From contig NC_003070.9 in assembly GCF_000001735.4 (NCBI RefSeq), forward strand, positions 21,313,971 through 21,377,970: 64,000 bases of DNA, read 5' to 3'. Positions within the stretch are counted from its first letter, which is position 1, and the number at the start of each line of letters is the position of its first letter. The translations under genes were made by a program, and so were the position numbers. Shown piece after piece: positions 1-64,000 of this stretch. This DNA is from Arabidopsis thaliana (taxonomy: Eukaryota > Streptophyta > Magnoliopsida > Brassicales > Brassicaceae). The notes under the pieces were generated by a model that was not told the origin of the DNA, did not search any database, and saw only the letters and a list, made by a program, of their open reading frames with translations.

Positions 1-2880
1 CAAACGAAAAGGACAGTGATGATTAGCTTATAAATTACATATAATATAACGAGTTATTGAACAATTGACTTGAGAGGACAGCTCATATATTCATAGCATC
101 TCTATTTGACCATTCCAATGCAATGCATGTTAAGCATGGCAACTATTCGTTCGTCTTCAGCAATATAACTTTTTGATATGTAGGGCTTTTTTATAACTTA
201 ATTCTACCTTTTTGTTTGACAAAAAATGCGATGAAAAAATCGTAAATAGTACATATTTCCATGTGATTGTTAAACTTGTATAATAACCGTAATATTACGT
301 GAAATAAGTGAATAACATTTATCAAGTAAACTCGTTAATAAAAAAACATATATGAACAAGTTAAATAACACCATACCATTTAACGACATGCATAAAATCC
401 ACATTATGATTTTATCGTCTACGTTTTATAGAATTTAGTTATGTACAATTATACATATATCGGCCAAAGGGTTGGTCTTTAAATACTTGGAATTCTATGT
501 AAACATGTAAAATTGCACAACTGTTTCACGGGGAGTGTCGCTATACAAATCTGACCCTCGCCTTTTTTTACGACAATGATATCTTGGATTTACACAGATT
601 ATTGAAACGCCCACATAAATCAATAAATACAACAATGTTGAGCTATGTGGACATGAAACTGTCGGGTACACGCTTCACCAACTTAAAACAGAGATTTTGA
701 TACACTCAACATAAAAGTATATGTTGAGTGTATCAAAATCTCTGTTTTATCAAGTTTAGTTCAATATCAAGTGTTGCTCGGTCTAGTAGCAAATAAACTA
801 GGGTCATCCTAGAGCCCTCTAGTTTAAGTTTCATTTGTGAAGCGGTGAATTCACTCACTTTGGTTTATGAAAATCTACGGAGTTTGGTTCCAAACTTTGC
901 GGATATAAAAAAAAAATGGCCAATATAACATCCACTAATATTTTGATATCTTCAATTATTAAAACAGTTTACAGTATCAATTAAGTAGTGTTTTTTTTTC
1001 CTATATACACAACTAGTTAAATTGCAAAGACTTAAATTTAAAAGTAGTTTTGACTAAAGTTCGTATGACATTTTTACTTACATGGTAGCTGCAAAACAAA
1101 CTTGCATAACCAATACAAAAGGAATTGAGATTCGAAATGAAAAGCCAAAATAATTAATTATCATCTCCTAATATTAAAGTACAAATATATATAACATGGA
1201 TAACACCACAAATTACCATCTAGGTTTATGTTAGAAACCATAATTCCACCCTCAGAAAAATAGTTATGAAGTTCATTATAAGAATCCTTTTGAACAGTGA
1301 AAAAAGTAAAGCAAAGTTTTTGCTCCATAAACCAAAAATATTATAATTGCATGCATCATTCGAATCTAATCAAAATCAATACCTCAAAATCCGACCTTCT
1401 TCATATAATGGAAGGCTTACGGCGGATCATTGTCATGCTAATTATGATATGATTGATGAAGAGGATGATGATTTTTTTTGGGAGGAAATAATATTAGTAT
1501 ATAGCATAATATTTTTTTCAATAACGTGTTGTTCGACTTAATTTAATAGTATAAGCAAAAGATACTCGTTAAAAGCTTGTATGTCTGCAATTTCGATTCG
1601 AAAGTCTTTTCAATGAATTATATGATTTTCCAATATAATTCAATCATTTGATGAATTTTTAATCCGAAGTACCTTAAAGGCAGCTTCGTTATTACATGAT
1701 TTCATACAATAGAATCAAGTAGCCCTATTTTTTTATTGTGTTTGATTATGAGATATGTCTTGTCGATCTTTATTTTAACCAACATAATTTTTTTGTTAAC
1801 CGATTAACCAACATAAATTGTCTAGCTACTTCATGCTTCTTGGTGGTTCCTGCATCAAGAGATTCCCTCGTCAAATGCTCAATTATTTAAAATGAAAAAA
1901 AAAAATTATAACGAAGAATAAAGAAAAAATCCATAAACAACTTATAACCAAAAGAAATAAAGTTTGAAACAATTGTATTTCAACCGCCATCTCAAGGTAC
2001 AAGTTCAAGTACAATATATTTCTCACTCTAATTAATTAACATGCCCGGTCAAAAAAAAAATCAAATTTAGAGAAATCTTTTGAATGAAATTTTTTAGAAT
2101 TATAATTTATGAAATAGATCATTGTTTTTATCATCATAAATCTCTTCAAAACTAAATAAACATAAGTTCAAAGTTTAAACATTCCAAACATTAACCATCA
2201 TCACAAGTCTCGTTGAAACTAATAAGCCTCAAACCAGCCATAGGTATCGATAAAAGTTTTTCGAAAATCAACTCTTTAGTCGATTTCTTAGGGCGGTATG
2301 AGTAATCTAAACCCAATCGAAAAGAGAAAAATTTGCATAGTCGACTACAATCAATTAGGTGACATGAAAGGTTGTCAAAACGAGAAGTCCAATCAATATA
2401 CAACGCATTTTTCATTTTCTCATAGGTTTAGTCAAAATGACCCAAACTAGTTACCTTCGAATAGCACCTATAGTTAAAATTTAAACCTAATTGAATAAAG
2501 TATAATGAAATTGAAAACAAGATTAGTTTCTATAGATTCCACACCCACACACGAAAAAAAGAAAAGACACGAGTCTCATGACTTATACATGAGTAGTCTT
2601 TGGTCCCAGCTAAGCACATCATATTGTCTCTTTTCTCTGAAAGTTAAATACAGAAAAAGAAAACATAAAATTCAACAAAAGTCTTCTTATGAAAGTGACT
2701 TTGTTTCCTTTTTCTTTTTTTTCGTCGGTTCCATAGCCTCTCTATTTATGTATTAGTCTCTGCACATCTCTTACTTCATTTTCTCAACCTTTTTCACAAT
2801 CCATTAATCTTTCTCTTTCATCAATACATTACCAAGAAACCAGAGTTTTTCTTCATTGTTCTTTTCCACAGCATTGCAAC
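1..2880. other. intergenic DNA upstream of MYB50
   Basis: I see no convincing coding region. The sequence is AT-rich with stops in all frames, and the short open frames lack codon bias or recognisable motifs. It holds one perfect hairpin (684-749). The last 150 bases before 2881 are pyrimidine-rich with a possible TATA-like string (CTATTTATG near 2743), which fits the MYB50 promoter and 5' UTR. Confidence 0.6.
684..749. repeat. perfect 30-bp inverted repeat with 6-nt loop
   Basis: The left arm 684-713 is the exact reverse complement of the right arm 720-749, with a loop AAAGTA at 714-719. Weaker pairing continues outward with a small bulge. No coding region overlaps it and no target-site duplication is visible. 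It could be a young microRNA or siRNA precursor, or the core of a collapsed MITE. The sequence alone does not decide. Confidence 0.8.
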
Positions 2881-3989
2881 ATGAAGAGACATTCTTGTTG
2901 TTACAAACAAAAGCTGAGAAAAGGTCTTTGGTCTCCTGAAGAAGATGAGAAACTTCTCAATTACATTACCAAACATGGCCATGGTTGCTGGAGTTCTGTC
3001 CCTAAACTCGCAGGTAAAACTCTCTCTTCTCCGAAAAAGGCCTAAAATTGTGTTTTTGTTCCTTAAGTCATTTACAGAACCAGAGTTGTATGATTCTATA
3101 GGTCTCGAGAGATGTGGAAAGAGCTGTAGACTCAGATGGATCAATTACTTAAGACCTGATTTAAAGAGAGGAGCTTTCTCTTCAGAGGAACAGAATCTCA
3201 TTGTCGAGCTTCATGCTGTTCTTGGAAACAGGTAACAATCACAATTACAATTATTCTCTGTTTCTGAAACAGAGTATTTTCTGAAATCCCCTGTTATCTT
3301 GTATCAGATGGTCGCAAATTGCTGCGAGGCTTCCCGGGAGAACCGACAACGAGATAAAGAACTTGTGGAATTCGTGCATTAAGAAGAAGCTGATGAAGAA
3401 AGGCATTGACCCTATTACACATAAACCCCTCTCCGAGGTTGGTAAAGAAACAAACAGAAGCGACAATAACAATTCCACAAGTTTTTCCTCAGAAACTAAT
3501 CAAGACTTGTTTGTCAAGAAAACGTCTGATTTTGCCGAGTATTCTGCGTTTCAGAAAGAAGAATCCAACTCTGTTTCACTCAGAAATTCGCTCTCTTCCA
3601 TGATCCCAACGCAATTCAACATCGACGATGGTTCTGTCTCAAATGCGGGTTTTGATACACAAGTATGCGTGAAACCCTCGATTATTCTTCTTCCTCCTCC
3701 AAACAACACTTCAAGCACTGTCTCTGGACAGGATCATGTAAACGTGTCAGAGCCTAATTGGGAATCAAACAGTGGAACCACAAGCCACCTCAACAATCCC
3801 GGTATGGAAGAAATGAAATGGTCCGAGGAGTACCTAAACGAATCGTTATTCTCTACCCAAGTTTACGTGAAATCAGAGACGGATTTCAACTCCAACATTG
3901 CCTTTCCTTGGAGCCAAAGCCAAGCTTGTGACGTATTCCCCAAGGATCTTCAGAGAATGGCCTTCTCTTTTGGTGGTCAGACCCTTTAG
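2881..3989 (+). CDS. MYB50: R2R3-MYB transcription factor
   Basis: Three exons, 2881-3013, 3102-3231 and 3308-3989, give 314 residues. The intron positions (after about residues 44 and 88) and the 130-nt second exon are typical of plant R2R3-MYBs. The start [20 protein letters not shown] leads into R2 (about residues 14-62) and R3 (about 67-112), with the tryptophans of each helix-turn-helix visible and [16 protein letters not shown] at the repeat junction. R3 keeps [14 protein letters not shown]. The remainder is a Ser/Asn-rich, acidic tail that I infer is a regulatory domain. The product is a nuclear DNA-binding regulator of the MYB61/MYB50/MYB55/MYB86 clade. MYB61 of this clade regulates carbon allocation and stomatal aperture; a similar role here is inference. 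Symbol from memory of AT1G57560. Confidence 0.93.
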
Positions 3990-4726
3990 TTTCTTTTTCT
4001 TATCAGATTTAGACATATTGATACGTGTAATGAATGGATCAAATGTTCTATTTGGCCATACGTTAAAAAAATAAAAAAGCACAATCCTTTCCTGAAAATG
4101 TGTCATATAGAACATTTTGCTCAGATTCATCAATATACGTCTGTAAATTTTTAGTTTGGTATCGAAATAAGTTTCGTGCAATCCTTTTGTTGAAAAGAAT
4201 CATGATGCTGTCGACAAATCAATAGTCATTTACACCAAACAAAAATCAAAAGTCATATATTTTCTGAATATATGAAAGGAGAAAAAAGAATACAAATGCA
4301 GGCATTACTTATTTAAGAAACCTATTTCCTAGAACACAGTGTGGTCCAAAGTCACATCTTTCACCATTATTCAGACTTCAGACCCTATATTCAGTTAAAA
4401 GACAAAAACAAAAGATAGAGAAAACGACTATTTCAAATCACTAAACAAAAAAAATTCGAAAATCTATTAAATTATATAAACATTAAAATTACTGTAAGTA
4501 ATACCCCCGATCCTTTAAATATCTGTGATTTAAAGAAGCCACTAAACAATAAGTGTTACTTTAAGTCAAAAACATATTTCTAATGAAATCTCTACGACTT
4601 TTAATTAAACTCAAACATAGTTCTACGATCTTGCATTTGTTATTACATGCAAATAAATATTTATATTCTCCTTTTTTCTATCTTGAATAACATTCTAATT
4701 GTTTTAAATTTAAAATATTTTTATTA
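3990..4726. other. intergenic spacer after MYB50
   Basis: AT-rich spacer containing the presumed MYB50 3' UTR. No open frame, tRNA or clear repeat was found before the F-box duplication unit begins near 4727. Confidence 0.5.
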
Positions 4727-6640
4727 GAGGTTCCAATTAATTAATTTTCTTACATTTACATTATAAGTACTATATTTAGAAATCCTATTAAAAACCAATC
4801 ACATTATTCCTACTTTTCTGACACTTATTCGTTTTCTTATAATTTAGTCATGAATCTTTTGCCCTTCAATATTCATTTATTTCACAATCTATTGAAATTT
4901 AATTATAGATTGCAATATGCATATAATTTGATTGATAATTAACTAAATTTTCTTTTTATTAATTGCAAATCTTTGCCCAATCTGTTTCCTTAATTACGTC
5001 TATAAATGCATCATTACAAAAACCCACCGAAAATAACATCAAAAGAAGTAAGCAAAAGCAAAAGTCCTAATTTCTCCTGTCATGGACACCTTACCTCATC
5101 ATCTCCTCGACGAGATTCTCTTCAGAATAGACCACAGATCTCTGGCCATGATACAATGCACAAATAGATCTCTTCAATCTCATATACCCAAAACCCCTAA
5201 CTTTGCATCCGAATACTTTTCTCGGGTCAGATCAAGTTTGCTATACATAGCATTCAATGGCTCCCCTTTGCTCTGCTACCACCTTTACGGTGATTCTAGG
5301 TCACCGCGAACAGTAGAAGCCTTGACGGAGTGTCACATTTTAGGCTATTGCTCTGGCCTTCTTCTACTCTTCCTCAATAAAAATCTCTGCGTCGCAAATC
5401 CTCTCACAAAGAAGTTTCGTTTTTTTAATCACTCTAGGTCAAAGTTTTTTCCCTTGGGTTACTACTCTACGACGAGGTCGTCAACAAGTCATCGGGTTCT
5501 CTGTAGATCAGATTGATCGAACAACCAATAGTTTTAAAATCGTCATCATAAACGAGGTGAGAAACAGCAATGAGACAACATATGAGTTTGAGATTAACGT
5601 AGGCTATTCATGGAAACTATCGGAAACGACGTTAACTTGCTGCACAAGTAATCTTGATGACCGTATGAAAAAACCTGTTTATATGAAGGGAGGTCTTCAC
5701 TGGCTAAGAAATGACGGAGCTATCGTAGCTTTCAACCCTGAAACAGAGAAAGCACGACTGATCTCGATCAGATTCCCCAAAGAACTTTGTTCTAAAACGT
5801 TGTTCACAGCCGCAGATAACAATTTAATCTTGATATCGGCGACGGAAGAAGTCTTTTACGTTTATGCAGTAGAGAACATTCTTACTGATCCCAAGTGGGT
5901 CGTCTTGAAGCAAATCCGGAACGGGGTACTGGACGAGAAGATGCTATATAGTTGGTACCCGGAGGCTTACGATGGAAAGTGTTTAATGCTGAGGGAGATA
6001 TTGAAGAAGGACCATTACAAGCAAGTGCTTCATGGGTACGACCTGAGAGCTAATAAGTGGGAAGTCATAGGTTCGATTCCAGGGTGGTACACTTCAGCTC
6101 TAGACTTTTATCAGTTTACACCGTCTTTGTCTTCGGTAATAGGACCTGATGCCAAGGAGGAGGAAGAAATATTGGCTTGTGATCATAAAAAAATCTCCTC
6201 TATAAACTCAATTATTAGAATGCTTGATGGAATCTCATCCTAGAAAAATGGAATAGCAGCTTAGAAAAAGATTGGTTGAAGAAGAAACAAAACTAATGTT
6301 GTTGAAGAAGATGAAGCTTTTCGTCCAAGGTTTTTTTTTGTATTGTTCATGCCAAAAAAAGAGTAGAGACTGTAGAGTAGCAATCCGTACCATTTTTGGA
6401 ACATGTATCTTTTGGTTAATGAAAATGTGTGTTTTATGTTTGTTTTTCTTTTCGCTAACCAAACGCTAAACTGATGTTATTGAACTGGAAAACTAAAATA
6501 TATATCTTACTATGTTTTGCATCACTAATTCCATCGTGAAACTTCTTACTATGTTTTTGCACTTGGTTAATAGTAAAAACATAACTTTGGTAATCAATTC
6601 AATGTTAATATTTTAAGTTTGTAGCATATTCCTCTGACTG
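4727..6640 (+). repeat. F-box duplication unit, copy 1
   Basis: This stretch is homologous to about 10590-12676. Similarity starts in the promoter (CATTATAAGTACT followed by TTTAGAAATCC in both), becomes almost identical from the string TTTGCCCAATCTGTTTCC onward, runs through the F-box coding region, and fades in the 3' flank around the shared CCTCTG(G/A)CTGGATCAGTAT string. The two units flank the jacalin lectin gene. Confidence 0.8.
5082..6243 (+). pseudogene. F-box protein gene, copy 1, one frameshift
   Basis: The N-terminus [20 protein letters not shown] is an F-box, the domain that docks substrate receptors on SKP1 in SCF ubiquitin ligases. It is followed by an F-box-associated C-terminal region with motifs such as [14 protein letters not shown] and the tail tract YDGKCLML. 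The frame opened at 5082 ends near 5516, and the remainder is open in another frame from about 5557 to 6243. Compared with copy 2, this copy has six T instead of five in a run near 5445, and that single extra base explains the shift. Without it the reading frame would be about 387 codons. Otherwise it looks intact, so the break is recent. A short intron that skips the shift cannot be excluded. Annotated in TAIR as an F-box family region, from memory. Confidence 0.75.
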
Positions 6641-6689
6641 GATCAGTATATTCATAATAGAATTATACACATGCAATCTTTGACAAAAG

Positions 6690-6691
<2 letters not shown>

Positions 6692-6726
<35 letters not shown>
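6692..6726. repeat. TA microsatellite
   Basis: An uninterrupted run of about 17 TA units. A second, shorter TA run lies at about 6859-6880, on the other side of the tRNA-like relic. Confidence 0.9.
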
Positions 6727-6730
<4 letters not shown>

Positions 6731-6743
6731 GTATACTTGCATT

Positions 6744-6827
6744 CTGACCATAGCTCTGTTCGTAGAGCGGAACAGTGTAGTAGTTGCTGTAATTCTTAGG
6801 TCGTTGGTTTGATTCCGGTGAGTCGGA
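6744..6827 (+). pseudogene. decayed tRNA-Tyr (GTA) with intron-like insert
   Basis: The sequence follows the plant tRNA-Tyr layout: a D-arm with TAGCTCTGTTCGTAGAGCGG (plant tRNA-Tyr has TAGCTCAGTTGGTAGAGCGG), a retained GTA anticodon within GTGTAG, an extra 11 bases at the usual intron site, then CTTAGGTCGTTGGTTTGATT for the variable and T-arm, ending GTCGGA. The acceptor stem has about two mismatches and the anticodon stem is badly paired, so it is probably not functional. From memory, a large tandem cluster of tRNA-Tyr and tRNA-Ser genes lies just upstream on this chromosome, a plausible source. Confidence 0.65.
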
Positions 6828-7811
6828 ATATATATATTTTTTTCTTCAAAAAAGTAATGTATATATATATATATATATATGTGCATTTGACCATTGACAG
6901 AGAAATAGAGTTGTGACCCACTACTTGTATATAATTTATAGACACGATCACGCCTCCTTTATGGATCACCACGTTCACTTGTTCACCAGAGTAATCTCCA
7001 ATCTTCAAGTCTTCTTCTCTCCTCAGGACCTCAGCAATCAAGGTCATATTTCTTATTTTCTTTATTGTTAATAGCCCTAAAATCTTATGAATTCGGAATT
7101 TCTTGTCCAATCTGTTCATGTTAATGCTACTCGTCCGTTTTCTTGTAGTGATGTAATAATGATCATATTCATATTTTCTTAGTCTTGTACAGTCGTATAC
7201 TAATGTATATCATGATTATCATCACATCATCGATTACTAAGAACTTAGACAAATTCCCAGAGAATTAGTCGATTTACAACAAGTAGTTTGATGGGAAGAT
7301 TATGAACCTTAAGTGAAGGAAACATTGAGAATATAAGAATCGAGTTCCAGTTCCTCTCAATGATTGATAAACCTGATACCCTACAAACCAAACTATATGT
7401 ATTTGGACAATTAATTGTCCTCAGAATCACAAATTGTTTAAACCAGTCCAAGAAAAGCAATGAGGACAATTAACTGTCCAAATACAACCAGGATGGAGCC
7501 AAACTATATGTTTTAAGAAATGGAAGTAAATACATATGTTGATGACATTGATAAAAACTACACAAGGACAAGGTTAAACATATATGCTTCATTCGATTCA
7601 GATATATTCTTTACTCCTTCATCTCTATCTAGTGAAAGCAATTTACTGAGTTGGTGTAAGTTTCCATTTTTTTGGTAACTAATTGTCCAAGTGCTTTCTT
7701 GTAAGATGTGTAGATCTTAAGACAGCATTGGGGAAGCAAAGAAAATATGGAAAGAAATCTCCTTTCAATACTAATGCGACGACGTTTGGCGGAGAGAAAT
7801 AGAGATGCCAT
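6796..7811 (-). CDS. possible small two-exon gene, unrecognised
   Basis: A start at 7811 opens MASLFLSAKRRRISIERRF and runs 44 codons to a GT donor at 7678-7679 (exon 7680-7811). A phase-compatible AG acceptor at 7030-7031 joins a frame beginning VLRREEDLKIGDYSGEQVNV, which has a protein-like composition. The joined frame would be about 121 residues, but its last third reads through the TA repeats and the tRNA relic, which argues for a different 3' structure or decay. I do not recognise a family. TAIR lists a small gene (AT1G57565) between MYB50 and the lectin, which may be this one; that is from memory and unchecked. Confidence 0.3.
7398..7486. repeat. 26-bp inverted repeat, one mismatch, 37-nt loop
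   Basis: Arms 7398-7423 and 7461-7486 pair with one A-C mismatch. The arm core is TTTGGACAATTAATTGTCC. The string CCAAACTATATGT lies just outside both arms as a direct repeat (about 7388 and 7500), which may be a longer target duplication or part of the repeat. It falls inside the intron of the tentative minus-strand gene. A small MITE or hairpin RNA source are both possible. Confidence 0.7.
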
Positions 7812-8146
7812 TGAGGTTAGATCTACAATCCTACTGATTCTACTATATATTTTTTGCTTGTGTGATAATATATACTCTAGATAAGGCGCAAAGAAACTTG
7901 AGTCAATGAAAACGACAACCATCAGCTGATAATGGATGGGAGGAAATTTTGTAGTATTCATCATTTTTTCCTTAGGAAATTTCGTAGTAATTCACAATGT
8001 TTTCGGTTTGACAAAAAAAACAAAATCACAATGTTTTCTTATCGTAGGAAAAATTTCATAGGAAATTTTGTAGTTATTCATTACATAATGTGAGAAATGA
8101 TGAAAATAAATGAATGGAGAATTAATACAATAGATACTCATCCTCC

Positions 8147-10314
8147 ATGTATGAAAATTCAAATCAGTTGGCCGCGGTACAAAAAATGGAAGTGATAGGC
8201 AGTACAGAAGGCTATACATTTGATGATGGATCCGACCATGACGATGTTACCAAGATTTTTGTAGGAGGTGGTCGTCAAGGCATTCATTACATAGAGTTTG
8301 AATATGTAAAAAATGGGCAGCTGGAATCAGGAGTACACTTGGGTGTTCGGTATAGAGGTTTCACAGAGACGGTATATGTCTTTTAACTAGAGTAAATTCT
8401 CTTTATTTGCTTTCATGTGAGTCGTATTGACTCAATTATAATCTTTGCTTTTAATTATTTATGTTTTACAGTTTGAGATTAACCATCTCAACAATGAACA
8501 TCTTGAATCTGTGGAGGGTTACTATGACTACGGGTCGGGTTACATTCAAGGACTTCAATTCAAAACCAATTTTAGGGTTTCCGAACTGATAGGATATGAC
8601 GAGGGTACTAAGTTTTCACTTTCAGTTAAGGGAAAGAGAATCATTGGGTTTCATGGTTATATGAAGGAAAGAAAAATCATCTCTCTTGGAGGATATTTCT
8701 CTTGGATTCATCCTCGTAAAATGGAAGCAAAAGGCAGCAAGGGAGGAAACCAGTGGGATGATGGAACCAATAATGATGGTGTGACAAAGATTCATGTACG
8801 AGGTGGTGTTGAAGGAATTCAATACATCAAGTTTGATTATGTCAGAAAAAGTGGACAACACATTAATGGATCAATCCATGGTCTCTCGGGTAGCGGGTTC
8901 ACACAAACGGTATAAATTGGAATCTCCCACATTTTTCCAATATTTACGGTCTTATTTTCTAATCTTTTTTTTGTTCACCAATTTGTTTTCCCAGTTTGAG
9001 ATTGACCATCTCAACAATGAACATCTGGTATGTGTAGAAGGATACTACGACGATGAATCTGGTGTTATTCAAGCCCTTCAATTCAAAACTAACATCAAGA
9101 CTTCAGAGCTTCTTGGGTATAAAAAGGGTAAGAAATTTTCACTTGTAGACAAGAGGAAAAAAATCGTTGGCTTTCATGGATATGCTGACAAGAATCTCAA
9201 CTCTCTGGGAGCATATTTCACAACGGTTTCTCCTACTAAATCGGAATGCTATGGTAGTTCTAAAGGCATATATTGGGATGATGGTGTGTTTGATTTCATA
9301 AGAACGGTGTACGTTAGTAGTAATGTCATGAACGTAAGGTATATTAAGTTTCATTACTATAACCGCGCAGTTGTAGTGCGTCAACACGGGTGGAATAGTA
9401 TAGTAGAAGAAGACGGAGAAAAAGAGGTTATAGATCCCGCAAACTCAAAATATATTCATGGACTATAAGATATATATATTGATAAGTATCTTATACAAAT
9501 TCCTTACTCCACTGCAGTTCGAGCTTGACTATCCAAATGAATTGATCACATCTGTGGAGGGGACTATGAAAAGCTTTAGTCGTAGCGAAATAAGAATTTC
9601 GTCATTGACATTTAAAACATCAAAAGGGAGAACCTCTCCAACAATTGGAATCGCGTCTGGTACCAAATTTCTGTTAGCAAGCAAAGGATGTGCTGTGGTT
9701 GGGTTCTATGGAAGACATGATGATCGTGATCTTGTTGCTATTGGAGCATATTTTTCTCCATTGCCTCCTCCTACTGCGGAGAAACTACAAGCACAAGGTG
9801 GTAATCAAGGAGATTCATGGGACGATGGTGTTTTCGAAGGTGTTAGAAAGTTGTACGTAGGACAAGGTAAAAATTGTGTCGCATTCCTTAAGGTTGTGTA
9901 CGATAGCAACACTCAGGTTGTTATTGGAGAAGATCATGGAAACAAAACACTATTTGAAGTCAAGGAGGTGATTAACTATTACTTTGGATGTTTTTATTTT
10001 ATTTTTTGGGTTTGAGTTTATTATCTTGACATTTTACATTGATTCATTAATTTTTTTGGCAGTACGAGCTTGAATATCCAAGTGAATACATTACAGCCGT
10101 GGATGGTTGTTACAATAAAGTAAATGGAACTGAAGTCGAAGTTATAACCATGCTCAGGATTCAAACGAACAAACGAACATCTATACCCGTTGGATGTGAA
10201 TCTAACTCTAGCTTTGTACTTAAAAAAGAAGGTTACAAAATTGTTGGATTCCATGGGAAAGCAAGTAACATGATTAATCAGCTTGGAGTCCATGTCGTGC
10301 CCTTGACTGAGTGA
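8147..10314 (+). CDS. JAL16: jacalin-related (mannose-binding) lectin, four domains
   Basis: Five exons, all phase 0: 8147-8371, 8472-8909, 8995-9426, 9518-9967 and 10063-10314, giving 598 residues. Four jacalin beta-prism domains are visible. Each opens with a WDDG or FDDG turn ([34 protein letters not shown]) and continues with an FEI(N/D)HLNNEH or ELEYPSE strand and an IVGFHG-type loop. Each intron splits a domain just before the FEI/FEL strand, the classic layout of this family. There is no signal peptide, so it is probably cytosolic. Domains 2 and 4 look most conserved. The true start may be at 8186 or in an upstream mini-exon, because the first residues are not typical. Symbol and locus (AT1G57570) from memory. 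Confidence 0.88.
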
Positions 10315-11108
10315 TCAACCTTATTATCTCCAATGTTGTCTTAATTCTCCAATCTCACTTGTATTAAGAATCATCCTCAGAACTATTTGAAAAATAAGGA
10401 GTGCAAATGATTACTGACTCTTTATATATAAAATAAGGAGTGCAAATGATTGGGAGGAGGTGCAATGGTCTAACTAGATGTGGAGGAGTAAGGGGATATA
10501 TCCACACTGGAATATAGAGAAATTCACTCAAAGTTTTGTAATTGACCAATCTCCCTATACATACAATACAATTATTTAAAAGATTATTAGGAGTTTCCTT
10601 TAATAAATTTTCTTGCATTTTCATTATAAGTACTTTATTTAGAAATCCAACCGTATTAAAAAAAACAAATCAAATTATTTCTACTTTCCTGACACTTATT
10701 AATTTTATTTTGATTTTGATCATGAATCTTTTTTCCATCATCAATTTAATTTATTTCACAATCTATTAAAATTTAATATTTATAATATATGTATATAATT
10801 TGATTGAATAATTAATAAATTTTAAAATGATTTTTTCTTAGTTATGTTTATGTTGCAAACTTAATCAAAAGAAATAACAAACAAAGGTTAATTAAATTGA
10901 AATTAATAATTGTGTGGCTCACACTTTTTAATAATTGATATGGAGACCTAAAAAGAGAGAAAATAAAATTATAGTATATGGTAATTAGTGGGACATCTTT
11001 TGCCCAATCTGTTTCCTTAATTACGTCTATAAATGCATCATTACAAAAACCCACCGAAAATAACATCAAAAGAAGTAAGCAAAAGCAAAAGTCCTAATTT
11101 CTCCTGTC

Positions 11109-12282
11109 ATGGACACCTTACCTCATCATCTCCTCGACGAGATTCTCTTCAGAATAGACCACAGATCTCTGGCCATGATACAATGCACAAATAGATCTCT
11201 TCAATCTCATATATCCAAAACCCCTAACTTTGCATCCGAATACTTTTCTCGGATCAGATCAAGTTTGCTATACATAGCAACCCATGGCTGCCCTTTGATC
11301 TGCTACCACCTCTACGGTGATTCTAGGTCACCGCGAACAGTAGAAACCTTGACGCAGTGTCACATTTTAGGCTATTGCTCTGGCCTTCTTCTACTCTTCC
11401 TTAATAAAAATCTCTGCGTCGCAAATCCTCTCACAAAGAAGTTTCGTTTTTTGAATCACTCTAGGTCAAAGTTTTTCCCTACGGATTTTACTCTTCGAGG
11501 AGGTCGTCAACAAGTCATCGGGTTCGCCGTTGATCAGACTGATCGAACCACCCCGAGTTTCAAAATCGTCAACATAAAAGAGGTGAGAAATGCCACTGAA
11601 ACAACATATGAGTTTGAGATTTAACGCAGGAGATTCATGGAAATTATTGGAAACGACATTAACTTGCTGTACAAGTAATCTTGATGACCATATGAAAAAA
11701 CCTGTTTATATGAAGGGAGCTGTTCACTGGCTAAGAAATGACGGATCTATCGTAGCTTTCAACCTAAAAACAGAGAAAGCACGACTAATTCCGATTAGAT
11801 TCCCCAAAGAACTTTGTTTAAAAACGTTGTTCACAGCCGTAGATAATAATTTAACCTTGATATCGGCGACGGAAGAAGTCATTTACGTTTATGCCTTCCA
11901 TAACATTCTTAGTGATCCCAAGTGGGTCCTCGTGAAGCAAATTCGGAACGGGGTACTGGACGAGAAGAGGCTATATAGTTGGTACGTGGAGGCTTACGAT
12001 GGAAAGTCTTTAGTGTTGAGGGAGACAATATTGAAGAAGGACTATTATAACAAGCATCTGAAGCAAGTACTTCATGGGTACGACCTGAGAGCTAATAAGT
12101 GGGAAGTCATAGGTTCGATTCCAGAGTGGTCCCCTTCAGGTCTAGACTTTTATCAGTTTACACCGTCGCCTTCTTCGGTGATAGGACTTGATGACAAGGA
12201 GGGGGAAGAGATATTGGCTTGTGATGATAAACGTATCCCTTCTGTAAACGCCATTATGAGACTGATTTATGGAATCTCATGA
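11109..12282 (+). pseudogene. F-box protein gene, copy 2, one frameshift
   Basis: Same architecture as copy 1: an F-box in the first 45 codons and an F-box-associated domain behind it. This copy reads through the region where copy 1 is shifted ([19 protein letters not shown]), but has one extra T near 11623 (GAGATTTAAC against GAGATTAAC), which brings an immediate stop. The rest of the frame is open to 12282. Without the insertion it would encode about 390 residues. Compared with copy 1 it also carries a four-codon insertion near 12046 (NKHL). The damage lies at a different place from copy 1, so the two copies broke independently. Confidence 0.75.
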
Positions 12283-12412
12283 GAAAGAAATGAAAAAGAT
12301 TGGTTGAAGAAGTATAATGGTGTTGAAGAAGATGAAGCTTTCGTCCAAGTTCGTGGAAAACAAAGAAGAGTGGGAGTAGACAAATTCGTATCACATGTGG
12401 AACATTATTCAG

Positions 12413-12676
12413 TGTTTAACATTTTAAGTTTTTAGCATAATCCTCTGGCTGGATCAGTATTAATATATAACATAAGTATACTATTGGGAACATGTATCAT
12501 TTAGTTAATGAACAAGTCTCATCACTGATTCCATCGTGAAACATCTATGTTTTTGCACTTGGTTGATAGAAAAAAACAAACATATTTGGTAATCAATTCA
12601 ATGTTTAACATTTTAAGTTTTTAGCATAATCCTCTGGCTTGATCAGTATTCATATATAACATAAATATACTATTGG
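12413..12676. repeat. two direct copies of a ~77-bp segment
   Basis: The segments at about 12413-12489 and 12601-12676 share TTTAACATTTTAAGTTTTTA, then GCATAATCCTCTGGCT, then the string ending ATACTATTGGG, with only a few substitutions. Together with the 111 bases between them they form a local tandem duplication, absent from the 3' flank of F-box copy 1. Confidence 0.75.
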
Positions 12677-12702
12677 GCAAAGCCCATCAACTCCCTCCCA
12701 AA

Positions 12703-12924
12703 ATGATCAAACGTTCTCCACTCGAGACTCGAAAAAGTATTGTCAGAATCGGGAACGCTATACGGGCCTTGTCTAATCTAGGCTTCACGTTGACTCTAGA
12801 AGTGATCATGGAAACTATTAACTTAATCAACATGGAGAATATTGACGTACATGACATGCTTGGATCAGAGTTTCACGTTTTGGTCGCAGAGAATGAAGCT
12901 GAAAGAAGAATAAGACCTGCATAG
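12703..12924 (+). CDS. hypothetical 73-residue ORF
   Basis: ATG at 12703 opens MIKRSPLETRKSIVRIGNAI and runs to TAG at 12924. Composition is protein-like (amphipathic, charged tail NEAERRIRPA) and codon use is reasonable, but no domain is recognised, there is no clear promoter, and it lies directly behind a duplication. It may be a relic exon. Confidence 0.3.
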   Translation: MIKRSPLETRKSIVRIGNAIRALSNLGFTLTLEVIMETINLINMENIDVHDMLGSEFHVLVAENEAERRIRPA

Positions 12925-13487
12925 AGGAAAAATGTGAAAGCCCCATCAAAAGCTTTTGTGATGTTTTTTTTCGTTGCTCGTTGGACATAGAATTGTAAGA
13001 GATACAAGTGGACTTGCTATGACTCTAACTTCTACAAACTCGAAATTATAATATCCGACTATGGATATGTTTGGTACCAAAGATTAAGAGGTGGAGGATT
13101 CTAACTTCTCGATGGACCAATATCTTTTGGTGCTTGGAGCCCATATTTTATGAGTAATCATCTCATTTTTTACCAATTTCTTTTTTTTTTAGTATTCCTT
13201 GTGTATATATTTTACTATTTTTCTATATTTATGGTACCATGTTAAGTCATGCAGATCCAAACATTAGCAATTAAGGAGACAGTTGGTGTTGTTAACTTAA
13301 AAATGATATATTCGTGTAGAACAAAAGTAGAGTAATGGACTAATGGATATGAGGTTTTTAGGCAGAAAGTCAGAGAACTGTAGAGAGATGTTATCAAATG
13401 GGTTTTATTTCATTTCATTGTGTTGCCTGAATAAATAAATGGATGCTTCTTAAAAAAATACATTGTGATACCAAAGAAAAACTAGTT
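12925..13487. other. intergenic, 3' flank of PAE2
   Basis: AT-rich with no open frame or repeat of note. The right part should hold the 3' UTR of the minus-strand pectin acetylesterase. Confidence 0.5.
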
Positions 13488-15674
13488 TTATCTTCTAAAG
13501 ACCAAATTGTGACAAGTCTTGTCACAAGGATAAGCACAGTCTATGAGCTTTGCTCCTCCTCTTTCGAAATACCAATCTCCCACAGCTACTGCAATACCCT
13601 GTTTTGGTTTATACAAACATCAATAACAATTGGGATTAAATCACAACTAGCACATTTGCGGAAATTTATCAAAACTTTAAACAACGAAAAACATTATCAA
13701 ATCGAACTAGAGTTTGACAAACATTATCAACTTTCAACTAGCCATTATTTTGTCTTACCTTGTTCTTAATAGCTGGAGAGTTTTGGGCGAACCAAGTGTC
13801 ATGCCTCTCTGTTTGGCAATGAGCAAAGCACGAATTGAGGAACACACCGTTCTTACTTGGCATCGCGAAACCTTTTACCAAATTCACCATACGCGTCCTA
13901 AAACCTGTAACACACATTTCAAAAACATTTGTTAGTTTGGTTATTCAGAATCAAGAACATAAGTCGGAAAAAAAAATCAAGAACATCATTATTAGCTTAT
14001 GTTTCACCTTGCAAGAATTGGATCTGAGATGCACTACACTTGGCGTAGTTAAGTCTACAATCATTCCAACTTCCACTTGGATCTGCAGATTTTGGAGCTA
14101 AACTCTCTTGAATCTGCACCAAAAAAAAACTAACTAAACACAAAATCTTGTTAATAAATCTGATGATCAACAAGAGAATTACTTACCTGCCAAGAATCAT
14201 ATGCAGCATTAAGAATAAAAAGTGGAGTCTTGACTTGGTTGATTAGGTTTTGTGGGAAAAAACACTGCAATATTGAAACCATGGAGTACACTTATGAGGA
14301 GATTTAGCACACTACATCTTTCTTATTTGGTGTGAAGTTAAGAATATGTACCGAAGTGGGATTAAGACGGTTTACACAATACTGAGGAAGGTTGGTTTGC
14401 AGATTCTGTAGAAACATTACACAAATCTCGATTAGTATTCTTGCACCAAGTAAAACACTATGCAACATTCTTTACTTCTAACCTGTAATCTGACCACACC
14501 GGCGTATAATCGTCTAAGAGATCGACCTCCAGACACATCGATGCTTCACTTCCATAAATCACAAAAAACAGTCACTATGTATACCAAAGTCATTACCTAT
14601 ACTTGTTACTCAAGGAAACTAGCAAATCACTCACGCATCAAGGAAGAAACCAGCATCACTCAAACATTTCACTCTGGTGGAAGGAGGAAACAATTTCCCA
14701 AAATCATCACATCGTAAAATCACCGCAAGACCTCCTGCAGAACATCCAGAGAGCAGAGCCTGCTTAGCTTGACGCATACCTTTTGCCATCAAATCTTCCA
14801 TAGCAGCTAACCAAATTCTCTTTCCTCTAAACTGAAGTTGTGCAGCCTAATTTGTAGCAAAAAAATTCAAATAAACAATCAATGTTGTAACACAAGAAAG
14901 TTATCAAATTCTATACAAATGCTAACCTTATTTTCGCTATCCCCGCTAAACGATCCACCGTCACAATACCGAACTTTTACTCTATTCCAGTTATAAAAGT
15001 CTACAAACAAATATTCAAAAGGAGATTAACACACACTATACAGAGTGATATATATTTATAAAGACAGAGGAGCTTTAGCAAGAAACCTGGATTATCCGCG
15101 GCTTTATCACTTAGAATGCCGGTAAATGGTATCTCTTTCTCCATATATGAAGAAGATCCACGACGAGTGGTTTTACGGTAAACACAATTTCTAATGGTAT
15201 CACACCATCCACCTCCCTGTCAAAACTTAAAACCATTATGTCACTGACTAAACATTGTCATATCTATACTACAAGAGAATGTTTTAGCTGCAGAAGACCT
15301 CTAATTGAACGAGCCAATTGTTCGCTCCGGAACCAAACCCGCGATGCAAATGGTATCCGGGAAGACTTCCATCCAAACACACTGCAAGAAAAATCGAAAA
15401 TTGTGTAACAAGAAACATATATTATCCCAAAGAAAAGTATAAAGAAGAAGATGTTACCAGCTCCTTTAGCAGCAGCAGATTGAATCAGAGTGAGTCCAAC
15501 CATAGGAAACTTAGCTTCAGAAAAAACATCATTTTGAGTCTGAAACACTTTTGTTCCATTGAAAACTGTGAACCACTCCATTTCATCAAACTCCATCATC
15601 ATTCCATTTACATGGATGTTGAAGAGAATGATCCAACTCCATAGAAGCTTCTTCATTTTACACTTCTTGATCAT
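13488..15674 (-). CDS. PAE2: pectin acetylesterase
   Basis: Eleven exons in transcript order: 15674-15458, 15381-15299, 15216-15087, 15000-14927, 14846-14635, 14543-14483, 14405-14352, 14264-14187, 14113-14008, 13904-13759 and 13598-13488, giving 423 residues. A start at 15656 would remove six residues. The N-terminus is a hydrophobic signal peptide ([11 protein letters not shown]). Family hallmarks are [13 protein letters not shown], the nucleophile Ser (about residue 204) in LLSGCSAGG, Asp (about 300) in NAAYDSWQ, and His (about 367) in NSCFAHCQ. The enzyme removes acetyl groups from pectin and works in the wall or secretory path. Length is normal for the family. Symbol and locus AT1G57590 from memory. 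Confidence 0.93.
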
Positions 15675-16758
15675 GGATGTTTTAGACTTGATCACATACC
15701 TTGGTTTATATGGAGAACGAGAGTGACTTAAGAGCATTAATTAGAAGACGTTTTATTTTTTGTTTTTTTAAAAATAAAGAAACGTTTTTTTATAATATTT
15801 ATTACAAACTAAGGAGATTAAGTAGCTTTTGACAAAAGATTCCAGATCAAGATCTTGCCAAAGTAAAATATGATTTTGGTTTAACTTAGATCAGATCGCA
15901 GAATGTTGCAGACAGATTGCAATTATTTCAGAGCTGACCAAAAAAGTCTATTCCTTTCACACATACAATTTGTTTGTAGCCTTTAAACTAAAACCAACCG
16001 TTTAAGATATTTATAGAAAATTAAGTTTAGATTCTTATGAAGCTGCCACATTTTTGTCCTTTCTGATAATTAATATTATTTGGACACTTATTGCAAATTA
16101 TACGTGTATTGTTTTCTATGACTATTGTTTCAAATTGTCACTAGCATCACTTTATACAATTCCATTACGTCTAAGAGACCTAGTTTCAAATCAGAGCCAC
16201 ATGATTAAAAGTAGAGGTGTGTCTTAATCCTCCAATGTCTTGTCTCAACCTGTTTTTGTTGGGTTGGGAAGGGACAAAATTGTGACTCTGATGGTTTTCT
16301 TCTATGGTCTCAATCGCACCTAACCTATCAAAGCCGGTAATGAAACTTAAAAGGCTTCTCAGAAACTGAAAAGAATCTAAGGAATGTAGACAGTACCAGT
16401 AAGAAGCTGGACTGAAATAGGAAATCAAAGTCATAGGTCCAACCATCCAGGACGAATATGCAGCCGCAGTCAGCACAAAATCATTCATGAGGTCATGCAT
16501 GGTTTGGTGTATGATAAGAATGCAGGGGATTGTCGTTCATTTACTAGATACCTTTCATAAGCGTTCATTGTGCTTTTGAAAACTGCAGGTGGTCAGTGAT
16601 CATCTATCCAAAAGCCTTTGCAAAAGTTGATTTAATTTTCCATTCTTCCAGCAAGGATACACTCGATTAGTCCGACTAAATTTTTTACAAAACGTAACAA
16701 TAATGAAATTACTTGGTTGTAACTGAGGAGATTACAACTCTTTGTCTCTTTCCCTTGG
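15675..16758. other. intergenic between PAE2 and the MBOAT gene
   Basis: Contains the upstream region of PAE2 and the 3' flank of the acyltransferase. A 104-codon minus-strand frame at 16186-16500 has no recognisable motif. No repeat seen. Confidence 0.45.
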
Positions 16759-19700
16759 CTACTTCGGGCTATGCGCCACACTTCTTAAGTCTTGGATGTG
16801 GAACATCAGCTGCAAAATAGAGAAAGGAAAGTTGGGAGCATTCAAATAACGGTTAAAGTTGTTAGAGAAACGGAAACTAAACATTTAGCGTAGCAGAAAA
16901 TTGAAAGCAATACCTTTGTACCCACGTACAAGCTAAAGAACACGCCGCCCAGAACAGGTACTCCTGTGATATCAAATGAATGGACATTACTGAATCAGAG
17001 CGTATGAAAAAGATAGTTAAATGAAGACTGATAACTGTTGTGAATCTATATACCTTCTCTTTTGAGAAAGCTGGAGACCATCCAGTTTATACCAGATGGT
17101 CCAATGACATAGCCAGCAAGATTTGCAATCTGCGATTGAGGAACTCAAAACAAATTTATCAGCATGAAGGCGACAACACCGATGGGCCTAAGAATATTCA
17201 GCAATAGCTATTTACCATGAGGCATGTGATTGTGACGGCACCAGACAACGCCTTGAGTTCACGAAGGAGGAATTCTCCAAAAGCACTCTCAACCTGCAAC
17301 ATTACTTATGACGTTAACTACAATTTCCATGGTTATTAAACCAAATTACAAAGGAAGTTATAGAGGTTCTATTTGTCTTGGGACATAATATACTAATAGG
17401 CTCCCAAGAGTGTTCACAGGTTCCAAAACATATCATGTGCCAGTCAAATACATTGCCAAGTCTCCACCACCACAATAATGTGTGATAGTATACGTCAAAT
17501 TCATTCTTCAAATGTTAGCGTGGTCAAGACTTGGAACATATGAGGCTTCAGTTATTTGGAGTGAATAAAACAATCATTGTTTAACTGACCTTATATGCAC
17601 TGGATGCTGATTTCAGTAACATTTCTGGCATGAAGAATAAACATGTTAACCATGCCCATGAAAGAAGCTTCCTGGTTGCAAACACAGCAGTCAACCATAT
17701 GAGAAAGTTGCATCGAATGATTCATACAACACAAAGGAATCATAGGAAGGCAAGGGATTACCATTCCAAATCATGCCACATGGCAACAAATGTAAATACA
17801 ACCCACACATTCAGAAATTTTCTTCGTGATCCACCTAGAGGAATATACATATACCTAAAGGAAGATGTTAACTTACTATTTTACGAGCTAACATTAAAAG
17901 AAAATGATGTTGCGACGCTTTTAAGTTGAAACCAGAAGTTTAGTGTTAAACATTCTCACCTGATAAGCCACCTATTAAATGAGGCATGCCAGGTTTTCCA
18001 GAATAGTTCTAGGCTGTAGCAATTGTTAATGCAATTCGGCATGTTCTCAACAGTTTCAATGCCATTCACCTGAAAAAAATGTTTACATTATTACATATCA
18101 GAACCGCATACTAATTTTTTATCCGGCAATATTTCTCGGAATTTCTATTGAAAATTCAAGCACCATGAAAGTAGCAACGATTTGAAAATTGCTTGCTATT
18201 GAAAATTCATGCACCAGAACGTCATCAGTACAAAGGACCACGTTAACTACCGTAAGACAGCTTGAACTTTCGTTCCACCAAACGATCATAAAATAATAAA
18301 ACGATCTCAAGAGTCAAGACTTTGAAGGAGCATACCAGAGACCAAAAGCGGAAATATCTCCATAAAAGAAGGAACTTAAGCCACATAAAGTTTAGTACCT
18401 GCAGCAGTACAAATAGCAATACGGATCAGTTTAGGGTATTCTAGTTAAATCACACAGCTAAAATTTCCAAGAGCCTCTTGAGATGATATTATATTGTCTA
18501 GTAAAAAAGTAGTTTGTTCTGCTAAACAAAAACATAACAATACAGATATCAATAATGTCTTACTCCGTATCCGACAATAAATATTTCCACAGGAGATAGT
18601 TCTCTCCACAGACCACTGTCACAAATGCAAAAAAGTTAGCATAATTAAAATCTTGAAAAAGTAACGATAAAGTCTTATTATTATCCTAGTCCTGAAAGAG
18701 TTTCACCTGATCACGAAGGCATTGTAATAAAATAAGTGTGTCATGAGTTCAATCAGCAAGAAGCTGAATAACCAACGCACTCCATACCAAGCAACATCTT
18801 TGAATGAAAGAGTATTCTGTGGCATATCTAGCTGTAAAAATGTAGGTTTGTAATGAGAGATCATGAAAACAAGACCCACTATGAAAAACAAAGGTGTTGA
18901 TTCTTTAGGAACTCTTAACTATAGTAAATAGAACTTTATTCAAGAGAATCGGGATCTTAAAAACAAACAAAGATATGAAAGGAATAGAAAAGTGGAGGCA
19001 TGACAAGAACCGCATACCTGAGAAGCAAATGCATTAAAGCTTATAATTGGCCCCGCAAGGTACAAGGGTGCATATACCAAATAACAAAGGTATAGAGAAA
19101 AACTGCAGCTATCACTTGCTAGACCTCTCTCCTAATAAGTTATACTACGTTAGAAACAAGTAACGCAATAGCAAAACAACATTAAAGTGAATTGTTGGTG
19201 CCACGCAGTCAACCTGTCGCACTACGTAGCAAGTCTTCCCCAACTTACATAAGGAACAGCGCATTACGTGTTTCTGCAATAATGAAATAGAAAAATAAGA
19301 GATGGCTACACCTATTCCAATACTACTGAGAGACCGGTAAAAGATTTATCAGAAAGGACAGAGAGTGTTAGATAGGAAGACTATATATCACCTCCTGATC
19401 AAAATGAGAATCCAGTTGGCTCCAGTGATAATCATATCCAAAACTTAACATGCGCAAAACAACTGCAACAAAATTATAAATGAACAACATACTCCAGCCA
19501 GATTGTGTTTTTCACATAGAAAATTGCAGTCAAGTGTAGAGTGGATAAAACAATACCAAAGTTGAAGCATATATGCCATCTAAATGTGCCCCGAAAGTTA
19601 TCCAGGAATTCAAACTGTTGCCTTGGACAAAGAGAGAAATTATCAAAGTGTTAAGCTTCACAGCAACCATACAACAACTCCAAGTATGTGTGTCAAATGT

Positions 19701-20626
19701 GAGATTTACATAACTCACCCGAAAATGGAGAAAGAATATCCTTCATAAATGCGATTGCAGAAGAGAAAAAATATGTTGAAAGTCCACAGCATGTAAGGAA
19801 AGTAACTAGTCCGTGCAAAAACCTGCATTGATGTAAATCTAGTGAATTTTTATGAATAATGATCAGCTAAGAAGCTAAGATATGCCCTAACCTTCATTCT
19901 ATATACTCTTACGATCCAAGATTACTGACAAGAGGTAAACTAAAGGAAACATACCTTAACAAGAAGGAAATTGGCTGTTGCAATCGAGAGAATGTAAATG
20001 ACGCTGGAAGTGAACGCGGAAACAACTCAGCTAAGATACAGAAAAAGTCAAGAAACAAACAATAGTGAATGCTAGGAAGGCAAAAAGAGAGATTCAATCA
20101 ACATACCAAGCTCCATGTAAGTATATCAAGTATATTAACGACATTGAAAGCCACAAGATAGCCATTCCTTTAGCTCTTAAATGGAAAAACGACCTAACCC
20201 CATTTGCAATCACAGTGAAAACAGCGAAAACAAAGCTAAGAATTGGCAAATTTCCACGAAAGTTCCTCCATTGAGCATCAGAAACATCCTACAACCAAAC
20301 ACAGATAATGAGCTTCAAAGCAATTAGAATACGTAGAAAAAATGGAACTTTAAGAATCACACATTACATTACGTCGATTAGGAATGAGCCAGCCAGAAGC
20401 TAAACCATGGAGCTTGAAGTAATGATCTAAAAGTCAAAATTTTCAATCAAACCAAATCACAATCACATGACTTAAGAATTGATTGATTTGTGAAAAAGCT
20501 GGAGATACCGTGGGAGAGACGAAGCGATCTCCATACGACATAAGCATAGAAAGCGATGGCGTATAGGAGTATAAGAACAAGCTCTCTCTGTTTCCATTTT
20601 GCGTATCGATTATTGTGAGTGTTCAT
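16759..20626 (-). CDS. membrane-bound O-acyltransferase (GUP1/HHAT type)
   Basis: Nineteen coding exons read from splice signals, first 20626-20509 and last 16809-16759, all phase-consistent, giving 533 residues. It opens MNTHNNRYAKWKQRELVLIL and has about ten hydrophobic segments. MBOAT signatures are present: DAQWRNFRGNLPIL near the N-terminus, RMLSFGYDYHWSQLD, FWKTWHASFNRWLIRYMYIP, then the probable catalytic His in VAMWHDLEWKLLSW. The GUP1/HHAT subgroup acylates glycerolipid or GPI anchors (yeast Gup1) or proteins (animal Hhat). The plant substrate is not evident from the sequence. It is expected in the ER membrane. Introns are short, several near 80-100 bases. Locus AT1G57600 from memory. 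Confidence 0.9.
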
Positions 20627-20767
20627 GACTTCTCTTTGATTGAGTCAACACTTTTTTTTTTTTTTTATCGGATTCTGGTTCTATTAGTCGACGATAGAAG
20701 CAAGCACTGAAGCGCCGGTGTAGCTCCGGTGACGAGATCCAAACGAAGAAGACGACTAATTTCTCTC

Positions 20768-20846
20768 CACGTGCGTCTTAGGATTTTTATATTTTTTTTA
20801 ATGTTAAATCACATAGGCCCAATTATGTTTAGCCACCAAAGGCCCA
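20768..20846 (-). promoter_or_regulatory. G-box and two site II elements upstream of the MBOAT gene
   Basis: CACGTG at 20768-20773 (G-box, bZIP/bHLH site), and GGCCCA at 20816-20821 and 20841-20846 (site II elements, TGGGCC on the gene strand, TCP-type). They lie about 140-220 bases upstream of the start codon, a usual position for these elements in housekeeping plant genes. Confidence 0.5.
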
Positions 20847-21093
20847 ATTGATTTGGGGTTGTGTAATTATTAAACGTAATGGTCCTTTTTAATACATTTT
20901 TTGTGCATTTTGAACAGATATGAATAATTTATTTGTTTAAAAAAAATAAAAAAAAATTAAAGAATATGTGTGATGATGACTCGTGAGACGATAAATTTTT
21001 GTAACGAATTACGTTAGCAGAGTGGACATGTATGAACTATTTTTCAAATTTTTAATTGATGAGTAATATTCAAGATATAATAATAATGACTGC

Positions 21094-21164
21094 TAACAAA
21101 TCGGTAAGCTCAATTTTGTTTTGTGGATATCTATAACAAACCGGTAAGCTCAATTTTGTTTTGT
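21094..21164. repeat. 31-bp direct repeat, two copies
   Basis: Segments 21094-21124 and 21134-21164 (TAACAAA(T/C)CGGTAAGCTC followed by AATTTTGTTTTGT) differ by one base and are nine bases apart. Confidence 0.8.
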
Positions 21165-22136
21165 TTAATGAAACTTAAGTCTCCATTTTTTGTGAATTCT
21201 TTGTTGAAATTTTTGCATGATAAGATGAGATGTGTTGGTTTATCCATAGATGAGACCGCTAAACTTGAGGATTTATACAATTCTCTTCTATTGAAATATA
21301 AGATTAGTGCTTGCAACTTTGTATATGTTATCCTTCATCGGTTTTTTTAAATGGGTATCTCGAGACGTATCAGCGATGATAAAGAAGATTCTATTTAATT
21401 TGTTCTATCCAATTCTCTAACGGATTTCTTGTGTTATGATGAAGTCATTATCTTCATTGAACGTGATTTTGCGAACGATGCTGATTAGGCAACTAATTTA
21501 TACTGCCACGTCCTTGTTATTATAAATAACTATAATAATCTAAGCATAATAATGTAGATTATATAATTCAAACGAACAAAATTATACTTCATTATTCATA
21601 ATTTTTTTGTTTTATAATTAATTTATTTTTAAAGATTTGTTGGTTTTACTGTAATGATTATTATTTTTATTATTTTTTAGGTATGTGTAAAAGATGAGTG
21701 TAGAAGGAAGAAGTAAAATCTGGTGTTATGTTTAACGCTGGTGTTATAGAAATCAGAAAGAAAATATAATGATTAAAAATAATAATATGAGATAATTGGA
21801 TTTTCACAAAAAAAAAAAAAGACGATAAAATTGGATATCGAAGCTTTCTTATATACTTTAACTCTTTAACGTTGAACATAATAAAAAAATTATAAATTCA
21901 AGTACTCTTTTTCAAATATTATTCTTTGTAATATTTTTATTTTAATTTATTCTTTTAAAAAAAAGCTTTTCAAATCAACATATATATTTTTGCAGTCATT
22001 TTGTGAAATAAATCTTGGAGTTGGGACTTATTTACAATGGTTGTCACTAACTTTTAATTATTGGTATTTTTAGTAATAAATTGACTAACAAACAAAAAAT
22101 ATTCCAAATATATTCTAATCTCATATGTCACGCAGA

Positions 22137-22360
22137 TTTCTCCAAAATTTAAACTAAATTTCAGCAACTATTTAAAACAAAAAATGCTAGACAAACCAAA
22201 ATACAATTGCAATCCCTTAAAAAGAGCAAAACACACCTAAATACATTCTTTATCTATCCAATCAATCTTATTTCTCCAAAATTTGAACTAGATTTTGGCA
22301 ACTATTTACAACAAATATTTGTTTGACAAACCAAAATACAATTGCAATCCCGTAAAATAT
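22137..22360. repeat. two ~90-bp diverged direct repeats
   Basis: Segments starting at 22137 and 22271 share TTTCTCCAAAATTT, GCAACTATTTA and CAAACCAAAATACAATTGCA, followed by ATCCC(T/G)TAAAA. The spacing is 134 bases. They lie just left of the Helitron 3' end and may be internal repeats of that element. Confidence 0.65.
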
Positions 22361-22526
22361 TTATTTTAATTATATCTTTAATTAGCGGTGTACAGCAGTT
22401 TTTTTTTGCGGAACGGGTTTGGCAGGACGTTACTTAATAACAATTGTAAACTATAAAATAAAAATATTTTATAAATAAATTTAATTTGTAAACTTTTATA
22501 TATACTAATTTAAAAAATATATTATC

Positions 22527-22556
22527 CCCGCGGTATACCGCGGGTTTAAAATCTAG
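22527..22556 (+). mobile_element. Helitron 3' terminus
   Basis: An 18-bp perfect palindrome CCCGCGGTATACCGCGGG at 22527-22544 is followed 8 bases later by CTAG (22553-22556) and a host T. A GC-rich terminal hairpin about ten bases from a 3' CTRR end inserted before T is the signature of Arabidopsis Helitrons (ATREP/Helitron families). The element body must extend leftward; I could not fix its 5' TC end or find Rep or helicase coding sequence, so it is probably non-autonomous. Confidence 0.75.
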
Positions 22557-23478
22557 TAATAGTATAAAGGTTACAATAATTTATTTCACTTCGACAATTT
22601 AAGAAACTAATTTTTATCTTTAATTTTTATGGGCATGCTAAAGAATGATGCAATGATGAATTCCAGTTAAATGCAAGTATGATTCCAAACTTGGTCTCCT
22701 CGCTTTGCATGTGACCGAATGGAGGTGGCAGAGATTCAACTAGCCATAGTTTTAAGGATCATACTTAAACCGGTCTTGTGTCACTCTTAAATTGTTTGCG
22801 TACTCATAGTTTCCCGAGTTTATGTTAGCACTGATATCAGTAATATGTTTACGTAGTATTCGTTTTCAAAGTTTTAGTGAATGTAAATTCTGCTTGAAAG
22901 GTTGTGTGCTTTAGATTTTTCTTTGCTTTGCGTTTGATCTACTTACTAAATAAAGCCTTTCGCTATGTTCATGAGAGATGGCGTGTTTCTCTATACAAAT
23001 GAATTTAGTGCATGGTCGGTTATGTGGTAGTCTCGTTTGATATCGACGCAATGACACATTGGCCGATGACCCTAGTGTGTTTTTTTAGAGTGGGCACGAG
23101 GTTTTAATTCGGAATTGAATATTCTTCGACCCATGTGTTGGAGACTAAAATTATCCACTCACTTTCATTTTCTTCGTACCATTTTACCCTCTTAAGGCTT
23201 AAACCCTTGAAACAAATATTGAAGAGAAAAACAAAAAATCTAAGAGCCAAAATCATAGTTACTAGACTATTATAATCCGTCAAAATCCTTAACCATAGAA
23301 AAGATTAACACATGAGCTGATTTAAATAAGAGTAGCTCAAGATTATCAAATAAAAATCACCATGACTACTCCAACTCTTTGGATCAATCAACACCAAATA
23401 ATCAAACTTGATCAACCTCCAGAGAGAAGAAAATCTGGTTAAGTAATATCATCAAAAGTGAAAAATGGTTAGAACCAA
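22557..23478. other. intergenic, 3' flank of MCU2
   Basis: Mixed-composition non-coding DNA with scattered stops in all frames. I see no gene or clear repeat. The right end should hold the 3' UTR of the calcium uniporter gene. Confidence 0.45.
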
Positions 23479-24442
23479 TCAATCTCTGTGATGACTCTGC
23501 AAAGAATCCTCCAAATCAAGATCAACACCAACACGATTCCGAATCGATGCATTAGCGTGGCACGAAGAAGAAGAGCAAGACGTTATCTTCCACTTGTTCT
23601 CCAGTTCTTTAAACCTCTCAGCATCAAACTTATGACTCTTAAGCAACTTCCTCTGCCTGGAAAGAAACAACCTTTTCATGAAATCTTGATACGTTGGATC
23701 TCTAGAAGTCATCAAGAAATAAGCATAACCCACAATAATCCCAGTAGCTGTAGTGAAAAACGTTATTGGTTCCATCACATCCCAAGAAAACTCCCAAAAA
23801 GTTAGCCTAACAAAGATTCCAATTTGAACCACTGAGTAACCAAGACCACCCCATAGAATCTTCCTCACTTGTTGATGAGCTAACACATCAATCTCTTCCT
23901 TCATACTTCTCATCTTATCAAACTCTTCTCTAATCAACTCATCATCTGGATTCAAACCTAAAGGCACTGCCTTTCTAATCAAATCCACCACCTACAAGAA
24001 ACAGAGTCTCATTAATAGAAACAGAGAGATTAGGGTTTTCAAAATAGATGCGTTTTTGTAAGATTTCACAAACCTTATGAGGATGAAGATAGACTTTATC
24101 ACGAAAGATCAAAATAACACCAGCATCATCAAGAACACGAGCAAAAGCATGAGCTTCATCAAGAGATCTAGCGATACCTAAACCTTGAGATGCTTCAATA
24201 AGTGTAGTGTAAGTAACCATTTCTTTATCACCCATACCAATAAGCTTCTTCTTCATATCTTCAACATTCACTAATCTCATTAACTTCTTAGCTTCTAACA
24301 CAGTCATATCCTTTTTCTCATCTTCTTCCTTAGACTCAACGTTGAGACATCTAAACCCACCAAGCAAAGACCTAACCGGAGAAGCTTTATTCACGGTGGA
24401 GGACATAGCCGTACGTCTCACTAAACCCATCACCGACCACAT
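23479..24442 (-). CDS. MCU2: mitochondrial calcium uniporter pore protein
   Basis: Two exons, 24442-24074 and 23991-23479, both phase 0, giving 293 residues. The N-terminus is rich in Arg and Ser without acids ([20 protein letters not shown]), as expected of a mitochondrial presequence. The C-terminal half holds a coiled-coil stretch ([20 protein letters not shown]), a first membrane span, the MCU selectivity motif WDVMEP at about residues 193-198 (equivalent to DIME), and a second span ending in a [14 protein letters not shown]-type matrix segment. MCU tetramers conduct calcium into the matrix across the inner membrane. Length fits plant MCUs. Locus AT1G57610 from memory. Confidence 0.93.
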
Positions 24443-24831
24443 CTTTTAATCAAAAAATCGGATTTTTCTAATGACCCACGGATTTGTTTCTTCGATGAAA
24501 TCAGTCAGATCTGGAGTTTTGTGAAATCAAAAGATGGGTTAAGAGGAAGGAACAAAAAAGGTGTGAGATTCGATTCTGATGCACTGATTTAAAAAGCTAC
24601 ACCAAAAAATGGTAATGTAATTGAAAAAGAGGAGGAGGAAGCTTAAAGTTGCTTACTTTCTGGAATTAGAAAATTTAGGTCGCCATTGTTGACGAGTTAA
24701 AGGCATGGTGGCTTTTCGAAATCCCTAAATCCATTTGTTTCGTTTGTTTTGGTTCTTTCTGTTAAATACAGAGTAAAGGAGAAGTTAGAGAGGTGCTTAG
24801 GGCTGGCCGGCTGTGGAAGAGGAAAGTTCAG

Positions 24832-25345
24832 AAAAGTAAAAAGGATTTGGTTCGGTTTTAAATAAACCGGAGAATTTGCGCAAAATTGAGTTTGGTTTGC
24901 CTTTTTTGTGGATTTATTCCTTTTTTCGTTTATGTTTGTCGATAAAGAGAAATGTAAAATTTCTCAGATTCTCTTTTACCTAAGAAAAGTAAAATTGATG
25001 TGGTTCGGTTTTAGGTAAACCGAAGAAATTGGTCTATAGTCGAGCTTGGGTTTTTGCCTTTTTGAGGATTTATTTTTCTTGGTTCTTCTTATCGTTTGTT
25101 GTACAAAGAGAAGAGAGAAATGTAAATTTGCTCAAATCCTCTTCTGTTTTATTTGACGTCATTTCTCAAATATCTAGAAAAGTAAAATTGATTTGGTTGA
25201 TATCGATTTTGATGTCAAAATTCGAGCTTGTTTTTTGCCTTTTTGAGGAATTTATTCATTTATTCTTTTATATGTTTATCTTACAAAGAGAAATGTAAAA
25301 ATTTCTCAAACGTTTTAATATTCTCGTTTTCAAAGAAAAAAAAAG
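24832..25345. repeat. three diverged tandem copies of a 150-190-bp unit
   Basis: Units start at 24832, 24985 and 25178, each with AAAAGTAAAA then GAT(T/G)TGGTT. Each then has GAG(T/C)TTG, TTTTTGCCTTTTTGAGGA or a close variant, ACAAAGAGAA(A) and GAAATGTAAA followed by TTTCTCA. The units lie just upstream of the MCU2 start, so they may affect its promoter. Confidence 0.7.
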
Positions 25346-26335
25346 GGAAGTGATCATTCTATTTGGAATATGCAAAAACTTGGTTCGGTTTTTAGAAGGA
25401 CAAGCTATGACACTTGTCATACATTCGTTTTATATTGGATAATAATTCGTAGGTAATTTCAGTGCCGACATAAAAGATGTGGGGGTGAGAGATTTGGTTG
25501 TGTTCGAATCACAGCTGCTAGGATACAAAGGGAATACGCAAGCAAACAAATTAAAGGAATCAGAAGCAGAACAACTGAAGATCGTTTACTCTCGATAATG
25601 TAATGTAATCACATTGATATTAAACAGTCAATCTCAAAACATAGCATACATTAAGAAAAACAGAGAAATGCAAGAAATGTAAAATTTAAGACGACTAAAA
25701 AATTGTGTTGGCATATACGAACTTAACAACTCGTGTTAAACGTGATTTCAGCTAACAAACTTTTGACTACAACTAAAAAGTAAAAACCTAATCTAACTAA
25801 CTTGAGTTTCTTATTCAAGATAGGCAAAAAAATCAAGATTCAAAACCATGTCTTGCTTATAAGATTCCAAAATGTTCAAGAAGATTTTGTAATTAAGTAT
25901 GCTTGCAAGTTGTTAAAAAAAAATAAGATACTAATTTATTTAAGAAGTATGGAAGAGAGACTAGGGTGTAAGATGATAAAGGGAATATAACACATTATTT
26001 AACGAGATATCGGTTTTGTATTTAGAGATTAATCCATTGAAGCATTTTTGTTTGTAGTCATGCGTGACAATCTGCACACTTAAACTAAAAAGAGTGTATC
26101 GTGGCCCCATGTAGAGGGATTCCTCATTTGTAGAAATACATGAAGTTTCAATAATAGTTGTGATTGAGGAAGATGGAGAAATGCTATTCGTTTGACAAAA
26201 AAAAAGGGAGAAATGCTATTCAAGATTAAATCAACACAAGCAGTGAAAGAGTGGGTACTTTAAAAGTAGTTTTGGAGGTCAAGTTGGTTCAAGTGCCTAA
26301 AGAGAGGAATGAGATTGACAACAACTTCCAAAAAC
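25346..26335. other. intergenic spacer
   Basis: AT-rich with no gene seen. A short direct repeat GAGAAATGCTATTC occurs at about 26176 and 26210. Confidence 0.45.
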
Positions 26336-27015
26336 AGGCGATATTATCGCTATCGGTGGTAGCTTTTCCCTTCTCCAATATGTTCACATTGCTTGTATAT
26401 TTTGTCTCGCTTGTGTCTTGCTGTTGTTGTTGTTGTGAGTCGAGGTCTTGTGGTAAAAGCGTTTTTGCTTTTGTTGCATTTGCACTTCGCACTAGAGAAG
26501 CTAGTAAGAGTAATAGTGTTCAGTGTGGTTATTAATTTGCAAATTCTAGCTCTGTTCTAGCTGACTTCGGAGAATGAACTTGGTAGGGTGAGCTCACATT
26601 GTTCACAATATTTGGTTTGTGAGGTTCCATTCTGGGAGAGCTCATGGAATCGTTCGATGAGCCGCTCTCACATGACTTGGGAGGAGTATGTGATCGAGGG
26701 CTCTGAGTACCCTACCGTTGATGGCTCAGTCTCGGCCCTCTGGTGAAAGGTTTCTAGTGTTTGTGTATTGGTCTCGAGCAACAAATTTGGGAAGAACAGC
26801 AAAATCGTCAATCACTTCATCTAACTCTATTAGTGTTTGCTCATGTTGAGTGGATGGACTGAAATTTTGTTTACGAATTATGTTTCCATGTTTTTATTTT
26901 TTTGCCATAGGACCATTTGTATAAGTTTATAATCTTGATTATAAACCTAAACCATTTTTATTTTATAAAATATTTACATTTTTAAGCAAAAAAAAAAAAA
27001 AAATAGGCGATATTA
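26336..27015 (+). mobile_element. poly-A retroposed sequence with 11-bp target duplication
   Basis: AGGCGATATTA occurs at 26336-26346 and again at 27005-27015. The inserted 658 bases (26347-27004) end in a 16-A run (26988-27003) directly before the second copy. This is the structure left by LINE machinery: either a 5'-truncated LINE or a processed copy of another transcript. The body is not AT-rich and holds short protein-like stretches (for example SHMTWEEYVIEGSEYP near 26670) that I cannot assign to a family. Several stops interrupt it. Confidence 0.7.
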
Positions 27016-27529
27016 CTTACAAACTTCGTTTGTCCAACAATTTGGATTGTCGGCGGTTTGGTTTTCGGGTTCTGCCTCTTTGACATTTTTTCCTCTATAG
27101 CTAAGATTCCGAGCTTGGTGTTTTGCCTCGACGGTGTTTAGGTGGTTGTTCTGGCAAAGTGTCTTTGCTTTGGGTCGGATACAACTCATTGTCTGTCTAT
27201 CCATAGCAAATCTATTTGAGATATGCATATAGTCTTCTCAAGATGCTTCTATCTAGGCATTTCTTTGCCATACCACCAATAACGCCGCATCTACAAAAAC
27301 TGTTAAGAAACTTGTTGTGGTTCTGTCTTGCCAGGTTATGAAGGTTAGAAATTTGAAATTGTATGACAGTTACTCATCTTCATAAGAGGAATCATTTTCT
27401 TTAGTTTGTCGCGGACATCTTCGATAGTTCTCTATCAAAAGATATTCAAAAATAAAGAAATCTGTTTGTATTCGGTTAATTTTGGTTTAAATCGTTTTCC
27501 TTCTATCTTACTATTTTAGTTGTAAGCTT

Positions 27530-28560
27530 GGGAAAAATGTCGTTTAATACCCCAACTTTTAAATTGTGGCCATTTTATACCTCAACTTTACATGCGGCCA
27601 TTTTAAACATAAAGATATCGTTGACCAACCGTTTAAACTATAAACATTCGTTGACAATCGTTTAAACTATAAACATTCGTTGACCAGGCCAAAAAAACTA
27701 ACTGTTAACAGTCGTTAACTGATTATCTAACGTCTGTTAACATCTCTGTTAGCCACCTTTAAATGCCGTCGTTTTTATCTTTTAAAAAGAAATGATGACT
27801 ATAGGATTCGAACCGTTCACCTTCAAGTGCTCCCAATGCTTGTCAATACCAACTAAGCTAGACTGTTTAATGATTACTATCCAAAAACACGTAATTATAT
27901 ATTATGCTATTAGATACCTCAGATCCGCTAAGAGCAATAACGGTGTAGGTGCGAGAACGAAGGTGCATGTGAGACGACGAAGAACTGTGCTATTTGTGTT
28001 ACTGATTTCATATGAATTGACGAATCTATCAATGGTGTTCATAAGAACAGGTTGCGATGAATTGAATTTACCAAATTCGAATTCTTTTCAATCAACGAAA
28101 AATGATATGATTAATACTAAAAAATAAATCATCTGAGAGAGAACCCAGATTTGGAGGCGGCGGCTATGGTGGAGATGTTTCGTAGGTTAAAGATGAAGAA
28201 GAAAACTTTTAAAACTATATAATTATATTTGTTTCGTAAGGTTACCAATAAAATATAATTGGTGAGATGGTTAAGTAAGGGTCTTGTTTTTGCCGCAGGT
28301 TGTGAGTTCGAATCGTAAGTTCGTCAATTATTTTTAAAAGATGACAACGACGTCGTTTAAAGGTGGCTAACGGAGATGTTAACAGACGTTAGATAATCAG
28401 TTAACGACTGTTAACGGTTAGTTTTTTTGGCCTGGTCAACGAATGTTTATAGTTTAAACGGTTGGTCAACGATATCTTTATGTTTAAAATGACCGCATGT
28501 AAAGTTGAGATATAAAATGGCTACAATTTGAAAATTGGAGTATTAAACGACATTTTTCCC
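27530..28560. mobile_element. non-autonomous DNA element with ~250-bp terminal inverted repeats
   Basis: The left end begins GGGAAAAATGTCGTTTAATA and the right end is its reverse complement. The repeats match over about 245-275 bases at roughly 90 percent or better. The left repeat carries an extra tandem copy of about 31 bases (ATCGTTTAAACTATAAACAT and flanks). The middle 450 bases lack a transposase. Long inverted repeats suggest a Mutator-like (MULE) derivative, but I see no clear 9-bp target duplication, so the family is uncertain. At the inner edge of each repeat lies a tRNA-like box A/box B pair: left on the minus strand (27849-27860 and 27804-27814), right on the plus strand (28262-28275 and 28304-28314). 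Confidence 0.75.
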
Positions 28561-28892
28561 GTTCCTAATTAGTAATTACCCTAATATATGTTTACGCCAA
28601 ATTATAGTAATTTCATGTATGAAATTATCAAAACTAGTAAATTATAGAAATAATCTGCAGATTTTAAACTCTTAACTAACCATTTTCACACTTTAATTTT
28701 CTCTCATTTGCATTTAACGTTAAAACCGGTTTAAGTTAACACTTTAAGTCAGATCTTAAATCGATGCAAAAGAAAACGATAAATCTCGTTTGGTTAAAAA
28801 ATTAACCAGAAAACGAGATCTGACTTCTAACTTCTACTTCTACTTAGATCTCCTCAAAATTCAAATCGGAAAAAAGTTTGAGAAAAATCTCG

Positions 28893-30611
28893 ATGAAGAA
28901 GAAGATGATTCCGACGACGATCTTACTCTCAGCTCTCATTTTCTCTCTATCACCGATCTGTGAAGCTGTGTGGCTTACTGTACCTCACACCGGATCAAAG
29001 TGCGTCTCCGAAGAAATCCAAAGCAACGTCATCGTTTTAGCTGATTACCTTGTTATCTCCGAGGAACATTCTATCTTCCCTACTGTCTCCGTTAAGGTAA
29101 AGTAATTTCGTAAAGGACTTGCTTTCATGTTCGTTGATTGGAATCTGAACTCTACGAAATTAGTTTCTAAAAATGGTGTCTTATCTTCACCTTGAATCCA
29201 TGCTTAGTTCTAGTTTCCTTATTTGTTCATGATGTGAATTCAATTGTTAGGTTACTTCATGATCTTTCATGTAATCAATGGCAAAGTAGCTGATTCATAG
29301 AATAAGAGATCTTGAAGTGAAATGTGATAAGAGATCGTTATGTGAATATTGTTTCCTCAGTTCTGGATCCTAAGCGTTTAGGTTTTGTTTGAATGAGAAG
29401 AGAAGATGAGCTTTTCTAGTAAGGCCCTGTGAGCATTGATTTGTATAATGTAACAATGCATTAGGTTGGTCTGTTGAGGAAGTTTGATCAAAGAGTCAAA
29501 ATGTTTGGAAAGAGATGATGATTAGTTATGACATCAAGTTCTCTATTTGCTTGCAAAGATGTCTTGTTGACTCTACAATGGTTATATCTCTCCCGGCTAC
29601 CACATAGTTTGATGGATTTTTGTAGAAAGTTTACTCGAATGTGTTTTAGGTTAACAGATTTCTAGTAGTCGCTATATGTTTGTGAGTGTTTTACGTCAAC
29701 ATAGTAGTGACCATAGCTTGCTCTGTTAAGGAAGTGTGAAAAAGAGTAAATATGTGTGGAACAGTCATTACTTGGCGACCTCAAGTTCTTAATTTGCTTG
29801 ATATTCTTCTGTGTTACAAGGTCTCTGTTCTCCCATGCTTTATTAGTTAGATGGTAGTCAATGACTCTCCCAGCTACCACATAGCTTGATAGATTGCTGA
29901 AAATTTACTCACATTTGTCATGAAGACGTGCACCAACTCTTTGAAATGGTAAATGACTAGAAGTTTTTATGTTTTATTGCAGGTTACAGCACCTTATGGC
30001 ACCGTGTTACACCACAGGGAAAATACAACAAACGGTCAGTTTGCATTCACAACCCAAGAATCAGGAACTTACTTGGCGTGTTTTGAGGCCGATGCTAAAA
30101 GTCATGGTAACAAAGATTTTAGCATCAACATCGACTGGAAAACTGGAATCGCAGCTAAAGATTGGGACTCCATTGCTAGAAAAGAAAAGATCGAGGTCAG
30201 CTCTCCATATTTCCAAGCCTCTGAGACAATTAAATTACTTACAAGATCACATCTTAGAGTAGGTTAGTCTCTAAACTGACACTCGATAATGTCTTCAATT
30301 GTGTAGGGTGTAGAGCTGGAGTTTAAGAAACTTGAAGGTGCAGTTGAAGCAATCCATGAAAATCTGATTTACCTCAGAAACAGGTAAAAGATTAATAAAC
30401 TGCTACATTATTTGAAAATACTGAAAAGAAATACAAATACTCATTCTCTTGTTTTCACAATTGCAGAGAAGCAGAGATGAGGATTGTGAGTGAAAAAACA
30501 AACTCGAGAGTCGCATGGTACAGTATAATGTCGCTGGGGATTTGCATTGTGGTCTCTGGTTTACAGATTTTGTACTTGAAGCAATACTTTGAAAAGAAGA
30601 AGCTTATTTAG
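28893..30611 (+). CDS. p24 family cargo receptor (delta subclass)
   Basis: Four exons, 28893-29096, 29983-30195, 30307-30383 and 30467-30611, giving 212 residues. Start at 28893: [20 protein letters not shown] is a signal peptide. A GOLD domain follows, with the conserved Cys pair (SKCVSEEI and TYLACFEA), then a coiled coil ([20 protein letters not shown]), a membrane span ([19 protein letters not shown]) and a cytosolic tail QYFEKKKLI carrying a dilysine KKxx COPI signal. p24 proteins cycle between ER and Golgi as cargo adaptors. The first intron is large (886 bases). I recall this locus (AT1G57620) as p24-delta-4. A decayed copy of its last exon lies at 40262-40600. Confidence 0.93.
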
Positions 30612-31668
30612 ATCATGGATAGTTTCTTGTTGAAGATTACTAGAACCAACAGTTTGCTCTGCTTTCTTTCTCTTGATCTTCTCTTTGGAACTGTTAGTGT
30701 AAAATTTTGTTCACTCATTTAACTTGTAATTTGTCTCCTATTATTACATATAACATATAACTAGACTCTAATTATAGGAATTGCAACTAAATTTCTCTTG
30801 ATAAAAATAATAATGAATTTCTTTGGCATGTGTTTTTTTATATTATCTGAACTGAACCAAATTGCAGAATTGTGACTTGAGAAAAACAGAGGACTCTGTT
30901 GATATGAAGTCTCATAGTATAAACAGAGGACTCTATGTGAAACAGAGTTACGAAAAATTCTAAAGTAATGAAAAAAACACATTGTGGTTTTATCTGGATT
31001 AGAAAAGCCTTCATATATTTTATCTGACAACATTAAGAAGCTTAGGAGATTTCTTGGGATGCAAGCATTTTGTAACCTGTTTTTTGCTACATAACATGAC
31101 ATTGTGTTCCAGCTAGGTCAAAAGAGTATTACAGCATTATTCACATAACACACAGAGCACAAAGTTAAATCTTTGTAGAGTTTCTATAAGACGACAAGAA
31201 CATATGTCCACAATACGAAACATAGGCTGATGCATGTGGCGGGGGCAACTGTGGTGGAGAGGTTGGTCATAAATTTGGGGCGTACACGGAAACTCAGACT
31301 TTTCCTCAATACAAAACATAGTCTGATGCATTACGTCGTCGGTGCATGATTGTCAAGGTAGACGCCGCAAATAAGCTTCTCGGAAAAACTCTATACATGT
31401 GAACGTAGACTAGTCTATGGAATCCTTTTTTGCTATGACTAAGTCCAAACATTGAACTTATTGCTTGGAAACTGCATATATTTGAATTTAGATTTTGATG
31501 GAGACTTTCGTTTTCTTCGCTGAAATTGCTTGTGCGTTTCATTGCTATTTCCTTCTTAGAACTAGAGAACCACAACCATTTTCTGAGTTATTACTTCCTA
31601 CATAGCTCTATAACCTCTATTATTACTTTATTAGATCTCTGATCTTAAATCGTCTCTCTGTCGTAGTA
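30612..31668. other. intergenic between p24 and TIR genes
   Basis: Holds the p24 3' UTR on the left and the TIR promoter on the right. Minus-strand open frames of 64-113 codons here have no domain support. No clear repeat. Confidence 0.45.
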
Positions 31669-32187
31669 ATGGCTTCTTCTTCTTCTTTATCTCTTTCATT
31701 TCCTTCATCTTCTTTGTCTCGAACCTGGGATTACGATGTTTTTCCGAGCTTTCACGGGGAAGATGTACGCAAAGCCTTTCTCAGCCAGATTCTCAAGAAG
31801 GAGTTTGGAAGAAAAGCAATCAACTTTTTTGTTGATCACGAGATGGAGAGAGGAGAGTTCATCGGTCCTGTACTCAAACAGGCGATCAAAGGATCTAAGA
31901 TTGCTCTTGTCTTGCTCTCCAAGAATTACGCTTCTTCGTGGTGTTGTCTTGACGAATTGGTGGAGATCATGAAGAAAGAGTCGGGTCAAACGGTGATTAC
32001 CATTTTCTATGAAGTTGATCCAAATGAAGTAAAGAAGCAGACCGGAGATTTTGGGAAGGCCTTCAAAGAAACTTGTCAAGGTAAAACTGAGGAAAAGGTT
32101 CAGACATGGAGGAAAGCTTTGGAGGGTGTGGGTTTGGCCACAATCGCAGGTTTTCATTCAAGCAACTGGTTCGTGTTCTTTATTTAA
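31669..32187 (+). CDS. TIR domain exon of a disrupted TIR-NBS-LRR gene
   Basis: A 172-codon frame opens with a Ser-rich lead and a full TIR domain (about residues 24-160): WDYDVFPSFHGEDVRKAFLS, then INFFVDHEMERGEFI, then the NADase-type Glu in SSWCCLDELVEIM, FYEVDPNEVKKQTGDFGKAF, and the GLATIAGFHSSNW end. In intact TNL genes the exon ends at this Trp; a GT donor at 32169-32170 splits that codon (TG|G). Beyond it the frame reads five more codons to a stop, so an unspliced transcript gives a TIR-only protein. The matching next exon lies at 37440, after a Copia insertion starting 22 bases past the donor. PSFHG replaces the usual LSFRG. TAIR treats it as AT1G57630 (from memory). Confidence 0.88.
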   Translation: MASSSSLSLSFPSSSLSRTWDYDVFPSFHGEDVRKAFLSQILKKEFGRKAINFFVDHEMERGEFIGPVLKQAIKGSKIALVLLSKNYASSWCCLDELVEIMKKESGQTVITIFYEVDPNEVKKQTGDFGKAFKETCQGKTEEKVQTWRKALEGVGLATIAGFHSSNWFVFFI

Positions 32188-32191
32188 TTTC

Positions 32192-32376
32192 TGATAAACT
32201 TAAGACAAGATGTAGTTTGGTTTATGTTGTCTTGCGTTATTAAAGAGGCGTTAAAACCTTACTTATACAAAGCAAAAGATATAATCTAAAGTGTTGCACA
32301 AACGAAATGACTAAACAGGACAAATATATATTGTTGACTAAGCTAACTAAAATATTGACCAGCAATAGCTTCAACA
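32192..32376 (-). repeat. Copia LTR, left (3' LTR)
   Basis: 185 bases beginning TGATAAACTTAAGACAAG and ending AGCTTCAACA, with one difference from the right LTR. Confidence 0.95.
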
Positions 32377-35300
32377 TCCTCCCTCAAGGTGGAGCATGCA
32401 CATCGAGAATGCCCAACTTGCGCAGAAAGTAACGAACTTCCTTTTCACCCAAAGCCTTAGTTAGAATATCTGCAAGCTGCTTGTGAGAGGGAACAAACGA
32501 AGTCGCAATTATACCATCAAGAATAGCATCGCGGATAAAATGACAATCCACCTCAACATGTTTGGTGCGCTCATGCTGAACTGGATTGACACTGAGAGCA
32601 ATTGCAGATTTACTGTCAGAGAAGATGCGCATAGCCTGAACGTGAGAGACACCAAGATCATAAAGCACCCGCTTGAGCCACATGAGTTCTTGAGTAAGGA
32701 ATGCCATAGCTCTATATTCAGCCTCCGCGGAAGAGCGACTGACAGTGGGCTGCTTTTTCGTTTTCCAAGATATGGGAGTATCACCAAGCTGTACAAAGTA
32801 TCCTGTGAGAGAGCGACGAGTGAGAGGGCAAGCAGCATAGTCACTATCACACCAACCATTAATCTGCAGAGTAGAGGTGCTAGAGAGTAAAATCCCTTGT
32901 CCTGGGTTAGATTTCAAATAGCGAACAACACGAATGGCGGCGTTCCAATGGTCCTGACGCGGATTCTGCATAAACTGTGCAAGAGTGTGAACAGAATATG
33001 ATAGCTCAGGACGTGTTACAACCAAGTAAATGAGTCTCCCAACTAGACGACGATACCGTGAAGAGTCAGAAAGCAGAGGAGATGTAGACAAAGAGAGCTT
33101 ATGATTCTGTTCAAGCGGAAACGCAGACGGCCTAGCCCCCAAAAGTCCCATTTCAGAAATAATATCAAGAACATACTTCCTTTGGGACAGGTAGAATCCT
33201 TGAGCATTGCGGCTCACTTCAATGCCAAGAAAATATTTGAGCAAGCCAAGGTCTTTCATGTGAAAACATGATTCTAGATAGGATTTAAATTGAGCAACAG
33301 CATCAGGGCAGCTACCCGAAATGATCAGGTCATCGACATATACGAGGACATGAACAAAGATACCATCATTGTTGTAACTGAACAGAGAGTAATCCGACAA
33401 AGATTGTGTGAACCCATATTGTTTTAAAGCAGAAGAGAGCTTGGAAAACCAACACCTTGGAGCTTGTTTCAAACCATACAGAGATTTATGAAGACGACAT
33501 ACCTTGCTAGGATCATCACATTGAAATCCCTGAGGCAATTTCATATACACTTCCTCCTTTAAGTCACCGTGAAGGAAAGCGTTATGCACATCCATTTGAT
33601 GTACATGCCAATCACGGGCCGCAGCCACTCCCAAAAACAAACGCACCGTGCTCATTTTTGCAACCGGAGCAAAAGTTTCATCATAATCCACGCCTTCTTT
33701 TTGACAATTACCCAAGACTACCAAACGAGCTTTATATCGCTCTATCGCCCCATCCGATCGATACTTGATTTTGTATACCCATTTGTTGCCAAGAGCCCGC
33801 TTTCCTGGAGGCAAATTTACAATCGAGAAGGTTTGATTAACTCGCAGAGATTCAATCTCAGCAGACATAGCCTCTCTCCAAGCTTTGTCAACCATAGCCT
33901 CGTTGTAAGTTGTTGGTTCCATTCCAGCAGTGACAGCTGCGAGAAAAGCCTTGTGCGACGAAGTGAATCGATGGCAATCCACGTATTTCTCAATTGGATA
34001 CAGAGAGGAGGAAGAAGCCTCAGGGGAAATCGATTCAACACTCACAGTATTGGTGACAAAATTCTTCAACTTCATCGGTTTTTGTGTTTGGCGAGAACTA
34101 CGTCTAAGTTGTATTGGCGCCGGTGTTGTAGATGACAGTGGAAGATCTGCTGTCTGTACGGTGCTTGATGCTAAAAAAGGATCGAGAGAGGAGAGAGAGA
34201 CAAACTCACTTGGACTTGAAGATTCTTGATTGATTTCAGGTATTATTGGGCCAGTTGCAACATTCGGCCCAACTGTAGCTTCACCAATATTTCGTCCAAT
34301 AATAGTTCTTGGCCCAATAGCTTCTTCAATAAAAGGTGGCCCAACGCAATCCACCAATACACGTTCATCTTCCTCATTGCACGACATCTTGGAGTATGGA
34401 AACTCTGTTTCCTGGAAAATCACATCTCTAGACACGAAGAATTTTTGTTCTTCTAAATCAAACAGCCTCCACCCTTTTTGTCCATGTGGATACCCAACAA
34501 ATACACATCGTCTTGATCGTGCCGCAAACTTATCTCCTTTATGATTTTGGTTATGTGCATAACACAAGGAACCAAATACACGAAGATGAGAGTATTTCGG
34601 AGCCGTTTTATATAACATCTCATATGGAGATTTACCTTGAAGAAGCATCGAGGGAGTGCGGTTGATAAGGTAAGCCGCAGATAAGATACACTCTCCCCAG
34701 AACTGAATTGGCAAATACGATTGAAATCGCAAGGCTCTCGCGATATTCAAAATATGTCGATGCTTCCTCTCAACCCTTCCATTTTGATGCGGAGTCCCAA
34801 CACATGAAGTTTCATGAGCAATGCCTTTGTGTAGAAAGTACTCACGCATACATAGAAACTCAGTCCCATTATCACTTCTTACTATTTTGATCTCAGTGTC
34901 AAATTGTCGTTCAACTAAAGCAATGAAATCTTTCAAATGTTTCTGAGTTTCACTTTTATCAGTCATCAAATAAACCCACACACCACGAGAATAATCGTCA
35001 ACGATTGTCAAGAAATATCGAGCACCGGAGTAAGAAGGTGCTCGATAAGGCCCCCACACATCACAATGAATTAGCTGAAAACTATCCATACTTCTATTAT
35101 CACTTAGAGGAAAAGTATCACGGGTTTGCTTAGCTCGCATACATGTATCACATACATTCTCCAAAATCTCTTTACCACTAGACAAAAGTTCTCTAGGCAA
35201 CAAGTTAACTATCTTGTCTGATGCGTGTCCCAAACGCCTATGCCATAGATCAAAAGGGGCCTTCACACTCGTGTGCACAGCAGCAGCATTCTCCATTCCC

Positions 35301-36886
35301 CGAAAACAAAAGCTTCCATTCTCTCTTTTACCAATTCTAGTCACCATCCTCGTAGTGCGGTCCTGTATCACAAGGAAGTGATCAGCAAGTTAAACCACAC
35401 AATGATTCTCATCCATCATTTGCCCAACAGAGATCAAATCTGATTCCAACTCCTTGACATAGAAAACTGATTTTAATATCAGATGCGAGCCTAATCTAAC
35501 TGTTCCCTCACTGACAGCAACTCTCTTATTTCCATCAGCTAAGATAATTAAAACAGGAGACATGGATCGCATATCACTCAACAATTCCAGGTTTCCAGTC
35601 ATATGGTGTGAAGCACCTGTGTCGAGTATCCAAGAAGTGAAAAGAGAACATGTACCTGATTGAGTTTCATGAGCATTGGACTTGTTATCGCTTCTTCCAG
35701 CATTGAGAAGCTTAACAACTCCACGCCATTGCTCATCAGTAAGCCCACTGACTGCATCACGATCGCTATCAGTGATAACCCGGTTCACATGTTCAGAAGA
35801 TGGAAACGGTCCAGTCATGACGACATTCACATACGTTGGACGAGGTTGTCCTCCATTAAAACCAGGCCCAAATCTTCCTCTGCCACGACTTGTTGAGCCA
35901 TTTGAATTTGATTTTCCTCTTGGGCGATCTCCCCACCACTCTGGATATCCAATCAACACAAAGCAATTTTCCGGCGAATGACCTCCACGGTTACAATGAG
36001 TACAAAGTTTCTTGTTTTGAAGCTTCTCTGAATTTGCAAACTTCTCTGAGATTACCTCAGAACGTGGCCGCATTTGAACAGCAAAAGCAGTGACATCGGT
36101 TCTCTCTTCATTAGACGATCTGTTGTTCACCATATCTTCTTCTTGTCGCACAATGTTGTAAACCTCTTCCAGCCCGGGGAGAGGAACACGAGACGTCAAA
36201 CTTGACCGTATGGTGTGAAATTTAGTTTCATTCAGTCCATAAAGATATTGATGAACCATGTCATCTTCTCGATATTTTTCTTGGTCTGTTCCAAGATTGC
36301 AGATACACCTACCACATTTACATATCCGAAGAGGGCGATAGCTGTTGATATTATCCCAAATCTTGTTGAGTTTTCCATAATATCCTTCCACTGTCATACC
36401 CTCTTGCTTGCAAGTCGCGAGATCCGCCTTCATCTTCTGATTCTTTGGCCCATTAGAAACAGAAAAACGCTTCCGAATCTGTTCCCACAAGTCTCTCGCC
36501 ACATCACGGTGAGAGATATTTGTCAGCAGCTCTGAGTCAATAGTCATCTTCATCCAAGAGACCAACAAAGCATTAATCGTTAACCAATCTTCTAGATCTG
36601 GAGAACCATCTAGTGGTTGAGGAATGGTTCCATCAAGGAAACCAAACTTTTTCCTAGACCGCAACGCCGTCTTGAAACCACATGCCCACTCTTCATAGTT
36701 ATTTGTCTTCAGTATCGGATGGGAGATCACAGCTCCCGAATTGTCAGCTGCCGTCAAGTCGTACGGCGAAATTGTGCGTCGGACCTCAATTACAGATGGA
36801 GGTGGTGGTGGAGCATCAGCCATAGCTTCAGAGAAAACTCACTTGAAATACTCAATTCGAAAAACCCAGATTGCGCTCTGATACCA

Positions 36887-37071
36887 TGATAAACTTAAGA
36901 CAAGATGTAGTTTGGTTTATGTTGTCTTGCGTTATTAAAGAGGCGTTAAAACCTTACTTATACAAAGCAAAAGATATAACCTAAAGTGTTGCACAAACGA
37001 AATGACTAAACAGGACAAATATATATTGTTGACTAAGCTAACTAAAATATTGACCAGCAATAGCTTCAACA
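36887..37071 (-). repeat. Copia LTR, right (5' LTR)
   Basis: 185 bases, same ends as the left LTR. The primer-binding site lies immediately to its left on the plus-strand map. Confidence 0.95.
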
Positions 37072-37084
37072 ATTTCACTTGCCT

Positions 37085-37372
37085 TTAATATTTCTAACAC
37101 ATGGGTCCGAGTGGTTGCATTGGTTAAGGCGGACAAATCCGTATGTTGATTAGACAATTTTTTACGTACCAGTCCCAAATTATGTGCGTAGTGGTGTGGA
37201 CCCAAAAATAAATAAAAGAAAACCGTGATCGGACCAAGCACGGAACATTTTTACCAGCTTTATTAAAACTGTAGCGGACCAAGTACGGACCGTTTTTACA
37301 TACCAATAGAGCTGGTAAAAATGGTCCCGTGGTCCGCGACGGTTAGTGGTGCTGTTAATATTTCTAACACAT
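37085..37372 (+). mobile_element. 252-bp insertion with 18-bp target duplication
   Basis: TTAATATTTCTAACACAT occurs perfectly at 37085-37102 and 37355-37372. The 252 bases between begin GGGTCCGAGTGGTTGCATTG, then GTTAAGGCGGAC, close to the 5' half of a tRNA-Ser/Leu (CCGAGTGGTTAAGGCG, box A), which suggests a SINE-type head. A weak box B-like string follows. The 3' end lacks a poly-A or clear tail, and the interior carries a 14-bp inverted repeat (CATTTTTACCAGCT and its complement), so a SINE label is tentative. It lies in the same TNL intron as the Copia element. Confidence 0.6.
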
Positions 37373-37439
37373 CAAACTATACTCTTAGTGATTATATATT
37401 AACAAGACGTATGTATAAATTGATCTTCTTCTTTGTTAG

Positions 37440-39582
37440 GGTTGATGAAACAGACATGATTGAAAACATCGCCGCTTATATTTCCAGCCGTTTCCAGAAT
37501 AGCGCAGTCATCGAGGATATCAAAGGAAGCTATCCAAAACCTCGTTTTGATGAGGATCTTCAAATCTTCTGCAAGTATGCTTTTAACCAAAAGACCCCTG
37601 AAGATGGTTTCGATGAACTAGCTCGTGAAATTACATACCATGTCGGTGAACTTCCGTTAGGACTAAAGGTTATTGGATCCCACTTTCGTGGATTGTCCAA
37701 GGAGCAGTGGCCAATGGAAGTATCAAGGTTAAGGACGTACCGTAATGGAGATATTGAGCGCATTTTGAAGTTCAGTTATGATGCTTTATGTGATGAAGAT
37801 AAAGATTTATTCCTTCATATAGCTTGCTTTTTCAACATGGAAAAAATAACGAAAGTGAAAGAACTTTTTGGCCACAGATTCAAGGATTTGAGACAAAGCC
37901 TTCACATTTTAGAGATGAAATCTCTTATATCTATTGAACATACTGATCTTGAAGATTCCGAGTATTATGAGTCCATAAACATGCGTAACTTGCTGGTCCA
38001 ACTAGGTCAAGAAATCGTCCGTAAAGAATCCGTTCTTGAGCCTGGTCAACGCCGATTTTTGATTGATTATAAAGATATTTGTGCAGTAGTCTCTGGTCAT
38101 ACAACAGTAAGTTTTGCCAATACTCTTTCATCATAACTTGAGTTTATTTTATCATCTCTACTTATTAATTTTTGTGTCTTTTTCTCAGATTACTGGAAGT
38201 GTTGTAGGCATAGACTCCAAGAATTGGTTAAGTATAACTGAGAAATCCTTTAAAGGAATGTCTAATCTCCAGTTCTTAAGAGTCAAAAACGATTTATATC
38301 ATCCAAACATTATATCTTCTCCGGGACCTCTGACTTTTATATCCCCGAAGCTACGATTACTAGATTGGTCGTGTTTCCCGATGACATCTTTGCGTTTTAT
38401 TAATAATCTGGAATTCCTTGTCGAATTAAGGATGTGTTACAGCAAACTTGAGAAGCTGTGGGACGGAATTCAAGTAAGTCATTTAAATATCTTTCGTGTT
38501 TCAATTGCTAAGTGTATCGTTTATAGTTTACTTGCATGGAAATGTATATATTTTATACGTCTTCTTTTAGTTTTATGTGTTCAATTGCTAAGTGTATCAA
38601 CCTAATATTTTGCCATTGTTTTTCTTTACAGCTGGTTAGAAATCTCAAGCATATGGATTTGACAGATTCTAGAAACCTGAAGGAGCTTCCTAATCTCTCA
38701 ATGGCTACTAATCTTAAGAATTTAAACCTTGAAAGATGTTCAAGTCTGGTGGAGCTTCCTTCCTCTATTGGAAATGCAACTAGTCTCCATGACTTAAGAC
38801 TTTTTAAATGTTCTAGTCTGGTGGAGCTCCCTTTTTCAATTGGGAATTTAACTAATCTTTGGAAATTAGATCTTCGTGAATGTTCAAGTCTTGTATCACT
38901 CCCGCAGCTTCCAGATTCCATAATGGTCCTAAATGCACGAAATTGCGAGTCCCTAGAGAAACTAGATTGCTCCTTTTACAATCCAGGTATTCTTCTCAAC
39001 TTCGTTAACTGCTTCAACCTAAATCAAGAAGCAAGAGATCTCCTCATCGAGACATCAACTGTTAATTTTGTGGTCTTACCTGGTAAAGAAGTGCCTGCGT
39101 GCTTCACTTACAGAAGTCATGGGAGTTCCGTATCAGTGAAGGTTAATCAAAAGCTTCTTCATACGTCAACCAAATTTAAGGCTTGCATCTTGTTTGAGAA
39201 CGAGGTCGATAATGAAACTTATTATTTTGATTTGGACACACTTTGTGTGTATACGAAGACGAATAAGGATTGCATCTTGTTGGATAATAAAGGTGAAGAT
39301 GATGAGGTTGGTATTCAGAAACGAGGGTTGGTGTCTTGTCGCATCGGTTCCGAATGGCGTTTCTCTGAATGGTATCCATTTATAACGGATCATCTATACA
39401 TTTTCGAAGTTGAAGCAAAGGAGGTGACTTCCACAGAGCTTATTTTTTATTTCGAGATATTCGATGAGTATTCCAAGGCTAGGGAGATAAAAGAATGCGG
39501 GATAATCCACCTCTTGGAACATCATGTTGACGACGAAGAAAAGATGGATACAATTGAGAAGGAACCCAAGGTTCACATATAG
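37440..39582 (+). pseudogene. NBS-LRR remainder of the disrupted TNL gene
   Basis: Exons 37440-38106, 38189-38473 and 38632-39582 stay open (about 635 codons). The first base completes the Trp codon left split by the TIR exon, and DETDMIENIA matches the usual DNEADMIEKIA exon start. The NB-ARC is heavily reduced: no P-loop (GxGKT), kinase-2 or RNBS-B motifs; the frame jumps from SSRFQNSAVIEDI to DEDLQIFCKYAFNQKTPEDG, then GELPLGLKVIGS (GLPL) and an ARC2 part. Few LRRs follow (KELPNLSMATNLKNLNLERC, then SSLVELPSSIGNATSL twice). The C-JID-like tail FNLNQEARDLL and FTYRSHGSSVSVK is kept. Without a P-loop it is unlikely to bind ATP normally. TAIR treats it as AT1G57650 (from memory). Confidence 0.85.
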
Positions 39583-40261
39583 CAATATGCATTTGTCAAG
39601 TGCGTTGATTCTTTTAAAAATGGCTTGAGCCACATGTTTGCACATATCACTATGAGTCTATGTTTGAATGTTTAGAAAATATTCTACAACCATTAAACTT
39701 CTTCTCTAACATTTATATATTTCCATTTTCTTACATGTTTTTTTAGAGGATAAGGACAAAGAGATTCATGGTTATGCATAGTTATATGTGAGGCTAACAT
39801 GACTCTTTCTGAGTATATAAGCTATATGTGAATCATGGGTTCCTTCTATTTTAGTATCTTGATCAGTCACTATTGTTATCACTATACTGTAGTCGGAAAT
39901 TTTCAAAAACTTTGAAGTTGCTATCGATATCTCAAAATGCGTTAAGTCGAGGAAACGTATAGGAGCTAGAACCAACCTGGATGCTAAGGAGATCTGCGAG
40001 ACAATTCAGTAAGCTCTTTTTGCTTGCACACATGTTTTATATGGATACATAATACTCATACATAAAACATATAAACAATAATACAAGTAATGTCGATTAT
40101 GGTAATTTTTTTCTAACCATTTCTATATCATATTACCATTCAAGAATATAGGATAATGACATCGGGGTTGAATCACATTTCCATTCATATTTCTAGCTAA
40201 TCACATCGCTCTTGACCTCAGATCTTAATCGCACCTAAAATGGATTGCCATTCGGAGCCAA
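39583..40261. other. 3' flank of the TNL remainder
   Basis: AT-rich. Around 39921-40010 there is a GC-richer, exon-like stretch (reading SIDISKCVKSRKRIGARTNL in one frame) that I cannot assign; it may be an exon relic from a neighbouring family. Confidence 0.4.
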
Positions 40262-40600
40262 TGCCACTGGGAAAATGCATTGTGGTCTATGGTCTACAGA
40301 TTGTTTACTTGAAACAATACATCTTATATAGGTCAGAGTGATCCATGGATGTCTCTTGTTCAAGAATACTCTATACCTTTTCTCTGCTAAGAAAAAACTT
40401 TCCTTTGATTCCTTTTTTTGTTTTAACTGTTAGTGTAACTGTGTAAGATTTTATTCTTACGTTACTATATAACTAGACAATAAGGTTCCCGTTATGAACT
40501 AAATTCACATGGAGAAATGAAATTGATATTATTTGGAATAACTTTTTGAGTTTTATAGAGCTTAATCCGGTAAAAAAAAACAGAGGGATTTTAGGATTGT
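40262..40600 (+). pseudogene. relic of p24 last exon and 3' UTR
   Basis: The stretch GCATTGTGGTCTATGGTCTA, then CAGATTGTTTACTTGAAACA, matches the last p24 exon (GCATTGTGGTCTCTGGTTTA, then CAGATTTTGTACTTGAAGCA) at 30542 onward. Similarity continues into the 3' UTR (AACTGTTAGTGTAA, ATATAACTAGAC, AACAGAGG). Only the membrane-span end and 3' UTR remain; the KKLI tail is degraded and the upstream exons are missing. Confidence 0.8.
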
Positions 40601-41449
40601 TGTGAATTACATACTAACTTTATGTCCAAATCTCATATTTTGCTCGCATGTAGGGAGTTTTTTTGTAATTAACAAATAGTAGTAACAATATCAAATGTTT
40701 TTGTATTCTTGTAAAATTATTTGTTTAGTTTGTTTAAGAAACGAAAGGAAAAATTGAATATTAAAGACCTTTTTCCAAAAGTTTGTCCATCTATATTTTA
40801 TATAGATAATAACTTTGGTGAGATAGATTTAAGGAAAATTAAAAACCAATTATACTCTTAACTATAAAATGAAATAAAATATAGAATTGAAAAAAAATAT
40901 GATTCTATATCTCCAAATCCAAAAACCCTCACAAGAATAGAGGCTTACTTCTAAACCCCAATATAAATTTTCAACATAATTTGTCAAGGAGCCTTTTACA
41001 TTAACGTTGATTTGCAGCATAATTGTTTTTTAAATATGAAAAGAGCATGGAAGGAGGATGAGAAAAAAACACTAGTGGAAAGGAGAAAAGAAAGAAAATT
41101 AATTGTTTAGGTTATTATAAGAGAGAATCTATTTTGTATGATTTTTACTTCTAAACTAATCAGAATACTTATTCTAAATTACGTTAGAAACACAATAAAT
41201 ACATAATATTCACCATATATTTGATTACTTATAATATCTTACATAAAGATTTAGTAAACCGAATAAAACACAAACAAGTTTCAGTTTAAGAAGTTTAGTT
41301 AAAATTTTAATATTTTACTATAACCAAATTAACTAAACCGAACCAATTCCAAACCGAAATGCACACAAAATTAACATACCAAACTTTGTGCCCAAATTAT
41401 ACAAAATGTAGGGGTAATTAACAAAACAATTACGTACCTCCCCTTTTAA

Positions 41450-42394
<945 letters not shown>

Positions 42395-43198
42395 GTTTTT
42401 TCCATTTTATTATCATTCTCTACTCAGAATTTTTGCACTTGCTTTTTTAATGATGTTTTTGTATCAATTAAGACTAATTTCTATATGGTATGAAAGTGCA
42501 ATTCAGATTTTGTTATTAAGATTGCTTATCATAATCATTTGCTTATTGCATTTGTTTGTTTCTGAAATCATTTATGCATCCTTAGTTAAAACTGAAATGT
42601 TTATCAGTAAATCATATAATGCTAGTATCATAGTATGAGACATTTTGATTGTTGTTGAGTAGTCTTTTGTTACTACACTCCAAGGACAATAACCATTGTT
42701 TTGATGTGGGATTAATAGAAAACAGTTCCTTGGTAACATAATTACAAACCAAATGTAGAAAATACAAATGTGATATCGTCTTAAACTCGACTCACGATTT
42801 CAAGACACCAAATGTAATGCATTTCCACAAAGGAACAATGTTTCAATTCAAGGTTGTGTACTCAGCTGCCTAAGCCAATGGTTACAGTTCAATCTCCAAT
42901 ATAAAAGACATTTTTGTCTGACACTGATTCAGTCTTCTTCTAGCTTTCATTTCAAAGAAACCATCTGCATAATAAAGCAACCGTTGCTCTTCTAATTGTA
43001 GATTAGTTTATTCCTTTTAATCCATTAAAACTACATCAAGAAACTGAAGCAAATTTTATTTATTTCCATTAGCAATTGAAGCCACAAAAAACAAAGAGAC
43101 GAAATCGATAACAAAAGCTCGCTCAGACATGCTTACCTGCCCAACGGCTCGAAATAGCCACAAAACACAAAGAGACGAAATCGAAAACAAAAGCTCGC
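42395..43198. other. convergent spacer between L21 and the TIR-repeat gene
   Basis: 3' UTRs of both genes. Near 43095-43150 and 43155-43210 the string AAACAAAGAGACGAAATCGA, followed by AACAAAAGCTCGCTCAGACA, occurs twice, a local tandem duplication of about 60 bases that overlaps the end of the minus-strand coding region. The segment around 42470-42580 recurs in decayed form at 47528-47620. Confidence 0.6.
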
Positions 43199-45902
43199 TC
43201 AGACAGACTTATCAGCCCAACGGCTCGAAATAGCCACAACAGAGCCAACTTGACTAGCAAGAATAACCATGGTTGGTGAGGCACACTTGTGAACAATTTC
43301 ATTTAGTAAGCCGAGCACTGCACCAACCAGCTCAACCGCAGAGCCAAACCATAACCATGGCAGAGCCAGTGGAACGTAAAATGTTTTCACTTTCTTCACA
43401 CAATCATCTTCTCTTCCTTCACCAGAACGAACAGTGTTAATGATGCCAAGCACTGAACCAATCAGCTCTACCGCCGAACCAAACCATAACCATGGCAGAG
43501 CCAGTGCAATGTTAAATGTTTTCACTTTCTTCACGCAACCATCTTCTTTTCTTTCATCAGATTGAACAGCCTTAATGAGTAAGCCGACCACTGCACCAAT
43601 TAGTTCAACCGCCGAGCCAAACCATAACCATGGCAAAGCCAGTGGAACATTAAGTGTTTTCACTTTCTTCACAAAATCAGCTTCTCTTCTTCCTTCATCA
43701 GCGTGAACAGTCTCAGCGAGTAAGCCGAGAATTGCACCAATTAGCTCAACCGCCGAGCTAAACCATGACCAAGGCAGAGTCAGTGGAACGTTAAATGTTT
43801 CAACATCCTCCACACAGTTGCCTTCTTTTGCTTCATCAGATTGAATAGTGGTTAAAACTTCCTCAACCGCCTTCAGAACCTTCTTGATAAATTTGGCCTC
43901 GGATCTGTATAATTAGTATAAAATTATGGAGGCAAATCAAAATGGTTAACCTCGCGAATCAATCGGACTTAGATCATTAGCATATATTCAAGTTCATTTA
44001 ACCCCACTTGGGGTTTGGGGTTTGGGGTTTGGGGTTAGAGACTAGGTTAATACCTTGTCAGAGAAGCAAAGATGCAGAAAAATATATATGCAAATTTTTG
44101 AACAAAATATCAACTATAGACTATAGTATTAATTTCAGTTGTTGATGAAAAAAAATATTAAGTATTCAAAAAATAATATTGTCAGGAGCCTCTTATTATA
44201 GTTCAACAAAATAAAGTAATTATCTTCAACTAAGTATTAGTAAAAACATACTCCATTTGAATAAAAATCAAGTAGATTGACTTTATCAATTTATCACATA
44301 ATGACTTTTCTAAAACGAAATTGTCGTCACACGGTAGCTTTCTCGAAATAAAAACTTAAACGGAGCACGGTACATAAAGATTGTTTAAGAAAAAAAAGTA
44401 AGAAACTTTACATCTTAGATATTTTAGAATTATACGTTGATTATCGTTAGGTTAAAACAATTATTGGTGTAGTGTCATATTTTCCATTTTTCGTTTGTGC
44501 AGGAAAGTGAAAGAACATTTTTTTTTAAACACTTGTAGTTCTTTGTAAACTTTTCCATCACTACTTTAATGGGGAGGTGGAAATACATAAATAAACTTTT
44601 CCATCAAAAATCAAATCAAGATATGTAATAAACTAGTATCCGTTTATAGATAATTGAACTCGTATGCGTGTATATTAGCAACAAAACGCATATATATTTT
44701 CAACACGTAGAAGGTAAACTCCACGGTTTAAACGGTTGTTTAGGCTGTCGCCTAGCGCCTAGTGCTTAGACGGGAACCTACACGCCTAGATCGCTTTTTA
44801 CAACAATGGAATTTATAGTACGGATTCATCTAAAGAAATGTCAACAAGAATGATAATAACGATAAACAATCAATGTTTAACCTGAAAATAATTTGGCGGC
44901 AGGCCCGACTCTATGGGGCGGAAGTCCAGGGTCCATGTGAAATTTTGTTTTTAAAACCTTTGAATAAAGGGATCCAAAAGAAAAAAGAAAAAATATTGTG
45001 AAAAGGCCCTGCAAATTTAGATTTCCTAGGTTCTAAGAAAATATTGAGACAAGACTTAGCGTTGTGTGTTTTCGACGATTATAGGTCATTTGAGAAAAGC
45101 CGAATTTGATCTAATTCAGATTTTTTTTGGAAATAGTCGGATCATCAACTAAAGCCGTGAAACGTTGACTTTTTTCGGGAAAGAGATTAGTATAAATGAC
45201 GAGCTCATCATATCCGTTACGTCGTTCATGTTCTAAATAGAAACAATTTTGGTAGTATATATTGTTCACGAAAGAAAATAATACAACTATCGTATATTTT
45301 TCTGAATTGGTTGGAACTCTAAATTGAGTAGGGCTTTTACGGCTCAAGTGGAAATAATAAACAAAAAATGAGCTCACTTACCTTTTAAGATCCAACGTGA
45401 GTCCAATTTTGTTGCACACAGCCTTCAAAGCCACTTGCCATTTCTCCATCTCTTCAAGACTTGCTTCTTCATCGCAACTCCAAAACATATGGCCGAACTC
45501 TCCCGTTTGTTTCTCCACGTCTTCCGTTCTCACTTTATAGAAGATTGGGATGACAATCATTTGCCCTTTTTCTTCTTGGTCCATGATTGTCGTCAGTTCT
45601 TCCAAACACCATTTTGATTCCCCATACCTAATCAGAATAGTTTTCAGGTTAATAATATATATTGAGCAATGAGCATAACCGGAACATTACCTTGGGGATA
45701 AGATGACCAGCGCGATCGTGGCCTCTTCAATCCGTTTAAAGAGGTGGTTCAGGTCTCTTCCCTTTTGTTCATGTGTATCGATGAAGAAGTTGATATTTTT
45801 TCTTTTCAAGGCATCTTTAAGATGACTGACAAAGCCGTGGCGAATATCCTTTCCCCGGAAGTTGATGAAAACTTGATTGACGGGGCGAGATAGAATTGCC
45901 AT
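43199..45902 (-). CDS. TIR protein with four hydrophobic C-terminal repeats
   Basis: Three exons, 45902-45691, 45627-45382 and 43904-43199, phases matching, giving 387 residues. Residues 1-150 are a TIR domain: [35 protein letters not shown], the NADase-type Glu in [12 protein letters not shown], and [20 protein letters not shown]. There is no NB-ARC or LRR, so it belongs to the TIR-X group. The last exon opens with a charged helix ([20 protein letters not shown]) and then holds four repeats of about 46 residues, each a basic start (CVKKVKTF), a hydrophobic segment ([20 protein letters not shown] followed by LGLL), and an acidic linker with Glu, Arg and Asp. The hydrophobic part could insert in a membrane or stack as an amphipathic helix. 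TIR domains cleave NAD in plant immunity; an immune role is inference. The second intron is 1.5 kb. Locus AT1G57670 from memory. Confidence 0.85.
43260..43830 (-). repeat. four ~138-bp coding tandem repeats
   Basis: Each unit contains variants of CGGCTTACT, GCACCAA, AGCTCAACCGC and GAGCCAAACCATAACCATGG on the plus strand, and TTTTCACTTTCTTCAC. Units 2-4 are closest to each other, which fits expansion by unequal crossing-over. A single decayed unit of the same type lies at 48113-48292. Confidence 0.85.
44010..44034 (+). other. G-quadruplex-type tract (GGGGTTT repeats)
   Basis: Four GGGG runs separated by TTT, within the large intron of the TIR-repeat gene on the strand opposite to its transcript. 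It is not the plant telomere repeat (TTTAGGG). Confidence 0.85.
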
Positions 45903-46147
45903 AGTTGGTTCAAGAAGACTTCTTCTTTCTCACCCCAATTGTAGAGGTGTAGGAGTGAAGGCAAGACATTGTGGGTATATATCCACTATGACTTAGAATC
46001 TCTCGATGTCACGGAGAAAAATATCATATATATTTATATTTTTGTAAAATTTATATATCTAATTATTACTAACTGATGCATTCTTGTTTTGACATATGGC
46101 ATAAATCTCAAATCCTACTCTTTTATTTCTTTTTTATTTCATACATA
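45903..46147. other. upstream region of the TIR-repeat gene
   Basis: Short promoter region with nothing distinctive. It ends at the large hairpin beginning at 46148. Confidence 0.4.
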
Positions 46148-46305
46148 TTTAAATGTTAGGTTAAGAATGAATCAAGATGATTCATATTATAGTAACCAAC
46201 ATATTCAATACTTTCAAATGAAGAAAAATAATTGGCATCTTCATTTGAAAGTATTGAATATGTTGGTTACTATAATATGAATTCATTCTTAACCTAACAT
46301 TTAAA
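46148..46305. repeat. 158-nt near-perfect hairpin (43 + 25 bp stem)
   Basis: 46182-46224 pairs perfectly with 46238-46280 (43 bp, 13-nt loop at 46225-46237), and 46148-46172 pairs perfectly with 46281-46305 (25 bp). The only interruption is a 9-nt bulge (46173-46181) in the left arm. No target duplication is visible at the ends. It lies about 250 bases upstream of the TIR-repeat gene. Such a long clean stem fits a young microRNA or hairpin-siRNA locus, or a recent palindromic insertion. Confidence 0.85.
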
Positions 46306-47527
46306 CAAATAACAAAAATTGATAGTTATCTAGGAAAGAGAAAATTTAAATACAAGAATATGACTGGTCACTGGACGCAATCGTTTTATACAAAAATATA
46401 ATATTGTGAATGTAAACAACTTTTCAAATTATAATATCAAACTAAAATTTAAATTTAAAAAATGTATTACTAAAATTTATGGTAAAAAATAATTAGAATC
46501 TCATTAGGAAAATAATGGAGTCTTCAAAAATCTTGAATGGTCTACAGATTAAAAGAATCAAATATAGAATGGTTCCTAGCAAATTAGTTCGAGAAGAATC
46601 ATTCCAAAAATAATAAAAGCACGTCTTATATTTTTTCACATCCTTACATCAATATTCGTTTATCTAATCTTTGTTTTGGTCTTTTGGTTTGTCTCGGATG
46701 GATATATAAATTTATAAATTCATTAACCATGCATAGTTTGTAAAAGAAATTCATTAAGAAATACCGGATAAAAATATTCGAATTAACAGAAGTGCTTGTT
46801 ACGAGCGTGCCTTTTTATTGACCAAAGTATACTTATGTAGCCTACACTACATCTCAATTGGTTCGACCATGGTTGAGCCTTGAACGACCAGAATTCTCTT
46901 GGAAGATGGGGACCCTTGGACCGTTAGTTGCGCTATGTCTGGTAATGTCGTCGACGCCTCGACGGCGCACGGCCACTCTCAATTCTGGATACCTCCACCA
47001 AGGTATGTTATCTATAATCTTTTATCACAAACACATGCTTGGATTACCATATCTATGTCATAAGCTTATGCTTTCTTAAGGTTATTGTACCAATCCATGA
47101 GGTTGAAGAGCTTTAAACTTTGTTCTCCTTTGGATTGAATGAACAAAAACAAGTACGTATGTTTGCACAGAAAAAAAAGCCTACTAGCTAGGAAAAGAAA
47201 ATAAAAATTGTTTGTAACGTACTCTTCAAAATTTGCCAAAGTTTTATAATACAATAACTAGTAAAAGGATTAGGTTGTCAGTTGGAAAACATATAAAAAT
47301 ATCCAATGAGAAAAGATCAATAAATTTCCTAATTAAATTGAATCACACTAATCTACATGTAGTAAGCAGATTCATTAGTTCAGAGGGTTCTAATATCATT
47401 GCTATAATTTACACAACACTATTTCAAAATTAAGTTAAAACAAAGATGATACACATAAGATTTCAATAACATTGTGAATAAGATTTACACTAAACACTTA
47501 ACTGAGTGATTGGTTTGTTTATCAAAC
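46306..47527. other. intergenic spacer
   Basis: AT-rich. A GC-richer island at about 46855-47005 (one frame reads SGNVVDASTAHGHSQFWIPP before a GT) looks like an exon relic of unknown origin. No intact gene seen. Confidence 0.4.
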
Positions 47528-48292
47528 AAGGCTGATTTCTATATGTTGTGACTTTATGATAAAGTCTTTATCATAATCATTTGCTTACTGTATTATTTTG
47601 TTTGTAAAATCATTTGTAAGTTGATTATGCAGCCGGATCATAACAAAACAAGAGTTCAAGAATCAATGGATCAATGGATCAAGAAGTTTGTTTTGGTGCT
47701 CTGAATTATTTGTTTAAACAGGGAGAACTCGAAGACTTCAATGTTGAAGAAAGCTCTTCTTTTATTCAATCAAAAACCAAGTCTCTAAAGAGACATTACA
47801 TATATTTTTATATAGCTAAGTCACAATCGACTTTAGCCTTACCAAAACCCTAATTGAAAAGTAAAGTTCAACAAAGAAAAGAAAATCAAACAAGAAACAG
47901 AAGAAGTAATAAAGCTTATGTCTTGCACAAAAAGTAATAAGGATGACGATACATCAGTTGATGTATCATCAAATGGCACACGCATGATTATTTTAATATG
48001 TATATATGCCCGTTTTGTTTAATTCTGATTATATCTAAATACATTAAAAGAAAATTTTAAAAAATAAACTGAACTGTGAAAAATATTCTGATTATACCTA
48101 AATATGACATTTTTACTCAGTCTCATCAAGTAAGCCGAGCACTAAACCTATCAGCCCAACCACCGAGCCAAACGATGACCATGTATGTATCAGTGGAACG
48201 TTAAATGTTTTCACCTTCTTCACACAATCGTCTTCTCTTCCAATTATCAGATTGGATGGTTTAAATGTTCTCGGATCTTCTTGACAAACTTG
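47528..48292 (-). pseudogene. decayed duplicate of the L21 3' flank and TIR-repeat last exon
   Basis: 47528-47620 resembles the L21 3' flank (CTGATTTCTATATG, TTATCATAATCATTTGCTTA, AAATCATTT). Further right, 48113-48292 on the minus strand resembles the last exon of the TIR-repeat gene: CCAAGTTTGTCAAGAAG at its start, then a single repeat unit reading [15 protein letters not shown] followed by FGSVVGLIGLVLGLL and DETE-stop. The order and orientation match 42470-43904, so this is one duplicated block with a single repeat. No TIR exons accompany it. Confidence 0.7.
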
Positions 48293-48778
48293 GTTAAATA
48301 TTAAAATTATGTCAAATTTTCTGAAGTCATAAGTGTATTTGTCTAGGTCGAATTGACATGGAAGTTTAGAACACTATATGGCTGTTTTGCTTGGTACAAT
48401 TTCTCTAATTTTCTTATGAAGTCTCATGTTCATGAGTCCAAAGAATAGAGGGTAAAAGGCTGATTTATCTTTTAAAGTCATGCTCATGTTCACGGCTATT
48501 GTTTTTTTTTTTTTTTTCTAAATCAAAATTGATCACATAATAAAGGTACAAAAATATGATCCATCAAGCAGAAAACATTTCAAACAACAAACCCTCACAA
48601 GAGTAAACCCCCTTAAACCCTCCTTTACAGTCAAAGTGTCTTTGCCACAAAACTGAAATTATGCCTTTTTTTGCGCAAACATATTCTCATACTTAAACTC
48701 TTTATCCCTCTCTCTCTGCTTGTTTCACCAGGAATCTGTACATTGCCAAAAGCCAAATAGAAACAGCCTTTGGCGATT
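48293..48778. other. 3' flank of CAND1
   Basis: Non-coding, with a poly-T run near 48505. The right part should be the CAND1 3' UTR. Confidence 0.45.
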
Positions 48779-49867
48779 TTAGTTCTCAGCTTCCAGAAAT
48801 AGGCTGAGTTCCACATACCTCTCCTGTGTAGACGATCCCGAGTCTCTCCGACCTCTTAAGCTCAATCCCTCATCAGTTTGTGAAGAGTTTGGTGCAAGTA
48901 ACAGAGCACCACTGCGTTCTTCGGTCACAGCCGTATCCTCATCATCTGTGTCTCTTAGACCTCTCAGGGCCATGGAATCTGAAACCGGGAAGTAGACAAG
49001 CAAGCAGATGGATACCACGCAAAAGCAGAAGAGGGAGAGGAAGGCCAAGAAAGAAAGGGCTTCGAATATAATCTTGTCTGCTGCTGTGAGAACCGACAAA
49101 CAGAGCATAACAATCCTTAATGGAAGGAAACTCGAGACCGAGAATATCAAAGTGTATACTCTCTTCTGTAAACGCTTGTTAATGACAAGTTTCAGTATCT
49201 GCCTTCCAAGCCAGAACAAGTAAGCTGTTAGGACGGCTGCAAACACACCAAGAAGGATGGTACTCAGTAGAGGATATGTGCATAAGGCCACCTCGTCGTG
49301 ATCAATAATAACTCGGGAATACGTTCTTGTGAAGTCGTGTGGCAGCTTTACATAAGAGCCACTACCACCATTTAGGCGTGACTCGGACAACACAACCGCA
49401 AGTTGAAGAGCAAGCATCGGGAGACAATAAAGAATAATATAACCTGCTGTGTCCCTGTTCCATTTTCCGCTCAAAGCCCCTGATTCCATCTTCAAGGGAG
49501 CACGCAGAAGAAACATGAGAGTCAGAAAGAGACAAGGCTCCGCAAATCCTAGATTGGAAACGATGTACCACTTGCAAACGTTTTCTTGCCATCTCAGATC
49601 CAACCCACTCAACAACCTTCTGTGACGCCTCAACAAACTCAATCGAAAAATCTCACCAACAGCCCACCAGATAGCAAAGAGAATGAAAGTGATTCGGATA
49701 ATCCAGGGACCACTGAAGTAACCAAGTTGAATATAGCCTTGCTTACGAACGTGAGACTGGAAATAGAACGAGTAAGCGATGCAAAGGAGACCCAAAAGAA
49801 CTAGCAGAGCGACTAGACATATCGTCACAACGCCGAATGCATCGGGAACTAATTTTGTCAGGGGCAT
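48779..49867 (-). CDS. CAND1: candidate G-protein-coupled receptor, seven-transmembrane protein
   Basis: A single coding exon of 362 residues from ATG at 49867 (MPLTKLVPDAFGVVTICLVA). In-frame codons further upstream include no ATG. Hydrophobic segments number about seven: residues 11-35, 52-75, around 105-125, 145-165, 205-230, 250-270 and 280-305. The C-terminal tail is hydrophilic, with acidic and Ser-rich stretches (RDTDDEDTAVTEERSGALLL). This is the plant CAND1 family described as predicted heptahelical receptors; the ligand is unknown. The upstream CT-rich region indicates a 5' UTR, probably with an intron. Locus AT1G57680 from memory. Confidence 0.9.
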   Translation of the reverse strand: MPLTKLVPDAFGVVTICLVALLVLLGLLCIAYSFYFQSHVRKQGYIQLGYFSGPWIIRITFILFAIWWAVGEIFRLSLLRRHRRLLSGLDLRWQENVCKWYIVSNLGFAEPCLFLTLMFLLRAPLKMESGALSGKWNRDTAGYIILYCLPMLALQLAVVLSESRLNGGSGSYVKLPHDFTRTYSRVIIDHDEVALCTYPLLSTILLGVFAAVLTAYLFWLGRQILKLVINKRLQKRVYTLIFSVSSFLPLRIVMLCLSVLTAADKIIFEALSFLAFLSLFCFCVVSICLLVYFPVSDSMALRGLRDTDDEDTAVTEERSGALLLAPNSSQTDEGLSLRGRRDSGSSTQERYVELSLFLEAEN

Positions 49868-50539
49868 CACCCAAAACACAGTATCCACGCATGCTCTCTA
49901 CCAGCATGGATGCAGAAACGTTCTCTAGCAATAGCAGTGCAATGTGCCCTTTCTCTCCCAACAAATTTCCAGATTAGTTACTACTCATTGATGAAAAACG
50001 GAGAAAGATTGAACCTTTTACGAAGCTATCCAAGTCAGAGCAAAGTTTCTGCAATTAGATTACAAAAGAAAGCAGCCCAGATCACCCGATAGAACTTTTT
50101 GTGATCTTGACTCTTTAACACTTGATATGCGTGTTACCTACATAAACTAAACAAAACAACAAATAATCAAAAACTTACCAAATATACCAAAAATTTGAAA
50201 CAAAGACCTATCAAACCATCTTAACCCTAGATCTTAAAAAGTCATAACCTTTCTCAAAACTAAAGCAACCTTGAAGATTAAGATGATTAACACACAAATC
50301 AATAACAATATTGAAATACATAAAGCCAAGTCATAACCTTTAAACACAGAATCTCAAGAGATAATACCCAAAACTTCAAAGTCAATACACGAGAGAAGGA
50401 AATAGTGAAAACAATCGAATACCCAATAATGCAAATAGGAAAAAAATCAAAACTTTCAGATCCAAACAAAGACCAATAAAAAAAAGAACCAAAATTGGTG
50501 AGATTGAAAGGGAGAAGAAAGCTTACAAGGAGGAGAATC

Positions 50540-50750
50540 TGGATCCAAAGAGTTGAAACGGGGAAGATCTGAGCGAAGATGGATAAAGAATCGGAGAAAG
50601 AGAAGAGGAAACGAAGCAAATAAACAGAGAAAGGAGAAGGAAGAAGAAGAAGGAAAAGGAGAGATAGAGAACAAGGAAGAAAAAAAAAAGATTAGAGAGA
50701 GAAGAAGGGAAGAGAGAGACTCTCCGTTGGTGACAGGCTGTTTCCAGCTG
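50540..50750 (-). promoter_or_regulatory. pyrimidine-rich 5' leader of CAND1
   Basis: On the plus strand a long GA-rich run (GAAGAAG, GGAGAAG, AGAGAGA tracts), that is, a CT-rich sequence on the transcript strand. This is typical of plant 5' UTRs and GAGA/CT core promoters. The long minus-strand open frame through it is low complexity and not a gene. Confidence 0.5.
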
Positions 50751-52750
50751 TGACAACCAAGGCTTTTGGATCCGGGTTTGGGTTGTTTATGAGTTGTCTT
50801 CAGTTTCGGATCCGGATTCGGGTTTTGTTTATTTTGTTTATTATATATTACGTGGCTCCACCCTGGCGGCGTTTGTCTTTTACTTAATTTGTCTATGTTT
50901 ATTATGGTAAAGTAAATTGATATGTTAGATATTTTAAAATGGTCAAACATGGCAAAAAAAAAATGGATGATGATATAAAAGTATCCGAGGAGTTGAAGAT
51001 ATAAAATTGGACTTGATATGAAAGAAAATATTTAGCTGTCTTTTTGAGAAGGGAGGAGAATTAAATGAGACCATATAACTATGGTCAAAGAGTATGCTTA
51101 GTTTTGAGAATAGTCAAGATGTGAATAGAGAGGTTGGGCAAAAGGTTAAATATAACACAACTAGAGATTTTAACTACAGATGAACAAAAAGGGATAATCT
51201 TATATATCATACAACTTTTATTGGGTGTTTGTCCTAATATGAAAAAATTATAATTAAAAAGTTAATATTAAATTTGTGGGTATCTTTATAATTTGAGACA
51301 CTCCTTCCAAAGTGTCTTTGGGAAGCAAGTGTGTGATGAGGACTGTATCAAATTATTTATAGATAGTGTTATAACATTATTGAAAAATTATAATTTATGA
51401 GGTAAATTAATTTTCAAAACAAGATATGTTTAAAGATATACCAATTTATAAATATACTCTGAATTATATATGTGAAAGCATCATTGGCCCATTAAAATTA
51501 AGCTTTTAAAAGCTTTTACATCATGTCTTGGGTTTGAATCCTAGATATCGCAATTTTTGGCAAATTATTGGTGCAAATTTTACCGGGAGTTCCAGAGTAT
51601 TGTAGATAGAGTCGTTCATCGTGGTCTCATATGTTGCGGAAAGAACCTATCCATCAGATGTCGTACATTAGAACCGTCCGTCATATATCCGAATATTATT
51701 GGAAGAGTTGAATCGTGGAATCGTTGTTTGCATAAGTTGTTCATTGTAATCGCACATGTTGCATGTAGTTTACATCATAATAGAAACTTATATAGTTATA
51801 GAAGATTCGTGTTTAGAGGATATTCTATTTTCCAAATATTTTATTCTTATTCAATGATCAAATATTAGGTCATAAACTTTTTCATAATTTAACGAAATCT
51901 TCATTAATAATTTGTTGATATTTTAAAATATATAATCTTGTAGATCTTTATAAACTAGAATTATGACCCATAATCCGCATATTTATTTAGTAAACTTATT
52001 CGTTACACACTTACACTATTAAATTTTTCTAATGACATTCTAATAATATTTTTTACATTTTAAATGTTACAAACTCATGTTTGTACACACACACACCCAC
52101 CACCCCCCCCCCCCCCACCCCAAATAATAGTATAGGATATGCTTAGGTTTTTCAATCCTTTTGTAATTTTTAAACTAGTTTTTATAACCAAAAACAAATG
52201 ATTTTTTCATGTCACGATATTTTAAAACCCCCTAGGATTTCTATTCAAAATATATATTCTCTTTAGTACGGATTGAGCATTTTTTTTCTTAACAACTTTA
52301 TACTATTACTTGGGTGACTCAAACATGAGTGATATTGTTACATACGAAACAAAGTTTGGTTCCTAAGCTAATTCACAGCTCATTTCTAGGTTTGCACCTA
52401 TAACATCGAGTATGACATGGTGAGTCCTAGATTCAGGTTTTGATAGCTCAATAGCTTGAACTTGTCGAGGAAATTGTTTAGGATGGCTGGTTAAGCATGT
52501 TAAACATAATTAAGAAACAATCAACCCAAAGAGTTTCTATGTAATATTTTGTTACATCATGACTTATTTAGGGATAATACTTTTTCCTCCATGGACCCAA
52601 AAGTATTAATTAGTAGAGTTGATTGAAAATTGAAATGATCAAACGTGGCTATTGTCGATTTTGTGACATTAAAAAGAGAAAAGTGTAGGATTCTGTTGTT
52701 TGCCTTGAAACACCTTTTGCTCTGACTCTGCATTGCAACAACATGTTCTA
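50751..52750. other. intergenic region between CAND1 and the F-box/LRR gene
   Basis: Mostly AT-rich. A GC-richer stretch at about 51530-51780 opens with a tRNA box B-like GGGTTTGAATCCTAG and looks like a mobile-element fragment that I cannot name. A CA/C-rich tract lies at 52084-52121. No gene seen. Confidence 0.45.
52084..52121. repeat. (CA)n followed by a 14-C run
   Basis: ACACACACACAC then CCACCA then 14 C (52103-52116) and ACCCC. An uninterrupted C run of this length is rare in this AT-rich genome and could form an i-motif or G-quadruplex. Confidence 0.85.
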
Positions 52751-54180
52751 TTAGACACCTTTTTTGAGCTCGAGCATTGATCCAGATTCAAGCCTTGCAA
52801 AGTATCTGTAAAGATACTTCCCCTGCTCAACATAAAGAAAAATACATGGTTCTTGGATTACTCGAACTCGATAATAGATAGATGAGGAGCCAATAAAAAT
52901 AAAATAAGGTTACTGTAAATATACCGTGTTATCCTTTGCGCGTACTGTTAGCTTCTTTAAATTAGGTGAGCTTTGTAACATTCTTTCTATATCAGAAATT
53001 ACAAAGTGTTTCATCTCAAGAGTCAAAGCTTTGACCTTGAACATTGGAAAAGGAACACCACGTTTCTCGGCAACAGACAAATTCTAACAAAAACACACAA
53101 AAAGACCGTGAATACCAAAACACATATTGATTATATATGAAACGTTCCAAAACTTATATGGCCTGATGAAAATTAATACATCAGAAAAAGTAGAATTTAC
53201 AACCAATATGAGTAAAATTAGTTAGAGAGTTGTAGGCATTAGAGAATGCAAGAATGAGCGTGAAACATACCTGAAGATAGCTTCCACTAAAAGTAAGCTT
53301 CTCTACATTCTTTAACTTTTTTAGCATCTCTAGCATCGTGGCATGAAGAAAATCAGCATTGTAGGACAGGTTCACTGGGAAGATGATAATGTCCAGTACT
53401 TCAGCTTCGGTTAAGGATGAGACATCAACTAAAGTACATGGTAATTGAGTGTTTCTCAATTTGAGACAATGGATCTGTGGTGCCACAATCTGCATTGGCC
53501 CTGGCATTCTAATGTCGCTGTTTATTTCTAATGTTCTCAAGCGCAGCGATTTGGTGAGATCAAGAACATTGAGTTTTCTGCAGTGTATACAATGTTAAAC
53601 ATTCGAGAATCGGACAACCAGATAAAATCTTAGCAGATTCATCAGGTAACCCACAATAACTCAAGGAAAACTTCTTCAAGGATGTCCAAGACACACCGTG
53701 TCGGGGAATCACATCATGCAAATCTAACCTATGGCTGAGTGACTTGACAGAGGAATTGATCTCGTAGAAACGAGGAATCTTGTTAGAACGAAAACGGACA
53801 TCAAGGGACATATTCTCTACGTTGCGGGACATGGCAAATTCGGTCCACTTCTTGATGTGATGAAGACTGTTATTCTTGTTGATTTTGAGATGAAAATTCA
53901 TCATCTTGGGAGCTGTGTATTGACTTAGGGCTTTGTTTATGGCATCAGCTTCCTTTATAATTATATTATTAAAGGAGAGAGAAGGTATGTTGCACCATAC
54001 ATGCCTCCATCGTTTTGACAAGACGGAAGTTCTGATGGCGTATTTCGTCTGAAAAGAGAAGAGAATATGTTGAAGGATCACATCGGGTAAAGAGCTAATT
54101 ATGTCAACTTCTCCTTTGATTTTCCGGCGACTGTTGCGGTCGCTAGGGACTCTTACACGGGTGGCCGAGTTGTCTGCCAT
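52751..54180 (-). pseudogene. F-box/LRR (RNI-like) protein gene with one frameshift
   Basis: From ATG at 54180, an F-box (SSLPDVILQHILFSFQTKYAI then RTSVLSKRWRHVW) is followed by RNI/LRR-type sequence (SLSYCGLPDESAKILSGCPI then LECLTL). The frame stops at 53560 after LQKTQCS. The family consensus (CRKLNVLDLTKSLRLRTLEI) resumes at about 53583 in another frame, consistent with one extra base near 53585. Coding then runs to a donor at 53270 (exon edge 53271), exon 53083-52925, and a last exon 52822-52751. There is no full FBD domain. Such proteins bind SKP1 and target substrates for ubiquitination. A splice at CTGCAG near 53582 might rescue the frame. Locus AT1G57690 from memory. Confidence 0.75.
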
Positions 54181-55124
54181 TCTTAATTAGGGTTTTCAAC
54201 CTCTTTAGTTACACAGATTATTTTGTGTAATTCTTAGTTTTATAATAAAGAAAAAATAGAAATAAAGAAATATTCCTAAAAGGCTAAAACCCTAGGGTTT
54301 TTATTCCGTAACAAAATTTCCTTGTTCATCAAGTTTTCTTCTCTTCCTTCCATCTCTCTCTGATTGAGTCAACTTCTCTTTTCATCTTCACTTCTTCGTC
54401 TCATCAAATGCTTCCGATTTCAAAAATGGCGGCATCAAAGACTAAAAGCCTAAGAGAATCTACATTGGTGATAAAAATGGAATGTCTTTAGTTAAATTAA
54501 TAATTTAATTGATAAATTGTAAAAATATTAAACACAATAAGAAGGTGACATGTAAATAGAAAAATATCTTTAAGAAATTTCTTTGTGTCTTCTTAAAGAC
54601 ACTCTTCTCTTCTCTCTCTCTTTACAAAAGTGTTAAATTTATATTAAAAAAATAGTTAAGACACTCATTAATATAACCGATGGAGGTGCTATAAGCAATC
54701 TCCTTGGCTTCGTGTTTAATTATCGTCAAAACTCAGTCTCAACCGCCGCAAATTACCCCAAAATTTCTTAAAATCCGCTGAGATTCCCTGGTGTTTTCAC
54801 GCTTAAATCATCAAACCAAGTATTTTCTTGAATCATAATAAATTAAGGTTTGCTAAGAAAGTCATTTCGGTTTTTTTGGGGGGTCCAATTTTTTAAAAAG
54901 CTTCGGCTTCCACTGTAGAGGAACCAAAAAACGAAAGCGAAACTTGGAATCAAGATCTTTAAACTCTTCGTAGATTGGGAGTAAAAGTGAGCGTAGAAAG
55001 TTGTAAATAAATCGCAAAACATAACATAAAAGATTCTATATTCCCCCATAGGAGATCATCATTCATAATTATACCGAGAAGAGATGATAAATCCATTCTC
55101 TCTGGTGAAGGTCGAGCAAAACTC
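54181..55124. other. intergenic spacer
   Basis: Promoter side of the F-box/LRR gene with an ACCCTAGGGTTT box near 54290, then AT-rich DNA. No coding region seen. Confidence 0.45.
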
Positions 55125-55388
55125 ATGAGTATTTTCGAATTTATGAAGAAGCAGGGTCTCTCTATAGAAGAAGAAATGTATATTACTGATCTTTGTTACT
55201 TCACTAATGAGGATAGGAAAGAGGAGTTCAGTTTCTTATTAGAACAATCAAGGAGGCGTTTCCTGATTCTTTATCGGGACTTGGTTACTATGAAATGCTT
55301 TTATGGATTAAGATCGACGACGAAGAAAAGATTGAGGCGATTGGTCGAAGAATCATCGATAGATGGGACAAGCTAACGAGCTTGGAAG
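55125..55388 (+). pseudogene. small broken gene of unknown family
   Basis: The frame MSIFEFMKKQGLSIEEEMYI continues to EEFSFLLEQ; the protein-like sequence then carries on in another frame as IKEAFPDSLSGLGYYEMLLW then IKIDDEEKIEAIGRRIIDRW, up to a GT donor after 55388. One shift near 55250 separates the two halves. The acidic and aromatic pattern looks like true coding sequence, but I do not recognise the family. Confidence 0.45.
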
Positions 55389-57080
55389 GTACAGAGTTAA
55401 TGTGTCGAAAACTTGTTAAAAAGAGAAGATGTAACACTCAATTTCTTTGCATGCAGTGAATTAGCTGGAAACATTTTGTGTGAAATGTCAATATGAGTAT
55501 CTTCAAAGATTGTTAAAGACTGTTGACATAACTAAAGCTGCTTCGTTGGACCAATTTTAACACCAATATTTGGATATCTTGGATGGTTGGAATTGATGGT
55601 ACGGTTGATGCCAAGAAGTTGCTTGGGGGAACTGAAAGGGACCGGTAAGTTGTGTTATTTAAATATTTGTGAGTAAACACTAATCTTAATTCCATTTACC
55701 TATCAAACTATGACATTTTCAAAATTTATATGCTTAAATATATATTTTTAATTAATATTATGTAACGTGTACAATTTCATCATAAATATATGTTTTTAAT
55801 TAATTTTATGTAATGTGATTTTCTTTATAATAATGTAGTTTAAATAAAATTGTTCAACTATTTGTTTACTAAAAATAAATAGAAAAAGTTCATAAGTTTA
55901 AAAAGTAAAAAGTATTATTAATAAATATTAATAAAATAAAGATATAATATACTTAGAATATTCTTTTTAAAATAGAAAATAAAGGAAACTATTGGAAATG
56001 TTTTGCTTCATTTTTTTTTCAATTTTGAAGAAACTTTAATTTTGAAAAATATTTGAAGATAACCATTAAAGATGTCCTTAATGATATCGTTTACGTTTGC
56101 TTTTCGGAGAATTGATTTTTTTTAACCAAACCGAAACAACCTAGCTAAATCAACTGAAACCAGATTTCTTGACTAATTATCTTGATAAAATTATTGCACA
56201 ACCACTTAACCATATTCTTCTTTGGCTGCTTTGTTTTGATGATTTCTATATGGGATAATTATTATATGTGAACTCTTTATTGGAAGACTCCTCACTAAAA
56301 TAAAAGAAAATATTAATAAGAGGAAGAAAGAGAGAAGATGAATATTTTCTAATAATATGTTATTTCAAATATATTTAAATCTTCATTTGAGTTTTTTTAG
56401 TTAATATCAAATCAATTCATATTAGAAACTTTAGTTAATATCCATGTATTTTTTTGTAAAATTTTACCAAAATATGATTTCAAACTCCATTCTCTTATAC
56501 AAAATTCAGGTTTAATTCGTCGTAATTTGGTTAGGACAATTCGGTATTAAAATTTGGAAATAAAGTTATATAGATTAATAACCTTAATTAGTTTCTCATA
56601 ACCTTTGACTTTTTCTCTTGCTTGTGAAATTCTTCCTTCTTCATCAATTCTCTTTTTCATTTTCCACAAAATTTCCTTTTGAAAACCCTAAACCAACCGA
56701 CTCACTTACCTCTAATTTCAATTTCATTTTCCTCAACTCTACCACTAATGTACTAACTCAGATCCGAAAATCTCTCCTTTCCCAAAAATTCTTCTATCTT
56801 TCTCCTCAATTCTCTTATTCACATGACCAAGTCTTACTTCTTTCCTAATCAACAATGTTGATTTGATCAATTCCCCAGTTTTCATTAGATCTACAAAAAT
56901 CTCACCTTTTCTTCTTCCAAGGATCTAATTTTGTTTCTGGGTTCTTTAAATTTCGAAACTTTCTTACAAAAATTTCACTTCTTTAGCTAGATTTATACTA
57001 AAGTTAGAATCTTTGCATTGTGGAATCGAAAAAGGTAGAGTCTTTATCAGTTGATGCTGCTGGTGAAGAAGATTTAGATA
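55389..57080. other. intergenic and kinase 5' region
   Basis: Very AT-rich to about 56590, then a CT-rich leader (TTCTTCCTTCTTCATC and TTTCTTC strings) that looks like the kinase 5' UTR. A 76-codon frame inside the leader is Phe/Ser-rich and not supported. Confidence 0.5.
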
Positions 57081-59890
57081 ATGGGTTGTATTTGCTCAAA
57101 AGGAGTACGTACTAATGATGATTACATAGAGACGAATCATGTAAGTATTGGTAAAGAGAATCCTAAAGCTTCTAAGAAACAATCTGATTCAGAGGAAACT
57201 AGTGTTAATGGAAACGAAGCTACATTGAGGTTAATACCTGATGATGTCAAGGACACTTTCTCTGATGAGGAAGTGGAGGAGCTGGAGGAGAAGAAAGAGA
57301 GTAGCTTTGAGATGAAATCTTGTGAATCTGTGTTGCAAAAAGGAAATGTTTTGGAGATAGTTGATAATGTAGGACCGTTGCAGCCTAGGATGAGTAGGAT
57401 TGGTAGTGTTAGTAATGGAGATAGAGCAGCTAAAGTTATTGCTGGTTGGCCTTCATGGTTAGTTTCAGTTGCTGGTGAAGCTATTAATGGATGGATTCCT
57501 CGTAGTGCTGATTCGTTCGAGAAGTTGGAGATGGTGAGTGGCTTTTTGATTGAAATTGGAGTCTTTGATTTTGGATTTTAGATGATGCTGAAGTTCTGTT
57601 TTTTTTTTTTTTGAATGCAGATTGGGCAGGGGACGTATAGTAGTGTGTACAGAGCTCGTGATCTCGAAACAAACCAGATTGTTGCACTTAAGAAGGTTCG
57701 GTTTGCTAATATGGATCCTGAGAGTGTGAGGTTTATGGCAAGAGAAATTATCATTCTACGTAGGCTTAACCATCCAAACGTTATGAAACTCGAAGGGCTG
57801 ATCATTTCAAAAGCTTCGGGAAGTATGTATCTTATATTTGAATATATGGATCATGATCTCGCAGGCCTTGCTTCGACCCCTGGGATTAAGTTCTCTCAGG
57901 CACAGGTAAAAACCGTTCTCAAGTGTGTATTATATTTGCTTGTAGTTATAATCAGTTTTTGTAACATTTGATATGCTTTTGCTAGATTAAATGTTATATG
58001 AAGCAATTGTTGCTTGGGTTAGAACATTGCCATAGTTGTGGTGTGTTGCACCGTGACATCAAGTGCTCAAATCTTCTGCTTGATCGTAACAATAATCTCA
58101 AGATTGGTGATTTTGGTCTTTCTAATTTTTACCGGGGCCAACGAAAGCAGCCTCTGACTAGCCGTGTTGTGACATTGTGGTACCGCCCACCTGAACTTCT
58201 GCTTGGGTCAACTGACTATGGAGTTACGGTTGATCTATGGAGCACAGGATGCATACTTGCTGAACTCTTTACTGGAAAGCCTCTTCTACCCGGAAGAACC
58301 GAGGTATAGTTTTCTTCGTGAAACACAATTTCCTTTTTAAGATTTGGCATGTTGGCTTTGATTACGCTAAACAAGTTAATCGTTTTATGTTATCTTAGGT
58401 AGGCATATAGACAAGTCAATACAGAAAATGAAATTCAAAAGAACCTTTTGTTTCTTATATGAACAGGTAGAACAAATGCACAAGATCTTTAAACTCTGCG
58501 GATCACCTTCTGAGGAGTATTGGAGAAGATCACGGTTGCGGCATGCAACCATCTTTAAACCTCAACATCCCTACAAGCGATGTGTAGCTGATACATTTAA
58601 GGATCTTCCTTCTTCAGCTTTGGCCCTCCTTGAGGTTCTTCTAGCTGTAGAACCAGATGCACGTGGAACCGCATCTTCGGCCCTTCAAAGCGAGGTTGAC
58701 CTATGAACTTTACTCCGGTACTAGATTAGGGCTTCAATACCTTTTACCCACTTTTCGCCTACTTTTCATGTTTTAGCTGAGAAATCATTAGCATTGTAGC
58801 TTAGACATATATGTTGATATTACTCTCTTTTTCAGTTCTTTACGACAAAACCTTTTCCAAGTGAGCCATCAAGTTTACCGAGATATCAGCCAAGGAAAGA
58901 ATTTGATGCCAAGCTTCGAGAAGAGGAAGCAAGACGGTATGATTCAAAGCTTCTACACATTTTGTCACCATTTGCAAGTTTATCTTAGCAACATTTATGA
59001 CTCCCAGTATTTTTCTCATGAACAGACGGAAAGGTTCGAGCAGTAAACAGAATGAACAGAAGCGGTTGGCTAGAGAGTCCAAAGCTGTACCGGCTCCTAG
59101 TGCCAATGCCGAGTTACTGGCATCAATACAGGTAATTTCTTAGTCTACAGATGCATGTGTGTGTTTGTGTGTATGTATGCCTATGCTTCTATCTTATTAC
59201 TTGGAATTTTTCCCTTTCAAAGAAACGTCTAGGGGAGACTAACCGGACAAGCATTAGTGAGAAGTTTAATCCTGAGGGAGATTCTGGCAATGGCTTCCGG
59301 ATCGAACCACTGAAGGGCAATACCGCACAAAATCCCTACCCAATCTACACAAACGGAGACAACCATCCTAACGGATCAAGCCAACTGAGAACACAAAGGT
59401 CCTATGTCCAACGCGGGTCTGGCCAATTGTCAAGATTCTCAAACTCAATGGCACCTACTAGAGATGGATCACAGTTTGGAAGTATGAGAGACGCTATAGT
59501 GAACCAACGCTGGCTTGAAGATGGTTCAGAGAATTTCAATTTGTCCCAAAGATTGTTGGAGAAACCTAATGGTATTAGGAAAGATGACCCTTCATCCTCT
59601 AGCAAAGAGTCAATAATGGTAAAAACGAGAAGTAACACTGTTGTTATTAGTCTCTTGTGTTTGTATATCTGTGGCTAAACATAATTTGGTGAAAGCAGGG
59701 CTATGATGGTGAGAAGAGAGGGAGGATTCAGTACTCAGGACCATTGATTCCAGGAGAAGGAAACTTGGATGAAATGTTGAAAGAACATGAAAGACAGATC
59801 TTGTTGGCTGTACGACGAGCTCAAGCCGATAAGGCTAAGAGAGACGATAACCGACAGGCTCAAACCTTGTTTCCAGCTAATGGAAGGTGA
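57081..59890 (+). CDS. CDK-like (CDC2-related) protein kinase, myristoylated type
   Basis: Eight exons: 57081-57533, 57621-57905, 57986-58303, 58467-58694, 58836-58936, 59026-59131, 59223-59618 and 59699-59890, giving 692 residues. The start MGCICSKG is an N-myristoylation and palmitoylation signal, so the kinase should sit at a membrane. The kinase domain begins near residue 148, with Gly loop IGQGTYSSVY, Lys about 175 (ALKKVRF), a PSTAIRE-like helix DPESVRFMAREI, HRD Asp about 270 (LHRDIKCSNLLL), DFG Asp about 288, and activation loop TSRVVTLWYRPPELLLG. The C-terminal tail is basic then Ser/Asn-rich and ends with a charged helix (LKEHERQILLAVRRAQADKA). It belongs to the plant CDK-like group of IBS1-type kinases. 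Locus AT1G57700 from memory. Confidence 0.93.
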
Positions 59891-60349
59891 TATTTTGGGG
59901 GATTTATTCAAAATGAGTTTCTTAGAGAGAGTAGTGCAACAATAAACAAACTTTTTGGCTAAAAATCTGATGATGGTTCTTCATCATACTTGCATTTTTT
60001 TGTTTGTTAGACTTGTATGGTTTAGAAGAAAGGTTTAGGATTTAGGATCTTGAGTTGTATAGTCAAATTGCTAACAGTTTATCTGATTAATGTTCTCCAT
60101 TCTTTTGGATAATCTAATAAATCTTGATCATAGAGAATAAAGATTCACCAATCACTAAATCCTACTCTGTAGTGAAAAGTGAAAACGATGTTATTATTCG
60201 TCAACGAGCTCTCAAACTAAAGTTTAGAAACCTTTTTCTATCTCTCTCATTAAAACAGATATCGAGAGACTAGTTTCGTCTTGACTGCATTAAAAGTGAG
60301 GCGTTTTCAATTTCATTCTAATATAAAAAATTAAAAAGAAAAATATTTT
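59891..60349. other. 3' flank of the kinase gene
   Basis: Kinase 3' UTR to about 60120, then AT-rich spacer. Nothing further seen. Confidence 0.5.
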
Positions 60350-60419
60350 TCCACTGCCGAGCTTTGAACTCGGAAATCAGATGTTTAGACAGCTGTTTTA
60401 ACCATTGTGCTACAGCGGA
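60350..60419 (-). pseudogene. tRNA-like relic 1 (tRNA-derived or SINE head)
   Basis: On the minus strand TCCGCTG (60419-60413) pairs with CAGTGGA (60356-60350) as a 7-bp acceptor stem with one G-T pair. CCGAG-TTCAAAG-CTCGG forms a perfect T-arm. A box A-like TAGCACAATGGTTAA follows the acceptor. The D-arm is not paired and the anticodon loop has the wrong size, so it is not a working tRNA. A T-rich tail (plus-strand AAAAATATTTTT) follows it. A related relic lies at 61080-61146. Confidence 0.55.
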
Positions 60420-61079
60420 TCTTTGTATAAATCAACGGATTTTGAGATAAATCTTTTTTTTTATCAACCACAAATTATTTAAAATATAACTTCATGATTG
60501 ATTGCCTAATTTGGAGAGAAATAGTCTATAAAATAAATTTCCGAAAGCAGTAAACGAGAAGAGCGAACTAAACAATCCACCTTACAATTATATAAACGAG
60601 AAATATAAGAAATCGAGAAACCGGAAAATAACACACAAAGCATTCTAAACTCATCTAGTAGATTGGATAAAGTGGGTCATTCTTCAAGAGACTGCACCAT
60701 CGAAGACTAACTTCTAACAATCTGTTTCAAAAGCCTTACAATCAATCCTTCTTGAAAGGATATTCTTCATAACCCAAATTAAAACTTTCATCTCCGAGTG
60801 TAGGGAGGAGGGACACCTCCGAAGACACTTTGCACCAAGAAAGACCCTTTGATCATTTCCTTGAAAACACCCAAAGATTTTCATGAACCATCAATCTAGT
60901 ATATTAGAGATTGAATTGGATTAGCCAAAATTTTCCTATTAACATCGGGCCATAACTGCTAATGATCCTGACACAATTTGTCATAGAAATTTTTTAATTT
61001 TAATTTTTGCAATATTCTTTATGAAACATATGATTCTTTATGAAACATGATTCTTTATCGCATTAAAAAAAAGATATTT

Positions 61080-61146
61080 TCTATCGGGCTTTAAACCTGG
61101 CAATCAATTATCAATGAGATACATTAACCATTATGTTACTGCAGAT
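61080..61146 (-). pseudogene. tRNA-like relic 2
   Basis: Minus-strand CTGCAGTAACATAATGGTTA then AGGTTTAAAGCCCGATAGA parallels relic 1 (CTGTAGCACAATGGTTAA then GAGTTCAAAGCTCGGCAGTGGA). Flanks also match: A-rich with a TATTTT string on one side and AGATAAATC on the other. More decayed than relic 1, with a partial acceptor stem. Confidence 0.5.
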
Positions 61147-62501
61147 CTTGGAGTAAACCAAAATTTTTTTAGATAAATCATGAATTAACCATATTCTTTT
61201 CGAAACAAAATATCTTTGAGTAAAGCAACAAATCTTTAGATAAATCATGAATTTACAGTATTAGGATTCTTTTTGTAACATATGAATATATTTTGTATAT
61301 ATATATACATCAATGTAAAGAATTACATGCATAAGTTTTTTTTTTTTTTTTTTTTTTAGCAACATGCTTAAGATTTACTATTACATATTTGAAGCTAAAT
61401 CTAAAATTGTAAATAGTACGTTTTTAGGTTTTACAAAAGCCTTCAAATTATGTGGAATATAAACCCTAAATATTGAAGAAAAGTTATTCAAATTCTGCTT
61501 GCAAGCTCAAGAAAAATAACATTCATCATATTTTCTGCAATATTCAGATTATTCGTTGATCACCTAATATCAAAGTATTTCTTGGTTTTTTTTTTTTTTT
61601 TTTATAAGCTGCATGAATCTTTCCACTGTTTTAATTAAACTATGTCAATCGAATATGCGGAGCTGAATCGAATTTTATCCTTCTGACTTAATATTTCTCA
61701 CACTCACTCACTCTCTCAATCTCTCAAGAACCACCAAAGAAAGAAAAACAGAACAAGAACAGAGGATCCAAGAAATAGGAAGAAGAAAAGACGTGAGGCT
61801 TTTACGATTTCGGGACTTGATTGAGATCCCTACGTTACGTAATACTTGCAATTCACTATCTTCTCAGTAACTGAATTTCTCACACGAAATTACATATGTT
61901 AAAATGTATATATATATCATACACAAGATGGATCCTTGCTCTACCTTTTTATAGCATGCTTTGTTACAACAACTTTTTTTTTAATTTGGTTGTTGTAAAA
62001 CTTTGTTTCAACAATTATAACAGCCTTTTAACATAACATGGACATTAAACCAAACCTAAAGCGAGTCTACAGCAGCTCAATTATCGGTTCTAATCCGATA
62101 TGCACATAGCCAACCCACGGTTAAAAGTTGATTTCATTTGATTTCCATCACCAAGGTCAACACTATCAACGTTTTTTGTTTTTTTTGGTCTAACTATCAA
62201 AGTTTAATTTCCCATAATATGAAGCTAACCATGCAATGTTGTAAACCCGAATTACATTTTGGTTTCTTAGACTTGATGATGAGTTGATGACTAATTGAAA
62301 ACAAATTTAAGAGCTTACTAGTGTTCTCTCCAATGCTTCTTTTTTTTTAAATTGGAATTGATCACACACATATATATATTTACGCATATATGTATATATG
62401 GATGTGAACAATTAGTATTATTTTACAATAATAGTAAAAAAAAAAATGAACTTACAAATTACAAACCAAACTTGACGATATATGCATGCTCTTTGAGATC
62501 A
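61147..62501. other. intergenic region with poly-T runs
   Basis: AT-rich, with T runs of about 20 near 61340-61359 and 61587-61603. A stretch at about 61690-61870 (ACTCACTCACTCTCTCAATC, then CGTGAGGCTTTTACG) is 5'-UTR-like in composition but no open frame follows. It could be a non-coding transcript. Confidence 0.4.
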
Positions 62502-62690
62502 TCACACGAGTTGGTCGGAGCCACCTTTCGCAGTCTTGTCTGCTTCGGCTGGTCCATGTTTTTTCTCGGCTTTACTATCTGCGATTCTCTCTCGAGGGCT
62601 ACACAAGATTCTTCCCAGAAAATGGGAAGCAATTGCCAAGAATATGATCACTATGACGATCAAACACCATTGCCAGATTGGAACCTCCAT
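62502..62690 (-). CDS. possible 62-residue single-span membrane protein
   Basis: ATG at 62690 opens MEVPIWQWCLIVIVIIFLAI and continues with ASHFLGRILCSPRERIADSK and a charged tail AEKKHGPAEADKTAKGGSDQ. One clear membrane span (about residues 5-28), then a basic and hydrophilic tail, suggests a tail-in-cytosol small membrane protein. There is no homologue that I recognise, but composition and codon use are better than in neighbouring short frames. Confidence 0.5.
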   Translation of the reverse strand: MEVPIWQWCLIVIVIIFLAIASHFLGRILCSPRERIADSKAEKKHGPAEADKTAKGGSDQLV

Positions 62691-63902
62691 ATCTTTAGTT
62701 TGGATTTTTGGTCACACAAAGTAAACGCAGTGCAGAAGAAGAAGAGGCGGAAGATGCTTGAAATTAAAGTTGTTGGTACTGTTGACCAAAAGGAGTAAGT
62801 TGTGAAGAAATGATACGCAAAGACTTGTGGAAGGTAACCAATTTTGTAAACTTCGTAGAAGAAATCGAACTCAATAAAAAAACATCTATATATGTATGAC
62901 ATACGAACAATAACATAGTTTAGTGGACCTACCAATAATGCCCTCTAATAGTTTTGGAAGCTACTTAATTAAAAGATTTTATTTCATTTTCACAAAGTGA
63001 AAGAAGGGTTACAAAATTCATCAATTTTGTATTTATTCAAACCCATACTTGGAGTTGGTGTATCAAAAACCTAATTATATTAATTGGCATTGTACGTGGT
63101 AACGTTTTAGTTTACATCTATGGATCAATCTTGCATAATAAGTTAATAACCCTTTTGAATTTAAAAAGCACAACACAACTTATTTTTAAAAAGGATATAT
63201 CATTTTCGGATTTAAAGTTTAGTTTGTATGGTCTAAAACTTTGTTTTTGGTTGTCGTTTAGGATATCTTGGAGAGGAAGAAACCACATAGAGACATGAAT
63301 CAGAGAAGTAACTTTGTGAGGTTGCTTCTACGAATTTCGATGAACTAGTGTTTCTTTTTCTTCTTTTTCAACAACATGCGAGTTTGGCACACCAAGGATA
63401 TGGATACAACCAACTAAACTACATATCAAAATGGCCATGGGGAAATGTCAGCAAAATCTGTCAAAAAATGCAAAAACAAAACTCCAACTTTACTTTGGGT
63501 AAAACAATACGCTAATTTTTATTATGTTATACATAAATGCAAAAGTTATAATCGTTTAAACCTTAAAAATAAGCAAACCAAATTTGACAAAACCAAAAGC
63601 TAAACCGAATCAAACGAAAAAGGAATATTCTCCAAAACCGACTTCACACAGCCCTAATTTCCACACTCTAATACTATTTCTCGCCGCCGCTTTTGTATCT
63701 TCTTCTCTCTCGCTTTGCTCTCTCGGAATTGTTTTTGCAGAAAGTCTCTCGTAAGAATCAATCTATCAACTTCTTCTTCATATACGCTTCTCTCGTTTCA
63801 AAATTTCATCGACGATTAACTGATTTTTACTTGGTGTTTTCTTTGGTAACTAGATCTGAACTCAGAAAATCTCCGAGTTCGTATATCTTCTCCGTTTGAG
63901 CA
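62691..63902. other. shared upstream region of the small membrane ORF and eEF1B-gamma
   Basis: AT-rich to about 63600, then a CT-rich leader with GCCCTAATTT near 63650 and a probable 5' UTR intron (TTGTTTTTGCAG at about 63730 is an acceptor-like site). No other gene seen. Confidence 0.5.
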
Positions 63903-64000
63903 ATGGCGTTGGTAAGTACTCACTTCTGAGATCATTACACGTTTCATCAGATCCGTCACGATTGGTTTTACTGATCTGTTGATGATAGTTTATGAATTTT
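63903..64000 (+). CDS. elongation factor eEF1B-gamma, first codons only
   Basis: ATG GCG TTG (63903-63911) is followed directly by GTAAGTACTC, a strong donor. Plant eEF1B-gamma proteins begin MALVLHTYKG, so a nine-base first coding exon fits. The preceding CT-rich leader suits a translation-factor gene. Only three codons are visible, so the call rests mainly on the remembered gene order (AT1G57720). Confidence 0.6.

Follow-up and report, generated by a model that had tools for sequence, protein, structure and literature searches.

In many TIR enzymes of plants, an NB-ARC domain serves as the switch, and others are small TIR-only proteins (PMC8813719, PMC9153377). A review attributes NAD cleavage and cNMP synthesis to a glutamate in helix C (Glu88 of RPS4) together with a cysteine (PMC9153377). 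TIRP (At5g44900) is described as carrying one predicted membrane segment, and its overexpression as leading to necrosis in N. benthamiana (PMC11943168). AtTIK (At5g44920) is reported to join a TIR domain to a C-terminal membrane segment and to be located at the nuclear envelope/ER (PMC7746251, PMC7746247). A survey of nine TIR-class proteins with membrane segments reports one segment in six of them, two in two and more in one (PMC3532234).

Here we describe a TIR gene of Arabidopsis thaliana in which the TIR domain is followed by four tandem hydrophobic units. The window, that is, the whole stretch of DNA that was analyzed, is 64,000 nucleotides long. The features of the gene and of a solitary repeat copy are as follows.

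45902-43199, minus strand: TIR gene, from the ATG at 45902 to the stop that ends at 43199; 387 residues in three exons
45691..45902, minus strand: exon 1 (212 bases), encoding residues 1-70 plus two bases of codon 71, from the start through the first half of the TIR domain
45628..45690, minus strand: intron 1, 63 bases, GT-AG, inside the TIR domain
45382..45627, minus strand: exon 2 (246 bases), encoding the TIR domain's second half, where C78 and the catalytic-type E81 lie
43905..45381, minus strand: intron 2, 1477 bases, GT-AG
43199..43904, minus strand: exon 3 (706 bases), RPS4-like post-TIR linker, four hydrophobic repeats, tail and stop
43706..43843, minus strand: repeat 1, residues 174-219, acidic start
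43565..43702, minus strand: repeat 2, residues 221-266
43427..43564, minus strand: repeat 3, residues 267-312
43292..43426, minus strand: repeat 4, residues 313-357
43202..43291, minus strand: C-terminal tail, residues 358-387 (30 residues), with a further hydrophobic stretch, ending in ADKSV
48116..48241, minus strand: solitary fifth unit (DNA repeat match 48134-48267), 4.4 kb from the array and apparently a fragment

Within the window, Pfam locates a ribosomal L21e domain at 41597-41893 and a calcium uniporter domain at 23482-23991. The protein encoded at 48782-49870 gave no Pfam match, and we take it to be Cand1. A Copia-type retroelement at 32192-37071, with reverse transcriptase and integrase (Pfam), 185-base LTRs identical at 184 of 185 positions and a 5-base target duplication (ATTTC), is flanked by a TIR exon (31.6-32.2 kb) on one side and a ROQ1-type winged helix piece (37.3-38.1 kb, Pfam) on the other; the TIR exon, the element and the winged helix piece are presumably At1g57630, At1g57640 and At1g57650. 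The window also contains a two-part inverted repeat at 27530-28560 (arms of 126 and 159 bases, 95% and 91%) and a pair of nearly duplicate genes, presumably F-box-like, at 4972-6256 and 10999-12298 (four pieces with 85-98% identity). In the literature, RPL21E is At1g57660 (PMC3830539), AtMCU2 is At1g57610 (PMC10485843), and Cand1 is At1g57680 (PMC2530877). The TIR gene lies between the L21e gene (At1g57660) and Cand1 (At1g57680) and is therefore At1g57670 of Arabidopsis, which the list in PMC7969532 types as TIR-X (TX). Hence, the locus is already known and belongs to a known class, and the tail is its unusual part. The portions of literature that we located under At1g57670 or on related TIR proteins do not mention the repeat array, which may be described elsewhere.

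The three-exon model proposed in an earlier, sequence-only reading of this DNA was confirmed: the coordinates are exact and both introns are GT-AG. The phases match at both junctions, where the split codons restore SPRYGE and LKRSEAK. The predicted join between exons 2 and 3 is supported because exon 3 opens with the linker that trails the TIR domain in RPS4, and we infer that exon 2 is spliced to exon 3 across the 1477-base intron. This second intron is long by the standards of Arabidopsis, has a GC content of 0.32 compared to 0.43-0.45 in the exons, and contains 4.1 perfect copies of the telomere-like motif TTGGGGT at 44008-44036 (Tandem Repeats Finder). Its retention would introduce a stop codon immediately after LKR. 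Both this stop and the length of the intron speak for a different explanation, namely that the gene is a decaying remnant of which a TIR-only product, or no product at all, matters, and in which the repeat array is neutral. We consider such decay rather unlikely, and the intact splice sites argue against it. The expression record in PMC7969532 cuts both ways: the gene is called "non-altered" over 37 conditions, which would suit decay, yet other genes in the same study are called non-expressed, which At1g57670 is not.

Repeats of other kinds occur near both ends of the gene. A 76-base tandem duplication (43080..43231, 70 of 76 positions identical) covers the end of the coding sequence and the 3' side of the gene: the final codons and the stop lie in the copy at 43156-43231, and the outer copy contains CAGGTAAGC, a sequence that resembles a splice donor. 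Upstream of the gene, an inverted repeat at 46137-46316 starts 235 bases before the ATG. Its inner arms of 45 bases match perfectly across a gap of 13 bases, and its outer arms match at 80%; it may be a small mobile element or give rise to small RNA.

The claim that the gene encodes an apparently complete TIR domain, including the Glu used for NAD cleavage, is supported by domain searches and by alignment. Pfam TIR (PF01582) matches the joined protein at E 8.1e-41 over residues 10-177. The exon 1 piece alone matches the same family at E 4.2e-12, and the exon 2 piece with a few flanking codons at E 9.9e-19. Among solved structures, 21 distinct sequences match the protein at E 0.001 or better, the best being the TIR domain of RPS4 (PDB 4c6r, E 6.6e-39), with a match to residues 7-172 that runs from exon 2 into exon 3. 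In this alignment, E81 and C78 of the motif WCLEEL coincide with the Glu and Cys of RPS4, so that the helix C Glu and the neighboring Cys by which plant TIR NADases are recognized are both present. We take the aligned RPS4 Glu to be Glu88. Residues S26-H27 align with the SH pair of RPS4, presumably part of the TIR-TIR surface. Judged by alignment, the TIR domain is complete and has catalytic-type residues, and the At1g57670 protein may be an active enzyme that cleaves NAD.

The statement that repeats stand in place of NB-ARC and LRR also holds. In the joined 387 residues, Pfam at E 0.001 reports TIR and TIR_2 only, with neither NB-ARC nor LRR, and the hydrophobic units occupy the place of NB-ARC. 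Exon 3 alone gives 8 Pfam families at E up to 1, each under its cut-off and none of them NB or LRR. By Pfam, the protein therefore shows both marks of the TIR-X (TX) class, a TIR domain and the absence of NB and LRR.

Tandem Repeats Finder describes the array as 3.9 copies with a period of 135, 80% matches and a score of 687, and the other three units share 77, 78 and 87% DNA identity with unit 4. Four hydrophobic units had been predicted and are present, but their period is not fixed at 46 residues: the anchor Trp residues at 200, 247, 293 and 338 are spaced by 47, 46 and 45 residues. The corresponding spacings of 141, 138 and 135 bases are all multiples of three, and the frame stays open across the four units, both of which argue against decay. 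In the four units, 17 of 38 aligned positions are identical, including a Glu in the core, and yield the pattern ExxxVxxVxTxxxxLxLPWxWFxSAVELxGxxxGxxxx. The basic start attributed to the repeats is found in three of the four (VKKVKT in units 2, 3 and 4), but unit 1 begins with the acidic VEDVET (net -3 over 12 residues). Units 2 and 3 combine a net positive start with a net acidic linker after the core; in unit 4, the start is net +1 and the linker 0, and unit 1 is acidic on both sides of the core. The longest exact runs shared among units 2-4 measure 19-28 bases, and those between unit 1 and the others 11-13 bases. Unequal exchange is therefore possible and not especially favored, so that the proposed similarity at the DNA level would permit expansion and contraction of the array rather than promote it. 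Chance origin of the exon 3 frame was also considered and rejected, since none of 2000 mononucleotide shuffles reached the 234-codon open frame (longest 174); the spacings in multiples of three likewise speak against chance.

The fifth copy (48134-48267) is 72% identical to unit 4 at the DNA level, and its best local match is with unit 4 (83%), followed by units 2 and 3 (79% each) and unit 1 (77%). Its frame ends in LLDETE and a stop right after the core, which reads VVGLIG and has lost the Glu. The preceding stretch resembles the start of exon 3 at 15 of 17 bases, which is a weak match (E 0.093). When the whole protein was searched over the window by tblastn, TIR matches appeared at 31738-32130 as well as at the gene itself. 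One weak match (31% identity, E 4.7e-04) lies next to the fifth unit and extends upstream as far as residue 142, where the TIR domain ends; its upstream part was taken as an extension of the repeat match, and no convincing TIR exons were found there by tblastn within the window. The fifth unit is either what is left of an earlier tail with one unit or a copy that has shrunk. Under either origin, the number of units would have changed at this locus.

Relatives of the repeat were sought more widely. Scans with exon 3 of viral and genome contig collections, both without plants, returned 2 and 82 pattern matches, of which none was confirmed as a relative. The Pfam matches of exon 3 include no transposon family, in a comparison that covers protein families. 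In NCBIfam, three families appear at E up to 1. The best of them, a lipoprotein family, has an E of 7.7e-05 but scores 22.5 bits where its cut-off is 207; the match covers one hydrophobic stretch, and we regard it as a resemblance of composition.

Comparison of the units weakly suggests that the repeat is under coding constraint. Across the four units, the sites that vary at the three codon positions number 18, 5 and 17 of 37 each, with the fewest at the second position (P 0.02); leaving out unit 1, the counts are 10, 4 and 11 and not significant (P 0.18). A simulation from the consensus shows a clear deficit of residue changes, relative to neutral, for repeat 3 (P 0.034); repeats 1, 2 and 4 give P 0.34, 0.45 and 0.14. 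The fifth copy was intended as the unconstrained control, yet its P of 0.082 is as low as that of most units, and the simulation therefore fails to separate it from them. Pairwise dN/dS, over 34 codons and with no significance test attached, ranges from 0.25 to 0.60 for the six comparisons among the units and from 0.58 to 0.77 for the four that involve the fifth copy. The weakness of this constraint, a fragment that scores as well as the units, and the very presence of a solitary fragment near by are all points in favor of decay.

Turning to the protein, the repeat cores have a 19-residue Kyte-Doolittle hydropathy of 1.53-1.89, and no segment of the TIR domain reached 1.2. Rough insertion energies are borderline for the cores (-0.14 to +0.74); the hydrophobic stretch in the tail has a hydropathy of 1.62 and a rough energy of +2.43. 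Membrane insertion of the units is plausible from these values. Given the core Glu and the equal charge polarity of units 2 and 3, the units may be re-entrant, lie on the membrane surface or form oligomers instead of crossing the membrane as four helices. In the last case, the repeats would form a soluble or membrane-surface oligomer, with the strand-like KKVKTFNV and a hydrophobic helix in each unit building a self-associating solenoid that clusters the TIR domains. We judge this solenoid unlikely. An AlphaFold model from the single sequence (pTM 0.46) does show strands and helices in alternation within the units, and the shared charge polarity of units 2 and 3 as well as the Glu in all four cores would be in line with such a fold. 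However, this model has a mean pLDDT of 49.9 and stays below 70 at every residue, a second model of units 3-4 from four aligned rows lacks strands (pLDDT 39.9), and of 867 Foldseek matches to the low-confidence first model none reached E 0.001 (best E 6.5e-03, TM 0.23). Both low-confidence models form a helix in the later part of every core (four of four and two of two).

The earlier reading of the sequence is accurate on almost all points, and its interpretation is supported in part; forced oligomers, a copy number that differs between accessions and assembly governed by the array are its proposed elements. Since TX proteins with a single membrane segment are in print (TIRP and AtTIK), the likeliest reading of At1g57670 is that of a multiplied membrane-tail segment. 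We give about an even chance to a TX gene that consists of an RPS4-like TIR domain, the linker and a tail unit multiplied to four, with the TIR domain held and concentrated on a membrane by the array. A hydrophobic tail unit would have been multiplied in tandem to four after the post-TIR linker, and the array would hold a cytosol-facing TIR domain on a membrane inside the cell, either the ER or the nuclear envelope. Concentrated there, the TIR domains might pair and act on NAD as protein levels rise. Attachment to a membrane, the choice of membrane and the promotion of assembly by the array would each be part of this picture, and crowding, pairing and NAD cleavage its putative outcome. The stop directly after the core of the fifth unit fits a single-segment tail and counts for the multiplied tail. 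Against membrane holding, we count the invariant Glu in mid-core together with the borderline energies, and also the same charge polarity of units 2 and 3, which would be unexpected for alternating membrane helices. The length of intron 2, the weak support for constraint on the repeats and the lack of a confirmed relative of the repeat in the plant-free collections scanned also count against this reading.

A further step, which we find quite doubtful, would be that the number of units sets the strength of TIR clustering on the membrane, so that the threshold of the enzyme depends on a coding array able to gain and lose units instead of on an NB-ARC switch. If the TIR domain does ride on a tandem hydrophobic array, the locus would be a natural case in which to ask whether membrane crowding alone suffices to activate a TIR domain and whether the number of encoded repeats adjusts its activity.

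By description, AtTIK resembles At1g57670 in that a TIR domain is followed by a hydrophobic C-terminal part. This likeness would also suit a KASH-type linker of the nuclear envelope, an explanation that we think very improbable: AtTIK has one C-terminal membrane segment before PPPS, whereas At1g57670 has four units and a 30-residue tail that ends in ADKSV, not PPPS or VPT, and KASH membership was rejected on this ground. TIRP, again by description, shares with At1g57670 a TIR domain without NB-ARC and LRR and a hydrophobic segment, but its predicted membrane segment is single where At1g57670 has four tandem units. RPS4 provides the closest solved TIR domain (4c6r) and has the post-TIR linker in common with At1g57670. 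After its TIR domain, RPS4 continues into NB-ARC and LRR; in At1g57670, the hydrophobic units stand in that place.
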